The notes under the pieces are model-generated. The model saw only the letters and a program-made list of their open reading frames with translations. It was not told where the DNA came from and made no database searches. The position numbers and the translations under genes were made by a program. Positions 1-39,601 of a stretch of 39,601 bases of DNA are shown here, in pieces. The DNA comes from Candidatus Martarchaeota archaeon. GTDB lineage: Archaea > Micrarchaeota > Micrarchaeia > Micrarchaeales > CABMGC01. The DNA lies in assembly GCA_023379055.1 (NCBI GenBank), contig JAMCSX010000010.1:1-39601 (forward strand), read 5' to 3'. Position 1 is the first letter of the stretch. Each line of letters starts with the position of its first letter.

Positions 1-1
1 C

Positions 2-193
2 ACTGACTATGACGCTGGGCTTGAGGGCAGGTCAGATATAAAGCCTGTAACAAACGACCAGGTGATAAAGATTTTCTCAGAGAACGTATCGAAGGCAAAG
101 GAAATAATACACAGCATGATAAAATCCATGCCAATGAACAGGTCATGCAACTGCCAGCATTCATTAGATGGCGCAATAATGACGCATAAATAA
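2..193 (+). CDS. mtnP: 5'-methylthioadenosine phosphorylase, C-terminal fragment
   Basis: The gene is cut by the left edge; only the last 63 codons are present, in frame from base 2 to a TAA at 191-193. The fragment starts with TDYD and continues KPVTNDQVIKIF, ENVSKAKEII and a C-terminal CNCQHSLDGAI. This is the usual tail of archaeal/eukaryotic MTA phosphorylases (PNP superfamily), in which the TDYD segment lines the purine pocket and a CxC near the C terminus is common in thermophilic homologues. The enzyme splits 5'-methylthioadenosine into adenine and 5-methylthioribose-1-phosphate. mtnA, which uses that product, lies 2.6 kb downstream, so the two probably belong to one salvage route. The identification rests on the tail only. 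Confidence 0.82.
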   Translation, partial: TDYDAGLEGRSDIKPVTNDQVIKIFSENVSKAKEIIHSMIKSMPMNRSCNCQHSLDGAIMTHK

Positions 194-196
194 GGG

Positions 197-206
197 CTTT
201 ATAAAG
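197..206 (+). promoter_or_regulatory. TATA-box-like element before the kinase-methyltransferase gene
   Basis: The sequence ctttataaag lies 25-34 bases before the GTG at 231. That spacing fits a leaderless or near-leaderless archaeal transcript starting at 231 or at the ATG 237. It argues against the internal ATG 357 as the only start. Confidence 0.45.
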
Positions 207-230
207 AGGATTTAACATACCTGAGATTTT

Positions 231-1559
231 GTGATTATGGGTGGAATATTTAAAAAAAGATTTGGCCATGAGCCATCGGGAGATTTACCTGTGATTTCCG
301 GAGAAAATCTTCCACAATGCAAGGAAAAGCATCCACAGATTTCATCCAAAGGGCGCATGAAAGAAGTTTTCCTGCTAGTCGGACCCATAGCTGTAGGGAA
401 GTCCCATGTTGGAAATCTGATCGAAAGGAATTTTGGCATCACTTTCTTTGACTATGAAGAAATTTTTGTTAAGGAACAACGGATTAATCCTAAAGGCTAT
501 TTGGAACGTGCAGAACAAATCGCAGAGCATGCAATTTTAGACTTCCTAGAAGAGAACGGAAGAATATGCTTTGAAAATACTATGAGTAGGCCCTATTCTA
601 CCAAAATTCTAGAAAAACTCCGGCAAATAGCAGATGTTCGAATTATATATGTCAATGCATCATTAGACCTTACCCTGAAAAGGCTTGAAAGAAGAGATGG
701 CAGCATACACGTAAGATGGACGCCTGAAGAAGTAAGAGACATATATAATACAAGTAAAAATATTGAATTGGATTACGATCTTGTTCTGCAAAATGCTACG
801 TTATCAGACGAAGAACTACTACGTCAAATACAGGCAATTATGGATGAGAGGAAATGGGAACAGGATCATGTTGAAATAAGATTTAGAGGTCAGGAGCTAA
901 AATTCAGTAGTTGGAGCGGAAGCAATCTAACGGCTTACGATATGGAATATAAGCCATGGAGAACTGCATTCAGGAAAGAGAATGTTGACTACCTAAGACA
1001 CTATGATCTGAAACAAGGCGACGTGGTTATTGATGCTGGCGGATACAAAGGAACTTTTGCAGTATACGCAGCAAAAGCCGTAGGAGAAAGTGGACGGGTC
1101 ATAGTATTCGAACCAGACTCTGAAAATTACAAAATGCTGCAGAAAAATATTGAATTAAATGGCCTAATAAATGTAACTTTAATACACAAGGCATTATGGG
1201 GAGAAACGGACAGACTCCTATTTAATGACAAACATACAGCGGGGTCTTCATTTTTCGGCGGAAGTTTTAATACTAGGGAAATCGATGCAGTTTCACTGGA
1301 CGAAGAACTAAAGAAGCTCGCGGTAACTCGTGTAGACTTTATAAAAATGGATATTGAAGGTTCCGAAATCCAAGCCTTAAACGGTGCAAAACGTACTTTG
1401 ACAGAAAATGATGCCAATATGGCAATAGCATCCTATCATATCATAGACGGAAAGCGAACTTCGACTAAGGTAGAAGAGATCTTAAGAGACTTAGGATATA
1501 TTGCTAGTACTGAGGTTCCACAACATCCAATTACCTATGGAGTTAAAAAAAGAAAGTGA
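231..1559 (+). CDS. Fusion protein: P-loop (shikimate/adenylate-kinase-like) kinase + FkbM-family methyltransferase
   Basis: A 442-residue two-domain protein. The N-terminal half is a small-molecule kinase-like P-loop domain: Walker A GPIAVGKS at about 51-58 and the later segment YVNASLDLTLKRLERRD, typical of AAA_33/adenylate-kinase-like folds. The C-terminal half (about 255-435) is a class I SAM methyltransferase of the FkbM type: motif I VIDAGGYKG, acidic VFEPD at the end of strand 2, and the FkbM hallmark FIKMDIEGSE. The substrate is unknown. The gene is AT-rich compared with mtnA, as are the next two genes, and it lies between mtnP and mtnA. A possible role in modifying a ribose-phosphate intermediate is inference. 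GTG 231 or ATG 237 fits the TATA box; ATG 357, just before Walker A, is an alternative. Confidence 0.75.
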   Translation: MIMGGIFKKRFGHEPSGDLPVISGENLPQCKEKHPQISSKGRMKEVFLLVGPIAVGKSHVGNLIERNFGITFFDYEEIFVKEQRINPKGYLERAEQIAEHAILDFLEENGRICFENTMSRPYSTKILEKLRQIADVRIIYVNASLDLTLKRLERRDGSIHVRWTPEEVRDIYNTSKNIELDYDLVLQNATLSDEELLRQIQAIMDERKWEQDHVEIRFRGQELKFSSWSGSNLTAYDMEYKPWRTAFRKENVDYLRHYDLKQGDVVIDAGGYKGTFAVYAAKAVGESGRVIVFEPDSENYKMLQKNIELNGLINVTLIHKALWGETDRLLFNDKHTAGSSFFGGSFNTREIDAVSLDEELKKLAVTRVDFIKMDIEGSEIQALNGAKRTLTENDANMAIASYHIIDGKRTSTKVEEILRDLGYIASTEVPQHPITYGVKKRK

Positions 1560-1563
1560 TAAA

Positions 1564-2121
1564 ATGGCAGAAGATAATAGCATCAAAAGGCCCCGCGCGA
1601 TACGAATAGAAGACGTGATCAAAGAGCATGTGCAAGAGTTCATAGATAATGGAAAACTTATTGACAAAAATGGATTAGCTATCGGAAGCGGAGGCAATAT
1701 GAGCGTGAGAGTTCTCGGTGGGATTTTGATAACATCTACAGGGTCAATGCTTTCAGATCTAAAGCCAGACGAAATTGTGTTTGTAGGGGCTGCCAACAGT
1801 GATGCTGTCTATTTTACAGGATCTAAAAAACCATCTTCAGAAACAATAACACATTGGATGATATACCAGAAAAATCCCGGTGTAAAAGCAATATCTCATG
1901 TCAATACGGGGCCTAAAAATAGTAAAAACATCACAGTATCAGAAAGGGAAATACCTTATGGTACAAAGGAACTGGGCGATGATACTGCAATGTTACTTCA
2001 AAAAGCAGATGTAGTCATGATGAAAAACCACGGTTTGATGGCAATCGGAAGCAGTCTTACAGAGGCGACCAGACGGGCGATAGATGCTGGCGACAAGGAA
2101 AAGCCATACACTTTCATATAA
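1564..2121 (+). CDS. Class II aldolase/adducin-domain protein (MtnB/FucA-like), altered metal site
   Basis: A 185-residue single-domain protein of the class II aldolase fold: GSGGNMSVR (41-49), STGSMLSDL, catalytic-type Glu93 in SSE, then SHVN (111-114) and MKNHG with His156. FucA/AraD/MtnB proteins coordinate Zn2+ through an HxH pair plus a later His. Here the pair reads His112-Val-Asn114, so one ligand is replaced. Family members dehydrate methylthioribulose-1-phosphate (MtnB) or cleave sugar-1-phosphates to DHAP and an aldehyde; either would follow MtnA, encoded nearby. ATG 1564 is chosen, 4 bases after the previous stop; an in-frame TTG at 1501 would overlap the upstream gene and adds no family sequence. 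Catalysis is uncertain because of the altered ligand. Confidence 0.78.
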   Translation: MAEDNSIKRPRAIRIEDVIKEHVQEFIDNGKLIDKNGLAIGSGGNMSVRVLGGILITSTGSMLSDLKPDEIVFVGAANSDAVYFTGSKKPSSETITHWMIYQKNPGVKAISHVNTGPKNSKNITVSEREIPYGTKELGDDTAMLLQKADVVMMKNHGLMAIGSSLTEATRRAIDAGDKEKPYTFI

Positions 2122-2163
2122 TGGCATAATATTGAGTATATTCTAAAACGTTGGGCAACCTTT

Positions 2164-2826
2164 ATGCAAAAGGCAAATATCATAAGTAAAAAAGGACAAA
2201 GGCTTCAACAGATTACAATCAGATACATATTATTGGATGTACATGGGGTGCTTACTGATGGAAAGGAGAGGAAACGTTTCATTTATCAAATGGAAAAAAA
2301 ATACGGAATGAATTATGACTTACATAATTCACTGTGGGGGTTTCATTTAGGTTCACTTGACAGAGGGTCAGAAAAACCAAATGATTACATAAAGGTCATA
2401 AATAAAGTCTTCGATACGCATTTTCATGCAAATGAATATTACAAGTTATTTACGAAGCAAATAAAAGCAAATAAAGTCCTAATCAAGGAGCTAAGCAAGA
2501 TAGAAAGTAAAAAGGTATGCATAGTCTCAGATAATTTTCCATCAATAAGTGCCACTCTGCCCAAAGTGCTCGGCAACCATTTTAAAAAATATAAAAAATT
2601 TTATTCTTTCAAGCTTCACAAGACAAAGTCAGAAGGAATGCTCCAAACCGTATTAAAGAAACTGGATGTCAAACCCGGCGAATGCTTGTTTATTGACGAC
2701 AATGATAAACATGTAAAAGAAGCCATAAGGTCGGGTATTAATGCGGTGTTGTTCAGTACAAACAGTGAATTATTCAACGATCTCAAAAAATATAATATAT
2801 CATTGCAGGCTGTTCCCGGCCCATAA
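2164..2826 (+). CDS. HAD-superfamily hydrolase-like protein with DxH in motif I
   Basis: A 220-residue HAD-fold protein. Motif I reads LLDVHGVLTDG (Asp25 as the putative nucleophile), motif II is VSDN (Ser), a motif III Lys lies in HKTKSEG, and motif IV is FIDDND. In HAD phosphatases the residue two after the nucleophile is the Asp that acts as general acid/base; here it is His27. The middle carries a helical cap. HAD enzymes act in methionine salvage (MtnC, MtnX), which suits the neighbourhood, but the specific substrate cannot be read. The gene is strongly AT-rich and Lys-rich, unlike mtnA. Its stop overlaps the first base of the mtnA ATG (TAATG), implying co-translation. Confidence 0.7.
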   Translation: MQKANIISKKGQRLQQITIRYILLDVHGVLTDGKERKRFIYQMEKKYGMNYDLHNSLWGFHLGSLDRGSEKPNDYIKVINKVFDTHFHANEYYKLFTKQIKANKVLIKELSKIESKKVCIVSDNFPSISATLPKVLGNHFKKYKKFYSFKLHKTKSEGMLQTVLKKLDVKPGECLFIDDNDKHVKEAIRSGINAVLFSTNSELFNDLKKYNISLQAVPGP

Positions 2827-3989
2827 TGGATGCATTATCTATAGCGAAAAAAGGCGATTTCATGACCAATGTATCTACAAATGTGGTGCCCATAAGGTGG
2901 GATGATGGAAAGGGAGAGATCGTATGGCTTGATAATTCGCAGATTCCGTGGAAAGAAGTGAACGTCTCCTCAAAGGATCTCGAAAGGCTTATCAATGCAA
3001 TACAGAAGCTAGAGATTAGGGGCGCGCCGATACTGGGTGAAGCCGGAGCGTACGGAACCGCAATGATTGCAAATAATTCAAACGACTCCAAGGATGACAT
3101 ACTGAAGAATGTGACCGAGCACGGCAACAGGCTTGCTGCCGCAAGGCCTACTGCAGTAAATCTAAGCTGGGGAGTGCGGTGCATACAGGACGTAGTAAAG
3201 GATGAGATAGGCAGGGGTGCAGGCCCCAAGGAGATAAAGAGCGCAACCATATCTGCTGCAAAGAAGATACAGGCAGACAACATCGAGGCAACGCATAAGA
3301 TGGGCGAACAGGGAAAGCATCTTGTGCATGATGGCGATGTTCTTGTTACTGTATGCAATGCCGGAACCCTTGCATGCGACGGACTTGGCACGTCAACTGC
3401 ACCACTGCGCGCTGCATGGGCAGACGGCGTAAAATTCAGGGTGCTCACAACATATACTGCGCCGCTGTATCAGGGTGCAAGACTCACTGCGTGGGAGCTC
3501 CACAAGGACGGCATACCTGTGCAGGTAATAACAGACAACATGGCCGGCCATCTCATGAGGGAGGAAAAGGCAACTGCGGTCTGGGCAGGTGCGGACAGGA
3601 TACTTGGAAACTATACGGAAGAGAGCGGATCAGTATACAACAAGATAGGTACTTTCGGGCTCTCGCTTATGGCGCGCGAGTTAGGCATAAAGATGTACGT
3701 TGCGGCTCCAACATCAACAATAGATCCTGTGCACACTATAGCTGATGTCAAGATAGAGCAGAGAAAGCCAGAGGAGGTTGAGACGCTTCTGGGCGGAACC
3801 ACGGTAGTGCCGGAGGGCGTAAGAGTAATCAATCCGGCATTTGACCGGACGCCTCCAAGCCATGTGTCTGCAATAGTCACGGAGCTCGGAGTTGCAGAGG
3901 CGCCTTACAACGTTTCCCTTACAAGAATGCTTGAGCTTCCAGAAAGCATGGTGAAGGTTATGGAGAATACTCCTGGCAGAAAAGGATGA
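2826..3989 (+). CDS. mtnA: Methylthioribose-1-phosphate isomerase
   Basis: A 387-residue protein of the MtnA/aIF2B family that converts 5-methylthioribose-1-phosphate to the ribulose form, the step after MtnP. Visible signatures are RGAPILGEAGAYG, TVCNAGTLA with the catalytic-type Cys, GLGTSTAPL, the acid in ITDNMAGHLM, GADRI, and NKIGTF near the end of the core. The NAG after the Cys and the length (MtnA about 350) favour MtnA over ribose-1,5-bisphosphate isomerase or eIF2B-like subunits, though the families are close. ATG 2826 overlaps the HAD stop by one base; ATG 2862 is a good alternative because the family sequence starts soon after. Base composition returns to the genome norm here. Confidence 0.88.
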   Translation: MDALSIAKKGDFMTNVSTNVVPIRWDDGKGEIVWLDNSQIPWKEVNVSSKDLERLINAIQKLEIRGAPILGEAGAYGTAMIANNSNDSKDDILKNVTEHGNRLAAARPTAVNLSWGVRCIQDVVKDEIGRGAGPKEIKSATISAAKKIQADNIEATHKMGEQGKHLVHDGDVLVTVCNAGTLACDGLGTSTAPLRAAWADGVKFRVLTTYTAPLYQGARLTAWELHKDGIPVQVITDNMAGHLMREEKATAVWAGADRILGNYTEESGSVYNKIGTFGLSLMARELGIKMYVAAPTSTIDPVHTIADVKIEQRKPEEVETLLGGTTVVPEGVRVINPAFDRTPPSHVSAIVTELGVAEAPYNVSLTRMLELPESMVKVMENTPGRKG

Positions 3990-4034
3990 ATTCCTGATTT
4001 CTCAATGTACAAAATGGTTTACAGTAAAATAAGC

Positions 4035-5282
4035 TTACCTGCCCCCTAATCCAAGCTTGCTGTGCAGGTCCGCAAAGAATCTTTCGCAATCCCTAAGCAT
4101 TCCAGACTTCATTACCACGATGTCGTCATTCCTTGCCCCTAGCACGCTCTTCACAAACTTGGACTCATTTCTTACGGATTCGTGCGCATCGGTATATACC
4201 CCTCCGTATTCATTTGCATTTATTATACTGCCTAAGTTCTTCGCATGTTCTGCTCCAAGTTTTACTGCAAGTACCCTTCCGCCTCCGCGTATTGCGCTGT
4301 TTATTGCAACTTCGCCAGTGTCCGCGAATATTCCTGTAACATCAAATATTGTCATGTGGTTTATGCTGCTGTCTTTGTTGATAGCAATGTATCTGCCACC
4401 ATACTTATCAAAGCCCTGCAGGGCAATGCCTACTCCTGCCAGAAGCGCTATTGCAATGTAATACGGCTGTATATTCTCACCAAGCATGATATATGCGAGC
4501 ACGAAGGTTATGAACGGTGAGAATGCATATACATTAGATACTATGGTTGCCTTTATTGGCCTAAGCGCAGTAAGGTAAAGGAAGAAGCTGAATACATTGA
4601 AGACAATTCCAATATACATAAGCACTGCAATCTGTGCGGTATTGAGTGCCTGAATCCGCATGCCTCCAAGCACAAACAATGCAAGGAAAATAACGAGCAT
4701 AGTTGCAGAGGCAACTGCAACAAGTACGCCTATATCAACAATGTACTTCTTTATCATTATGACTGACAGCGCATACATGAATGCCATGGCTATCAGGAAT
4801 ATTACTATCCCAACATTGCTGTTCTGAAATATTGCAAGAGGGTTGCCTGCGCTTATTCCTATGAATAATCCGACGAATGCAAACGACAGCGCTGCGATCT
4901 GATATCTGCTTAATCTCTCCTTCAATAGCGTGGGAAGCAAGAGAAGCATAAGAAGCGGCGAGAGCCTGAATACCGCAGTTGCAAGTGATGCACTTACGTA
5001 CTTTTCCGCAAACGCAATTCCAAATTCTATAGGAAGATAGGTAACTATCCCTGTAAAGCAAAGTAGGGCAAGCCTTTTTGGATTCTTCACTGAAGCTACA
5101 AGCTCGCCTAGCCTTCCCCTATACCATACAAATGCTATTGATACCGGCACTGACACTCCGTAAAGCATGAGAAAGAATTCATAAAGATTCACTCCCTTGG
5201 AAAATACCAGCAATACTGGTATCAGTGCTCCGGAGAATAATGTGAGCACAAGCAGTGCATACGCCTTTGTCTTAAGCTCCAT
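4035..5282 (-). CDS. EamA/DMT-superfamily transporter with an extra C-terminal soluble domain
   Basis: A 415-residue protein. The first about 290 residues form ten hydrophobic helices arranged as two EamA repeats; repeat 1 ends near LPTLLKERLSRYQ and repeat 2 near YIMLGENIQPYY, the usual duplicated E-containing loop. DMT carriers export or import small metabolites; the substrate cannot be read. Residues about 297-415 are soluble and charged (IFDVTGIFADTGE, AIRGGGRVLAVKLGAEHAKN, MLRDCERFFADLHSKLG) and are not part of a standard DMT. The topology would place this tail in the cytoplasm. ATG 5282 is chosen because a TATA-like tttata lies about 30 bases upstream on this strand; an in-frame ATG at 5381 adds 33 polar residues. 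Divergent from a regulator that may control it. Confidence 0.85.
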   Translation of the reverse strand: MELKTKAYALLVLTLFSGALIPVLLVFSKGVNLYEFFLMLYGVSVPVSIAFVWYRGRLGELVASVKNPKRLALLCFTGIVTYLPIEFGIAFAEKYVSASLATAVFRLSPLLMLLLLPTLLKERLSRYQIAALSFAFVGLFIGISAGNPLAIFQNSNVGIVIFLIAMAFMYALSVIMIKKYIVDIGVLVAVASATMLVIFLALFVLGGMRIQALNTAQIAVLMYIGIVFNVFSFFLYLTALRPIKATIVSNVYAFSPFITFVLAYIMLGENIQPYYIAIALLAGVGIALQGFDKYGGRYIAINKDSSINHMTIFDVTGIFADTGEVAINSAIRGGGRVLAVKLGAEHAKNLGSIINANEYGGVYTDAHESVRNESKFVKSVLGARNDDIVVMKSGMLRDCERFFADLHSKLGLGGR

Positions 5283-5383
5283 TATATCTGATTTTCCATT
5301 GATCTGCCCTGGTATAAATACATTTCGATGTTTTACAATATTATTACACTTCGTTGTTATTCTGCCACTATTTATAAGCATTT

Positions 5384-5400
5384 GTATTATATACTAATTA
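5384..5400 (+). promoter_or_regulatory. TATA-like element of the double-HTH regulator
   Basis: An AT-rich stretch, gtattatatactaatta, ends 13 bases before ATG 5413, with its TATA core about 22-26 bases upstream. The same 130-bp region carries promoter elements for the divergent transporter, so binding by the regulator here could affect both genes (inference). Confidence 0.45.
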
Positions 5401-5412
5401 GTAAGTGGTCAG

Positions 5413-6468
5413 ATGCATATGGTTGAAAAAAAGGAATTGGAAGCAGGCGAATTTGTAAGCGGATTCGATGAACGGTACACTCAGCAGTCACGGCTTTTGT
5501 TGAGGCAGATATCGGAAAATTCAAGGACATCCATACTTAACCTATCAAAGAAATTGAAAGTATCAAGGAAGACTGCCAAGGACAGGCTGCTCATGCTGCG
5601 CCGTGAGCTCGGGATACGATACACCATAGAGTTCAATGAAAGCGTAATAAAGCTTACAAGCCCGCACGTAATACTTGCGAAATTCACTAATATCCCGGAC
5701 TACGATGAAGTTACTCGCATACTCTCCTCCTCGTACATACCGCAGCTTGCAGTTGCAATGAAAGGAAAGTACGACCTGTTCATATATGCAAATGCGACAT
5801 CAAGCAGCGACTATGTGCACTGGGACAAGAGCACGCAGATAAAACTTGCCAAATACGGGGTGTCGTGGCATGCCTCTGACGTTGCACATGAACAGCTAGG
5901 ATATTTTCCTCTAAGAAATGAGGCAATAGACCATGTGCCGCTCAAGCCAGAGCTAAGATCGCTCCTCAAGGTGCTGAACTCGGATTCCAGGATAACCTTC
6001 AGTGACATATCAAAATCCATAGGCATGCATTTTAATACAGTTGCATACAACTTCAACAAACTGCTGAGGCTAGGCATCATAAAGCGCTTTACCATATCGA
6101 TGTCGCCGCCAAGGAAGTCAATTGTGATGTCATTATTCAGCAAGTACGTACTTTCAGACGGATTTGAGGAGGATGCAGCCAAGATAAGGAAGGTATACAC
6201 ATCAAGCGGAATGGACTATCCCACGATAAATAGGTATGTCATCTGCGCGCAGCTTGTGGGAAGCAACGACTTCTTTACAATGGGCGTATTTGACAACTAT
6301 GACACTGCATACAGCGAGATGGTGCTAAGGTACAAGGACAACTTTAGCAGACACAAGGTAAGGGTCGAGTATGGGAGCGTAAGCAAGGTGCTTCTTGGAA
6401 GGCTTCCTCTTAGGAGCATAGATGCAAAGAAGGAGTACAACATCATAAAATGGAATTCCGAGTACTAG
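5413..6468 (+). CDS. Double Lrp/AsnC-type HTH regulator (paralogue of the gene at 26853-28169)
   Basis: A 351-residue protein built from two Lrp-like units: HTH 1 at about 26-62 (SILNLSKKLKVSRKTAKDRL), a ferredoxin-like RAM-type part with GKYDLFIY, then HTH 2 at about 178-215 (ITFSDISKSIGMHFNTVAYNF) and a second alpha/beta part. Signatures shared with the 438-residue regulator at 26853-28169 are GIRYTIEF/GIRYTVEL, GKYDLFIY/GEFDLIIY and FPLRNE/VPLRQD, in the same order, so the two are paralogues. Lrp-type proteins bind DNA as dimers or octamers and sense small molecules. It is divergent from the DMT transporter, a usual arrangement for a local regulator. ATG 5413 suits the TATA spacing. Confidence 0.82.
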   Translation: MHMVEKKELEAGEFVSGFDERYTQQSRLLLRQISENSRTSILNLSKKLKVSRKTAKDRLLMLRRELGIRYTIEFNESVIKLTSPHVILAKFTNIPDYDEVTRILSSSYIPQLAVAMKGKYDLFIYANATSSSDYVHWDKSTQIKLAKYGVSWHASDVAHEQLGYFPLRNEAIDHVPLKPELRSLLKVLNSDSRITFSDISKSIGMHFNTVAYNFNKLLRLGIIKRFTISMSPPRKSIVMSLFSKYVLSDGFEEDAAKIRKVYTSSGMDYPTINRYVICAQLVGSNDFFTMGVFDNYDTAYSEMVLRYKDNFSRHKVRVEYGSVSKVLLGRLPLRSIDAKKEYNIIKWNSEY

Positions 6469-6560
6469 TCTGGCGAAGCGGCAGGGTTCAGCATTCCACA
6501 AAGGTGCTGGTCGTCAGCAACCTGGGTCGCGCATATGGAAAGGGTTAAATACCTACGCGG

Positions 6561-6570
6561 TTATAAAAGT
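6561..6570 (+). promoter_or_regulatory. TATA box of the large ribosomal operon
   Basis: ttataaaagt begins exactly 30 bases before ATG 6591. A second TATA-like ggttaaatac lies at 6543-6552. The spacing supports a leaderless mRNA starting at ATG 6591 and argues against the TTG at 6573 for the Rpp29 gene. Confidence 0.6.
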
Positions 6571-6590
6571 CTTTGCCCATCAATAAATTT

Positions 6591-6881
6591 ATGGATTATA
6601 GCAACAGGAATATAGTCATAAATGAGCTTATCGGGCTTAAGGCAAGGATAATAAAGTCTCTTGACAGCAGGCAGTACGGGACCTCCGGAACGGTAATAGA
6701 CGAGACCAAGAATACCCTTGTGCTTGAGACCGGTAAGGGCATAAAGACTGTGATGAAGAACATATCTGTATTCAGGTTCTATTCAGGAAATGGGTCCTTC
6801 ACCGTAAAAGGGGAAGAGATCAATTTCAGGCCGCATGAAAGGATTGAACGGGCTATGAGGTTTTACAGAGCAAGAAAGTGA
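6591..6881 (+). CDS. rnp1: Ribonuclease P protein component 1 (Rpp29/Pop4)
   Basis: A 96-residue protein of the archaeal Rpp29 family, a small Sm-like beta barrel that pairs with Rpp21 and binds the specificity domain of RNase P RNA in 5' tRNA maturation. Family marks: NELIGLKARII, GTVIDETKNTLVLET, and the terminal FRPHERIERAMRF. It opens the long ribosomal operon just before uS17, as in many archaea. ATG 6591 is preferred over an in-frame TTG at 6573 because a TATA box lies 30 bases upstream. The RNA partner of this enzyme is also encoded in the window (29060-29297). Confidence 0.92.
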   Translation: MDYSNRNIVINELIGLKARIIKSLDSRQYGTSGTVIDETKNTLVLETGKGIKTVMKNISVFRFYSGNGSFTVKGEEINFRPHERIERAMRFYRARK

Positions 6882-6885
6882 AAAA

Positions 6886-7170
6886 ATGGAATGCACCGAC
6901 ACAAGATGCCCGATACATCAAGGATTAAAGTACCGGGGGACGCAGTTCGAGGGCAGGGTGGTCAGCACTGGCGCGAAGAAGACAGCGATAGTGGAAGTAG
7001 ACTATACAAAATACGTTTACAAATACGAGCGGTCGCTCAGAAAGAGGTCAAGAATACCTGCCCATAATCCGGAGTGCATAAATGCGAAGGTTGACGACCT
7101 TGTGAATATCGCTGAGACCAGAAGGCTCAGCAAGACGAAGTCATTTGTAGTCACAAATGTGGTGAAATGA
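6886..7170 (+). CDS. rps17: Small ribosomal subunit protein uS17
   Basis: A 94-residue primary 16S rRNA-binding protein with an OB fold. The archaeal N-terminal cysteine element is present as CTDTRCPIHQG, then FEGRVVSTGAKKTAIVEV, YERSLRKRSRIPAHNP and the C-terminal ETRRLSKTKSFVV. It begins 4 bases after the Rpp29 stop and ends 4 bases before uL14, so it is translated from the operon mRNA. The N-terminal part before the Cys element is shorter than in many archaea. Confidence 0.95.
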   Translation: MECTDTRCPIHQGLKYRGTQFEGRVVSTGAKKTAIVEVDYTKYVYKYERSLRKRSRIPAHNPECINAKVDDLVNIAETRRLSKTKSFVVTNVVK

Positions 7171-7174
7171 TATT

Positions 7175-7576
7175 ATGAAAGGATTGTCAACCCATATAGT
7201 AAAGACTCTCGTGCCTGGGGCGGTAATACCCTGCGCTGACAACAGCGGGGCTTATGAATTCAGGATGATACACCTTATAGGAAAGACTGACGGAAGGCAC
7301 GGCAAGATGAGTGCTGCAGGAATAGGGGACATAGTCTCCGCAAGCGTAAGAAAGGGAACTGCGACTTACTTGAAGAAGCCTGTCCGCGTAGTGATAATAC
7401 GCCAGAAGCAGACGATAAGGCGTTCGAACGGAATGAGGGTAAAGTTTGAAGACAATGCAGGAATAATGGTAAGTGACGACAACCTTCCAATAGGTACCGA
7501 GGTCAAAGGTGCAATGGCCAGGGAGGTAGTGGAGAGATTCGTAAAGATAGCGGGTGTGGCGTCAAGAATAGTATGA
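7175..7576 (+). CDS. rpl14: Large ribosomal subunit protein uL14
   Basis: A 133-residue protein with the standard uL14 pattern: VPGAVIPCADNSGAYEFRMI, GIGDIVSASVRKG, VRVVIIRQKQTIRRSNGMRVKFEDNAGIMV and the KGAMAREVVERF end. It contacts helix h14 of the small subunit at bridge B8. The gene follows uS17 after a 4-base spacer, and its stop overlaps the ATGATG of uL24. Confidence 0.96.
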   Translation: MKGLSTHIVKTLVPGAVIPCADNSGAYEFRMIHLIGKTDGRHGKMSAAGIGDIVSASVRKGTATYLKKPVRVVIIRQKQTIRRSNGMRVKFEDNAGIMVSDDNLPIGTEVKGAMAREVVERFVKIAGVASRIV

Positions 7577-7980
7577 TGGTGTTTATGATAAGAAGCAGCA
7601 AGCCAAGGAAGCAGAGGAAATTCAGATTCACCGCACCAATGCACGTCCGGCAGAATTTTGTCAATGTCCACATATCAAAGGAGCTGTCCTCAAGGCTTGG
7701 CATAAAGAGGAGGTCAATAGAGGTCCGCAAGGGCGACACAGTCAGGATCATGTCTGGTGACAGCAAGGGCAAGAGCGGAAAGGTATCCGAGGTAAGACTG
7801 AGGACAGGCAAGATACTCATAGAGGGTATAATAAAGAAGGATGCAAAAGGAAAGGAGAAGCAGATACCTGTACAAGCATCAAACGTCTATCTATCCGACA
7901 TAGACACGTCTGACAAGCTAAGGAAGGCCGGTGTCGATGCGGCATTTGTAAAGCAAAAGAGCGATGTTAATGGGAAGTAA
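7573..7980 (+). CDS. rpl24: Large ribosomal subunit protein uL24
   Basis: A 135-residue protein with the archaeal pattern SSKPRKQRKFRF, HISKELSSRLGIKRRSIEVRKGD and the KOW motif TVRIMSGDSKGKSGKVSEV. It initiates 23S rRNA folding and sits near the exit tunnel. ATG 7573 overlaps the uL14 stop (ATGATG); the in-frame ATG 7585 is a possible alternative. The 3' end overlaps the eS4 start region, indicating translational coupling. Confidence 0.94.
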   Translation: MMVFMIRSSKPRKQRKFRFTAPMHVRQNFVNVHISKELSSRLGIKRRSIEVRKGDTVRIMSGDSKGKSGKVSEVRLRTGKILIEGIIKKDAKGKEKQIPVQASNVYLSDIDTSDKLRKAGVDAAFVKQKSDVNGK

Positions 7981-8656
7981 GGGAAACAATAGGCATATAA
8001 AGAGGCTGGCTGCACAGAGGTATCTGCATATCGAGAGGAAGGTTCATGCATACATAATGAAGCCAAATGCCGGAAGGCACACGCTTGGCTCAAGCATCGC
8101 GCTTGCAACTGTCATCAAAGAAAAACTTGGCCTTGCCGACACTACAAAAGAGGCGAAGAGCGCCATAAAGTCCGGCAGCATAGAGATCAACGGAAAGGTT
8201 ATCAGGGACATGCGGTATCCGCTTGGATTCGGAGACATAGTGCATTTAAAATCCAGCGGGGAGAGCTATGTGGTCGGAGTAGGCAAGAGGGGCTCAGTAT
8301 CCGTAACAAAGTTACAGCATAACGATTCAGGGCAGACCTTCAAGGTGGTCGGGAAGTATGTTGCGGCTGGCAACAAGGAGATGTTGAGGCTTCACAGCGG
8401 AGCCGTACTCCAGTCTGCGGGCGGTGCGAAAGTAAACGATTCTGTGAAGATACTGGAAGGAAAGATAAGCGAAGTGGTCAGGCTTGAAAAAGGTGCACGC
8501 TGCCTTGTAATAAAAGGAATACACGCATCGGAGAATGGGGTAATAAGCGACATAAAACCCGGCACAGCGCTCAGGAGCTCTACGGTAGAGATAGAGGGCG
8601 AGGGCGGCAAGACTGAGACCTTGCTGGACAACATAATGGTGGTTGGTGGTAAATGA
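7970..8656 (+). CDS. rps4e: Small ribosomal subunit protein eS4
   Basis: A 228-residue archaeal/eukaryotic-type S4 with an S4 RNA-binding domain (KEAKSAIKSGSIEINGKVIRD), a central domain (FKVVGKYVAAGNKEMLRLHSG) and a C-terminal KOW-like part. Family proteins start MGxKG followed by H-KRL; this matches MGSKGNNRHIKRL from ATG 7970, so that start is preferred over ATG 7964 two codons upstream. Both starts lie inside the uL24 reading frame (overlap 11-17 bases). Confidence 0.94.
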   Translation: MGSKGNNRHIKRLAAQRYLHIERKVHAYIMKPNAGRHTLGSSIALATVIKEKLGLADTTKEAKSAIKSGSIEINGKVIRDMRYPLGFGDIVHLKSSGESYVVGVGKRGSVSVTKLQHNDSGQTFKVVGKYVAAGNKEMLRLHSGAVLQSAGGAKVNDSVKILEGKISEVVRLEKGARCLVIKGIHASENGVISDIKPGTALRSSTVEIEGEGGKTETLLDNIMVVGGK

Positions 8657-9180
8657 TGGCCGGCTCGAACATAATGCAGAATATATTCATAGACAAGGTA
8701 GTGCTTAACATAGGCATAGGATCCAATGAGGAGATGTACCAGAATGCAAGGCTCCTGCTCGAAAAGCTTACAGACGGAAAGCCTGTGCCAAACGTATCAA
8801 AGAAGAGAAGGCCCGAACTGAAATTAAGGAAGGGACAGGTTATAGGCGCAATGGTCACGCTCAGGAACGAGAAGGCGTCGGAGATGCTGAAAAGGGCCAT
8901 AGAGGCAAACGACAGCATTATATCCGGAAGATCAATATCCAACAACTCTTTAAGCTTCGGAGTGAAGGAGTACATATACTTCTCCGGTGTAAAGTATGAT
9001 CCAAAGATAGGGATGCTTGGCCTCAATGTAAATGTATCATTTACAAGGCCGGGAAGGAGAATAGAGGAGAGACGAAGGTCAAGGTCTGCAGTAGGCAGGA
9101 AACATAAGTCAATAAGCAGTAAGGAGATAACATCCTACGTGGAAAAGAGCTTCGGTGCAAAGGTAGAGGGGGAGAGATGA
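8653..9180 (+). CDS. rpl5: Large ribosomal subunit protein uL5
   Basis: A 175-residue 5S-rRNA-binding protein of the central protuberance. Visible signatures are DKVVLNIGIGSNEE, GQVIGAMVTLRNEKA, FGVKEYIYFSGVKYDPKIGMLGLNV and the basic tail RPGRRIEERRRSRS. The start codon overlaps the eS4 stop (ATGATGG), with ATG 8656 and 8674 as in-frame alternatives. uS14 follows 4 bases after its stop. Confidence 0.95.
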   Translation: MMAGSNIMQNIFIDKVVLNIGIGSNEEMYQNARLLLEKLTDGKPVPNVSKKRRPELKLRKGQVIGAMVTLRNEKASEMLKRAIEANDSIISGRSISNNSLSFGVKEYIYFSGVKYDPKIGMLGLNVNVSFTRPGRRIEERRRSRSAVGRKHKSISSKEITSYVEKSFGAKVEGER

Positions 9181-9184
9181 TACG

Positions 9185-9343
9185 ATGCCAGTGAGTTATG
9201 ATTCAAAATACAAGGGAAGAGGGAAGAGGAAGTGCAGAGTATGCGGCTCCTCAAGGGCACTCATCAGGTCGTATAAGCTGTTCGTGTGCAGGCGCTGTTT
9301 CAGGGAGCTTGGCCATAGCTTGGGCTTCGAGAAGTATGGTTGA
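9185..9343 (+). CDS. rps14: Small ribosomal subunit protein uS14 (zinc-binding form)
   Basis: A 52-residue protein read directly from ATG 9185 to TGA 9341. It has the archaeal zinc-binding layout: Cys17/Cys20 in KCRVCG and Cys35/Cys38 in FVCRRCFRELG, followed by LGFEKYG. uS14 sits in the head of the small subunit. It starts 4 bases after the uL5 stop, and its end overlaps the uS8 start by 8 bases. It is easily lost in automatic calls because it is short and a longer false frame covers it. Confidence 0.95.
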   Translation: MPVSYDSKYKGRGKRKCRVCGSSRALIRSYKLFVCRRCFRELGHSLGFEKYG

Positions 9344-9731
9344 TCTTATGGTAGACGTATTCGCAGACGCTATAAATAAGATAAAGGTGTACGAGGCATC
9401 AGGTATGTACGAATGTACAGTCCCATCAACAAAGCTTCTCCGGGCAGTGCTCGGAACAATGAAGCAGAACAACTACGTACGCGGATTCAAAGAGTTCAAG
9501 GAGGGAAGGTTTAACAACATAAAGATAGACCTTTCAAAGAGGATAAATGACATAGGGGTGATAAAGCCCAGATATCCTGTATCTACTGGGAACCTGCACA
9601 GATACGAGACGCGATACATACCTAGCAAGGATTTCGGCATACTGATAATATCTACATCACTCGGAATAATGACAAACAGGGATGCAAAGGCAAAGAAGAC
9701 CGGCGGAAGGCTTATCGCATATGTGTATTGA
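9336..9731 (+). CDS. rps8: Small ribosomal subunit protein uS8
   Basis: A 131-residue protein that binds helix h21 of 16S rRNA. Signatures: VDVFADAINKIKVYE, KLLRAVLGTMKQNNYVRGF, and the C-terminal FGILIISTSLGIMTNRDAKAKKTGGRLIAYVY. ATG 9336 matches the family N terminus; ATG 9348 is the only close alternative. Longer readings of this frame back to 9198 merely run over uS14. The start overlaps the uS14 stop, indicating coupling. Confidence 0.95.
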   Translation: MVDLMVDVFADAINKIKVYEASGMYECTVPSTKLLRAVLGTMKQNNYVRGFKEFKEGRFNNIKIDLSKRINDIGVIKPRYPVSTGNLHRYETRYIPSKDFGILIISTSLGIMTNRDAKAKKTGGRLIAYVY

Positions 9732-9737
9732 GGAGAA

Positions 9738-10265
9738 ATGATGTACGAGCTTGAGATACCAAACGGAGTGAACGTGGAGGTGGACGGGGAAATGGTTACG
9801 GTCAAGGGCAAGCTCGGTTCTACTGCAAAGCGAATAAACACGAAGTTTGTGCGCGTGTCGGTGAACGGAAATAGGCTTGTAATAAGCGGAGTCGAGAACA
9901 AGAAGCTCGCCAGGAAGTCCGGGTATGCAGCCAAGGCACTCGAAGGCGTATTCAGGGAATCAATGAACAATGTCGAGAATGGGATAGAGAAGAAGCTGAA
10001 GGTTCTATTTGCACACTTCCCTGCGTCAATAGAGATAAGGGGAAAGAGCATGTACCTCAAAAATCTCTTCGGCGAGAAGGTGCCTAGGGAGATAAGCATA
10101 GTTGGCGCAACGAAGATCGAGGTAAAGGGACAGGATGTCACGATAAAGGGGATAGACAAGTATGAGGTTGGGCAGACTATAGCGAACATCAGGCGAGGCT
10201 GCTATGCACGAGGTTATGACACGCGTGTATTCCAGGACGGTTTGTATGTGGTTACTGAGGAATGA
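9738..10265 (+). CDS. rpl6: Large ribosomal subunit protein uL6
   Basis: A 175-residue protein with the two uL6 repeats: the first through KLGSTAKRINTKFVRVSV, the second through FGEKVPREISIVGATKIEVKGQDVTIKGIDKYEVGQ, then NIRRGCYARGYDTRVFQDGLYVV. It binds the sarcin-ricin region near the factor site. The stop TGA overlaps the eL32 start by 4 bases. Confidence 0.95.
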   Translation: MMYELEIPNGVNVEVDGEMVTVKGKLGSTAKRINTKFVRVSVNGNRLVISGVENKKLARKSGYAAKALEGVFRESMNNVENGIEKKLKVLFAHFPASIEIRGKSMYLKNLFGEKVPREISIVGATKIEVKGQDVTIKGIDKYEVGQTIANIRRGCYARGYDTRVFQDGLYVVTEE

Positions 10266-10621
10266 TGATGGCAAAGCGAGAGAAGACAAAATTTACTGTC
10301 CCAAACTTCGGGGCAAAGAACAGGAAGAGGGTAAGGGAGAGATGGAGGAAGCAGAGGGGCATAGACAACCACAAGAGGGAGGGAAAGTCAAACAGGGGAG
10401 CCACGCCAGGAATAGGCTATAAAAACAGTGACGCAGTAAGGTTCTCCAGGCCCGACGGCTCGTTCGAGTTCCTTGTGCACAACAAGTCGGACCTCATCTC
10501 AGTGCTCGGGATGCCTGGATACAGTGCAAGGTTTTTTCACGGAATCTCTTCAAGAAAGAGGGCCGAGCTTCAGAGGATAGCCGACGAGAAGAAGATAAGG
10601 ATACTGAATAGGGCGAAATGA
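10262..10621 (+). CDS. rpl32e: Large ribosomal subunit protein eL32
   Basis: A 119-residue archaeal/eukaryotic protein: FTVPNFGAKNRKRVRERWRKQRGIDNHKR, SNRGATPGIGYKN, then the globular end LISVLGMPGYSARFFHGISSRKR. Three Met codons in a row at 10262-10270 leave the exact start open; the first overlaps the uL6 stop. The length is close to the family core, without the long N-terminal extensions of some archaea. Confidence 0.95.
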   Translation: MMMAKREKTKFTVPNFGAKNRKRVRERWRKQRGIDNHKREGKSNRGATPGIGYKNSDAVRFSRPDGSFEFLVHNKSDLISVLGMPGYSARFFHGISSRKRAELQRIADEKKIRILNRAK

Positions 10622-10622
10622 G

Positions 10623-11114
10623 ATGGGAGTTAAATTTGCAAAAAGGGTCGCCGGAGCAATTATTAACCGTGGCATCACATCAATAAGGATAAAGCCCGAG
10701 TCCGCCGCAGACGCGGCAAAGGCGCTCACAAAAGATGATATAAGACAGCTCATAGAGAAGGGATCGATATATGCTGTGCCTGCAAGGCACAACTCTGGCA
10801 AGAGGGCAATGCTTCTAAAGAAGGCAAGAGAGGAGGGGAGGAGAAGGGGAACCGGAAGGAGAAGAGGAACATCGAAGGCAAGATCCGGAAGGGTGTGGGA
10901 AAAGAGAGTAAGGTCGCAGAGAAGGCTGCTTAAAGAGCTGAAGCTCATGAAAAAGATAGACACAAAGACATTCAATGACTTCTACATGCACATAAAGGGG
11001 AATCAGTATGCAACAAAATCCACCATGCTGCTTCACCTCAGGGAGCAGGGGGTTCAGATAACCGACGACGAGATAAAGCAGATCAATGACCTGGTGGCCG
11101 AGGAATATAAGTGA
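10623..11114 (+). CDS. rpl19e: Large ribosomal subunit protein eL19
   Basis: A 163-residue, mostly helical basic protein: FAKRVAGAIINRG, ALTKDDIRQLIEKGSIYAVPA, the Arg/Gly-rich hinge GRRRGTGRRRGTSKAR and a long helix ending in INDLVAEEY. It contributes to intersubunit bridges at the rim of the 50S subunit. It begins one base after the eL32 stop (TGAGATG). Confidence 0.95.
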   Translation: MGVKFAKRVAGAIINRGITSIRIKPESAADAAKALTKDDIRQLIEKGSIYAVPARHNSGKRAMLLKKAREEGRRRGTGRRRGTSKARSGRVWEKRVRSQRRLLKELKLMKKIDTKTFNDFYMHIKGNQYATKSTMLLHLREQGVQITDDEIKQINDLVAEEYK

Positions 11115-11118
11115 GCGC

Positions 11119-11700
11119 ATGAATAGGTCAACAAAAAATGTAAAGTTCAGAAGAAGAAGGGAGTCTGTAACTAATTACAAGAAGAGGTTCAGCCTGGTAA
11201 AGTCAGGACTGGACAGGATAGTCGTACGCAGATCAAACAGGAGAATAATAGGCCAGATCGTAAGATACAGTCCAAGCGGGGACGTTGTTCTTGCCCATGC
11301 AGACTCAACAGAACTTAAGGCGTTCGGATGGCCCCCGAGGTCTAACCGTCCAACGGCATATCTCACAGGCCTTCTCCTTTCAAGGAAACCTGCGAAATCC
11401 GGAGGCAGCGGATACATAATGGACATAGGCCTCTCATCACCAACAACGAACTCCGTCCCATTCGTGTTTGCAAAAGGGTGCATTGACGGGGGAATGCCAG
11501 TGAAGGGAAGCATAGACATTGACGAGAAGGTTTATAATTATTCAAACGCAAGTTATGCTGCCGGCGTAAAATCAAAGGACAGCGCAATGTATCAGAGACA
11601 GTACTCCGCATACATAAAGGGCGGCAAGGAGCCCGAGGCCCTCGGCAGGTTATTTGCAGAGACAAAGGACAGGATAATGAAGTCAGACGCAAAGGCGTGA
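11119..11700 (+). CDS. rpl18: Large ribosomal subunit protein uL18
   Basis: A 193-residue archaeal-type uL18 that binds 5S rRNA with uL5. Signatures: FRRRRESVTNYKKRFSLVKSG, RIVVRRSNRRIIGQIVRYSPSGD, the PTAYLTGLLLSRK segment and FAKGCIDGGM. ATG 11119 (MNRSTKN) is chosen; the upstream TTG/ATG region at 11086 lies inside eL19 and adds unrelated sequence. The stop overlaps a GTG of uS5 (GTGA). Confidence 0.95.
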   Translation: MNRSTKNVKFRRRRESVTNYKKRFSLVKSGLDRIVVRRSNRRIIGQIVRYSPSGDVVLAHADSTELKAFGWPPRSNRPTAYLTGLLLSRKPAKSGGSGYIMDIGLSSPTTNSVPFVFAKGCIDGGMPVKGSIDIDEKVYNYSNASYAAGVKSKDSAMYQRQYSAYIKGGKEPEALGRLFAETKDRIMKSDAKA

Positions 11701-11705
11701 ATACC

Positions 11706-12353
11706 ATGGCATTTTTCCAAGAAGAGGAACCGAGATTTAACATGGCGGAATGGAATCCGCGGACGAAGATAGGGCAGATGGTAAAGAACGGCGAGATAAC
11801 GCGCGTGGAGCAGATATTTGCCGCAGGCAAGCCGATAAAAGAGGTTGAGATAGTGGAGGCCCTTCTTCCCGGACTAGAGGACAAGGTGCTCGAGATTGCA
11901 TCGGTCCAGAGAATGACCAAGAACAACAGGAAGCAGAAGTTCAGGGCCACGGTGGTGATAGGGGACAAGAACGGCCATATTGGCATAGGCGTCGGAAAGG
12001 ACGTCGAGGCAAAGCCCGCAATACAGACCGGGATAAGGAATGCCAAGCAGCACATAATATCCATCGAACTGGGCTGCGGATCATGGGAGTGCAACTGCGG
12101 CACAAAGCACAGTCTTCCACTGACCCTCAAATCAAAATGCGGCAGCGGTACAATAATACTCAAGCCTGCCCCGAGAGGAGTCGGCATTGCGGCAAGCGCA
12201 ACAGTGCGCACTGTGCTGGATCTTGCTGGGGTAAAGGACATGTGGACATTCTCGAAGGGAAGGACTAGGGACAAATACAACATGGCCCTTGCAACCTATA
12301 ATGCCTTGAAGTCGCAGAACGACCTGAAGAACATAGGGGAGCTCAAGGCATGA
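11706..12353 (+). CDS. rps5: Small ribosomal subunit protein uS5
   Basis: A 215-residue archaeal uS5 with the double-stranded-RNA-binding-like N-terminal domain (GIGVGKDVEAKPAIQTGIRNAK), the archaeal insert LGCGSWECNCGTKHSLP and the C-terminal PAPRGVGIAASATVRTVLDLAGVKDMWT. It shapes mRNA entry and decoding fidelity. ATG 11706 is chosen; GTG 11697, overlapping the uL18 stop, is equally possible. The spc-like operon stops here: uL30, uL15 and SecY, usual followers in archaea, are not present in the next bases. Confidence 0.94.
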   Translation: MAFFQEEEPRFNMAEWNPRTKIGQMVKNGEITRVEQIFAAGKPIKEVEIVEALLPGLEDKVLEIASVQRMTKNNRKQKFRATVVIGDKNGHIGIGVGKDVEAKPAIQTGIRNAKQHIISIELGCGSWECNCGTKHSLPLTLKSKCGSGTIILKPAPRGVGIAASATVRTVLDLAGVKDMWTFSKGRTRDKYNMALATYNALKSQNDLKNIGELKA

Positions 12354-12488
12354 CCAGCGGGCAATGACCACGAAAGCGCATATACTTCCATATCATGCAG
12401 ATCTCAATTAACAAACGTGAGCGTGAAATTCCATCCAGTCTTATGGGCGTTGCGATGGTGAATTGCAGTTGCAATATGCCAACATCAC

Positions 12489-12513
12489 ATATATAATAAA
12501 CTATTATGTATAA
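12489..12513 (+). promoter_or_regulatory. AT-rich promoter region of the secretion ATPase gene
   Basis: catatataataaactattatgtat contains two TATA-like cores about 35-43 and 20-25 bases before ATG 12532. The 178-bp gap between uS5 and this gene otherwise shows nothing recognised. Confidence 0.4.
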
Positions 12514-12531
12514 TATTCTCTGGGATGAGCA

Positions 12532-13845
12532 ATGTCTGGCATGGGAATGGATGCGCTTTTGGAAAGGGCATTTGAGAGTCTCGAGGGCAAGCTTGGAAGC
12601 ATACATACTGATGCTGACCTCTACGCCTACATCACTGCTGTGGTAAAGTCGATAGACCCATCTGCTGACAAGCAGTTAATAGACAAGATAGTTGCGGATG
12701 CGAAGACCTTCAGTCCTATCGACCAATACCTGCACAGCGACAGCGTGGAGGACATAATGATAAACAATACGGAGAACATATTCATATACCACAGCACAGA
12801 GGGAGAGATAAAAGTGCCAGAAAAGATGGCGTCTGTGGCAGAATTGTCAAGGTTCGTAAGGAAGCTCAAGATGTACTCCACAAGCTCAATTGCGAATAAC
12901 CACATACAGGATGTGCATCTGCCGAACGGCTCAAGGTGCAATATAGTGGACTCGCCTCTTGGCCAGGACATAACAATACGCAACTTCAAGCCTACTGCAT
13001 ACAGTATAATAGATCTCATAAATGCAGGGGAGATGAGCTACAACCTTGCATCGCGCTTCTGGTTGTATTCCGAAGGACTGGGCGTAAGGCCTGCCAACAT
13101 GCTAATAGGCGGAATGCCAGGAAGCGGGAAGACCACCCTGCTGAATGCGATGTTCAGCTTCTTCAGGCCTGAGGCCCGCATAGTGGTGCTTGAGGAGACA
13201 TACGAGGTGAATACAAGCACCCAGGATAACTGCGTAAGGCTTGAGACCAGCCCTTATGTAACCCTGCAAGACCTGCTAAAGAATTCACTGAGGATGAGGC
13301 CTGACATCATACTGATCGGCGAGGTGCGCGGCGCAGAGGCAAACGACATGATAACCGCAATGTCCATAGGCAAATCAGTCATATCAACGATCCATGCGCA
13401 TACGAGCAGGGACATGATTAACAGGCTAGAGCAGCAGCCGATGGGGATAAGCAGGGATGCCATATCTCTGATAGATGTGATGTCAATAGTGTCTCAGGTA
13501 AATCTGGATCACAGAAAGGCAAGAAAGATAACGCAGGTGTCAGAGACCTCTGGGGCAGAGACCCGCGTGCTGCTCTCAGACCTGTATACCTATGATTACA
13601 AGACACAAAAGAGCTCAGACATACTGCCGAGCGTGACGTACAGGGACGTCCTATCCAAGGCTGCAGGAAGGACGCCTACAGATATAATAGCCGAGGAGGG
13701 AAGAAGGGCCAAGGTTCTGGAGAAGCTGAACAAGCTCGGCATCAGGGATCTTAGGGGGATAAACGAGTTCTGCAAGGACTACTATGACAACCAGCAGAGG
13801 GCCCTTGCGAAGCTCGGTCTTGCAGAGCTCGGCACGCTTGAGTGA
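12532..13845 (+). CDS. Type II/IV secretion system ATPase (GspE/VirB11/TadA-like)
   Basis: A 437-residue cytoplasmic hexameric-type ATPase for pilus or secretion machines. The N1D/N2D part precedes Walker A GGMPGSGKTT (about residues 193-202), the Asp box with ILIGEVRGAEA as Walker B, and the His box STIHAHTS. It resembles the archaeal/CpaF-like branch; which machine it drives cannot be read because no TadC-like membrane partner, prepilin or prepilin peptidase lies next to it. It is separated from uS5 by its own promoter region and converges on the guaB-like gene. Confidence 0.88.
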   Translation: MSGMGMDALLERAFESLEGKLGSIHTDADLYAYITAVVKSIDPSADKQLIDKIVADAKTFSPIDQYLHSDSVEDIMINNTENIFIYHSTEGEIKVPEKMASVAELSRFVRKLKMYSTSSIANNHIQDVHLPNGSRCNIVDSPLGQDITIRNFKPTAYSIIDLINAGEMSYNLASRFWLYSEGLGVRPANMLIGGMPGSGKTTLLNAMFSFFRPEARIVVLEETYEVNTSTQDNCVRLETSPYVTLQDLLKNSLRMRPDIILIGEVRGAEANDMITAMSIGKSVISTIHAHTSRDMINRLEQQPMGISRDAISLIDVMSIVSQVNLDHRKARKITQVSETSGAETRVLLSDLYTYDYKTQKSSDILPSVTYRDVLSKAAGRTPTDIIAEEGRRAKVLEKLNKLGIRDLRGINEFCKDYYDNQQRALAKLGLAELGTLE

Positions 13846-13881
13846 TGGAAAAGAATCTGGTAGCAACGTATTGCATATCCG

Positions 13882-15348
13882 CTACTCCTTGAGCTTGTCG
13901 TAGCTTTCCTTCATTGCGCTCTCAGTAAGGCGTATGAACTTTGCGTTCTTTCTCAGCTCTGCAAGATTTGCAGCGCCGCAGTAGCTCATTCCCGACCGCA
14001 CTCCGCCTACAAGCTGATACACTACCTCTCTCACGCTGCCCTTGTAAGGAACAGATGATTCAACGCCCTCCGGCACAATGTCGAACGCCTCCTGCGGATC
14101 TATTATGTCCTTGTCAAGCTTCTTCCTGCTTATATTTGCTCCGAACGATGACATGCCCCTATAAGCCTTATACTTAATTCCTTGCCTCACGACAAAGAAT
14201 CCGGGGCTCTCGTCAGTGCCTGCAAACAGGCTGCCTGACATTACTGCTGCAGCCCCTGCTGCAAGCGCTTTGGTTATGTCTCCGGACTCCTTTATGCCAC
14301 CATCAGCTATCACATTGACTCCGCTGCTTTCTGCTGCATCGCTGCAGTCCATTACTGCTGTAAGCTGCGGCATTCCCGCGCCTGTGACACGCCTTGTAGT
14401 GCATGCAGCCCCAGGACCTATGCCTACCTTGATAACGTCTGCTCCTGCTGTAATAAGGTCCGCAGTGCCTTCCGCAGTTGCGACATTCCCTGCCACGATT
14501 GCAACGTCAGGTATCTCCTTCTTCACAGCCTTTATTGCGGCTATCACGCTGTCGCTGTGGCCGTGCGCGATGTCCAGTACTATTGCGTCTGCGCCTGCAG
14601 ACGCAAGCGCCTGCGCCCTCTCGACATAATCTCCGCGCGTGCCTATTGCCGCTCCTGCAAGAAGCCGTCCCTTTCTGTCCATCGCGGATTTTTCCGACCT
14701 TATCCTCTTGTATATATCCTTCGAGGTTATGAGCCCTCGCACTACGTCATTTCTATCCACCAGCGGAAGCTTCTCTAGCCTGTTTCTGTCTATAATGTCC
14801 AGCGCCCTGTCCATCCTTATGCCAGGCTCACCAACCACCAGCTTTTTTCTTGGAGTCATTGCCTCTGACACATGCTCCTTATCGTTCTTGGTGAACCTCA
14901 TGTCCCTGTCGGACAGTATGCCAAGCAGATGGTTAGACTTGTCTACCACAAGCAGTCCGCTTACCTCCATTTTGTCCATCATTGCCCGCGCCTCGCCGAT
15001 TGAGACGTTCTTGCCTATGCTATATGGCTTATAGGTTATGTATGCCGTAGACCTCTTTACACGCATTACCTCCTCCGCTTCCCTGTCTATCGACATAAAC
15101 CTATGTATTATTCCCAGTCCACCCTCCGTGGCAATTGCTATTGCCATTGCAGATTCAGTAACCGTATCCATGTTTGCAGTTATTATCGGTACATTTAGGG
15201 TTATGCCTTTTGTTATTGCAGATTTCGTGTCTACTGCCTTCCTCGACCCTACGCTCGATCTTCTGGGAACAAGCAACACGTCGCTGTAACTGAGCCCTAC
15301 CTGTATATCATCACGATTCAAACACGCACCCTGACCTTTTTGGTACAT
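13882..15348 (-). CDS. guaB: IMP dehydrogenase/GMP reductase family protein with CBS pair
   Basis: A 488-residue (beta/alpha)8 enzyme with two CBS domains (about 100-215). The NAD/IMP-site loop GIGPGAACTTR carries Cys316, the nucleophile that attacks IMP (IMPDH) or GMP (GMPR). Further marks: LTYDD-like GLSYSDVLLVP at the start, IADGGIKESGDI, AYRGMSSFGA, VPEGVESSVPYKG. The Arg-Tyr dyad in the mobile flap that IMPDH uses for hydrolysis (DRYFQ in E. coli) is not visible between AYRGMSS and VPEG, so a GMP-reductase-like activity must be considered. IMPDH is the default name. ATG 15348 is chosen because a TATA box at about 15409-15419 leaves a short leader; ATG 15408 lies on top of that box. Confidence 0.82.
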   Translation of the reverse strand: MYQKGQGACLNRDDIQVGLSYSDVLLVPRRSSVGSRKAVDTKSAITKGITLNVPIITANMDTVTESAMAIAIATEGGLGIIHRFMSIDREAEEVMRVKRSTAYITYKPYSIGKNVSIGEARAMMDKMEVSGLLVVDKSNHLLGILSDRDMRFTKNDKEHVSEAMTPRKKLVVGEPGIRMDRALDIIDRNRLEKLPLVDRNDVVRGLITSKDIYKRIRSEKSAMDRKGRLLAGAAIGTRGDYVERAQALASAGADAIVLDIAHGHSDSVIAAIKAVKKEIPDVAIVAGNVATAEGTADLITAGADVIKVGIGPGAACTTRRVTGAGMPQLTAVMDCSDAAESSGVNVIADGGIKESGDITKALAAGAAAVMSGSLFAGTDESPGFFVVRQGIKYKAYRGMSSFGANISRKKLDKDIIDPQEAFDIVPEGVESSVPYKGSVREVVYQLVGGVRSGMSYCGAANLAELRKNAKFIRLTESAMKESYDKLKE

Positions 15349-15408
15349 GCAATTATAAATGTATATCGCCTTTCCTGCATGGCTGCAAGCCGACCCGCCA
15401 AAGCACAT

Positions 15409-15421
15409 TTATATACTTTTA
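15409..15421 (+). promoter_or_regulatory. Shared TATA region between guaB-like gene and surface-protein gene
   Basis: catttatatactt reads as a TATA box in both directions. It lies about 25-37 bases before ATG 15446 on the plus strand and about 61-73 bases before ATG 15348 on the minus strand, so the two divergent genes may share or compete for this element. Confidence 0.5.
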
Positions 15422-15445
15422 TCGCGCAGATAATCTGCGATTATT

Positions 15446-16807
15446 ATGTCAAATAACAAGGGTCTCATATATGCTGCTGCCGTGTTGGTGGCGTTGGTGG
15501 CAATAGCAGTAATAATCATATCAACTACAATATCAACTACAAATGGCGCAGTCAATACCGCACCAGCGTCAGTTAATGTCAGCTTCGTGCCTATAAGCAT
15601 CACCGATCCGCCGCATGTGCCAAACGGCACCAGCGCACTCATGCTGTCCTATTCATCATTGCAGGCTCATGTATCAGGGACCAGCAGCTCTGAATGGTAT
15701 GGCAGCAATACTAGCGGAACTCTCAACCTCCTGAAGCTCGTAAATGTGACGCAGACAATAGCTGGGGTCAATCTGCCTTCAAACTCCGTCGTGGATCAGG
15801 TGAGGTTTACAATAACCTCGGCGCAGATAACCGTAAATGGCACAGTGTACAATGTTACGGTTCCTAGCGGCCAGGTCAGTGCGCATATACTCGGGGCTCA
15901 GAGGCTAAATGCATCATCAGGAATACTTATGGACTTCACTCCGACTGTTGTGGCAGTATATACTGCAAATTCAACTGTATTCGTTCTTGTACCTTCAGTC
16001 AGGGCTGTGGTAGTTCCATCAATCCGCGCAAGTGAGCATGTGGGCAACAAGTCATCCTTGAGCGCGGCTGCTAGGAGCAGCCTGGATCGTGTTGCCATGA
16101 ACATAACCCTCTCAAACGTAACACTGAATTCAAATGCAAATATCACTACCTTTGCTTTTAACCTAACGAACAACGGGAACCAGAGCGTAGTTATACATAA
16201 TGTGCTGCTGAAAGGGCAGGAGAGCGCACAGGTTCTGCTTAATGAGAATGTATCCGAGGGTGCATCGGTAAACGCAAGTTCGTCTGATCATGGGAACATA
16301 TCAGCTAATGCATCAGGGGATCCAATTGCATCTGCGCATAGCAACGCATCCATATCCGTACAAGGGTCTGCGCATGTAAACCTGCCTGCGAATGAATATT
16401 CTACGAATGTCCATGTATCGGGAGTCGAGAATGCATCTTCAAGCGCAATACCAAACGCGGCCAAAAATGCAAATGCATCTTCGCATGCATCGGCTTCAGG
16501 AGTCCTGCACGCTGCAGTCAATCTTTCAGTACTTGACAAGAGCAAGCTTGAGCTGGAGCACTTCGGCGTGCTTAATTTCCTGATAGCGTCAAACGGAACG
16601 GTGTTTCTTCCGGCCATATCCTCGGAGGTGGAATCAGGCAGTGGATTTACTCTTGCTGCTGGGGAACATCATAATTTCGAATTTTCAGGGAAGATAATCC
16701 TCGCGGATGGCCACCTTACGGTAAGCCTTGTTCCAGGCAAGAATTACGAAGTATACCTGATAGGCGAGGAGGCGCTCTCGGCAAGCACGAACGTTACCGC
16801 AGGCTGA
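15446..16807 (+). CDS. Membrane-anchored, sequon-rich surface protein with DUF4382-like domain
   Basis: A 453-residue protein with one N-terminal hydrophobic helix (about 7-27) and an otherwise extracytoplasmic chain very rich in Asn-X-Ser/Thr sequons, Ser and Ala. Residues about 60-150 resemble DUF4382: paired SYSSLQAHVSG and GTLNLLKLVNVTQTIAG, then a LPSNSVVDQVRFTITSAQI segment like the family's cost-of-binding beta pattern. Residues about 270-345 are low-complexity Ser/Ala/Asn/His. There is no cysteine and no C-terminal anchor. Similar architecture is seen in the products at 20847 and 24205. The role is unknown; a cell-surface or envelope function is inferred from the anchor and sequons. 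Start ATG 15446 fits the TATA box. Confidence 0.7.
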   Translation: MSNNKGLIYAAAVLVALVAIAVIIISTTISTTNGAVNTAPASVNVSFVPISITDPPHVPNGTSALMLSYSSLQAHVSGTSSSEWYGSNTSGTLNLLKLVNVTQTIAGVNLPSNSVVDQVRFTITSAQITVNGTVYNVTVPSGQVSAHILGAQRLNASSGILMDFTPTVVAVYTANSTVFVLVPSVRAVVVPSIRASEHVGNKSSLSAAARSSLDRVAMNITLSNVTLNSNANITTFAFNLTNNGNQSVVIHNVLLKGQESAQVLLNENVSEGASVNASSSDHGNISANASGDPIASAHSNASISVQGSAHVNLPANEYSTNVHVSGVENASSSAIPNAAKNANASSHASASGVLHAAVNLSVLDKSKLELEHFGVLNFLIASNGTVFLPAISSEVESGSGFTLAAGEHHNFEFSGKIILADGHLTVSLVPGKNYEVYLIGEEALSASTNVTAG

Positions 16808-16808
16808 T

Positions 16809-16838
16809 CCGCATACGCTGCCATCCGGCCAGATGCGG
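16809..16838 (+). other. Inverted repeat just after the surface-protein stop
   Basis: CCGCAT (16809-16814) pairs with ATGCGG (16833-16838), with an inner GCC/GGC pair around a four-base loop. It begins two bases after the stop codon. It could stabilise or process the mRNA 3' end; archaeal termination normally needs a T-run, and none follows closely. Confidence 0.35.
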
Positions 16839-16934
16839 CCATTGCCTATTGGAAGAATCCGCTGACAAGGGCTGTCCATTCCCATCAGCTTCTTGAACAA
16901 CACGTATCTGTTTTCTGCGTTGCGGCACGCTTAC

Positions 16935-16945
16935 ATTTAAATACC
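16935..16945 (+). promoter_or_regulatory. TATA box of the eL30-uS12-uS7-EF-2 operon
   Basis: atttaaatacc is a strong archaeal TATA sequence 40-49 bases before ATG 16984. Initiation about 25-28 bases downstream would leave a leader of roughly 15-20 bases, so this operon is probably not leaderless. Confidence 0.55.
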
Positions 16946-16983
16946 TTAGCACTGAATAACTTATCGCTATTTCATACGGTTGA

Positions 16984-17310
16984 ATGGCGCTTTATATCAG
17001 AGATGGTAGCTTGGCTGATCTGAGCAACGACGTTAGACTTGCCGTGGACACGGGAAAGGTCAGCCTCGGCTATAGGGAGGTCCTCCGCGCAGTAAACTCA
17101 AATTCGGCAAAGGCAGTTGTTGTCGCATCAAAAGGGAAGAAGGACATTGTCGAGGATATAAACCATGCGTGCAGGATTGCAGGCATAAAGCTGATACAGT
17201 TCAATGGCGGATCTCTAGATTTTGGTACGGTATGCGGAAAGCCCTACTCCGTAAACACCATAGCAGTAATGGATCCTGGTCATTCGAAGATACTTGACGA
17301 AGAATATTGA
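16984..17310 (+). CDS. rpl30e: Large ribosomal subunit protein eL30
   Basis: A 108-residue member of the L7Ae/L30e/S12e RNA-binding fold: LRLAVDTGKVSLGYREVLRAV-type helix, AKAVVVASKGKKDIVEDINHACRIAGI and the C-terminal GTVCGKPYSVNTIAVMDPG. In archaea it stands before uS12-uS7-EF operons, as here. The gene overlaps the proposed uS12 start by 17 bases. It is slightly longer than the family average because of the tail HSKILDEEY. Confidence 0.93.
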   Translation: MALYIRDGSLADLSNDVRLAVDTGKVSLGYREVLRAVNSNSAKAVVVASKGKKDIVEDINHACRIAGIKLIQFNGGSLDFGTVCGKPYSVNTIAVMDPGHSKILDEEY

Positions 17311-17749
17311 TGGTGTATATTTGCCAAAAGGAGAATTTGCAGCAAAGGAGCTTATAAGAAAGAGAAAGAGATCCAGGATGCTGAAGAAGTGGTGGAAAAG
17401 GAAGTTTTTCAAGCTCAAGGCAAAGCATGACCCGGTTGGTACGGTTCCTATGGCTAAGGCGCTTGTACTCCAGAAATTCGTTCTTCAGCAGAAGCAGCCC
17501 CACTCCGGTCTCATAAAGTGCGTGCGCGTGCAGCTTGTGAAGAACGCAAAGGTGGTTGGTGCCTATGTCCCATTCGACGGCACAATAAATTTCATAGAAG
17601 AGCACGACGAGGTTACGATACAAGGAATGGGAGGCTCGCAAAGAGGGCAGATGGGATCCATACCCGGCCTCAAGTACAGGGTAATCGCAGTGAACGGCAC
17701 TGATATATACCAGATAGTAAAGGGAAAGAAGGAGAAGCCTAAGAGATGA
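17294..17749 (+). CDS. rps12: Small ribosomal subunit protein uS12, with altered decoding loops
   Basis: A 151-residue uS12 of the decoding centre. The core is clear: LKAKHDPVGTVPMAKALVLQK, CVRVQLVKNAKVVGAYVPFDGTINFIEEHDEVTIQGMGGS and the terminal VKGKKEKPKR. Two conserved loops deviate: the PNSAxRK loop reads KQPHSGLIK, and the GDIPGVRY loop reads GSIPGLKY. TTG 17294 is the only upstream start in frame after a stop and overlaps eL30; a TTG at 17321 is the alternative. No ATG or GTG is available near the expected N terminus. The coupling with eL30, uS7 and EF-2 is conserved in archaea. Confidence 0.92.
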   Translation: MTKNIDGVYLPKGEFAAKELIRKRKRSRMLKKWWKRKFFKLKAKHDPVGTVPMAKALVLQKFVLQQKQPHSGLIKCVRVQLVKNAKVVGAYVPFDGTINFIEEHDEVTIQGMGGSQRGQMGSIPGLKYRVIAVNGTDIYQIVKGKKEKPKR

Positions 17750-17753
17750 CATC

Positions 17754-18521
17754 ATGGCAGATGCAACTAAAAACGAGGTTCCAATGGTTATTAATCAGGT
17801 ACAGGAAGCTATCGCAGTTGGGGCCGCCACCCCCCAGCAGCCTGCAACCGCAGCGAAGCCGAGGAGATCCAAAAAACCGCAACCGCAGCCAGCAATATCG
17901 CAGGAGATATCCGCTGGCAGGCAGCTCCTATTCGACAAGTACGATGTAGATACTGTAGTTGTGGAAGACCAGAGCCTCGTGTCATATGTGAGGTTCGGTA
18001 GACGCTCATATCCAAACATCTTCGGAAGAAGGAAGTATCAAGCATATTACAATTCCCACTCTGACATAGTCGAGAGACTGATAAGCAAGCTCATGCGTGG
18101 CGGTACAGGACGCAAGATCTCCGGAAAGGTAATAAGAAGAAAGGGCTCGCTTCAGGGAAAGAAGCTCAAGGTCGTACACTTGGTACGGGAGGCGTTCGGT
18201 TCGATACAGAAAAAGACAGGAAAGAATCCTGTGCAGGTTCTTGTTGATGCGCTGCAGAACGCAGCCCCGATAGAGGACACTACCCGAGTGAGATACGGCG
18301 GGATAAGCTACAATGTTGCGGTAGGCATAAGCTCACAGAGGCGCCTTGATGTCGCGCTTAAAAATATTGCCCTTGCGGCACTCATGGTATCATTCAAATC
18401 AAAGAAGACGATTGCAGAGGCCCTGGCAAATGAGCTAATGCTTGCTGCATCAAACAACCAGGAGAGCTACGCAATAAAGAAGAGGATAGAGGCAGAAAGA
18501 ATAGCAAAGCGGGCAAGGTAA
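17754..18521 (+). CDS. rps7: Small ribosomal subunit protein uS7
   Basis: A 255-residue uS7 that nucleates the head of the small subunit. The core follows an unusually long N-terminal tail (about 1-50) rich in Ala, Pro, Gln and Lys. Core signatures are IVERLISKLMRGG, GKNPVQVLVDALQNAAPIEDTTRVRYGG and AVGISSQRRLDVALKNI. It starts 4 bases after uS12, and EF-2 follows 4 bases after its stop. The tail is probably disordered and lies outside the family core. Confidence 0.94.
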   Translation: MADATKNEVPMVINQVQEAIAVGAATPQQPATAAKPRRSKKPQPQPAISQEISAGRQLLFDKYDVDTVVVEDQSLVSYVRFGRRSYPNIFGRRKYQAYYNSHSDIVERLISKLMRGGTGRKISGKVIRRKGSLQGKKLKVVHLVREAFGSIQKKTGKNPVQVLVDALQNAAPIEDTTRVRYGGISYNVAVGISSQRRLDVALKNIALAALMVSFKSKKTIAEALANELMLAASNNQESYAIKKRIEAERIAKRAR

Positions 18522-18525
18522 TGAC

Positions 18526-20718
18526 ATGGTGAGGAAGGAATTCGTTGCAGAGGAAGTAGCAAAAGTAATGAGCGACATAGAGCACATAAGGAATGTCGCA
18601 ATAATTGCACACGTTCACCATGGCAAAACAACACTTACTGACTCCCTGCTCGCCCGCGCCGGAATAATCTCAAAACAGATAGCAGGAGAATCCCTATACA
18701 CCAACTTCGAGGCGATAGAGAAAGACAGGAGGATGACCATAAAGTCGGCAAACATATCCCTCGCATTCAACTACAAAGACGCTGACCACATAATAAACCT
18801 TATAGACACGCCAGGCCACGTGGACTTCGGCGGGCACGTTACCAGATCCATGCGCGCAGTTGACGGGGTAGTTCTTGTCGTGGATCCTGTTGAGGGCATA
18901 ATGCCGCAGACAGAGACCGTGCTCAGGCAGGCGCTTCAGGAGAAAGCCAGGCCTGTGCTGTTCATTAACAAGACCGACAGGCTTCTAAAGGAGCTGAAGC
19001 TTACCCCTGAGCAGACATACGAAAGGCTTCTCAAGCTCATATCGGACATAAACAAGCTGATATCCGGTTATGCTGCAGAGGAGTTCGCAAAGAAGTGGAC
19101 GCTCAGTGTTGAGAACGGTAGCGTGTGCATAGGCTCTGCTGCAAAGAAGTGGGCCATATCAATGCACATAATGAAGAAGTACAATGTTACGTTCAAGCAT
19201 ATATTCGAGCTGACGGCAAAGGATGACGAGGCCGGTTTGCAGGCAGCCGCGCCTATAGACGAAGCAACGCTTGCTATGGTCATAGACCACCTTCCAAATC
19301 CCGCAGAGGCGCAGGCGTACAGAATTCCGCATCTCTGGCACGGCGACCAGGGCAGCTATGATGCAAAGGCGATGATGTCAGTGGACAAGAATGCAAAAGT
19401 AAATGCCATAATATTCGGGGTATCGTACGATCAGCACAGCGGCGAAGTCGCGATAGGCAGGATCTTCTCGGGCACGGCAAGGAAGGGCACAGAGGTGTAC
19501 GTAAGTGGCAATCCAAATCTGCAGAGGATACAGCAGATAAGCCTATTCATGGGTCCGGACAGGGTTATAATAGACCATGTCTCTGCAGGAAACATTGCAG
19601 GAATAGTCGGGCTTGACAACGTCTCAATAGGGGACACCATCAGTGAAGACAACATAGAGCCTTTTGACCAGATAAAGCACTATTCGAAGCCTGTTGTTAC
19701 AAAGGCCATAGAGGCGAAGGACACGCGTGACACCGGCAAGCTTATCGAGGCGCTGAGGGAGCTTACAAAGGGAGACCAGACCATAACTGCAGAGCTCAAT
19801 CAGGAGACTGGGGAGCATCTTGTAAGCGGAATGGGCGAGCTTCATCTCGAGGTAATAGAGACAAAGATACGCGACGAGTTCCACGTTCCGATAACGACAA
19901 GCGAGCCGATAGTGGTATACAAGGAGACTATAACCGGCGAGGCAAAGGACGTTGAGGGAAAGTCACCAAACAGGCACACGAGATTCTACATAAATGTATC
20001 TCCTCTTGAAGCAGGCGTCGCAGAGCTGCTCGACAGCGGCTCATTCAGGGAGGGAAAGCCCAAGGGCAAGTCGCACATTGAGGAGTTCATAAAGGCAGGC
20101 ATGACCAGGGAGGAGGCAAAGGGGATAGTCAACATAAGGAACAACAGCATGCTCATAGACTCAACGAAAGGCGTGCAATACCTGAACGAGGTAATGGAGC
20201 TGTGCATAGAGGCATTCGATGAGGCGATGAAGGATGGCCCGCTTGCAAGGGAGAAGTGCACAGGCATAAAGGTCTGCATAACCGATGCAACCATACATGA
20301 AGATCCAGTGCACAGGGGGCCAGCGCAGATAATACCTGCAATGCGCAGGCCCATATACGCAGGCATGCTTATGGCAGGGGTTGTTCTTCTTGAGCCTAAG
20401 CAGAGGTTCACAGTAAACATACCACAGGAATACCTCTCTGACATCATAACGTTCCTGCAGGGAAAGAGGGGGCAGGTACTAGATATCCAGCAGGAGAACG
20501 AGCAGGCAACAATCATAGCAAAGCTGCCTGTTGCAGAGGTAATAAAAGGATTCTCGAATGAGATAAGAAGCCTTACGCAGGGCAAGGCAATATGGTATCC
20601 TGAATATGCCGGATACGAGAGGCTTCCAAAGGAGCTGCAGGACAAGGTTGTGCGAGAGATAAGGAAGAGAAAGGGCCAGCCTGAGGATCCTCCGACCCCC
20701 CAGCAGTTCATGGACTGA
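18526..20718 (+). CDS. fusA: Translation elongation factor 2 (EF-2)
   Basis: A 730-residue GTPase that drives ribosomal translocation; full length for archaeal EF-2. Domains run G, II, III, IV, V. G motifs: P loop AHVHHGKTTL (Asp replaced by His31), switch I EKDRRMTI (family RGIT), DTPGHVDFGG, and NKTD. Domain IV keeps the diphthamide site DPVHRGPAQ, and the C terminus has the family PTPQQFMD-like end. The P-loop and switch changes are read directly from the bases at 18607-18630 and about 18715-18740. It is last in the eL30-uS12-uS7-EF-2 operon. In-frame ATG 18526 follows the uS7 stop by 4 bases. Confidence 0.96.
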   Translation: MVRKEFVAEEVAKVMSDIEHIRNVAIIAHVHHGKTTLTDSLLARAGIISKQIAGESLYTNFEAIEKDRRMTIKSANISLAFNYKDADHIINLIDTPGHVDFGGHVTRSMRAVDGVVLVVDPVEGIMPQTETVLRQALQEKARPVLFINKTDRLLKELKLTPEQTYERLLKLISDINKLISGYAAEEFAKKWTLSVENGSVCIGSAAKKWAISMHIMKKYNVTFKHIFELTAKDDEAGLQAAAPIDEATLAMVIDHLPNPAEAQAYRIPHLWHGDQGSYDAKAMMSVDKNAKVNAIIFGVSYDQHSGEVAIGRIFSGTARKGTEVYVSGNPNLQRIQQISLFMGPDRVIIDHVSAGNIAGIVGLDNVSIGDTISEDNIEPFDQIKHYSKPVVTKAIEAKDTRDTGKLIEALRELTKGDQTITAELNQETGEHLVSGMGELHLEVIETKIRDEFHVPITTSEPIVVYKETITGEAKDVEGKSPNRHTRFYINVSPLEAGVAELLDSGSFREGKPKGKSHIEEFIKAGMTREEAKGIVNIRNNSMLIDSTKGVQYLNEVMELCIEAFDEAMKDGPLAREKCTGIKVCITDATIHEDPVHRGPAQIIPAMRRPIYAGMLMAGVVLLEPKQRFTVNIPQEYLSDIITFLQGKRGQVLDIQQENEQATIIAKLPVAEVIKGFSNEIRSLTQGKAIWYPEYAGYERLPKELQDKVVREIRKRKGQPEDPPTPQQFMD

Positions 20719-20801
20719 GAACTGCGGAAGCCCGTAACCGGAATCAGCCAGGATCAAAAGCAGCGTACTGATCCAAAGGCGAAGTCTGCCAGATATCAAC
20801 C

Positions 20802-20810
20802 TTTAAATAC
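20802..20810 (+). promoter_or_regulatory. TATA box of the 20847 surface-protein gene
   Basis: tttaaatac lies about 40-45 bases before ATG 20847. Initiation near 20830 would give a short leader holding a three-codon ATG-AGC-GTA-TGA mini-frame at 20839 whose stop overlaps the real ATG (ATGA). Confidence 0.5.
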
Positions 20811-20846
20811 CTTTTCATCTTAAATCCTTTCAAATATCATGAGCGT

Positions 20847-21872
20847 ATGACAGACAATCCGTCAAACACTGGCGCCCCGCTCCAACAGGTAGGGGCACAT
20901 CCGGCACTCTCCATGAAGGCAGTTGCTGCCGTAGTTATAGTAATCGCCATACTTGCAGGCGCCGCATATATATTCTATTCCCCATCAAAATCGTCACAAG
21001 TAGTGCAGAGCAGTGTAAGCAGTGCAAGCAGTGCAAGCGCGTTTCAGGCCGAGCTTTCATCTCAGCCAAACAAGACCCTTGCAGGAGTGATGGGTGTCGA
21101 GGCCGTAAAAGTGGCATCATTGAGTAATCTCAATGTGACCTATGCCGGTCATGCATTGATATCCCTGAAGGGTGCAGGTGCGCTTGGAAATGTCCAATTC
21201 ACTATACCGTTTGTAGTTTCATACCAGAAGTTAGGCAACAACTCCAGAATGTACTTCAACGCAAGCGGCATACCTATATTAGGCAACATGACCGGAACCG
21301 AGATAAGCCTTGCAAATGGCACATCATACTCGTGTACATCCATTAGCTCATTTGAGATTGGCGCGCCGAGCAATACGGCCGGTGTGAGATGCATCTTACG
21401 TTCCAAGACATTGACAGGATCTCAATCCCCGGCGCTGCAGTCCAGTGTAAACTTGACGCAACTGGGATCCACAGTACGGGCTCTCAACACGCAGCAGCCA
21501 AACAGCACCTCAGTGGTAATAGCCGGGCAGAGGCAATACAATGGGCAGGGATGCGTCTTTGTCCTTATGAACGGAAGGATAAACCAATCGAACATGACAG
21601 GAGACTTCAGTGCCAATATGTGCCTATCCAACCTGTACTACATACCTCTAAACCTCACAATATCTGCGAATGTAACAACCGGAACGACCATCGGATACGA
21701 TATTGCAGCTTCGCTGAATGAAACATCGATAGGCACGCCAACTACGCTTGCAAGCATATCCTCACTTCCAGGGCCGATAGAGAATGCAACATCTACAGGA
21801 TATCCGACACCTACAGGATACCCGACATCTGCGAATGTAACGTCAAACTACACCAACTATCCGGTAAGCTGA
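20847..21872 (+). CDS. Membrane-anchored sequon-rich surface protein
   Basis: A 341-residue protein: a short cytoplasmic N terminus, one hydrophobic helix at about 24-45 (AVAAVVIVIAILAGAAYIF), then a Ser-rich linker and an extracytoplasmic domain with many Asn-X-Ser/Thr sequons and four cysteines that could form disulfides. The end contains a short repeated GYPTPTGYPT. No catalytic motif is recognised. It shares architecture with the proteins at 15446 and 24205, though without readable sequence identity to them. An envelope role is inferred only from topology. The TATA box at 20802-20810 supports the start. Confidence 0.65.
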   Translation: MTDNPSNTGAPLQQVGAHPALSMKAVAAVVIVIAILAGAAYIFYSPSKSSQVVQSSVSSASSASAFQAELSSQPNKTLAGVMGVEAVKVASLSNLNVTYAGHALISLKGAGALGNVQFTIPFVVSYQKLGNNSRMYFNASGIPILGNMTGTEISLANGTSYSCTSISSFEIGAPSNTAGVRCILRSKTLTGSQSPALQSSVNLTQLGSTVRALNTQQPNSTSVVIAGQRQYNGQGCVFVLMNGRINQSNMTGDFSANMCLSNLYYIPLNLTISANVTTGTTIGYDIAASLNETSIGTPTTLASISSLPGPIENATSTGYPTPTGYPTSANVTSNYTNYPVS

Positions 21873-21910
21873 CGCTCAGATAACGTAACGCGCAGTGCGT
21901 CAGCGATTGG

Positions 21911-21925
21911 TTTATATATCTATAC
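21911..21925 (+). promoter_or_regulatory. TATA region of the L7Ae operon
   Basis: tttatatatctatac followed by tatataat gives TATA cores 60-75 bases before ATG 21986, so a leader of roughly 40-50 bases is expected. This is unusual in a window where many starts are leaderless, and it leaves room for the structured leader annotated next. Confidence 0.5.
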
Positions 21926-21947
21926 TATATAATGTAATCCTGCATTA

Positions 21948-21985
21948 TGCAACTGTTTGTTGCACCAATGAGATGAGGTGTAAAA
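21948..21985 (+). promoter_or_regulatory. Structured leader with K-loop-like element over the L7Ae Shine-Dalgarno
   Basis: CACC (21963-21966) can pair with GGTG (21977-21980). The loop between them reads AAT-GA-GAT-GA, i.e. a three-base bulge ending in U, two GA dinucleotides able to form tandem sheared G.A pairs, and a three-base terminal loop. This is the layout of a kink-loop bound by L7Ae. The Shine-Dalgarno GAGGTG (21975-21980), 5 bases before ATG 21986, is inside the structure. An alternative hairpin TGCAAC/GTTGCA (21948-21964) shares bases with it. L7Ae autoregulation by a leader k-turn is known in archaea; its operation here is inferred. Confidence 0.45.
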
Positions 21986-22441
21986 ATGTCAAAGACCCCT
22001 AAAGATGTATACGACAAGGCGCTGGAGGCTGTTAGGCTTGCAAAAGCAAGCGGCTCTGTAAGGAAGGGCATAAACGAGGTTACGAAGAGCGTTGAGAGAA
22101 ACCTCTCATCGCTTGTGCTCGTTGCAGAGGACGTTGAGCCGCAGGAGGTAATAATGCACATACCTCCATTATGCGAGCAGAAGAAGATAGCACTTGTATA
22201 TGTGCCTACAAAGGCCGAGATAGGAAATGCTGTTGGAATAAACGTGCCATGCTCTGCAGTCTCAATAGAGAAAGCAGGAAATGCTGAACACGCAATAAAG
22301 GAGGTTGTCTCAAAGGTGACAGGAAAGTCCCAGGAGGGGAAATCTGATGCTACCCAGCCGCAGCAGGCTGCAAAGAAGGAGCCAAAGCCAAAGAAAGAGA
22401 AGCCTGCTGCACAGACAGCCGTGCAACAGCAAAAGGCCTGA
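21986..22441 (+). CDS. rpl7ae: Large ribosomal subunit protein eL8 / L7Ae, kink-turn binder
   Basis: A 151-residue L7Ae protein, a ribosomal subunit that also binds k-turns in box C/D and H/ACA sRNPs and RNase P. Signatures: ALEAVRLAKASGSVRKGINEVTKSVERN with the RNA-contacting GxNExTK, LVLVAEDVEPQEVIMHIPPLCEQKKIALVYVP and AVGINVPCSAVSI. The family is about 120 residues; here residues about 118-151 form a Lys/Gln/Pro/Ala-rich tail, probably disordered. It heads the conserved eL8-eS28-eL24 cluster. Its leader may carry an autoregulatory K-loop (21963-21980). Confidence 0.95.
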   Translation: MSKTPKDVYDKALEAVRLAKASGSVRKGINEVTKSVERNLSSLVLVAEDVEPQEVIMHIPPLCEQKKIALVYVPTKAEIGNAVGINVPCSAVSIEKAGNAEHAIKEVVSKVTGKSQEGKSDATQPQQAAKKEPKPKKEKPAAQTAVQQQKA

Positions 22442-22465
22442 CCTTTAACCCTTGTAAGTGTCACC

Positions 22466-22813
22466 ATGCCAGATGAGCAGAATCAGGAGCAGATCAAGAA
22501 GAATGCCAGTGAGCAGAGGACAAGGCATGCTACGGATAGTGAGACAAAGAGCGGTACAGATACGCCAACCCCGGCCCCTGTGCAGAAGGGTTCAGAGGGA
22601 AAGAAGTTCGAGGGATATCTTACTGAGGTGGTGGACGTTTCAGTAGGCAGGACAGGAATATACGGCGAGATAAAGCAGGCCATGTGCAGGATACTTGAGG
22701 GAAAGGACAAGGGACGCGTAATAAGGAGAAACGTAGCAGGAAAGATAAGGATAGGGGACATGATGAGACTTCCTGATACGAGCAGGGAGGACAAGCCCAT
22801 AAGAGCCAGATAG
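22466..22813 (+). CDS. rps28e: Small ribosomal subunit protein eS28, with N-terminal extension
   Basis: A 115-residue protein whose last about 70 residues are eS28: EGYLTEVVDVSVGRTGIYGEIKQAMCRILEGKDKGRVIRRNVAGKIRIGDMMRL. The first about 45 residues are polar (Gln, Lys, Ser, Thr, Pro) and have no counterpart in the usual about 70-residue family. An internal start is not evident, because no Met occurs between the tail and the core. It follows eL8 by 24 bases. Confidence 0.92.
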   Translation: MPDEQNQEQIKKNASEQRTRHATDSETKSGTDTPTPAPVQKGSEGKKFEGYLTEVVDVSVGRTGIYGEIKQAMCRILEGKDKGRVIRRNVAGKIRIGDMMRLPDTSREDKPIRAR

Positions 22814-22820
22814 TGATTGT

Positions 22821-22988
22821 ATGAAATGCTCATACTGCTCCTCCGAGATAGAAAAAGGGACAGGCACAATATACGTAAGAAAGAACGGCGCAATTAGATA
22901 TTATTGCTCTAAAAGGTGCCTGAGGTTCAACGTAGTGCACAACAGAAGACTGAACAAGAAGGAACTCAAGGAAAGGTCGCAGCGATAA
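22821..22988 (+). CDS. rpl24e: Large ribosomal subunit protein eL24
   Basis: A 55-residue zinc-ribbon protein read from ATG 22821 to TAA 22986. Cys3/Cys6 (MKCSYCSSEI) and Cys29/Cys33 (YYCSKRCLRF) are the four ligands, with the conserved GTGTIYVRKNGAIRYYCS between them. It is typical of the short archaeal form. It is too short for many gene callers. It completes the eL8-eS28-eL24 set and is followed 15 bases later by ThiI. Confidence 0.95.
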   Translation: MKCSYCSSEIEKGTGTIYVRKNGAIRYYCSKRCLRFNVVHNRRLNKKELKERSQR

Positions 22989-23003
22989 GCATACAGTGTG
23001 GGC

Positions 23004-24170
23004 ATGGCGTCGCAGGATGGAAGGCTCTTGATAATACATTTTGGCGAGCTCTGGCTTCGCGGCAAGAACCGCAGATCCTACATACAAGCACTTAAAAGGG
23101 ACATATCCGAACGCATAGGCTCCGGATTTACGCTAGTGGACGATTATGACCGGCTTATCATAAAGTCACTGGAAGGCGGCAACATAGATCTCATAACCGA
23201 GCCTATACGCAGGACATTCGGGATAAGCGCATATGAGATTGCACGTAGCACAATTCCAGACCTGAAGAGCATAACGCGCACTTCGATAAGCATGCTCAAG
23301 GCGAGCGGGGCAATGTCAGTGAAGATAAACTCGCACAGATCCTTCAAAGGCTTCAAATTCAATTCCATTGATATAATAAAGAGCGTGGCAGCGGCAGCCT
23401 CAAAGGCAGGCATAGAGCCGAGCCTGGAGGGACACGACACCGAGCTTTTCATAAGCGTAAAGGAGAAAGAGGCGTTTGTATATATCGGAAGGATGAAGGG
23501 AAGCGGCGGACTTCCTGCTGGAACAAGCGGAAAATGCGTTGTACTTATGTCAGGCGGCATAGATTCGCCTGTGGCTGCATGGTATGCCATGAAGCGCGGC
23601 CTATATCCCGTATACGTGCATGTCCACGGATTCCCTTCGGCAAGTGAGGTTAGGTCATCAAAGATACCTAAAATAATCGATGTGCTTTCAGGATTCTCAA
23701 AGTCTCATAAATTATATCTCGTGCCTTCGCATGTATTCCAGCTTGCCGCGATGAAGAGCAGGCGGTATGAGCTTGTCCTTATGAAGGCATTCATGCTTAG
23801 GCTTGCCGAGAAGATCGCAGTTCTTGAAGGCGCGGGCGCCATAGTCACCGGAGAGAGCCTTGGGCAGGTCGCCTCCCAGACGCTGCCCAACATAGCAGCA
23901 GAGCAGCATGGCATAAAGCTTCCAATACTCAGGCCGCTGATAGGCATGGACAAGCAGGAGATAACCGATATTGCAAGAAGGATAGGCACGTATGGGGAAT
24001 CGATAATGCCGTACAAGGACGTGTGCTCGATAAATGCAAGGAATCCCGTAACCAACTCAAATCTCACGGAGTTCAACAGGATTGCAAAGGAAATCGGGCT
24101 TCAGGGAATCGTATCAAGGTCAGTCAAGGCCGCAGAGATTGAATACAGCGACCGTGAATCCGATAGGTAA
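23004..24170 (+). CDS. thiI: tRNA 4-thiouridine synthase ThiI (THUMP + PP-loop)
   Basis: A 388-residue enzyme that makes s4U8 in tRNA, and in some organisms helps thiazole formation. Domains: N-terminal ferredoxin-like part (LLIIHFGELWLRGKNRRSY), THUMP (about 60-165), and the ATP-binding PP-loop domain with VVLMSGGIDSPVAAW. GESLGQVASQTLPNI and a Cys in PYKDVCSINARNP, at the place of the conserved catalytic Cys, complete the match. There is no rhodanese domain, as usual for archaea, so sulfur must come from another donor. ATG 23004 is chosen; GTG 22998 is an in-frame alternative. Confidence 0.93.
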   Translation: MASQDGRLLIIHFGELWLRGKNRRSYIQALKRDISERIGSGFTLVDDYDRLIIKSLEGGNIDLITEPIRRTFGISAYEIARSTIPDLKSITRTSISMLKASGAMSVKINSHRSFKGFKFNSIDIIKSVAAAASKAGIEPSLEGHDTELFISVKEKEAFVYIGRMKGSGGLPAGTSGKCVVLMSGGIDSPVAAWYAMKRGLYPVYVHVHGFPSASEVRSSKIPKIIDVLSGFSKSHKLYLVPSHVFQLAAMKSRRYELVLMKAFMLRLAEKIAVLEGAGAIVTGESLGQVASQTLPNIAAEQHGIKLPILRPLIGMDKQEITDIARRIGTYGESIMPYKDVCSINARNPVTNSNLTEFNRIAKEIGLQGIVSRSVKAAEIEYSDRESDR

Positions 24171-24188
24171 ACATTTTATATATTTATA
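24171..24188 (+). promoter_or_regulatory. TATA region of the 24205 gene
   Basis: acattttatatatttata ends 17 bases before ATG 24205; its core is about 25-30 bases upstream, the spacing of a leaderless transcript. Confidence 0.5.
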
Positions 24189-24204
24189 CTGGAGATAATC
24201 TACT

Positions 24205-24822
24205 ATGAATCTGATGGTAAAAGCGCTTGTTATAGCGGTTGTAGTAATAGCGCTTGCCGCAATAGTCACTTCTCTTTTCTCCAGAGCGCAGAGGCCGATG
24301 TCAAGCGCAGAGGCAATATCCAACATTACAAACTACATAGGAACGTCCTATCCCGGCGCAGCAGTAAACATAACCAGCGTAAATGCATCCCAGTATCCCG
24401 GAAGCTGGCACATAGAGGCATCTGTAATAGTGAATGGAACCCGCCCCTGCCCGTCATACTTCGTGCTTGTATTCGACTATCCAAAGTATAACTTCGTGTC
24501 TAATGTCGAAAATAACTACACTGCAGACTGCGTGGTGAACGGCGTGCAGTCAGGCAAGCCCTACGCAATATCCTCGTATCCAATAGCCATTGCATGGACA
24601 TACGGGCTGCACATACCCCAGGTGGAGTCGTTCATAACGAAGTACGGATACCAGAACGTGAGCGTGACTGCGAGCCATTACATCACAATAACACTCGGGC
24701 AGCGGAACTACAGCAACGTCTGGCTTGTAGACTATGCAACTGCCCATTCCAACAACACTGTTGAGGTTGCAATAAACCAGTCAAACGGAACAGAGGCATA
24801 CGTCTCAGGAATAGTCAAGTGA
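24205..24822 (+). CDS. Membrane-anchored extracytoplasmic protein
   Basis: A 205-residue protein with a single N-terminal helix (VKALVIAVVVIALAAIVTSLF, about 5-25) and an extracytoplasmic domain rich in Asn-X-Ser/Thr sequons and aromatic residues. Two cysteines (in RPCPSYF and ADCVVNG) could form a disulfide. There is no recognised catalytic motif. It is the third N-anchored sequon-rich protein in this window. Its 3' end overlaps that of the GNAT on the other strand by 8 bases. Confidence 0.65.
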   Translation: MNLMVKALVIAVVVIALAAIVTSLFSRAQRPMSSAEAISNITNYIGTSYPGAAVNITSVNASQYPGSWHIEASVIVNGTRPCPSYFVLVFDYPKYNFVSNVENNYTADCVVNGVQSGKPYAISSYPIAIAWTYGLHIPQVESFITKYGYQNVSVTASHYITITLGQRNYSNVWLVDYATAHSNNTVEVAINQSNGTEAYVSGIVK

Positions 24823-25315
24823 CGTCTCTCTGCAGCACTGCAAGCCGCACTGGCCTGCCGCCCCTCTCTTCATCTCTTGTTCCCAATGGCGCAAAGCCGT
24901 TGTCAATGAAGAATTTGAAGGCGTCCCTGTTGCCTTCCATGACCTCTGCAGTAAATCTTGCCATGCCTATGCCTGCGGCATCATTAGTCGCAGCCTCAAG
25001 CAATTTGCTCCCTATATGCCTTCCCCTGTACTTCTTCCTTACCACAATGCCCATGACCCCTGAATCATGCGCTACCCTCACTATCTCGCACTCCCCGACT
25101 ATCCCACCGCTGTCCTCGCATACTGTATCCACTACAGATCTTGACTCAATTCCACGCATCTTGTTATAGAACACCCGCTCTACCTCTCCGCCCGAAGGCG
25201 ACTTTGCAAACCACATTGCCATCGGATACTCCTGATATGCACCTATTACGAACTCCAAGAGCGCTTCAATATCCCCATCATTAAGGGGCCGTATTCTCAT
25301 GTCATAATCATCCAA
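24815..25315 (-). CDS. GNAT-family N-acetyltransferase
   Basis: A 166-residue single-domain GNAT. Motif A, which binds the acetyl-CoA pyrophosphate, is GIVVRKKYRGRHIGSKLLEAA (RxxGxG/A-type), followed by the motif B-like AEVMEGNRDAFKFFIDNGF. The substrate is unknown; the segment around MAMWFAKSPSGGEVER has a pattern seen in general amine or peptide GNATs. A TATA-like cttaaaaag at 25341-25349 lies about 30 bases upstream of ATG 25315, which supports this start over the in-frame ATG 25300. Confidence 0.85.
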   Translation of the reverse strand: MDDYDMRIRPLNDGDIEALLEFVIGAYQEYPMAMWFAKSPSGGEVERVFYNKMRGIESRSVVDTVCEDSGGIVGECEIVRVAHDSGVMGIVVRKKYRGRHIGSKLLEAATNDAAGIGMARFTAEVMEGNRDAFKFFIDNGFAPLGTRDEERGGRPVRLAVLQRDVT

Positions 25316-25357
25316 GTTAATGATACTATGCTCGGAAATCTTTTTAAGGTCTCATTC

Positions 25358-25732
25358 ATGCAGCGCAAACTGTCAAGATTCCGAAGTGAGGGCCATTGCA
25401 ATTGCTAGAGCCCAGACTTTGACATTACACTAGACCCTGATTCCCTACTTCAGGACAATGGTCTAAGTGTGGGGATTGCGGCAAGGGAAGTCCAGAGAAA
25501 ATTACACGAACCAGTTATCCGCCCTACTGCGTTGATTACAAGAGACGAGATTGCGGCTTCTGCAGGCTCCTCTAATAAGGTACTTGAATTGGCATGGGGT
25601 CTGATCCGCCTATGAAGGGAGGTTAACGAGGAGAATAAATCAGGCATATGGAGTTACCTTAGAATCCGACGCAAAGTTAAGGATATGGCTTGCACTGTAA
25701 AAGAACTTGAAAGTGCGCGGCACGAAGAATGA
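25358..25732 (+). pseudogene. Decayed gene with two in-frame stops, unknown family
   Basis: From ATG 25358 one frame stays coding-like for about 124 codons, interrupted by TAG at 25406 and TGA at 25613, and ends at TGA 25730. The pieces read MQRKLSRFRSEGHCNC, a segment containing DPDSLLQDNGLS and IRPTALITRDEIAASAGSS, and a charged end with RIRRKVKDM and KELESARHEE. The helical, charged pattern suggests a former small protein. No family is recognised. It fills most of the gap between the GNAT and the histone gene. Suppression of both stops is unlikely. Confidence 0.4.
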
Positions 25733-25778
25733 ATTGCACCAGAAGGCAGAAAGCAAAGTGACTGTCTAACAGATAGAA

Positions 25779-25792
25779 ACATTTTAATTTAT
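25779..25792 (+). promoter_or_regulatory. TATA region of the histone gene
   Basis: cattttaatttatc lies 26-39 bases before ATG 25818, the expected spacing for a leaderless histone mRNA, and decides ATG 25818 over the upstream TTG 25809. Confidence 0.5.
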
Positions 25793-25817
25793 CAACTCCC
25801 AAGCTATTTTGGTACCT

Positions 25818-26012
25818 ATGCCTATCACAAAACAGTCAGCCAAGAAAATACTCAGGGAGACTGGTGCAAAGAGGGTTAGCGACTCTGCAGCCATGGAGTT
25901 TGCTGACATACTAAACAAATACGCATATTCAATTGCAAATAAGGCGGCCAAGCTTGCGTCCCATGCAAAGCGCACTACAGTAAAGAAGGAGGACGTGGAG
26001 CTTGCATCCTGA
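25818..26012 (+). CDS. Archaeal histone
   Basis: A 64-residue histone-fold protein: ITKQSAKKILRETGAKRVSDSAAMEFADILNKYAYSIANKAAKLASHAKRTTVKKEDVELA. The RVS(D) loop, RTTVKKEDV loop and three-helix layout match archaeal histones that wrap DNA as dimers and longer stacks. It ends right after the last helix start, slightly shorter than HMfB-type proteins, which have a few more basic residues. ATG 25818 is preferred over TTG 25809 on TATA spacing. Confidence 0.94.
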   Translation: MPITKQSAKKILRETGAKRVSDSAAMEFADILNKYAYSIANKAAKLASHAKRTTVKKEDVELAS

Positions 26013-26035
26013 CAATTACAATACAAACTGATGTT

Positions 26036-26152
26036 ATGAACCCATTCTTCAATCCGCCTAAGGGCCCAGCAGCCGCTGTCAGAAGGCTGATATGGACTAT
26101 AATAATACTTGCAGTGCTTTATCTGATTCTTCATTATCTTGGGATAGCATAA
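26036..26152 (+). CDS. Small single-pass membrane protein
   Basis: A 38-residue open frame from ATG 26036 to TAA 26150, 24 bases after the histone stop. A Pro-rich polar start (MNPFFNPPKGP) with a basic RR pair is followed by a continuous hydrophobic helix (LIWTIIILAVLYLILHYLGI) to the end. This is the layout of genuine small membrane proteins with the N terminus inside. No family is recognised. It may be co-transcribed with the histone gene. It is too short for most gene callers. Confidence 0.5.
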   Translation: MNPFFNPPKGPAAAVRRLIWTIIILAVLYLILHYLGIA

Positions 26153-26162
26153 AACGCTATAA

Positions 26163-26687
26163 TCAAATCCATCGAGACATATACTCCAAGTCTATATATC
26201 GTCTTCCCCTCTTGACATATCCCTTTGCGAGACCCCACTTTCTGAATCCAAGTTTTCTGTACAGATGGCGTGCACCTGGGTTATTGCCCATAACCACTAT
26301 CTGCGCTATATCAAATTTCCTCTTTGCATCAGTGAGCGAATTCCTAATGAGGTTCCTCCCAATGTGCTGATTCCGAAATCCTCTGCTTACAAAAACCGAG
26401 AGATTACCAACATGCGATCTCTCAGATGCGGGACTGTCTACTGGTCTGATAAAACAGTGCCCTACAATGCTCTTGCCGCTGCACGCAACCATGTATGTGG
26501 CTTCCTTGGCTCTTCTTTGTTTAATGACCCTGCCAAACCAGTCCTTCAGCCGCCTCTTCGTGGGCCTTTTAAGATATATATCATCGCCGAAGTTGGGATT
26601 TTCTGAGGCCTCTGAATAGAACTGCCTGTTCAGCCCAAGCACGCCTTCAAAATCCGCGGATTTGACCTGCCTTATCCGAATTGACAT
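26163..26687 (-). CDS. GNAT-family N-acetyltransferase (RimI-like)
   Basis: A 174-residue GNAT: GNLSVFVSRGFRNQHIGRNLIRN is motif A with the RxxxIG acetyl-CoA loop, and IVVMGNNPGARHLYRKLGFRKWG is the motif B and terminal part common to RimI-type protein acetyltransferases. An N-terminal region with YLKRPTKRRLKDWF is specific to this copy. ATG 26687 is supported by a TATA-like tttaaaaaa at 26712-26720 on the other strand, about 27 bases upstream. Confidence 0.85.
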   Translation of the reverse strand: MSIRIRQVKSADFEGVLGLNRQFYSEASENPNFGDDIYLKRPTKRRLKDWFGRVIKQRRAKEATYMVACSGKSIVGHCFIRPVDSPASERSHVGNLSVFVSRGFRNQHIGRNLIRNSLTDAKRKFDIAQIVVMGNNPGARHLYRKLGFRKWGLAKGYVKRGRRYIDLEYMSRWI

Positions 26688-26755
26688 GCTTTACTATTCC
26701 TCATGCAAAGGTTTAAAAAAGAGTTGATATAATAGGTTATTGAATAAGTGATAAA

Positions 26756-26806
26756 ATGCAATATAACACAATAAAAGGCGGCGGAGGCGGCGGAGGCGGC
26801 GGATAA
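26756..26806 (+). CDS. Micro-ORF ending in nine glycines
   Basis: ATG 26756 opens a 16-codon frame, MQYNTIK followed by nine Gly codons (ggc-ggc-gga three times) and TAA. A TATA-like gatataata at 26726-26734 has its centre 27 bases upstream, as in the leaderless genes of this window. It may encode a peptide, or the repeat may be the main functional or slippage-prone element in a small RNA. A hairpin and T-run follow (26818-26872). No homologue is known to me. Confidence 0.3.
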   Translation: MQYNTIKGGGGGGGGG

Positions 26807-26817
26807 GTTCTAGACCT

Positions 26818-26872
26818 GCCTTCCAATCCACGTATGGGATTAGCGGAGAGGCCTATTCATATCTAGTTTTTT
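26818..26872 (+). other. Hairpin followed by T-run downstream of the poly-Gly micro-ORF
   Basis: GCCT (26818-26821) pairs with AGGC (26849-26852), TCC (26822-26824) with GGA (26845-26847), and AATCC (26825-26829) with GGATT (26837-26841), enclosing a seven-base loop. Six T residues follow at 26867-26872. This could be the 3' end of the micro-ORF transcript. The T-run overlaps the last codons of the regulator on the other strand. Confidence 0.4.
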
Positions 26873-28169
26873 CTTTCGATGTAATCGCCCTATTATTAAC
26901 CAGTTTTTCGTATTGAATAGAATATGAATTGTCAATTGCTCTGTAGCAGAAAGAGCCTACAAGTATGTTTGTCACAAACAGCGTCTCAATGCGCACTCCT
27001 TTTATTGTTTTTCTTAATTCCTCTGATCTATCTTCCAATTCTCCTAAATAAGTGGCAGGCATAAATAATATCGCTCCATTCGGAGCACCAAGATCTCCCA
27101 TCAGTGAATAATTGTTTATTGGCCCCCGATTTGTTATAATGTTAAATAAAAGTTTGTTCTGCGTCTTTCTGAACTCAGACATATTAATATAGGAAATCCA
27201 GATAACGCCCACATGATTACGCTTAAAACAATCCAATGAAATGGTTGTCCTATTTATAATCCCTGATTGCTTAAGCCTAAGATATGCGTATTGTGCACTT
27301 CCTCTGTCAAGACCATAAGACCTGTCAATATTTGCGAATTCTTCCCTGCCATTCGCGTTAAGCTCCCTTAAAACTGCGACCTCTCTATCATAAAATCCGT
27401 ATTTGTGCACAAGAGACTTATCACTGCGCTTCTTAGTTATTCTATTTTTAAGCACTTTATCGAAGAGATCCTGACGGAGAGGAACAGATCCGTATTCTCT
27501 ATAAAACGTATTGAGATTCCATAATGAGTCAAAACCTTTTAGATCGGTTTCGGTGCGTAGATTCCACACTATTTCGTTTGCCTTGTAGGAGTCCTCGGCA
27601 AGAAGATATATGATTAGGTCAAACTCGCCTTTTACCAACGCTGCCAACTGTATGCGTGGTTCGTTGGATAAAGTGGCTTTTAATTCGCTCAGAGGGGGCC
27701 TATTGCCAAGAAACTTAACGAAAATAATGAACTGCATATATCCCATTGATCCAAGAACTAATTCAACAGTATAACGTATACCCAACTTCTTCTCCAATCT
27801 TTGCACATGGTAGCGGGCTGCAGTGGTGCTTAATCCCAACCGCTTTGCAAGCATTGATATGGGCATCCGCGCGTTCATGCTTAAGTTTGTGAGAATCTCC
27901 TTGTCATATCTGCCTGGTTTTATATCACTGCCTGCTGGGCTTTCTGCAGGATCTGGAATCCTGTGCTTTCCCTCTTTGAAAACGCCATCATCGGTTATTC
28001 TACCAAGGTATAGGTATCTCTTGATTTTCTTTTTTGTGGCGCTGTCCCAATGTCCTTCTACTTCAAATGCATAGTAATGCCCATTTATGCTCTTTATCTC
28101 TATGTACTTTCCTTTCGACTTTCTAAGCTGCTCTAGGGCACTCTTCACTTTGGGTGGTAAATTTACCAT
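26853..28169 (-). CDS. Double Lrp/AsnC-type HTH regulator with N-terminal extension
   Basis: A 438-residue paralogue of the regulator at 5413-6468. Residues about 1-85 are an added domain (IEIKSINGHYYAFEVEGHW, KRYLYLGRITDDGVFKEGK), beta-rich and basic. Then HTH 1 (ISMLAKRLGLSTTAARYHVQRLEKKLGIRYTVEL), a RAM-like part with GEFDLIIY, VPLRQDLFDKV, HTH 2 (about 270-305) and a second alpha/beta part with LMGDLGAPNGAI. The ATG 28169 is leaderless with respect to a TATA at about 28190-28200. Repeated GGGTGTTAA motifs flank that TATA, suggesting autoregulation. The gene is AT-richer than the ribosomal operons. Confidence 0.8.
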   Translation of the reverse strand: MVNLPPKVKSALEQLRKSKGKYIEIKSINGHYYAFEVEGHWDSATKKKIKRYLYLGRITDDGVFKEGKHRIPDPAESPAGSDIKPGRYDKEILTNLSMNARMPISMLAKRLGLSTTAARYHVQRLEKKLGIRYTVELVLGSMGYMQFIIFVKFLGNRPPLSELKATLSNEPRIQLAALVKGEFDLIIYLLAEDSYKANEIVWNLRTETDLKGFDSLWNLNTFYREYGSVPLRQDLFDKVLKNRITKKRSDKSLVHKYGFYDREVAVLRELNANGREEFANIDRSYGLDRGSAQYAYLRLKQSGIINRTTISLDCFKRNHVGVIWISYINMSEFRKTQNKLLFNIITNRGPINNYSLMGDLGAPNGAILFMPATYLGELEDRSEELRKTIKGVRIETLFVTNILVGSFCYRAIDNSYSIQYEKLVNNRAITSKEKTRYE

Positions 28170-28240
28170 ATTTTATATTTAGGGTGTTAAATATTTAAAT
28201 ATACATAGGGTGTTAATTATTTATTTATATAGTTGTTAAA
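28151..28240. promoter_or_regulatory. Repeated GGGTGTTAA operator-like sites around the regulator TATA box
   Basis: The motif occurs as gggtggtaa (28152), gggtgttaa (28182), gggtgttaa (28208) and a weaker agttgttaa (28231), all in the same direction and about 24-30 bases apart. A TATA sequence (aaatatttaaatat, palindromic) lies between copies 2 and 3 and sits about 25 bases upstream of ATG 28169. Such phased repeats around a promoter suit a multimeric Lrp-type repressor acting on its own gene. Confidence 0.5.
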
Positions 28241-28329
28241 TTAATATTATGCAGCATATTTCTTCTGAATACTATTCTTAATACTAGTTCAAAGATGATA
28301 ATAATATATACCAGTTAAGTCATAATATG

Positions 28330-28412
28330 TTCGGGGTCCGTATTTAACGATGCTGATGGTCCATGCATACCCATCCCAAACTCATTTATTGCATGGATCT
28401 TAACCCCACATT
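28330..28412 (+). ncRNA. Candidate small structured RNA
   Basis: GGTCCATGCA (28358-28367) pairs with TGCATGGATC (28390-28399), 10 bp with one G.U; GGGGT (28333-28337) pairs with ACCCC (28403-28407) around it. ACA follows the outer stem directly (28408-28410), then a T-run. A TATA-like aatatatacc at 28303-28312 ends about 20 bases before the outer stem. The ACA position recalls H/ACA guides, but the pocket is asymmetric and no k-turn is seen in the 22-base loop. It could also be a leader of the next gene. Confidence 0.35.
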
Positions 28413-28438
28413 TTTATCATTTCATGTTGGTGTAGGGT

Positions 28439-28696
28439 ATGGAATCTGTAGAAAAAAAAGCCGGTGGATACGGTCTCTTCTTCGTTATGCCTAGCAGCTG
28501 CAGCAATGCACATAAGAGTGCAAGGAGGCTGATGAGAGTTAAGCAGATACGGGAGGTGCTCATAACTGAGGGAGATTGCGGGTTTGTAGTAAAAGCTGCG
28601 GACGCTGACGGTATAGAGCACGTAAGTAGGAAGATATCTGCGGTTGTTGGAGGCAATTCAAAGATTGCGCTCTGCCATTTCCAATACAAAAAATAA
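28439..28696 (+). CDS. Small standalone RAM/AsnC-ligand-binding-like protein
   Basis: An 85-residue protein without HTH. Residues about 30-83 follow the beta-alpha-beta-beta-alpha-beta order of the Lrp RAM domain: VKQIREVLITEGDCGFVVKAADADGIEHVSRKISAVVGGNSKIALCHF. RAM-only proteins act as small-molecule-sensing partners of Lrp-type regulators. It lies next to a large double-HTH regulator, divergently, which suggests a link. A TATA-like ttttatc at 28411-28417 is about 25 bases upstream of ATG 28439. The assignment is by pattern only. Confidence 0.55.
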   Translation: MESVEKKAGGYGLFFVMPSSCSNAHKSARRLMRVKQIREVLITEGDCGFVVKAADADGIEHVSRKISAVVGGNSKIALCHFQYKK

Positions 28697-28707
28697 AGCA
28701 CCCCTCG

Positions 28708-29025
28708 CTATAATGCTGCGGCAAGCGCGGCTCCCCCAAAAAGCTTCAGCAAAAGCATCGTGCCAACTGCTGGAAGCCCGAATATGACTATGGCCGCTAT
28801 TATAGGCAATGTAAGCGCAATGCTTATTCCGAATGCCCATCCGACGAGGAACAAGGCAACAAATCCAAGAAGCATGTTGAGTATCAGCCCAACTATTATC
28901 TTAAGCATCAACTTGCCTACCGTCATTATCACGAACAGCACTAGCCCTATCCCTATGGCTACCAATGCAAGCGACGCTATCGAATTCAACGCAGGTACCG
29001 CAAAAAGCATGAGTATATCCTTCAT
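28708..29025 (-). CDS. BofA-like integral membrane protein
   Basis: A 105-residue, very hydrophobic protein with about three to four helices. The part KLMLKIIVGLILNMLLGFVALFLVGWAFGISIALTLPIIAAIVIFGLPAVGTMLLLKLFGG follows the BofA family layout: N near a helix start, GFVALFL, GI-I and a Gly-Pro near the last helix. BofA inhibits the SpoIVFB site-2 protease in Bacillus; archaeal members have no known role. ATG 29025 is preferred because a TATA-like tatatgc at 29050-29056 lies about 27 bases upstream on this strand; ATG 29052 would overlap the RNase P promoter. Confidence 0.6.
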   Translation of the reverse strand: MKDILMLFAVPALNSIASLALVAIGIGLVLFVIMTVGKLMLKIIVGLILNMLLGFVALFLVGWAFGISIALTLPIIAAIVIFGLPAVGTMLLLKLFGGAALAAAL

Positions 29026-29030
29026 TTTCT

Positions 29031-29057
29031 CTTTATAACCTTTTCTATGCATATACC
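29031..29057. promoter_or_regulatory. Divergent promoter: RNase P RNA and BofA-like gene
   Basis: ctttataacc (29031-29040) lies 20-29 bases before the RNase P RNA 5' end at about 29060 on the plus strand. gcatatacc (29049-29057), read on the minus strand, lies about 27 bases before ATG 29025. The two elements are interleaved. Confidence 0.5.
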
Positions 29058-29059
29058 TT

Positions 29060-29297
29060 TGTGGTGTGCGGATGGCTCACGGTCTTTATGACTGAGGAAG
29101 CTCTCCCCATGCAGAGGAAGCGTGGCGTAATTGCCTGATTCGGAACAGAAACGATACTGCTGCTGCACATTAAGCGATGACGCGACGAGCGTGCAGGTGC
29201 AGGTGAAACGGCCGATGCGCAGACTGTGAGCATGCAAGGCTACAAGCCGCTTAGTCAAATGCCATCTAAAACAGAAGGGAGGCTACGGCACACCACA
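29060..29297 (+). ncRNA. rnpB: RNase P RNA (archaeal type A)
   Basis: The catalytic RNA of RNase P, which removes tRNA 5' leaders. P1: TGTGGTGTGC (29060-29069) is the exact complement of GCACACCACA (29288-29297). P4: AGC-t-CTCCC (29099-29107) pairs with GGGAGGCT (29277-29284), leaving the conserved bulged U. Core motifs: GAGGAAGCTC (29094-29103), CAGAAACGA (about 29147-29155), TGAAACGGCC (29204-29213), CTTAGTCAAATGCC and AAAACAGAAG (29268-29277). At about 238 nt it is compact for archaea (commonly about 290-330). The Rpp29 partner is encoded at 6591. Small open frames drawn across it are not genes. Confidence 0.93.
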
Positions 29298-29328
29298 TCC
29301 TTATCAGCACAAGCAAATCTGTGTTTTA

Positions 29329-29472
29329 ACTAGGTTATATTATAATGTAACTTGGTCAATCTCAATATTTCTACCTAGGTTATAATATAATATGAACTCT
29401 GGTGATCAAATAGAAATGTTTATATGGCTATTTCTACCTAGGTTATATTATAATATGAATTTTGGTGATTAG
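29329..29472 (+). repeat. Three operator-like repeats upstream of the AbiE-type locus
   Basis: Copies begin at CTAGGTTATA at 29330, 29375 and 29438. The last two are part of an exact-period 63-base (21-codon) tandem duplication (29368-29430 and from 29431) that also duplicates ATG-AAY-TYT-GGT-GAT. Each copy holds an AT-rich inverted repeat around TATTATAATA with GTTA/TAAC arms, best in copy 1 (GTTATATTATAATGTAAC). Antitoxin AbiEi proteins bind inverted repeats in their promoter, so operators are the likely function; TATA boxes overlap them. Confidence 0.6.
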
Positions 29473-30138
29473 ATCAACATACCGCTAAGAAATCAGCTGC
29501 AGAAGCGTGCGCAAAGGGACGTTGCGCTTCTCGAAGACGTACTGATAAGAATAATATACGAAATTGACAATACGGCAGAGATCCATGGCGGCACTGCCAT
29601 ATGGCGGTGCTATGGCGGGAAGAGGTTTTCAAAAGACATAGACGTGTATATGCAGCATGAAGAAAACTGGAAGGATCTCAAAGACAAAATAAGCGGAGTT
29701 TCAGAGAAATACGGTGCAAAGGTTCTAAAAGTAAAGGACACAGGAAACCTGTTATTCATAGAGCTACTGCTGGATGGCATATACTCTGAAATAGATGTCA
29801 ATTACAAAAACTATTACACAGGGCCCGTAATGCGACAGTACGAAAATCTTGACGGTACGTTTTTTGATATACTTACATTGCCTCCGGAGGCGCTTATACT
29901 GGAGAAAATAAACGCATACAATGGTCGCAGATACCTGACGGATCTATATGACATGAAGATCCTATTGGATAATGCAGACCTAAGCAAAATCAAATCAGAA
30001 TTAAAGGAATTCAAAATTCACATGAAACCTCCCAAGGAAAAGGGACCAGAAGAAGACCGTCTAAAAGGGCTTGTCTACGAGGGTCCGATCCCATCCTTCA
30101 AGACTCTTGCAGACTATATCAAAGGCAGGATAGAATGA
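29455..30138 (+). CDS. AbiEii/AbiGii-type nucleotidyltransferase (type IV toxin); in-frame amber near the start
   Basis: The conserved frame contains LLEDVLIRIIYEIDNTAEI, HGGTAIWRCYGGKRFSKDIDVYM (GG-T ... DID, the nucleotidyltransferase motif), FIELLLDGIYSEIDVNY and ILEKINAYNGRRYLTDLYDMKILLD, as in AbiEii toxins that transfer nucleotides to RNA/tRNA. ATG 29455 opens this frame, but codon 6 is TAG (29470-29472); the duplicated copy 63 bases upstream has CAA there. No ATG, GTG or TTG occurs from 29473 until GTG 29644, which lies after the catalytic motif. So either the toxin is inactivated by one base change, or translation begins at a rare codon such as ATC 29473, about 25 bases after a TATA. 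Confidence 0.7.
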
Positions 30139-30749
30139 CAAAATACCTGAATAAATTAAGACAGCATTACAATAATTATGATTATCCAGTATTCACACTT
30201 ACCGATATCCGGATATTTCTCAGTAACGACGGGGTAAGCCAGAGATATCTGAAGATTATGCTAAACAACCTTATAAAAAAGAAGGAGATAATACGCATAG
30301 CAAAGGGGGTTTACACCTTCCATAAGGATGCGGCAGTAGTCGGTTTTGCGTTCAGGCCTTTTTATTACGGGCTTGAAGATGCATTATCATACAGAAACCT
30401 ATGGACCCAGAATGCAAATCCCACAGTCCTTACCACAAAAAATGTCAGAGAGGGCACAAGGAAGTTTGTGGAAAGCAACTACACGGTTAAAAGGGTTGCG
30501 CCTGAGCTATTTTTTGGCTTTGATTTTATAAAATATTACGAAATGTGGCTTCCAGTATCAGATCCTGAAAAGACACTGATAGATCTTGTCTATTATCATC
30601 ACGGCATAAGGGACGATGCACTAGAAAAGTTATCTGGGTCATTAGACCTACAGAAGCTGGAGGGGTACCTCAAAGCCTACAGTGATAATTTCAAAAGGAA
30701 GATACACAAGATAATATCAACGCGGCCGACACAGAATCGTAATGGATGA
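30135..30749 (+). CDS. AbiEi-type antitoxin / wHTH regulator
   Basis: A 204-residue protein with an N-terminal winged helix (FTLTDIRIFLSNDGVSQRYLKIMLNNLIKKKEIIRIAKGVYTFHKD, about 20-65) and the AbiEi-type C-terminal domain with PELFFGFDFIKYYEMWLPVSDPEKTLIDLVYYHHG. These proteins repress their operon and neutralise the AbiEii toxin. Its ATG overlaps the toxin stop by 4 bases (ATGA). In classical AbiE loci the antitoxin comes first; here the toxin is first. The repeated operators are upstream of the toxin gene. Confidence 0.82.
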   Translation: MTKYLNKLRQHYNNYDYPVFTLTDIRIFLSNDGVSQRYLKIMLNNLIKKKEIIRIAKGVYTFHKDAAVVGFAFRPFYYGLEDALSYRNLWTQNANPTVLTTKNVREGTRKFVESNYTVKRVAPELFFGFDFIKYYEMWLPVSDPEKTLIDLVYYHHGIRDDALEKLSGSLDLQKLEGYLKAYSDNFKRKIHKIISTRPTQNRNG

Positions 30750-30753
30750 TATG

Positions 30754-31695
30754 CTATCGTGCAAATCTTGAGATAAGGTCAAGATATATCTCAACCCCCT
30801 TTTTTAGTTGTGCTTTTGATACTCTTTCCTTATCTGAATGCGCTACGCTATAATTGCCAGGTCCAACCGCCATGACATCGCTCTTCCCAGACCAATAAGG
30901 CATCTCGGAAAAGTAAGGCAGCATTCTATCAGACGCAACTGGGTCATAATCTGCACTTACGACCATTCTGCATTCTCCAAGGACATCATTTACGCGCATT
31001 AGTACATTCTTATTTGGCTCTACTGTCCTAATCTCCATGTCTGCGCTCGCGTAATCGGCAACTACGTTGGCAGATGTCCCGCCGTTTATCCTCCCAATGT
31101 TTATCTTCGTTCCCTTCGTAAATCTCAATCCTCTTATGCCCTGCAGCGTGTCCAATAGCCTGTTTATCGCAGATATTCCGCTGTCCGGCATTGATCCGGG
31201 TGCAGATTTCCCATTTGCGTATAATCTTGCGCTTATCAGCCCTTTCTGACCTTTGTAGATACGAAGCATGGTCGGTTCGCCAACTACTACCGTCTTTGCA
31301 TCTATGCATCCTATCGCCTTCCTTATCCCAGAAAAGCCTCCCTCTTCGTCAGCATCAAAAAGCAGGCCAAAATCCACAATTCCAGATTCTACAGCGCTCT
31401 CCGCAGCACATATCATCGCAGCAGCTATTCCCTTTGCATCGCACGCTCCTCTGCCATAAACGAATCCACTGTCTTCCCTGATTGCGAGATTACCCGGAAC
31501 TGTGTCCAGGTGTGTCGTCAGCAGGATCCTTGGGGTACCTACAGTTGCAATGACATTCAATCCACTTCCTACCCTCTGCAGCTTCACGCTTAAATTCTTC
31601 TTCAGCCTGTCGGCTACGAACCTTCCGATCTTATATTCCTCCCCAGACAGTGACGGTATCCACATCAGCTCCTTGGTAAGTCTTATTACGTTCAT
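30754..31695 (-). CDS. M20-family metallohydrolase (ArgE/DapE/LysK-like)
   Basis: A 313-residue dizinc hydrolase that removes acyl groups from amino acids. Ligand motifs: TTHLDTVPG (His, then Asp), GRGACDAKG (Asp), DADEEGG (Glu-Glu pair), VVGEPT (Glu) and YSVAHSDKERV (His). The family's lid-domain His (GxxAHxxxP), which reaches into the partner's active site, is replaced: GKSAPGSMPDSG. Length is at the short end of the family. The specific substrate (acetylornithine, LysW-lysine, succinyl-DAP) cannot be told. It converges on the AbiEi gene 5 bases away. Confidence 0.85.
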   Translation of the reverse strand: MNVIRLTKELMWIPSLSGEEYKIGRFVADRLKKNLSVKLQRVGSGLNVIATVGTPRILLTTHLDTVPGNLAIREDSGFVYGRGACDAKGIAAAMICAAESAVESGIVDFGLLFDADEEGGFSGIRKAIGCIDAKTVVVGEPTMLRIYKGQKGLISARLYANGKSAPGSMPDSGISAINRLLDTLQGIRGLRFTKGTKINIGRINGGTSANVVADYASADMEIRTVEPNKNVLMRVNDVLGECRMVVSADYDPVASDRMLPYFSEMPYWSGKSDVMAVGPGNYSVAHSDKERVSKAQLKKGVEIYLDLISRFAR

Positions 31696-31707
31696 GTCAA
31701 TCCTCGA

Positions 31708-32418
31708 TCAATCTCTTATCTCCCTCTTAAGGTACAGCCTAGACTCGAACTTCGGGTCATATACTCCCAAGCTCTCAAATTCTAGGGATCTGAACATCGA
31801 CATAGATGCTGCATTATTCTCATCTGTCCTAAGCACCACCAAGCCTGCCCCTGCCAGTGATGATGCACTCTCTACGAAAGAGTGGCATAGCTGTTTTCCT
31901 ATCCCCGACCTTCTGAAGGACGGATCAACAGCTATCTCATCCATGTACACCGAACCTTCACCGACTTTTGCTGCAAGGAACGGAAACTCTGCCAGCGGAA
32001 TCGAGTATCCCCAAGTAAACCCTACCAGAATGCCCTGACTTTCAGCTACAAGGATTATCGGATTACTCTGCGCCTCTGCAAAACTAAGGTCTTTTTTAAC
32101 ATCAGACTCTGACCAAAATTCTGTGAAATCCTTATTAGTTAATACATATGCGCCGCCCTGTGTCTGTCTAACTCTTGCGGAGAGGCTCACCCCGCACTTT
32201 TTGCATTCTCTATTCTCAGTTTTTGGCTCAACATATTCCAATCTGGCGCCTATACTGCTATATCCATATCCTCTTCTGACCTCATCTTTTCCATAATTGA
32301 CCTCGCAGCGCTTGCATTTCATGAACTCGTTCCATGGCTGTTCCGCAAACGCAGACTTATACACTTCCGCAATTCTTACAAAATCCCTTTCTTCATATTT
32401 TCTTATCTTTGTTTCCAT
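31708..32418 (-). CDS. GNAT-family acetyltransferase with zinc-ribbon-like insert
   Basis: A 236-residue protein. N-terminal GNAT strand RKYEERDFVRIAEVYKSAF is followed by an inserted domain with two CxxC pairs (FMKCKRCEVN and ENRECKKCGVSL), likely one zinc site, then the acetyl-CoA part VYMDEIAVDPSFRRSGIGKQLCHSFV and VVLRTDENNAASMSMFRSLEF. The substrate is unknown. ATG 32418 follows directly the stop of a decayed wHTH frame (TAA-G-ATG); ATG 32430 overlaps it. The two formed one operon before the upstream gene decayed. Confidence 0.83.
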   Translation of the reverse strand: METKIRKYEERDFVRIAEVYKSAFAEQPWNEFMKCKRCEVNYGKDEVRRGYGYSSIGARLEYVEPKTENRECKKCGVSLSARVRQTQGGAYVLTNKDFTEFWSESDVKKDLSFAEAQSNPIILVAESQGILVGFTWGYSIPLAEFPFLAAKVGEGSVYMDEIAVDPSFRRSGIGKQLCHSFVESASSLAGAGLVVLRTDENNAASMSMFRSLEFESLGVYDPKFESRLYLKREIRD

Positions 32419-32419
32419 C

Positions 32420-32747
32420 TTATTCAACATTTATCCTATCAAGCGTAGACTTCCCAAAGTCAATAAGCTGGCATTGGGCTGCTGATGCAATCAATTCAAG
32501 TGATCTTAATATCTTGGCGTTTAATCTAAGGGTAGAAAGAGGTACCGGATAGCCTTCAGACAGAGCTGTAAGTAACTTTGTTATGCTTTCGAAAATTCCC
32601 AGGTCTGATAGAATAAGAATTCTGTTCTTGTTTAGCGCTCTAGGTACGGCTAACCCTAATCCTTCCCTACAGCATTCTATATACTGCCTTCCTCTGTTGC
32701 AGTATGTTCGTGTTGGCTTGACATCACTCTCGCCTTACATAAATCAT
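32420..32747 (-). pseudogene. Decayed winged-HTH regulator gene
   Basis: On the minus strand, ATG 32747 (27 bases after a TATA-like atatatat at about 32770-32778) opens MIYVRRE, then TGA, then ANTNILQQRKAVYRML, then a +1 shift into an uninterrupted frame with REGLGLAVPRALNKNRILIL, LTALSEGYPVPLSTLRLNAK and the wHTH-like end QLIDFGKSTLDRIN to TAA 32420. The long final frame has no start codon of its own. The pattern is a small winged-helix regulator damaged by one stop and one frameshift. The GNAT gene follows in the same operon. Confidence 0.45.
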
Positions 32748-32786
32748 TACTTATACTTAGATCCCGCCTTATATATATGCCTTGCG

Positions 32787-33555
32787 GGTAAGTTCGTCCG
32801 GTGTACGATCCCGAAATTTGTTTCTCACGACAAACCGTCTGAGGCATTTGACTTTAAAGGAATTAATACGAGTCCGCGACACAAATATCATGGGAAAACC
32901 GAACAACAGAAAATTCCTAAATTCCCGTAAAATTATACACTAGGTTTAAAGTAATCCTGTTTCTCGCATCATCAGTTATAGGGAACTTGACAATGCGACC
33001 ACTGACAATGCTCTCTTGGCCTTTGACGATGGAGTGAAGGGGTTTGGGGTGCCAGTGGAAGTCATGACAGACCACGGATCACAGTTCTGCGAAGACGAAA
33101 ATAAGAGGTACCGGTTTAGAGACCATATCGTTGCAGCAGGTGTGAAGAAACATGTACTTGCCTGTGTAAAGCATCTGCAGACAAATGGCAAATGCAAAAA
33201 ACGGGGAGGCACCATAAAAGGCATAATGAAATGGAAGAATTGCACTATGGGCGAGGCAGTTAAATTCTATAATGAATACCTGGAGCATTCCCCCAACTTC
33301 GTTGGGAGTTGAAGTGCGTCCGCACATGAGTCTGGAGACGGACGACGGCATCTGAGGACTCCGTTGATTGCGTATTATGAGAAGATGCGTCCTGAACAGA
33401 AGAAGTGCAGTGCATATGCAAAGGGAATTGCATATGCAAAGAATGCAGAAGCTCAGGCTTGGCTTGAGCTAGGGCTTGATAATAATTTGGTGGCAAAATG
33501 ACGAGGGAGCTTCGAGAGAAACTAATTAAAGGACAATACAGGTAGGTTCGTCCGG
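32787..33555. repeat. Imperfect direct repeat pair flanking the transposase remnant
   Basis: GGTAAGTTCGTCCGG (32787-32801) recurs as GGTAGGTTCGTCCGG (33541-33555), 14 of 15 bases identical and in the same orientation. They bracket the decayed transposase. They may be the remains of element ends or of a duplicated target; the second copy touches the 3' end of the RlmM-like gene. Confidence 0.4.
32962..33501 (+). pseudogene. IS481-like (rve) transposase remnant
   Basis: The frame from about 32962 reads SRIISYRELDNATTDNALLAF, VPVEVMTDHGSQFCEDEN (the second catalytic Asp with the DHGSQF signature), then HVLACVKHLQTNGKCKKRGG and FYNEYLEHSP. The typical end VRPHMSLETD appears in another frame at 33314, and the frame returns at 33355 with RTPLIAYYEKMRPEQKK to TGA 33499. 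The N-terminal part with HTH and first Asp is missing and there are stops and shifts. It is a degraded DDE transposase. The piece 33016-33312 alone is open but not an intact gene. Confidence 0.7.
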
Positions 33556-34602
33556 CTACCTCTTTCTTGCGAACAGCGTTATCTCCTGTCTGTTGTGCGG
33601 AAGGACCTTCCATCGCAGTATCCTGAACCTACTTCCCAGTCTGCTCTCCACCTCGCGCATGTACTTCGGTACGCTGCGCATTATGCACTTGACTGTCATT
33701 ATTAGGTATGCGCCCTTTTTCATGAACCTTGAATACCTTAGCACTGCGCCAGACGATGCGATTCCTCCTGAGTTGACGTCTATTGCAAGCATGTCTGCAA
33801 TCCCGCCATCCAGGCATTTCTCCGCCTTCTGGAACCCACACCTAAGATGCACTATGGTTCCGCGCCTCATTCTTTCCAAGTTCAGCCTGACTCCGTGCAG
33901 ATTCTTTACAACAACCGCATCTATGCCTGCGTTTCTTATCCTTTCATATTCAAGCTCTGCATTGTCTATCGCTACCACAGCTGCACCAGACTTCGCCAGG
34001 AACAGGCTCCATCCTCCAGGTGCGGCGCCGAGGTCTACCGCAATTCTTGGCGCAGGTGGCTTGAAGGTATCAAATGCCTCTGCAAGCTTAAACTCGGCTC
34101 TTGATATCTCCTTGTGCTTGTAGAACCTAAACGTGTCAATGAATCCGCGCCTTCTGCCGTCAAGATTCACATATCCCGCATAGCACACAGAATTAAGGAG
34201 TACTGCATATGCAAGGATGGACGGCTTTACTATGTTAATGTTGTATCCGTCATGCTCCAGGCCGGTGCCTACCCGCACCTCGATGTCTTTTGCTGAGTAT
34301 CCGGCCCTGCAGTTTATGTCAAAGCACTCGAGCTTTGTGCCCTTCCGCCTGTCAATCTCCAGCCCTGCTATGCATCTGTAAACGGATTTTATGTATGATT
34401 TTTTGGCAAGCCTGCTGTGATTATATATTGGAAAATAACCGTAAATGAATACAGACCTCTCCAGCTGCCTCTCCTTGCCTTCTGCAATCTCTGCAATAAA
34501 TAGGTTGTTGCGCTCATCTATTACCCTGTATTTAGATATCCTCCCAAGCTCTTCAAGGAAGCTCTCCCTGAAACTGTCGGCTGTGAGCAGAAGATACAGC
34601 AT
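33556..34602 (-). CDS. RlmM-like rRNA 2'-O-ribose methyltransferase (THUMP-like + FtsJ)
   Basis: A 348-residue protein. The N-terminal half (about 1-180) resembles the THUMP-containing part of RlmM; the C-terminal half is an RrmJ/FtsJ fold: SAM motif VDLGAAPGGWSLFLA, AIDNAELEYERI, a Lys in VKNLHG, acidic DMLAIDVNS, and MTVKCIM with the second Lys, giving the K-D-K type arrangement of 2'-O-methyltransferases. The likely target is 23S rRNA, as in RlmM (C2498), but this is by family only. A TATA-like aaaaag/ttaaa stretch about 30 bases upstream supports ATG 34602. Confidence 0.8.
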   Translation of the reverse strand: MLYLLLTADSFRESFLEELGRISKYRVIDERNNLFIAEIAEGKERQLERSVFIYGYFPIYNHSRLAKKSYIKSVYRCIAGLEIDRRKGTKLECFDINCRAGYSAKDIEVRVGTGLEHDGYNINIVKPSILAYAVLLNSVCYAGYVNLDGRRRGFIDTFRFYKHKEISRAEFKLAEAFDTFKPPAPRIAVDLGAAPGGWSLFLAKSGAAVVAIDNAELEYERIRNAGIDAVVVKNLHGVRLNLERMRRGTIVHLRCGFQKAEKCLDGGIADMLAIDVNSGGIASSGAVLRYSRFMKKGAYLIMTVKCIMRSVPKYMREVESRLGSRFRILRWKVLPHNRQEITLFARKR

Positions 34603-34667
34603 TTCATCGGATTCTTCTGCACAAGAATCTTTTTAAACTTAACCTGATTATTCATATTGTAAATTCT

Positions 34668-34676
34668 AATTATAAG
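34668..34676 (+). promoter_or_regulatory. TATA box of the ATP synthase operon
   Basis: aattataag lies 26-34 bases before ATG 34702, the spacing of a leaderless mRNA. The same short intergenic stretch also holds the promoter of the divergent RlmM-like gene (tttttaaac at about 34630-34638). Confidence 0.55.
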
Positions 34677-34701
34677 CTGACAATGATATGGTGCGTAAAC
34701 T

Positions 34702-35016
34702 ATGCCAAATTCGATAGAACATGTGCAAGACGCTGAATCTAAGGCGAGAAAGCTGGTCGAGGATGCAGAGAAGAGGAAATCAGAGAAGATAGCGAAGTCG
34801 AACGAGAAGTCAAGGCAGATAATCGAAGAGGCAGAGTCAAAGGTCAAGCCGATAAAGGGGGAAGCGCTCAGGAAGGTGTCCGTGGAGCTGGAGAAGGCAC
34901 GGGAGAAGAGGCTTTCAGAGGCAAGAAACGAGGCAAAGAAGATACGCAGTGCGGATCTGAGCAAGACTGCGGTCGATAGCATTGTTGCAAAAGTACTAAA
35001 ACAGATACTTGATTGA
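34702..35016 (+). CDS. atpH: A-type ATP synthase subunit H (peripheral stalk)
   Basis: A 104-residue, almost entirely helical, charged protein with long runs of Glu, Lys, Ala and Arg in coiled-coil spacing (ESKARKLVEDAEKRKSEK, ELEKAREKRLSEARNEAKK). In archaea this small subunit pairs with E to form the peripheral stalk. It is first in the operon H-I-K-E-C-F-A, and its stop overlaps the TTG alternative start of subunit I. Identity is from position and pattern, as such coiled coils have little conserved sequence. Confidence 0.85.
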   Translation: MPNSIEHVQDAESKARKLVEDAEKRKSEKIAKSNEKSRQIIEEAESKVKPIKGEALRKVSVELEKAREKRLSEARNEAKKIRSADLSKTAVDSIVAKVLKQILD

Positions 35017-35021
35017 TACGT

Positions 35022-36878
35022 ATGCTGCATACCGAACCCATGCAAAAGGTAAGGGTATTCTCATTGGATGGGGACAAACCCGCTGTTGTTGCTGCGCTGC
35101 ATGTGATGGGGGTAATCGACCTGCGCAAAAGCAGGCTTCTCATTGGCGATGACCATCCTGCCGCAGATGCAACTTCAATATCCGATGCGCTCATAAAGGT
35201 TACTGGCGCCCTTCAGCTCCTGCAACCGCACTCAATAAAGCAGGAGAGGCACAGGGACGCGGACAGGCTCATTGCAGAAGTCGGAAGGCTAAAGGTGCTC
35301 AATGAGATTTACGATCTTGGAAATGAGCGGAAGCTGATTGAGGATGACCGGAAGGCGGTTTCACATGCAGAGCGCATCGCATCAGTGTTCTCTGACGTGG
35401 AGATAGACTTCGGCAGGACAAGGAGCGACCACATAAACTACCGCGCATTCGAGACTGATGCAAAGGGCGCGTCGCGGTTCGTGTCTGCAGCTGGCAGGGA
35501 GAAGGACATGGAGATAATTGTCAGGAAGGAGCAGAAAAAGTCGTTTCTGGTACTTGTTGCATACGGAAAGAGCAGGAGTATTGACGAATACCTCAAGGGA
35601 ATAAAGATAAACGAACTTGACCTTGCTGGAAAATACCTTGAAGGCTCTCCTGCCTCGGTAATACAGACTGCAAGGAAGAAAAGGGAGGATAATGCAAGGA
35701 GACTCAGCGCCATATCTAAGACATTTGCAGACATAAGCAGCGACTACTTCTCCCGGCTCTCAAACCTCAAGGAGATGCTGGGTATAGAGCTTGAGAGATC
35801 AGAGGTAAGTGGGTCGTTCAAGAGGACTGACAAGACTTTCGTAATTGAGGGATGGGTGCAGAAGAGGCTTGTCGGTGAGCTCAGGGAGAGGCTTACCAAC
35901 GTCACCGACGGCAGGGTGCATATAGACGAGATTGAAGGCGATGAGCTTGCGCCTACGCATACGAGGAGGCCGAAGATACTGCAGCCGTTCGACTACCTTG
36001 TTAGCTTCTATTCGGTGCAGAGGAGCGACGAGATAGATCCAACCTGGATATTCATACTGTCATTCCCGATATTCTATGGGCTCATGGTCACTGACGTAGG
36101 ATACGGCATAGCGTCGCTGCTCCTTGCCACGTTCATAATCAGGAGGACAGATCCCGAAGGGCTGATGTACAATGCAGGAAGGATCTGGCAGATAAACTCG
36201 TTCGCAGCGATATTCTTCGGATTCCTCTCTAATCAGTATTTCGGATTTCAGCTTCCTTATTCCACTCCGTTCTCGTTTGACTGGCTTAAAAACACTCCGG
36301 AGCTGATAGCCATAACTGTCATTTTCGGGATAATACAGGTAATACTGGGTCTTGGCCTTGGCATTTATAACAGCTACAACCATGGCCACAAGAAGATAGC
36401 GTATGCAAAGTTTACCTCTATTCTGGTAGTACTTTTCGGCACCATGGCTGTGGCTGGGGCGTTCTTCGGCGCGTTCAACGGGATCATTACTGAGATATCT
36501 GGCGCAATAGCCGTAGTATCACTTCTTCTTACCGGAGTGTTAAGCGGCAGCGAGGCAACAGAGATAACGAACCTCATAACGCATCCCCTCAGCTATGCAA
36601 GGCTTATGGGCTTTGGGCTTGGCAGCGTTATAATAGCGTTCCTCATAGACATGGCATTCACGCCGCACTTCAATGGCGGTGTGATCGGCGCGTTTGTCTT
36701 CCTGGTATACCTAGTCATATTTATAGCTTTACACTTCCTTAATATGGTATTATCGATATTCGAGGGAATTGTGCAGGGAGTCAGGCTTAATTTCGTAGAA
36801 TTTTTCTCAAAGTTTTACATAGGGAACGGAATACGATTCAAGCCTTTCGGATACAAGCGAGTTTATACTAAAGAATAA
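35022..36878 (+). CDS. atpI: A-type ATP synthase subunit I (a-subunit homologue)
   Basis: A 618-residue protein: a cytoplasmic N-terminal half (about 1-320) with long coiled helices and the alpha/beta lobes of the a subunit, and a membrane half with seven to eight helices (PTWIFILSFPIFYGLMVTDVGYGIASLL, FGIIQVILGLGLGIYNSYNHGHKKIA, LNMVLSIFEGIVQGVRLNFVEFFSKFY). The late Arg in VQGVRLNFVEFF matches the essential half-channel Arg of the family. ATG 35022 is chosen; TTG 35013 overlaps the H stop. Confidence 0.93.
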   Translation: MLHTEPMQKVRVFSLDGDKPAVVAALHVMGVIDLRKSRLLIGDDHPAADATSISDALIKVTGALQLLQPHSIKQERHRDADRLIAEVGRLKVLNEIYDLGNERKLIEDDRKAVSHAERIASVFSDVEIDFGRTRSDHINYRAFETDAKGASRFVSAAGREKDMEIIVRKEQKKSFLVLVAYGKSRSIDEYLKGIKINELDLAGKYLEGSPASVIQTARKKREDNARRLSAISKTFADISSDYFSRLSNLKEMLGIELERSEVSGSFKRTDKTFVIEGWVQKRLVGELRERLTNVTDGRVHIDEIEGDELAPTHTRRPKILQPFDYLVSFYSVQRSDEIDPTWIFILSFPIFYGLMVTDVGYGIASLLLATFIIRRTDPEGLMYNAGRIWQINSFAAIFFGFLSNQYFGFQLPYSTPFSFDWLKNTPELIAITVIFGIIQVILGLGLGIYNSYNHGHKKIAYAKFTSILVVLFGTMAVAGAFFGAFNGIITEISGAIAVVSLLLTGVLSGSEATEITNLITHPLSYARLMGFGLGSVIIAFLIDMAFTPHFNGGVIGAFVFLVYLVIFIALHFLNMVLSIFEGIVQGVRLNFVEFFSKFYIGNGIRFKPFGYKRVYTKE

Positions 36879-36889
36879 ATGGTGAATAT

Positions 36890-37126
36890 GTGGCAATAGA
36901 TCTAAATTCCGCAATAGCGGCAATAGGTGCCGGAGTCGCAATAGCCGGCGGTGCAATAGGTACGGGGGTGGCACAGTCAGGAATAGGGAGCGCAGGACTC
37001 GGCCTGATAGCGGAGAAGAAGGAAAACCTCGGTATAGTGCTTCTCTTCTTCGTGATTCCGGAAACCCTGCTTATCTTCGGTTTCGTGATTGCAATACTGA
37101 TAATGCTTCAGGCAGGCATAATATGA
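36890..37126 (+). CDS. atpK: A-type ATP synthase subunit K (proteolipid c ring)
   Basis: A 78-residue hairpin of two helices: AAIGAGVAIAGGAIGTGVAQSGIGSAGLGLI and VLLFFVIPETLLIFGFVIAILIML, with the ion-binding Glu in PETLLIFG. A single-hairpin c subunit of this length is standard; no duplication is present. It begins at GTG 36890 with GGTG 6 bases upstream; no ATG is in frame. Na+ versus H+ specificity needs the full site geometry. Confidence 0.95.
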   Translation: MAIDLNSAIAAIGAGVAIAGGAIGTGVAQSGIGSAGLGLIAEKKENLGIVLLFFVIPETLLIFGFVIAILIMLQAGII

Positions 37127-37135
37127 GTGTTTGAC

Positions 37136-37762
37136 ATGTCATTGGATGCCATAAAGAAGAGCATACTGAGCGAGGCGGAAGCAAAGGCCTCTGCAATAGC
37201 CGGAGAGGCAAATATCGAGTCAAGTCGCATACTGAAGGATGCCGAGGAGCGCTCCAAGTCGATAATAAGCAACGCCGAGCAGGCTGCGCGCAGCGAGGCA
37301 GACAGGCTGCGCAAGGAATCCGAGGCAGGCGCGGACACCGAGGCTGGTGCAATAGTCCTTGAGGCGCGCGGTGACGCAGTAGAGAAGGCGCTCAGGCGGG
37401 TCATATCGGGCCTGGAATCCGGGCTCTCAAGGAGCGGAATGAAGAAGGTCCTTGAAAGCGGGGTACGGCAGTTCAGGCAGATAGGCTATGCCGGCGAATT
37501 CAGGATAAGGACATCAAAGAGGTATGCGCCAATACTCAAGGACTTCAAGGCTAATGTAGAATATGTGGACATAGACGGTTTCATGATAGTCTCAGCCGAT
37601 GGCAGCGTAGCGCTGAACGCAACTGTCAGCAGCATAGTGGAAAGGGAGAAGGACAATGCAAGGAAGCTGATTGCGCAGGCGATGTTCAGACCGCGCGCAG
37701 CCGCTTCAGTTGCGTCCAGGCCAAGGCAATCCGCTGCAAAGCCAAGGAAGAAAAAGAGATGA
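37136..37762 (+). CDS. atpE: A-type ATP synthase subunit E (peripheral stalk)
   Basis: A 208-residue protein: N-terminal coiled coil (SILSEAEAKASAIAGEANIESSRILKDAEERS) and a globular C-terminal part (RYAPILKDFKANVEYVDIDGFMIVSADGSVALNATVSSIVEREKD) typical of subunit E, which pairs with H. The last about 25 residues (RPRAAASVASRPRQSAAKPRKKKR) form a basic tail beyond the usual end. ATG 37136 is chosen over the GTG 37127 three codons earlier. Confidence 0.92.
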   Translation: MSLDAIKKSILSEAEAKASAIAGEANIESSRILKDAEERSKSIISNAEQAARSEADRLRKESEAGADTEAGAIVLEARGDAVEKALRRVISGLESGLSRSGMKKVLESGVRQFRQIGYAGEFRIRTSKRYAPILKDFKANVEYVDIDGFMIVSADGSVALNATVSSIVEREKDNARKLIAQAMFRPRAAASVASRPRQSAAKPRKKKR

Positions 37763-37766
37763 TGCA

Positions 37767-38837
37767 TTGATAGCGGGCTCTGCAGCAGCAAGGCATTTCG
37801 GATATTCGAGCGCAAGGGTAAAGGCTATGGCAAGCAGGCTCATAGGAAAGAAGACAATGCAGGAGATAATGAACGCAAAGGATATGAGCACGATAATATC
37901 TATCCTGTTTCAGGGGGACTTCAAGAGCGATCTTGAGGAGTACGGCGGTCTCGAGATAAAGGGCGAGCTCATAGACTTCGCGCTAAGCAAGAACCTTGCA
38001 AAGAGCGTTGCAAAGCTCATACGCATCTCCCCTTCGACAGAGAAGAAGCTGATGAGGTCAATAGTCGGGAAGTGGAACCTGTACAACGTAAAGATGGCAA
38101 TAGCGGCAAAGGAAAGAAGGGCCGATTACGAGTCTATTGCAAGATACCTGATAGATCAGGGGAGGTACGACTCCGCGTTCATAAGGGACCTGATGCGCGA
38201 GGACTCCGTAGAGGGCATGCTCAACAAGTGCATGATGAATTCGCCCTACAGGCCCATACTTGCAGAGTCGCTTGAGGCGTACAAGAAAACGAAGAGCGCC
38301 ATTGACGCGATCGCAGCCATAGACAAGTGCTACTATCAGACGCTCAGCGGGGTCATAATAGGGTTGAGGACAGTGGACAACAGCTCCGCAAGGATAATAA
38401 AGATGGACATAGACATGAAGAACCTGCTCCTCCTGATAAAGGCTAAGCGGACTGACATAAAGTTCTCGGAGATCGGTAGCGATGTGATAGGCAGCGGCAA
38501 CATGTCCCCCTCGGACCTGGAGCAGATATATAACAGCTCAAAAGACATCCCATCGCTCATAAGCCAGATAAAACTATATGATCTGAAAGGGATATCCGAT
38601 CTTTACAAGGCGGGTAAGAGCAACCAGCTTCTCATGTTCGAGATAAGGCTGAGAAATTCCATATTCGATAACAGCATGCGGCTGCTTAACCATAGCATAC
38701 TCTCTTTTGGTGCAATACTCGCATATGCGTACATGAAGGAAATAGAGATCTTCACACTCAGGATACTCATAAACAGCAAGCTATACGGACTCAGCAAGGA
38801 GGAGGTATCTGGGCTGATCATATGGAAGAACGAGTAG
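37767..38837 (+). CDS. atpC: A-type ATP synthase subunit C (central stalk to ring)
   Basis: A 356-residue helical protein, family V-ATPase subunit d/AhaC: the start FGYSSARVKAMASRLI and IAGSAAARHF are typical, then repeated three-helix units (ISTIISILFQGDFKSDLEEYG) and the terminal ENLYIWKNE-like GLIIWKNE. No ATG, GTG or earlier family start lies in frame, so TTG 37767, 5 bases after the E stop, is the best start. The extended frame from 37671 only runs over subunit E. It joins the rotor to the proteolipid ring. Confidence 0.9.
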   Translation: MIAGSAAARHFGYSSARVKAMASRLIGKKTMQEIMNAKDMSTIISILFQGDFKSDLEEYGGLEIKGELIDFALSKNLAKSVAKLIRISPSTEKKLMRSIVGKWNLYNVKMAIAAKERRADYESIARYLIDQGRYDSAFIRDLMREDSVEGMLNKCMMNSPYRPILAESLEAYKKTKSAIDAIAAIDKCYYQTLSGVIIGLRTVDNSSARIIKMDIDMKNLLLLIKAKRTDIKFSEIGSDVIGSGNMSPSDLEQIYNSSKDIPSLISQIKLYDLKGISDLYKAGKSNQLLMFEIRLRNSIFDNSMRLLNHSILSFGAILAYAYMKEIEIFTLRILINSKLYGLSKEEVSGLIIWKNE

Positions 38838-39169
38838 AAAAGCCATACAAGATAGCGTACGTAGGCAACAACCTGCTTAATCTCGGATTCAAGATGGCAG
38901 GAATAACGGAATCCTTTGTGGCTAGCGACACTGCGCAGGCTGAATCAAGGCTCAGGGAGCTGACTGCACGGGACGATATAGGCATTATAATAATGACAAC
39001 ATCAATTAGGAAGATGATAAAGGACAGGAGGCTGAACGAATCAATATCATCAAGCCTTTTGCCTCTCGTAATGGAGGTGCCGGAGCTAAATGAGCAGCTG
39101 CAGGAAGAGGATACCCTGCGTGCGCTCATCATGCGGGCAATAGGAATTGACATAACAAGGAATGTCTGA
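38822..39169 (+). CDS. atpF: A-type ATP synthase subunit F (central stalk)
   Basis: A 115-residue protein: [42 protein letters not shown] and [13 protein letters not shown], the CheY-like subunit F layout. It starts inside the end of C (overlap 16 bases) and precedes subunit A, the normal order. It starts slightly earlier than the family average (MEERVEKPY before the first strand). Confidence 0.92.
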
Positions 39170-39186
39170 CGCTTAACGTGGTTTAT

Positions 39187-39601
39187 ATGGGAAATATTGA
39201 AAGAATATCAGGTCCGCTTGTGGTAGCAAAAGGAATGCTCGGCGCAAAGATGTACGACGTGGTGAAGGTCGGGAAGGCAGGGCTCATAGGGGAGATAATA
39301 CAGCTGCGCGGGGAGAAGGCCGTCATACAGGTCTACGAGGATACTACCGGCCTGACGCCTGGAGAAACCGTAAGTTCGACAGGCGAGCCGCTGTCGGTAG
39401 AGCTTGCCCCTGGAATACTCAGCAACATATACGACGGAATTCAGAGGCCGCTGGAGATACTGAAGGCGAAGAGCGGCGCATTCATAGGTAAGGGGCTCAC
39501 TGCAAGTGCAGTGGACAGGAACAAGAAATGGAAATTCATGGCTGAGAAGTCCGTGAAGAACGGAAGCACTGTGAAGCCAGGGGAGATAATCGGGTATGTG
39601 C
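39187..39601 (+). CDS. atpA: A-type ATP synthase subunit A, N-terminal fragment
   Basis: The start of the catalytic subunit, cut by the right edge after about 138 codons. The first beta barrel is clear: [52 protein letters not shown], then [25 protein letters not shown], which precedes the non-homologous region. ATG 39187 follows F by 17 bases; GTG 39178, three codons earlier, is a possible alternative. No stop is present within the window. Confidence 0.94.

Follow-up and report, generated by a model that had tools for sequence, protein, structure and literature searches.

The window, by which we mean the whole 39,601-nt stretch of DNA that was analysed, carries on its forward strand a 238-nt RNase P RNA (RPR) gene at positions 29060-29297. 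The gene matches RF00373, the Rfam archaeal RNase P model, from position 1 to position 288 of its 288 positions with 107.5 bits (E 2.7e-29), against a gathering cut-off of 84 bits. The ends of this match coincide to the base with the coordinates of the original prediction, which had recognized an archaeal RNase P RNA here and would have given it up on a low score in Infernal with the archaeal model, or on a second and better RNase P RNA elsewhere in the genome. The score is above the cut-off over the full model, and no second RF00373 match occurs in the assembly (862,375 bases in 28 contigs, 84.66% complete). A permissive Rfam scan of the window added a single sub-threshold miRNA match, outside the RPR gene. 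On the minus strand the gene is overlapped by two mechanical ORFs (78 and 62 aa), which is the kind of false reading frame that had been warned of. The EF-2 gene of the window found 22 matching loci, of which 19, at 76-86% identity, belong to metagenome-assembled genomes. Of these, 18 carry the name Candidatus Micrarchaeota and one that of Candidatus Marsarchaeota; the remaining three loci are distant bacterial proteins. Judged by these EF-2 matches the host is a Micrarchaeota archaeon, and the DPANN affiliation assumed beforehand is correct in the usual sense of that term. The RPR gene looks genuine and complete, and we consider it nearly certain that it is functional and the only RNase P RNA gene that this archaeon has.

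Upstream of the gene and on the same strand there is a TATA box (TTTATA, 29032-29037), its centre some 26 nt from the start of P1. The AT fraction upstream of the RPR gene in 49 loci is 0.92-1.00 at -28 to -23 and 0.80-1.00 at -29 to -23, and from the position of the box the transcript would start at or beside the first P1 base. A divergent small hydrophobic ORF (28708-29052) has a weak BofA match (PF07441, below cut-off) and is matched by tblastn in 30 of 48 related RPR loci. Just downstream of the RPR gene lies an AbiEii/AbiEi-like type IV toxin-antitoxin pair (29644-30749), with E 9e-6 for PF08843 and E 4.5e-5, below its cut-off, for PF13338. In the 48 related loci, with their short flanks, tblastn found AbiEii in none and AbiEi in one (L029), and given this near-absence the pair looks like a local insertion. 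Between the RPR gene and the pair, a 30-bp AT-rich repeat with the core CTAGGTTATA occurs three times (29324-29474); the copies are perhaps operator sites of the antitoxin.

The identity of the RNA, the protein genes and the secondary structure described here were computed, and all structural elements lie on the forward strand. P1 joins 29060-29069 to 29288-29297 with ten standard pairs out of ten and shows covariation, so that the perfect 10-bp helix claimed by eye was real. P2 joins 29071-29076 to 29261-29266 with six pairs out of six, five of them covarying, and the P3 hairpin (29080-29094) is indicated by the model match, the alignment and covariation. The 5′ strand of P4 (29099-29107) pairs with 29277-29284 in the catalytic pseudoknot, through A29099-U29284, G29100-C29283 and C29101-G29282, the bulged U29102, and five further pairs ending with C29107-G29277. 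Four of these eight pairs covary; the other four and the bulged U, which had been described as conserved and is T in every one of the 49 aligned sequences, are invariant, as expected of the active site. P5 (29108-29112 with 29230-29234) and P10 (29140-29143 with 29212-29215) were recovered in the covariation test. P7 (29116-29122, facing 29218-29224) has non-standard combinations at its three middle positions, and a hairpin at 29124-29135, assigned below to P9, is the only one between P7 and P10. All ten pairs of the P11/P12 arm (29157-29202; CUGC/GCAG and CUGCAC/GUGCAG) covary. J5/15 (CAA, 29235-29237) lies in a GCAAG that is present in 48 of the 49 sequences, and its central A29236 corresponds by position to the A anchor described in the accessible text of PMC6565675. 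The P15 hairpin (29238-29248) consists of three covarying pairs and a 5-nt loop, the L15/P16 positions of the model being skipped; at 11 nt, and with no P16/P17, it is too small for an RCCA-binding loop.

The conserved regions were located by motif and alignment. The T-loop modules CR-II (ACAGAAACG, 29145-29153) and CR-III (UGAAACG, 29204-29210, exact in 45 of 49 sequences) are both present, as are CR-IV (29249-29262) and CR-V, which includes the 3′ strand of P4 (29270-29284) and is backed by covariation as well. The core motifs listed in the original prediction were all found again, with GAGGAAG at 29094-29100, TGAAACGGCC at 29204-29213, and ACAGAAACG and ACAGAAG also present. The RNA thus combines the features by which RF00373 members are known, namely a P4 pseudoknot with its bulged U and CR-I to CR-V.

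These observations rest on an alignment of the window RNA and 48 relatives (n=49), drawn from 112 matches in 108 genomes and made up of 28 of the 30 loci first given (the window's own locus and L002 being excluded) and 20 chosen for spread. Unguided, RNAalifold predicted 55 pairs, 43 of them with compensatory changes. The structure that we tested comprised P1, P2, P3, P4 as a pseudoknot, P5, P7, P9, P10, P11/12, the K-turn stem and P15. Across the 49 sequences 97.1% of its 2953 cells were paired, compared with 83.6% in shuffled alignments and at most 42.6% when the structure was slid, and two-sided changes occurred in 49 of its 62 pairs. The covariation score was 0.436; shuffles gave 0.190 and slid structures no more than 0.105, and none of 500 shuffles reached the observed pairing, two-sided-change count or covariation score. 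Single-sequence folds of the S-domain missed the full consensus in most of the sequences tried and were left unused.

In P7 the window RNA departs from most of its relatives. Here GGAAG stands opposite CAGAC, which places G.A, A.G and A.A in the middle and leaves two of the five scored pairs standard, whereas four or five are standard in 45 of the 49 sequences (the exceptions being the window, L016, L021 and L070). The helix can be extended by another two G-C pairs, 29121-29219 and 29122-29218. The mismatches may form a tolerated, stable purine loop, or they may be a sequencing error in the draft assembly, and they could also be a sign of early decay.

The tip of P12 (29174-29190) reads GC-GAU-GA-CGCGAC-GA-GC and has the form of a kink-turn, with a GC stem, the three-base bulge GAU and tandem G.A and A.G pairs, in which a six-base loop replaces the second helix. 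K-loops are targets of L7Ae, and from its sequence the P12 tip is predicted to be the L7Ae site of the enzyme. The motif occurs in its loose form in 49 of 49 aligned sequences and in its strict form in 47, and the two bases that flank the G.A pairs are both C in 48 sequences and both U in L022. In the accessible portions of PMC4245976 and PMC6565675, the K-turn of P12 is likewise the L7Ae site in type M RNAs.

In regards to the type of the RNA, it had been called small for type A. The compactness holds, but the assignment to type A does not, since P8, P16 and P6 are absent and the description of type M fits. As far as the accessible text of PMC4919922 goes, archaeal type M RNAs are without P8, P16, the P6 pseudoknot and the P15 recognition loop. 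The accessible part of PMC7191817 restricts them to Methanococci and Archaeoglobi, with P8 and L15 missing, and the coordinates in its table correspond to lengths of 238 nt (Methanothermococcus okinawensis), 235 nt (Archaeoglobus fulgidus) and 258 nt (a third type M gene). In the window RNA no P8 was found next to the single hairpin between P7 and P10, neither P16/P17 nor the P6 pseudoknot is present, and P15 closes its 5-nt loop where a type A RNA carries the L15/P16 region; the four elements missing from type M are thus missing here too. The S-domain, which is largely absent from type P/T RNAs, is represented in the window RNA by CR-II, CR-III, P10 and P12. By anatomy the window RNA is type M, and this could reflect either shared descent with the methanogen RNAs or convergence.

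The hairpin retained between P7 and P10 needs some care. Infernal assigns it to P9, though the posterior is no more than about 0.5, and its GUAA loop resembles the P8 loop of Rfam, so that a retained P8 was considered; it was rejected on the evidence of relatives that have both hairpins. In L156, L157, L160, L167 and L168 the P8 loop is GNRA-type and the P9 loop UAA-like (with the variants UUAG in L157 and UUCA in L168), the exception to this rule being L158, with GCAA in P8 and GAGA in P9. Within families f1 and f2, the window's clade, an AA-containing loop like the P9 loop of those relatives is found at the retained hairpin in 46 of the 48 sequences scored (of 49), and a GNRA P8 in none of the 48. 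From these loop types we read the retained hairpin as P9, and the lost element would most likely be P8.

The window also holds the genes for two RNase P proteins, both on the forward strand: Rpp29, in a ribosomal protein cluster (6573-6881; PF01868, E 5.8e-21), and L7Ae (eL8; 21986-22441; PF01248, E 6.7e-24; TIGR03677, 135.6 bits for a cut-off of 134.6). Pop5 and Rpp21 are encoded on other contigs of the same genome. PF01876 found no Rpp30 in the genome, and gave none in the Sulfolobus control either. Directly before Pop5, where the accessible text of PMC4919917 leads one to expect the Rpp30 gene, there is an ORF of 166 aa (L032:983-1483) that has no Pfam or NCBIfam match (PF01876 none at E up to 10) and is matched in 45 of 60 genomes, its own included. 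An AlphaFold model built from 19 aligned sequences has a mean pLDDT of 89.4, and all ten Foldseek matches at E <0.001 were archaeal Rpp30 or chains of archaeal or yeast RNase P/MRP structures. VIA-align gave Z 18.6 to PH1877 (rmsd 2.3 over 159 residues) and 11.6 to the best unrelated barrel. A PDB search with the sequence profile of the Rpp30 alignment was of no help, as it ranked mostly designed proteins first and the 6k0a Rpp30 followed at E 0.38. Gene order and the predicted fold, not the sequence profile, identify the ORF as a putative short Rpp30, 166 aa long where the target lengths in archaeal Rpp30 crystal structures are 202-212. The idea that Rpp30 is missing was accordingly discarded on the adjacency to Pop5 and the fold search.

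The RNase P protein set is therefore complete as far as it can be tested, with Rpp29, L7Ae, Pop5, Rpp21 and the candidate Rpp30, and the enzyme is not visibly reduced in this genome. The protein-only HARP was considered as a second enzyme and set aside, since PF08745 has no match in any of 60 genomes, own included; the accessible part of a review also reports no HARP in DPANN. Since a short Rpp30 escapes the standard profiles, caution is due where subunits are said to be missing in DPANN, and the present case indicates a DPANN genome that keeps a complete RNase P.

The promoters of the tRNA genes bear on what such an enzyme would have to do. According to the accessible part of PMC3491384, the box of the leaderless tRNAs of Nanoarchaeum equitans lies 26 nt before their start. 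We analysed 30 of the 34 tRNA matches in the window's own genome (L096-L125), and their AT peak lies at -33 to -27 (n=30), with TATA-like boxes phased some 30 nt ahead of the mature tRNA end. When a matrix built from the RPR loci was used to scan for the box, its median start fell at -33 in the tRNA genes and at -30 in the RPR genes, about 3 nt further out in the former, and 15 of the 30 boxes fall within two bases of the median, compared with 2.3 in shuffles. In two relatives, G039 and G092 (15 tRNAs each, of 40 and 37 matches), the medians are -32 and -36 with a wider spread, and in G092 only 4 of 15 boxes are within two bases of the median, which is inside the shuffle range. Leaderless tRNAs are unsupported by this spacing, which predicts short 5′ leaders, about 3-6 nt long, which RNase P would have to remove. 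CCA follows 1 of the 30 tRNA genes, and this near-absence of encoded CCA is in line with the lost RCCA-binding loop.

RNAs matching RF00373 were found in 108 of 118 related genomes and in 129 of 146 genomes across the phylum, own included in both. No match was found in 10 of the 118, two of them among the 49 better drafts, so that the gene may not be universal in the group. Two genomes that are 90-91% complete, G023 and G044, have no match although their congeners G052, G058 and G064 have one, and this may be a gap in the draft, divergence or loss. Another genome, G025, carries in addition to its micrarchaeal RNase P RNA a second, different one (L002, G025:C44; 143 bits) with P8 and P9, probably contamination (estimated 5). 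Full-length matches in the window's order measure 228-246 nt, and elsewhere in the phylum matches measure 191-418 nt, besides one weak 179-nt match (G135, 25 bits). The original prediction had related the small size to DPANN, in some members of which RNase P is reduced or lost. In this genome the size is no particular mark of reduction: 238 nt is ordinary for type M and for the order, the narrow length range being common to the whole order, and the protein set is as complete as can be tested.

Outside f1 and f2 we examined the 53 RNAs that were fetched of the 56 with a match, using regular expressions and simple stem finding, so that the counts are approximate. A GNRA P8 was found in 7 of the 53, and in 10 of them, in families f4, f5 and f7, the P12 arm is so short that a K-turn would not fit. 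Family f17 has P8 in all five of its RNAs, two of which (L156 and L157) also align to P16 positions, and G142 has a P8 by cmscan that the script missed. In the individual RNAs L162, L163 and L164 as well as in f4, f5 and f7, several of them only 191-210 nt long, P12 is too short and the L7Ae site seems to be lost. Type-A-like, type-M-like and smaller RNAs all occur in the phylum. In an EF-2 tree of 30 genomes, the P8-bearing genomes sampled from f10, f13 and f17 fall together with f15 into one supported group, and G142 (f16) stands apart; being midpoint-rooted without an outgroup, the tree does not firmly separate loss from gain. We tentatively suggest, at a little less than even chance, that the type-M-like RPR arose independently in Micrarchaeota, P16/P6 and then P8 being lost while proteins took over the spacing of the domains, and that some families went on to lose the L7Ae-binding arm of P12 as well. 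If so, type A, type M and sub-M forms stand side by side in one phylum. The graded series of RNAs in the phylum is a set of natural deletions for testing how proteins replace RNase P RNA structure. The accessible part of PMC4919917 describes a nanoarchaeon, Nst1, with a smaller RNA and no Pop5. Searches by full text, title or the start of the abstract brought up no publication about RNase P RNA in Micrarchaeota, although most subscription papers lie outside the coverage of such searches and an earlier description is possible.

We propose, by homology with known enzymes as regards assembly, catalysis and protein binding, that the RPR is transcribed from its own promoter, beginning with the first P1 base or right beside it, and that its C-domain (P1-P2-P3-P4-P5-P15) would house the P4 active-site pseudoknot while its S-domain (P7-P9-P10-P11/12), with the CR-II and CR-III T-loops, would grip the tRNA elbow. 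Since P8, P16/P17 and P6 are missing, proteins probably hold the two domains at the right distance, in the way reported for the Methanocaldococcus jannaschii enzyme, which is of type M. By the same analogy the C-domain would carry Pop5-Rpp30, the S-domain would carry Rpp21-Rpp29, and L7Ae would bind the K-loop of the P12 tip; the complex would remove the 5′ leaders of pre-tRNAs.

It could be argued instead that a type A RNA is degrading here by genome reduction, on the way to a loss such as that of N. equitans, and a DPANN genome of 862 kb, the absence of P8 and P16, the partly unpaired P7 and the short Rpp30 could all be read in this sense. We regard such decay as very improbable and have rejected it, given that the same architecture is common to the order and covaries strongly throughout, that the genes of all five proteins, the candidate Rpp30 among them, are present, and that the tRNA promoter distance predicts short leaders and not leaderless tRNAs. 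Slighter still is the chance that the locus is a pseudogene or a fortuitous match and that RNase P activity comes from a different RNA or a protein-only enzyme: an assembly that is 84.7% complete could hide another gene, and the P7 mismatches could be read in its favour, but the full set of core motifs at 107.5 bits, the conserved promoter, the uniqueness of the match in the assembly and the empty HARP search in all 60 genomes speak against it. We retain the reading of a functional RNA of type M form, which extends this architecture beyond the Methanococci and Archaeoglobi, the only hosts named in the accessible text of PMC4919922 and PMC7191817.

Compared with the type M RNAs of M. jannaschii (PDB 6K0A) and A. 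fulgidus, the window RNA has the same absence of P8, P16/P17 and P6, the same minimal P15, a P9, a K-turn motif at the tip of P12, a similar length (235, 238 and 258 nt in the accessible records) and a five-protein set that includes L7Ae; it differs in its Micrarchaeota host and in a K-turn that ends in a 6-nt terminal loop, as a K-loop, instead of a second helix. With the type A RNAs of Pyrococcus and Methanothermobacter, and by cmscan also of the Micrarchaeota G184 and G159, it shares the catalytic core and P1-P5, P7, P9-P12 and P15, but it is without their P8, P16/P17 and P6 pseudoknot, and where they have two K-turns it has one. It is a small archaeal RNA like the type P/T RNA of Pyrobaculum and, in contrast to it, retains a full S-domain with CR-II, CR-III and P12.
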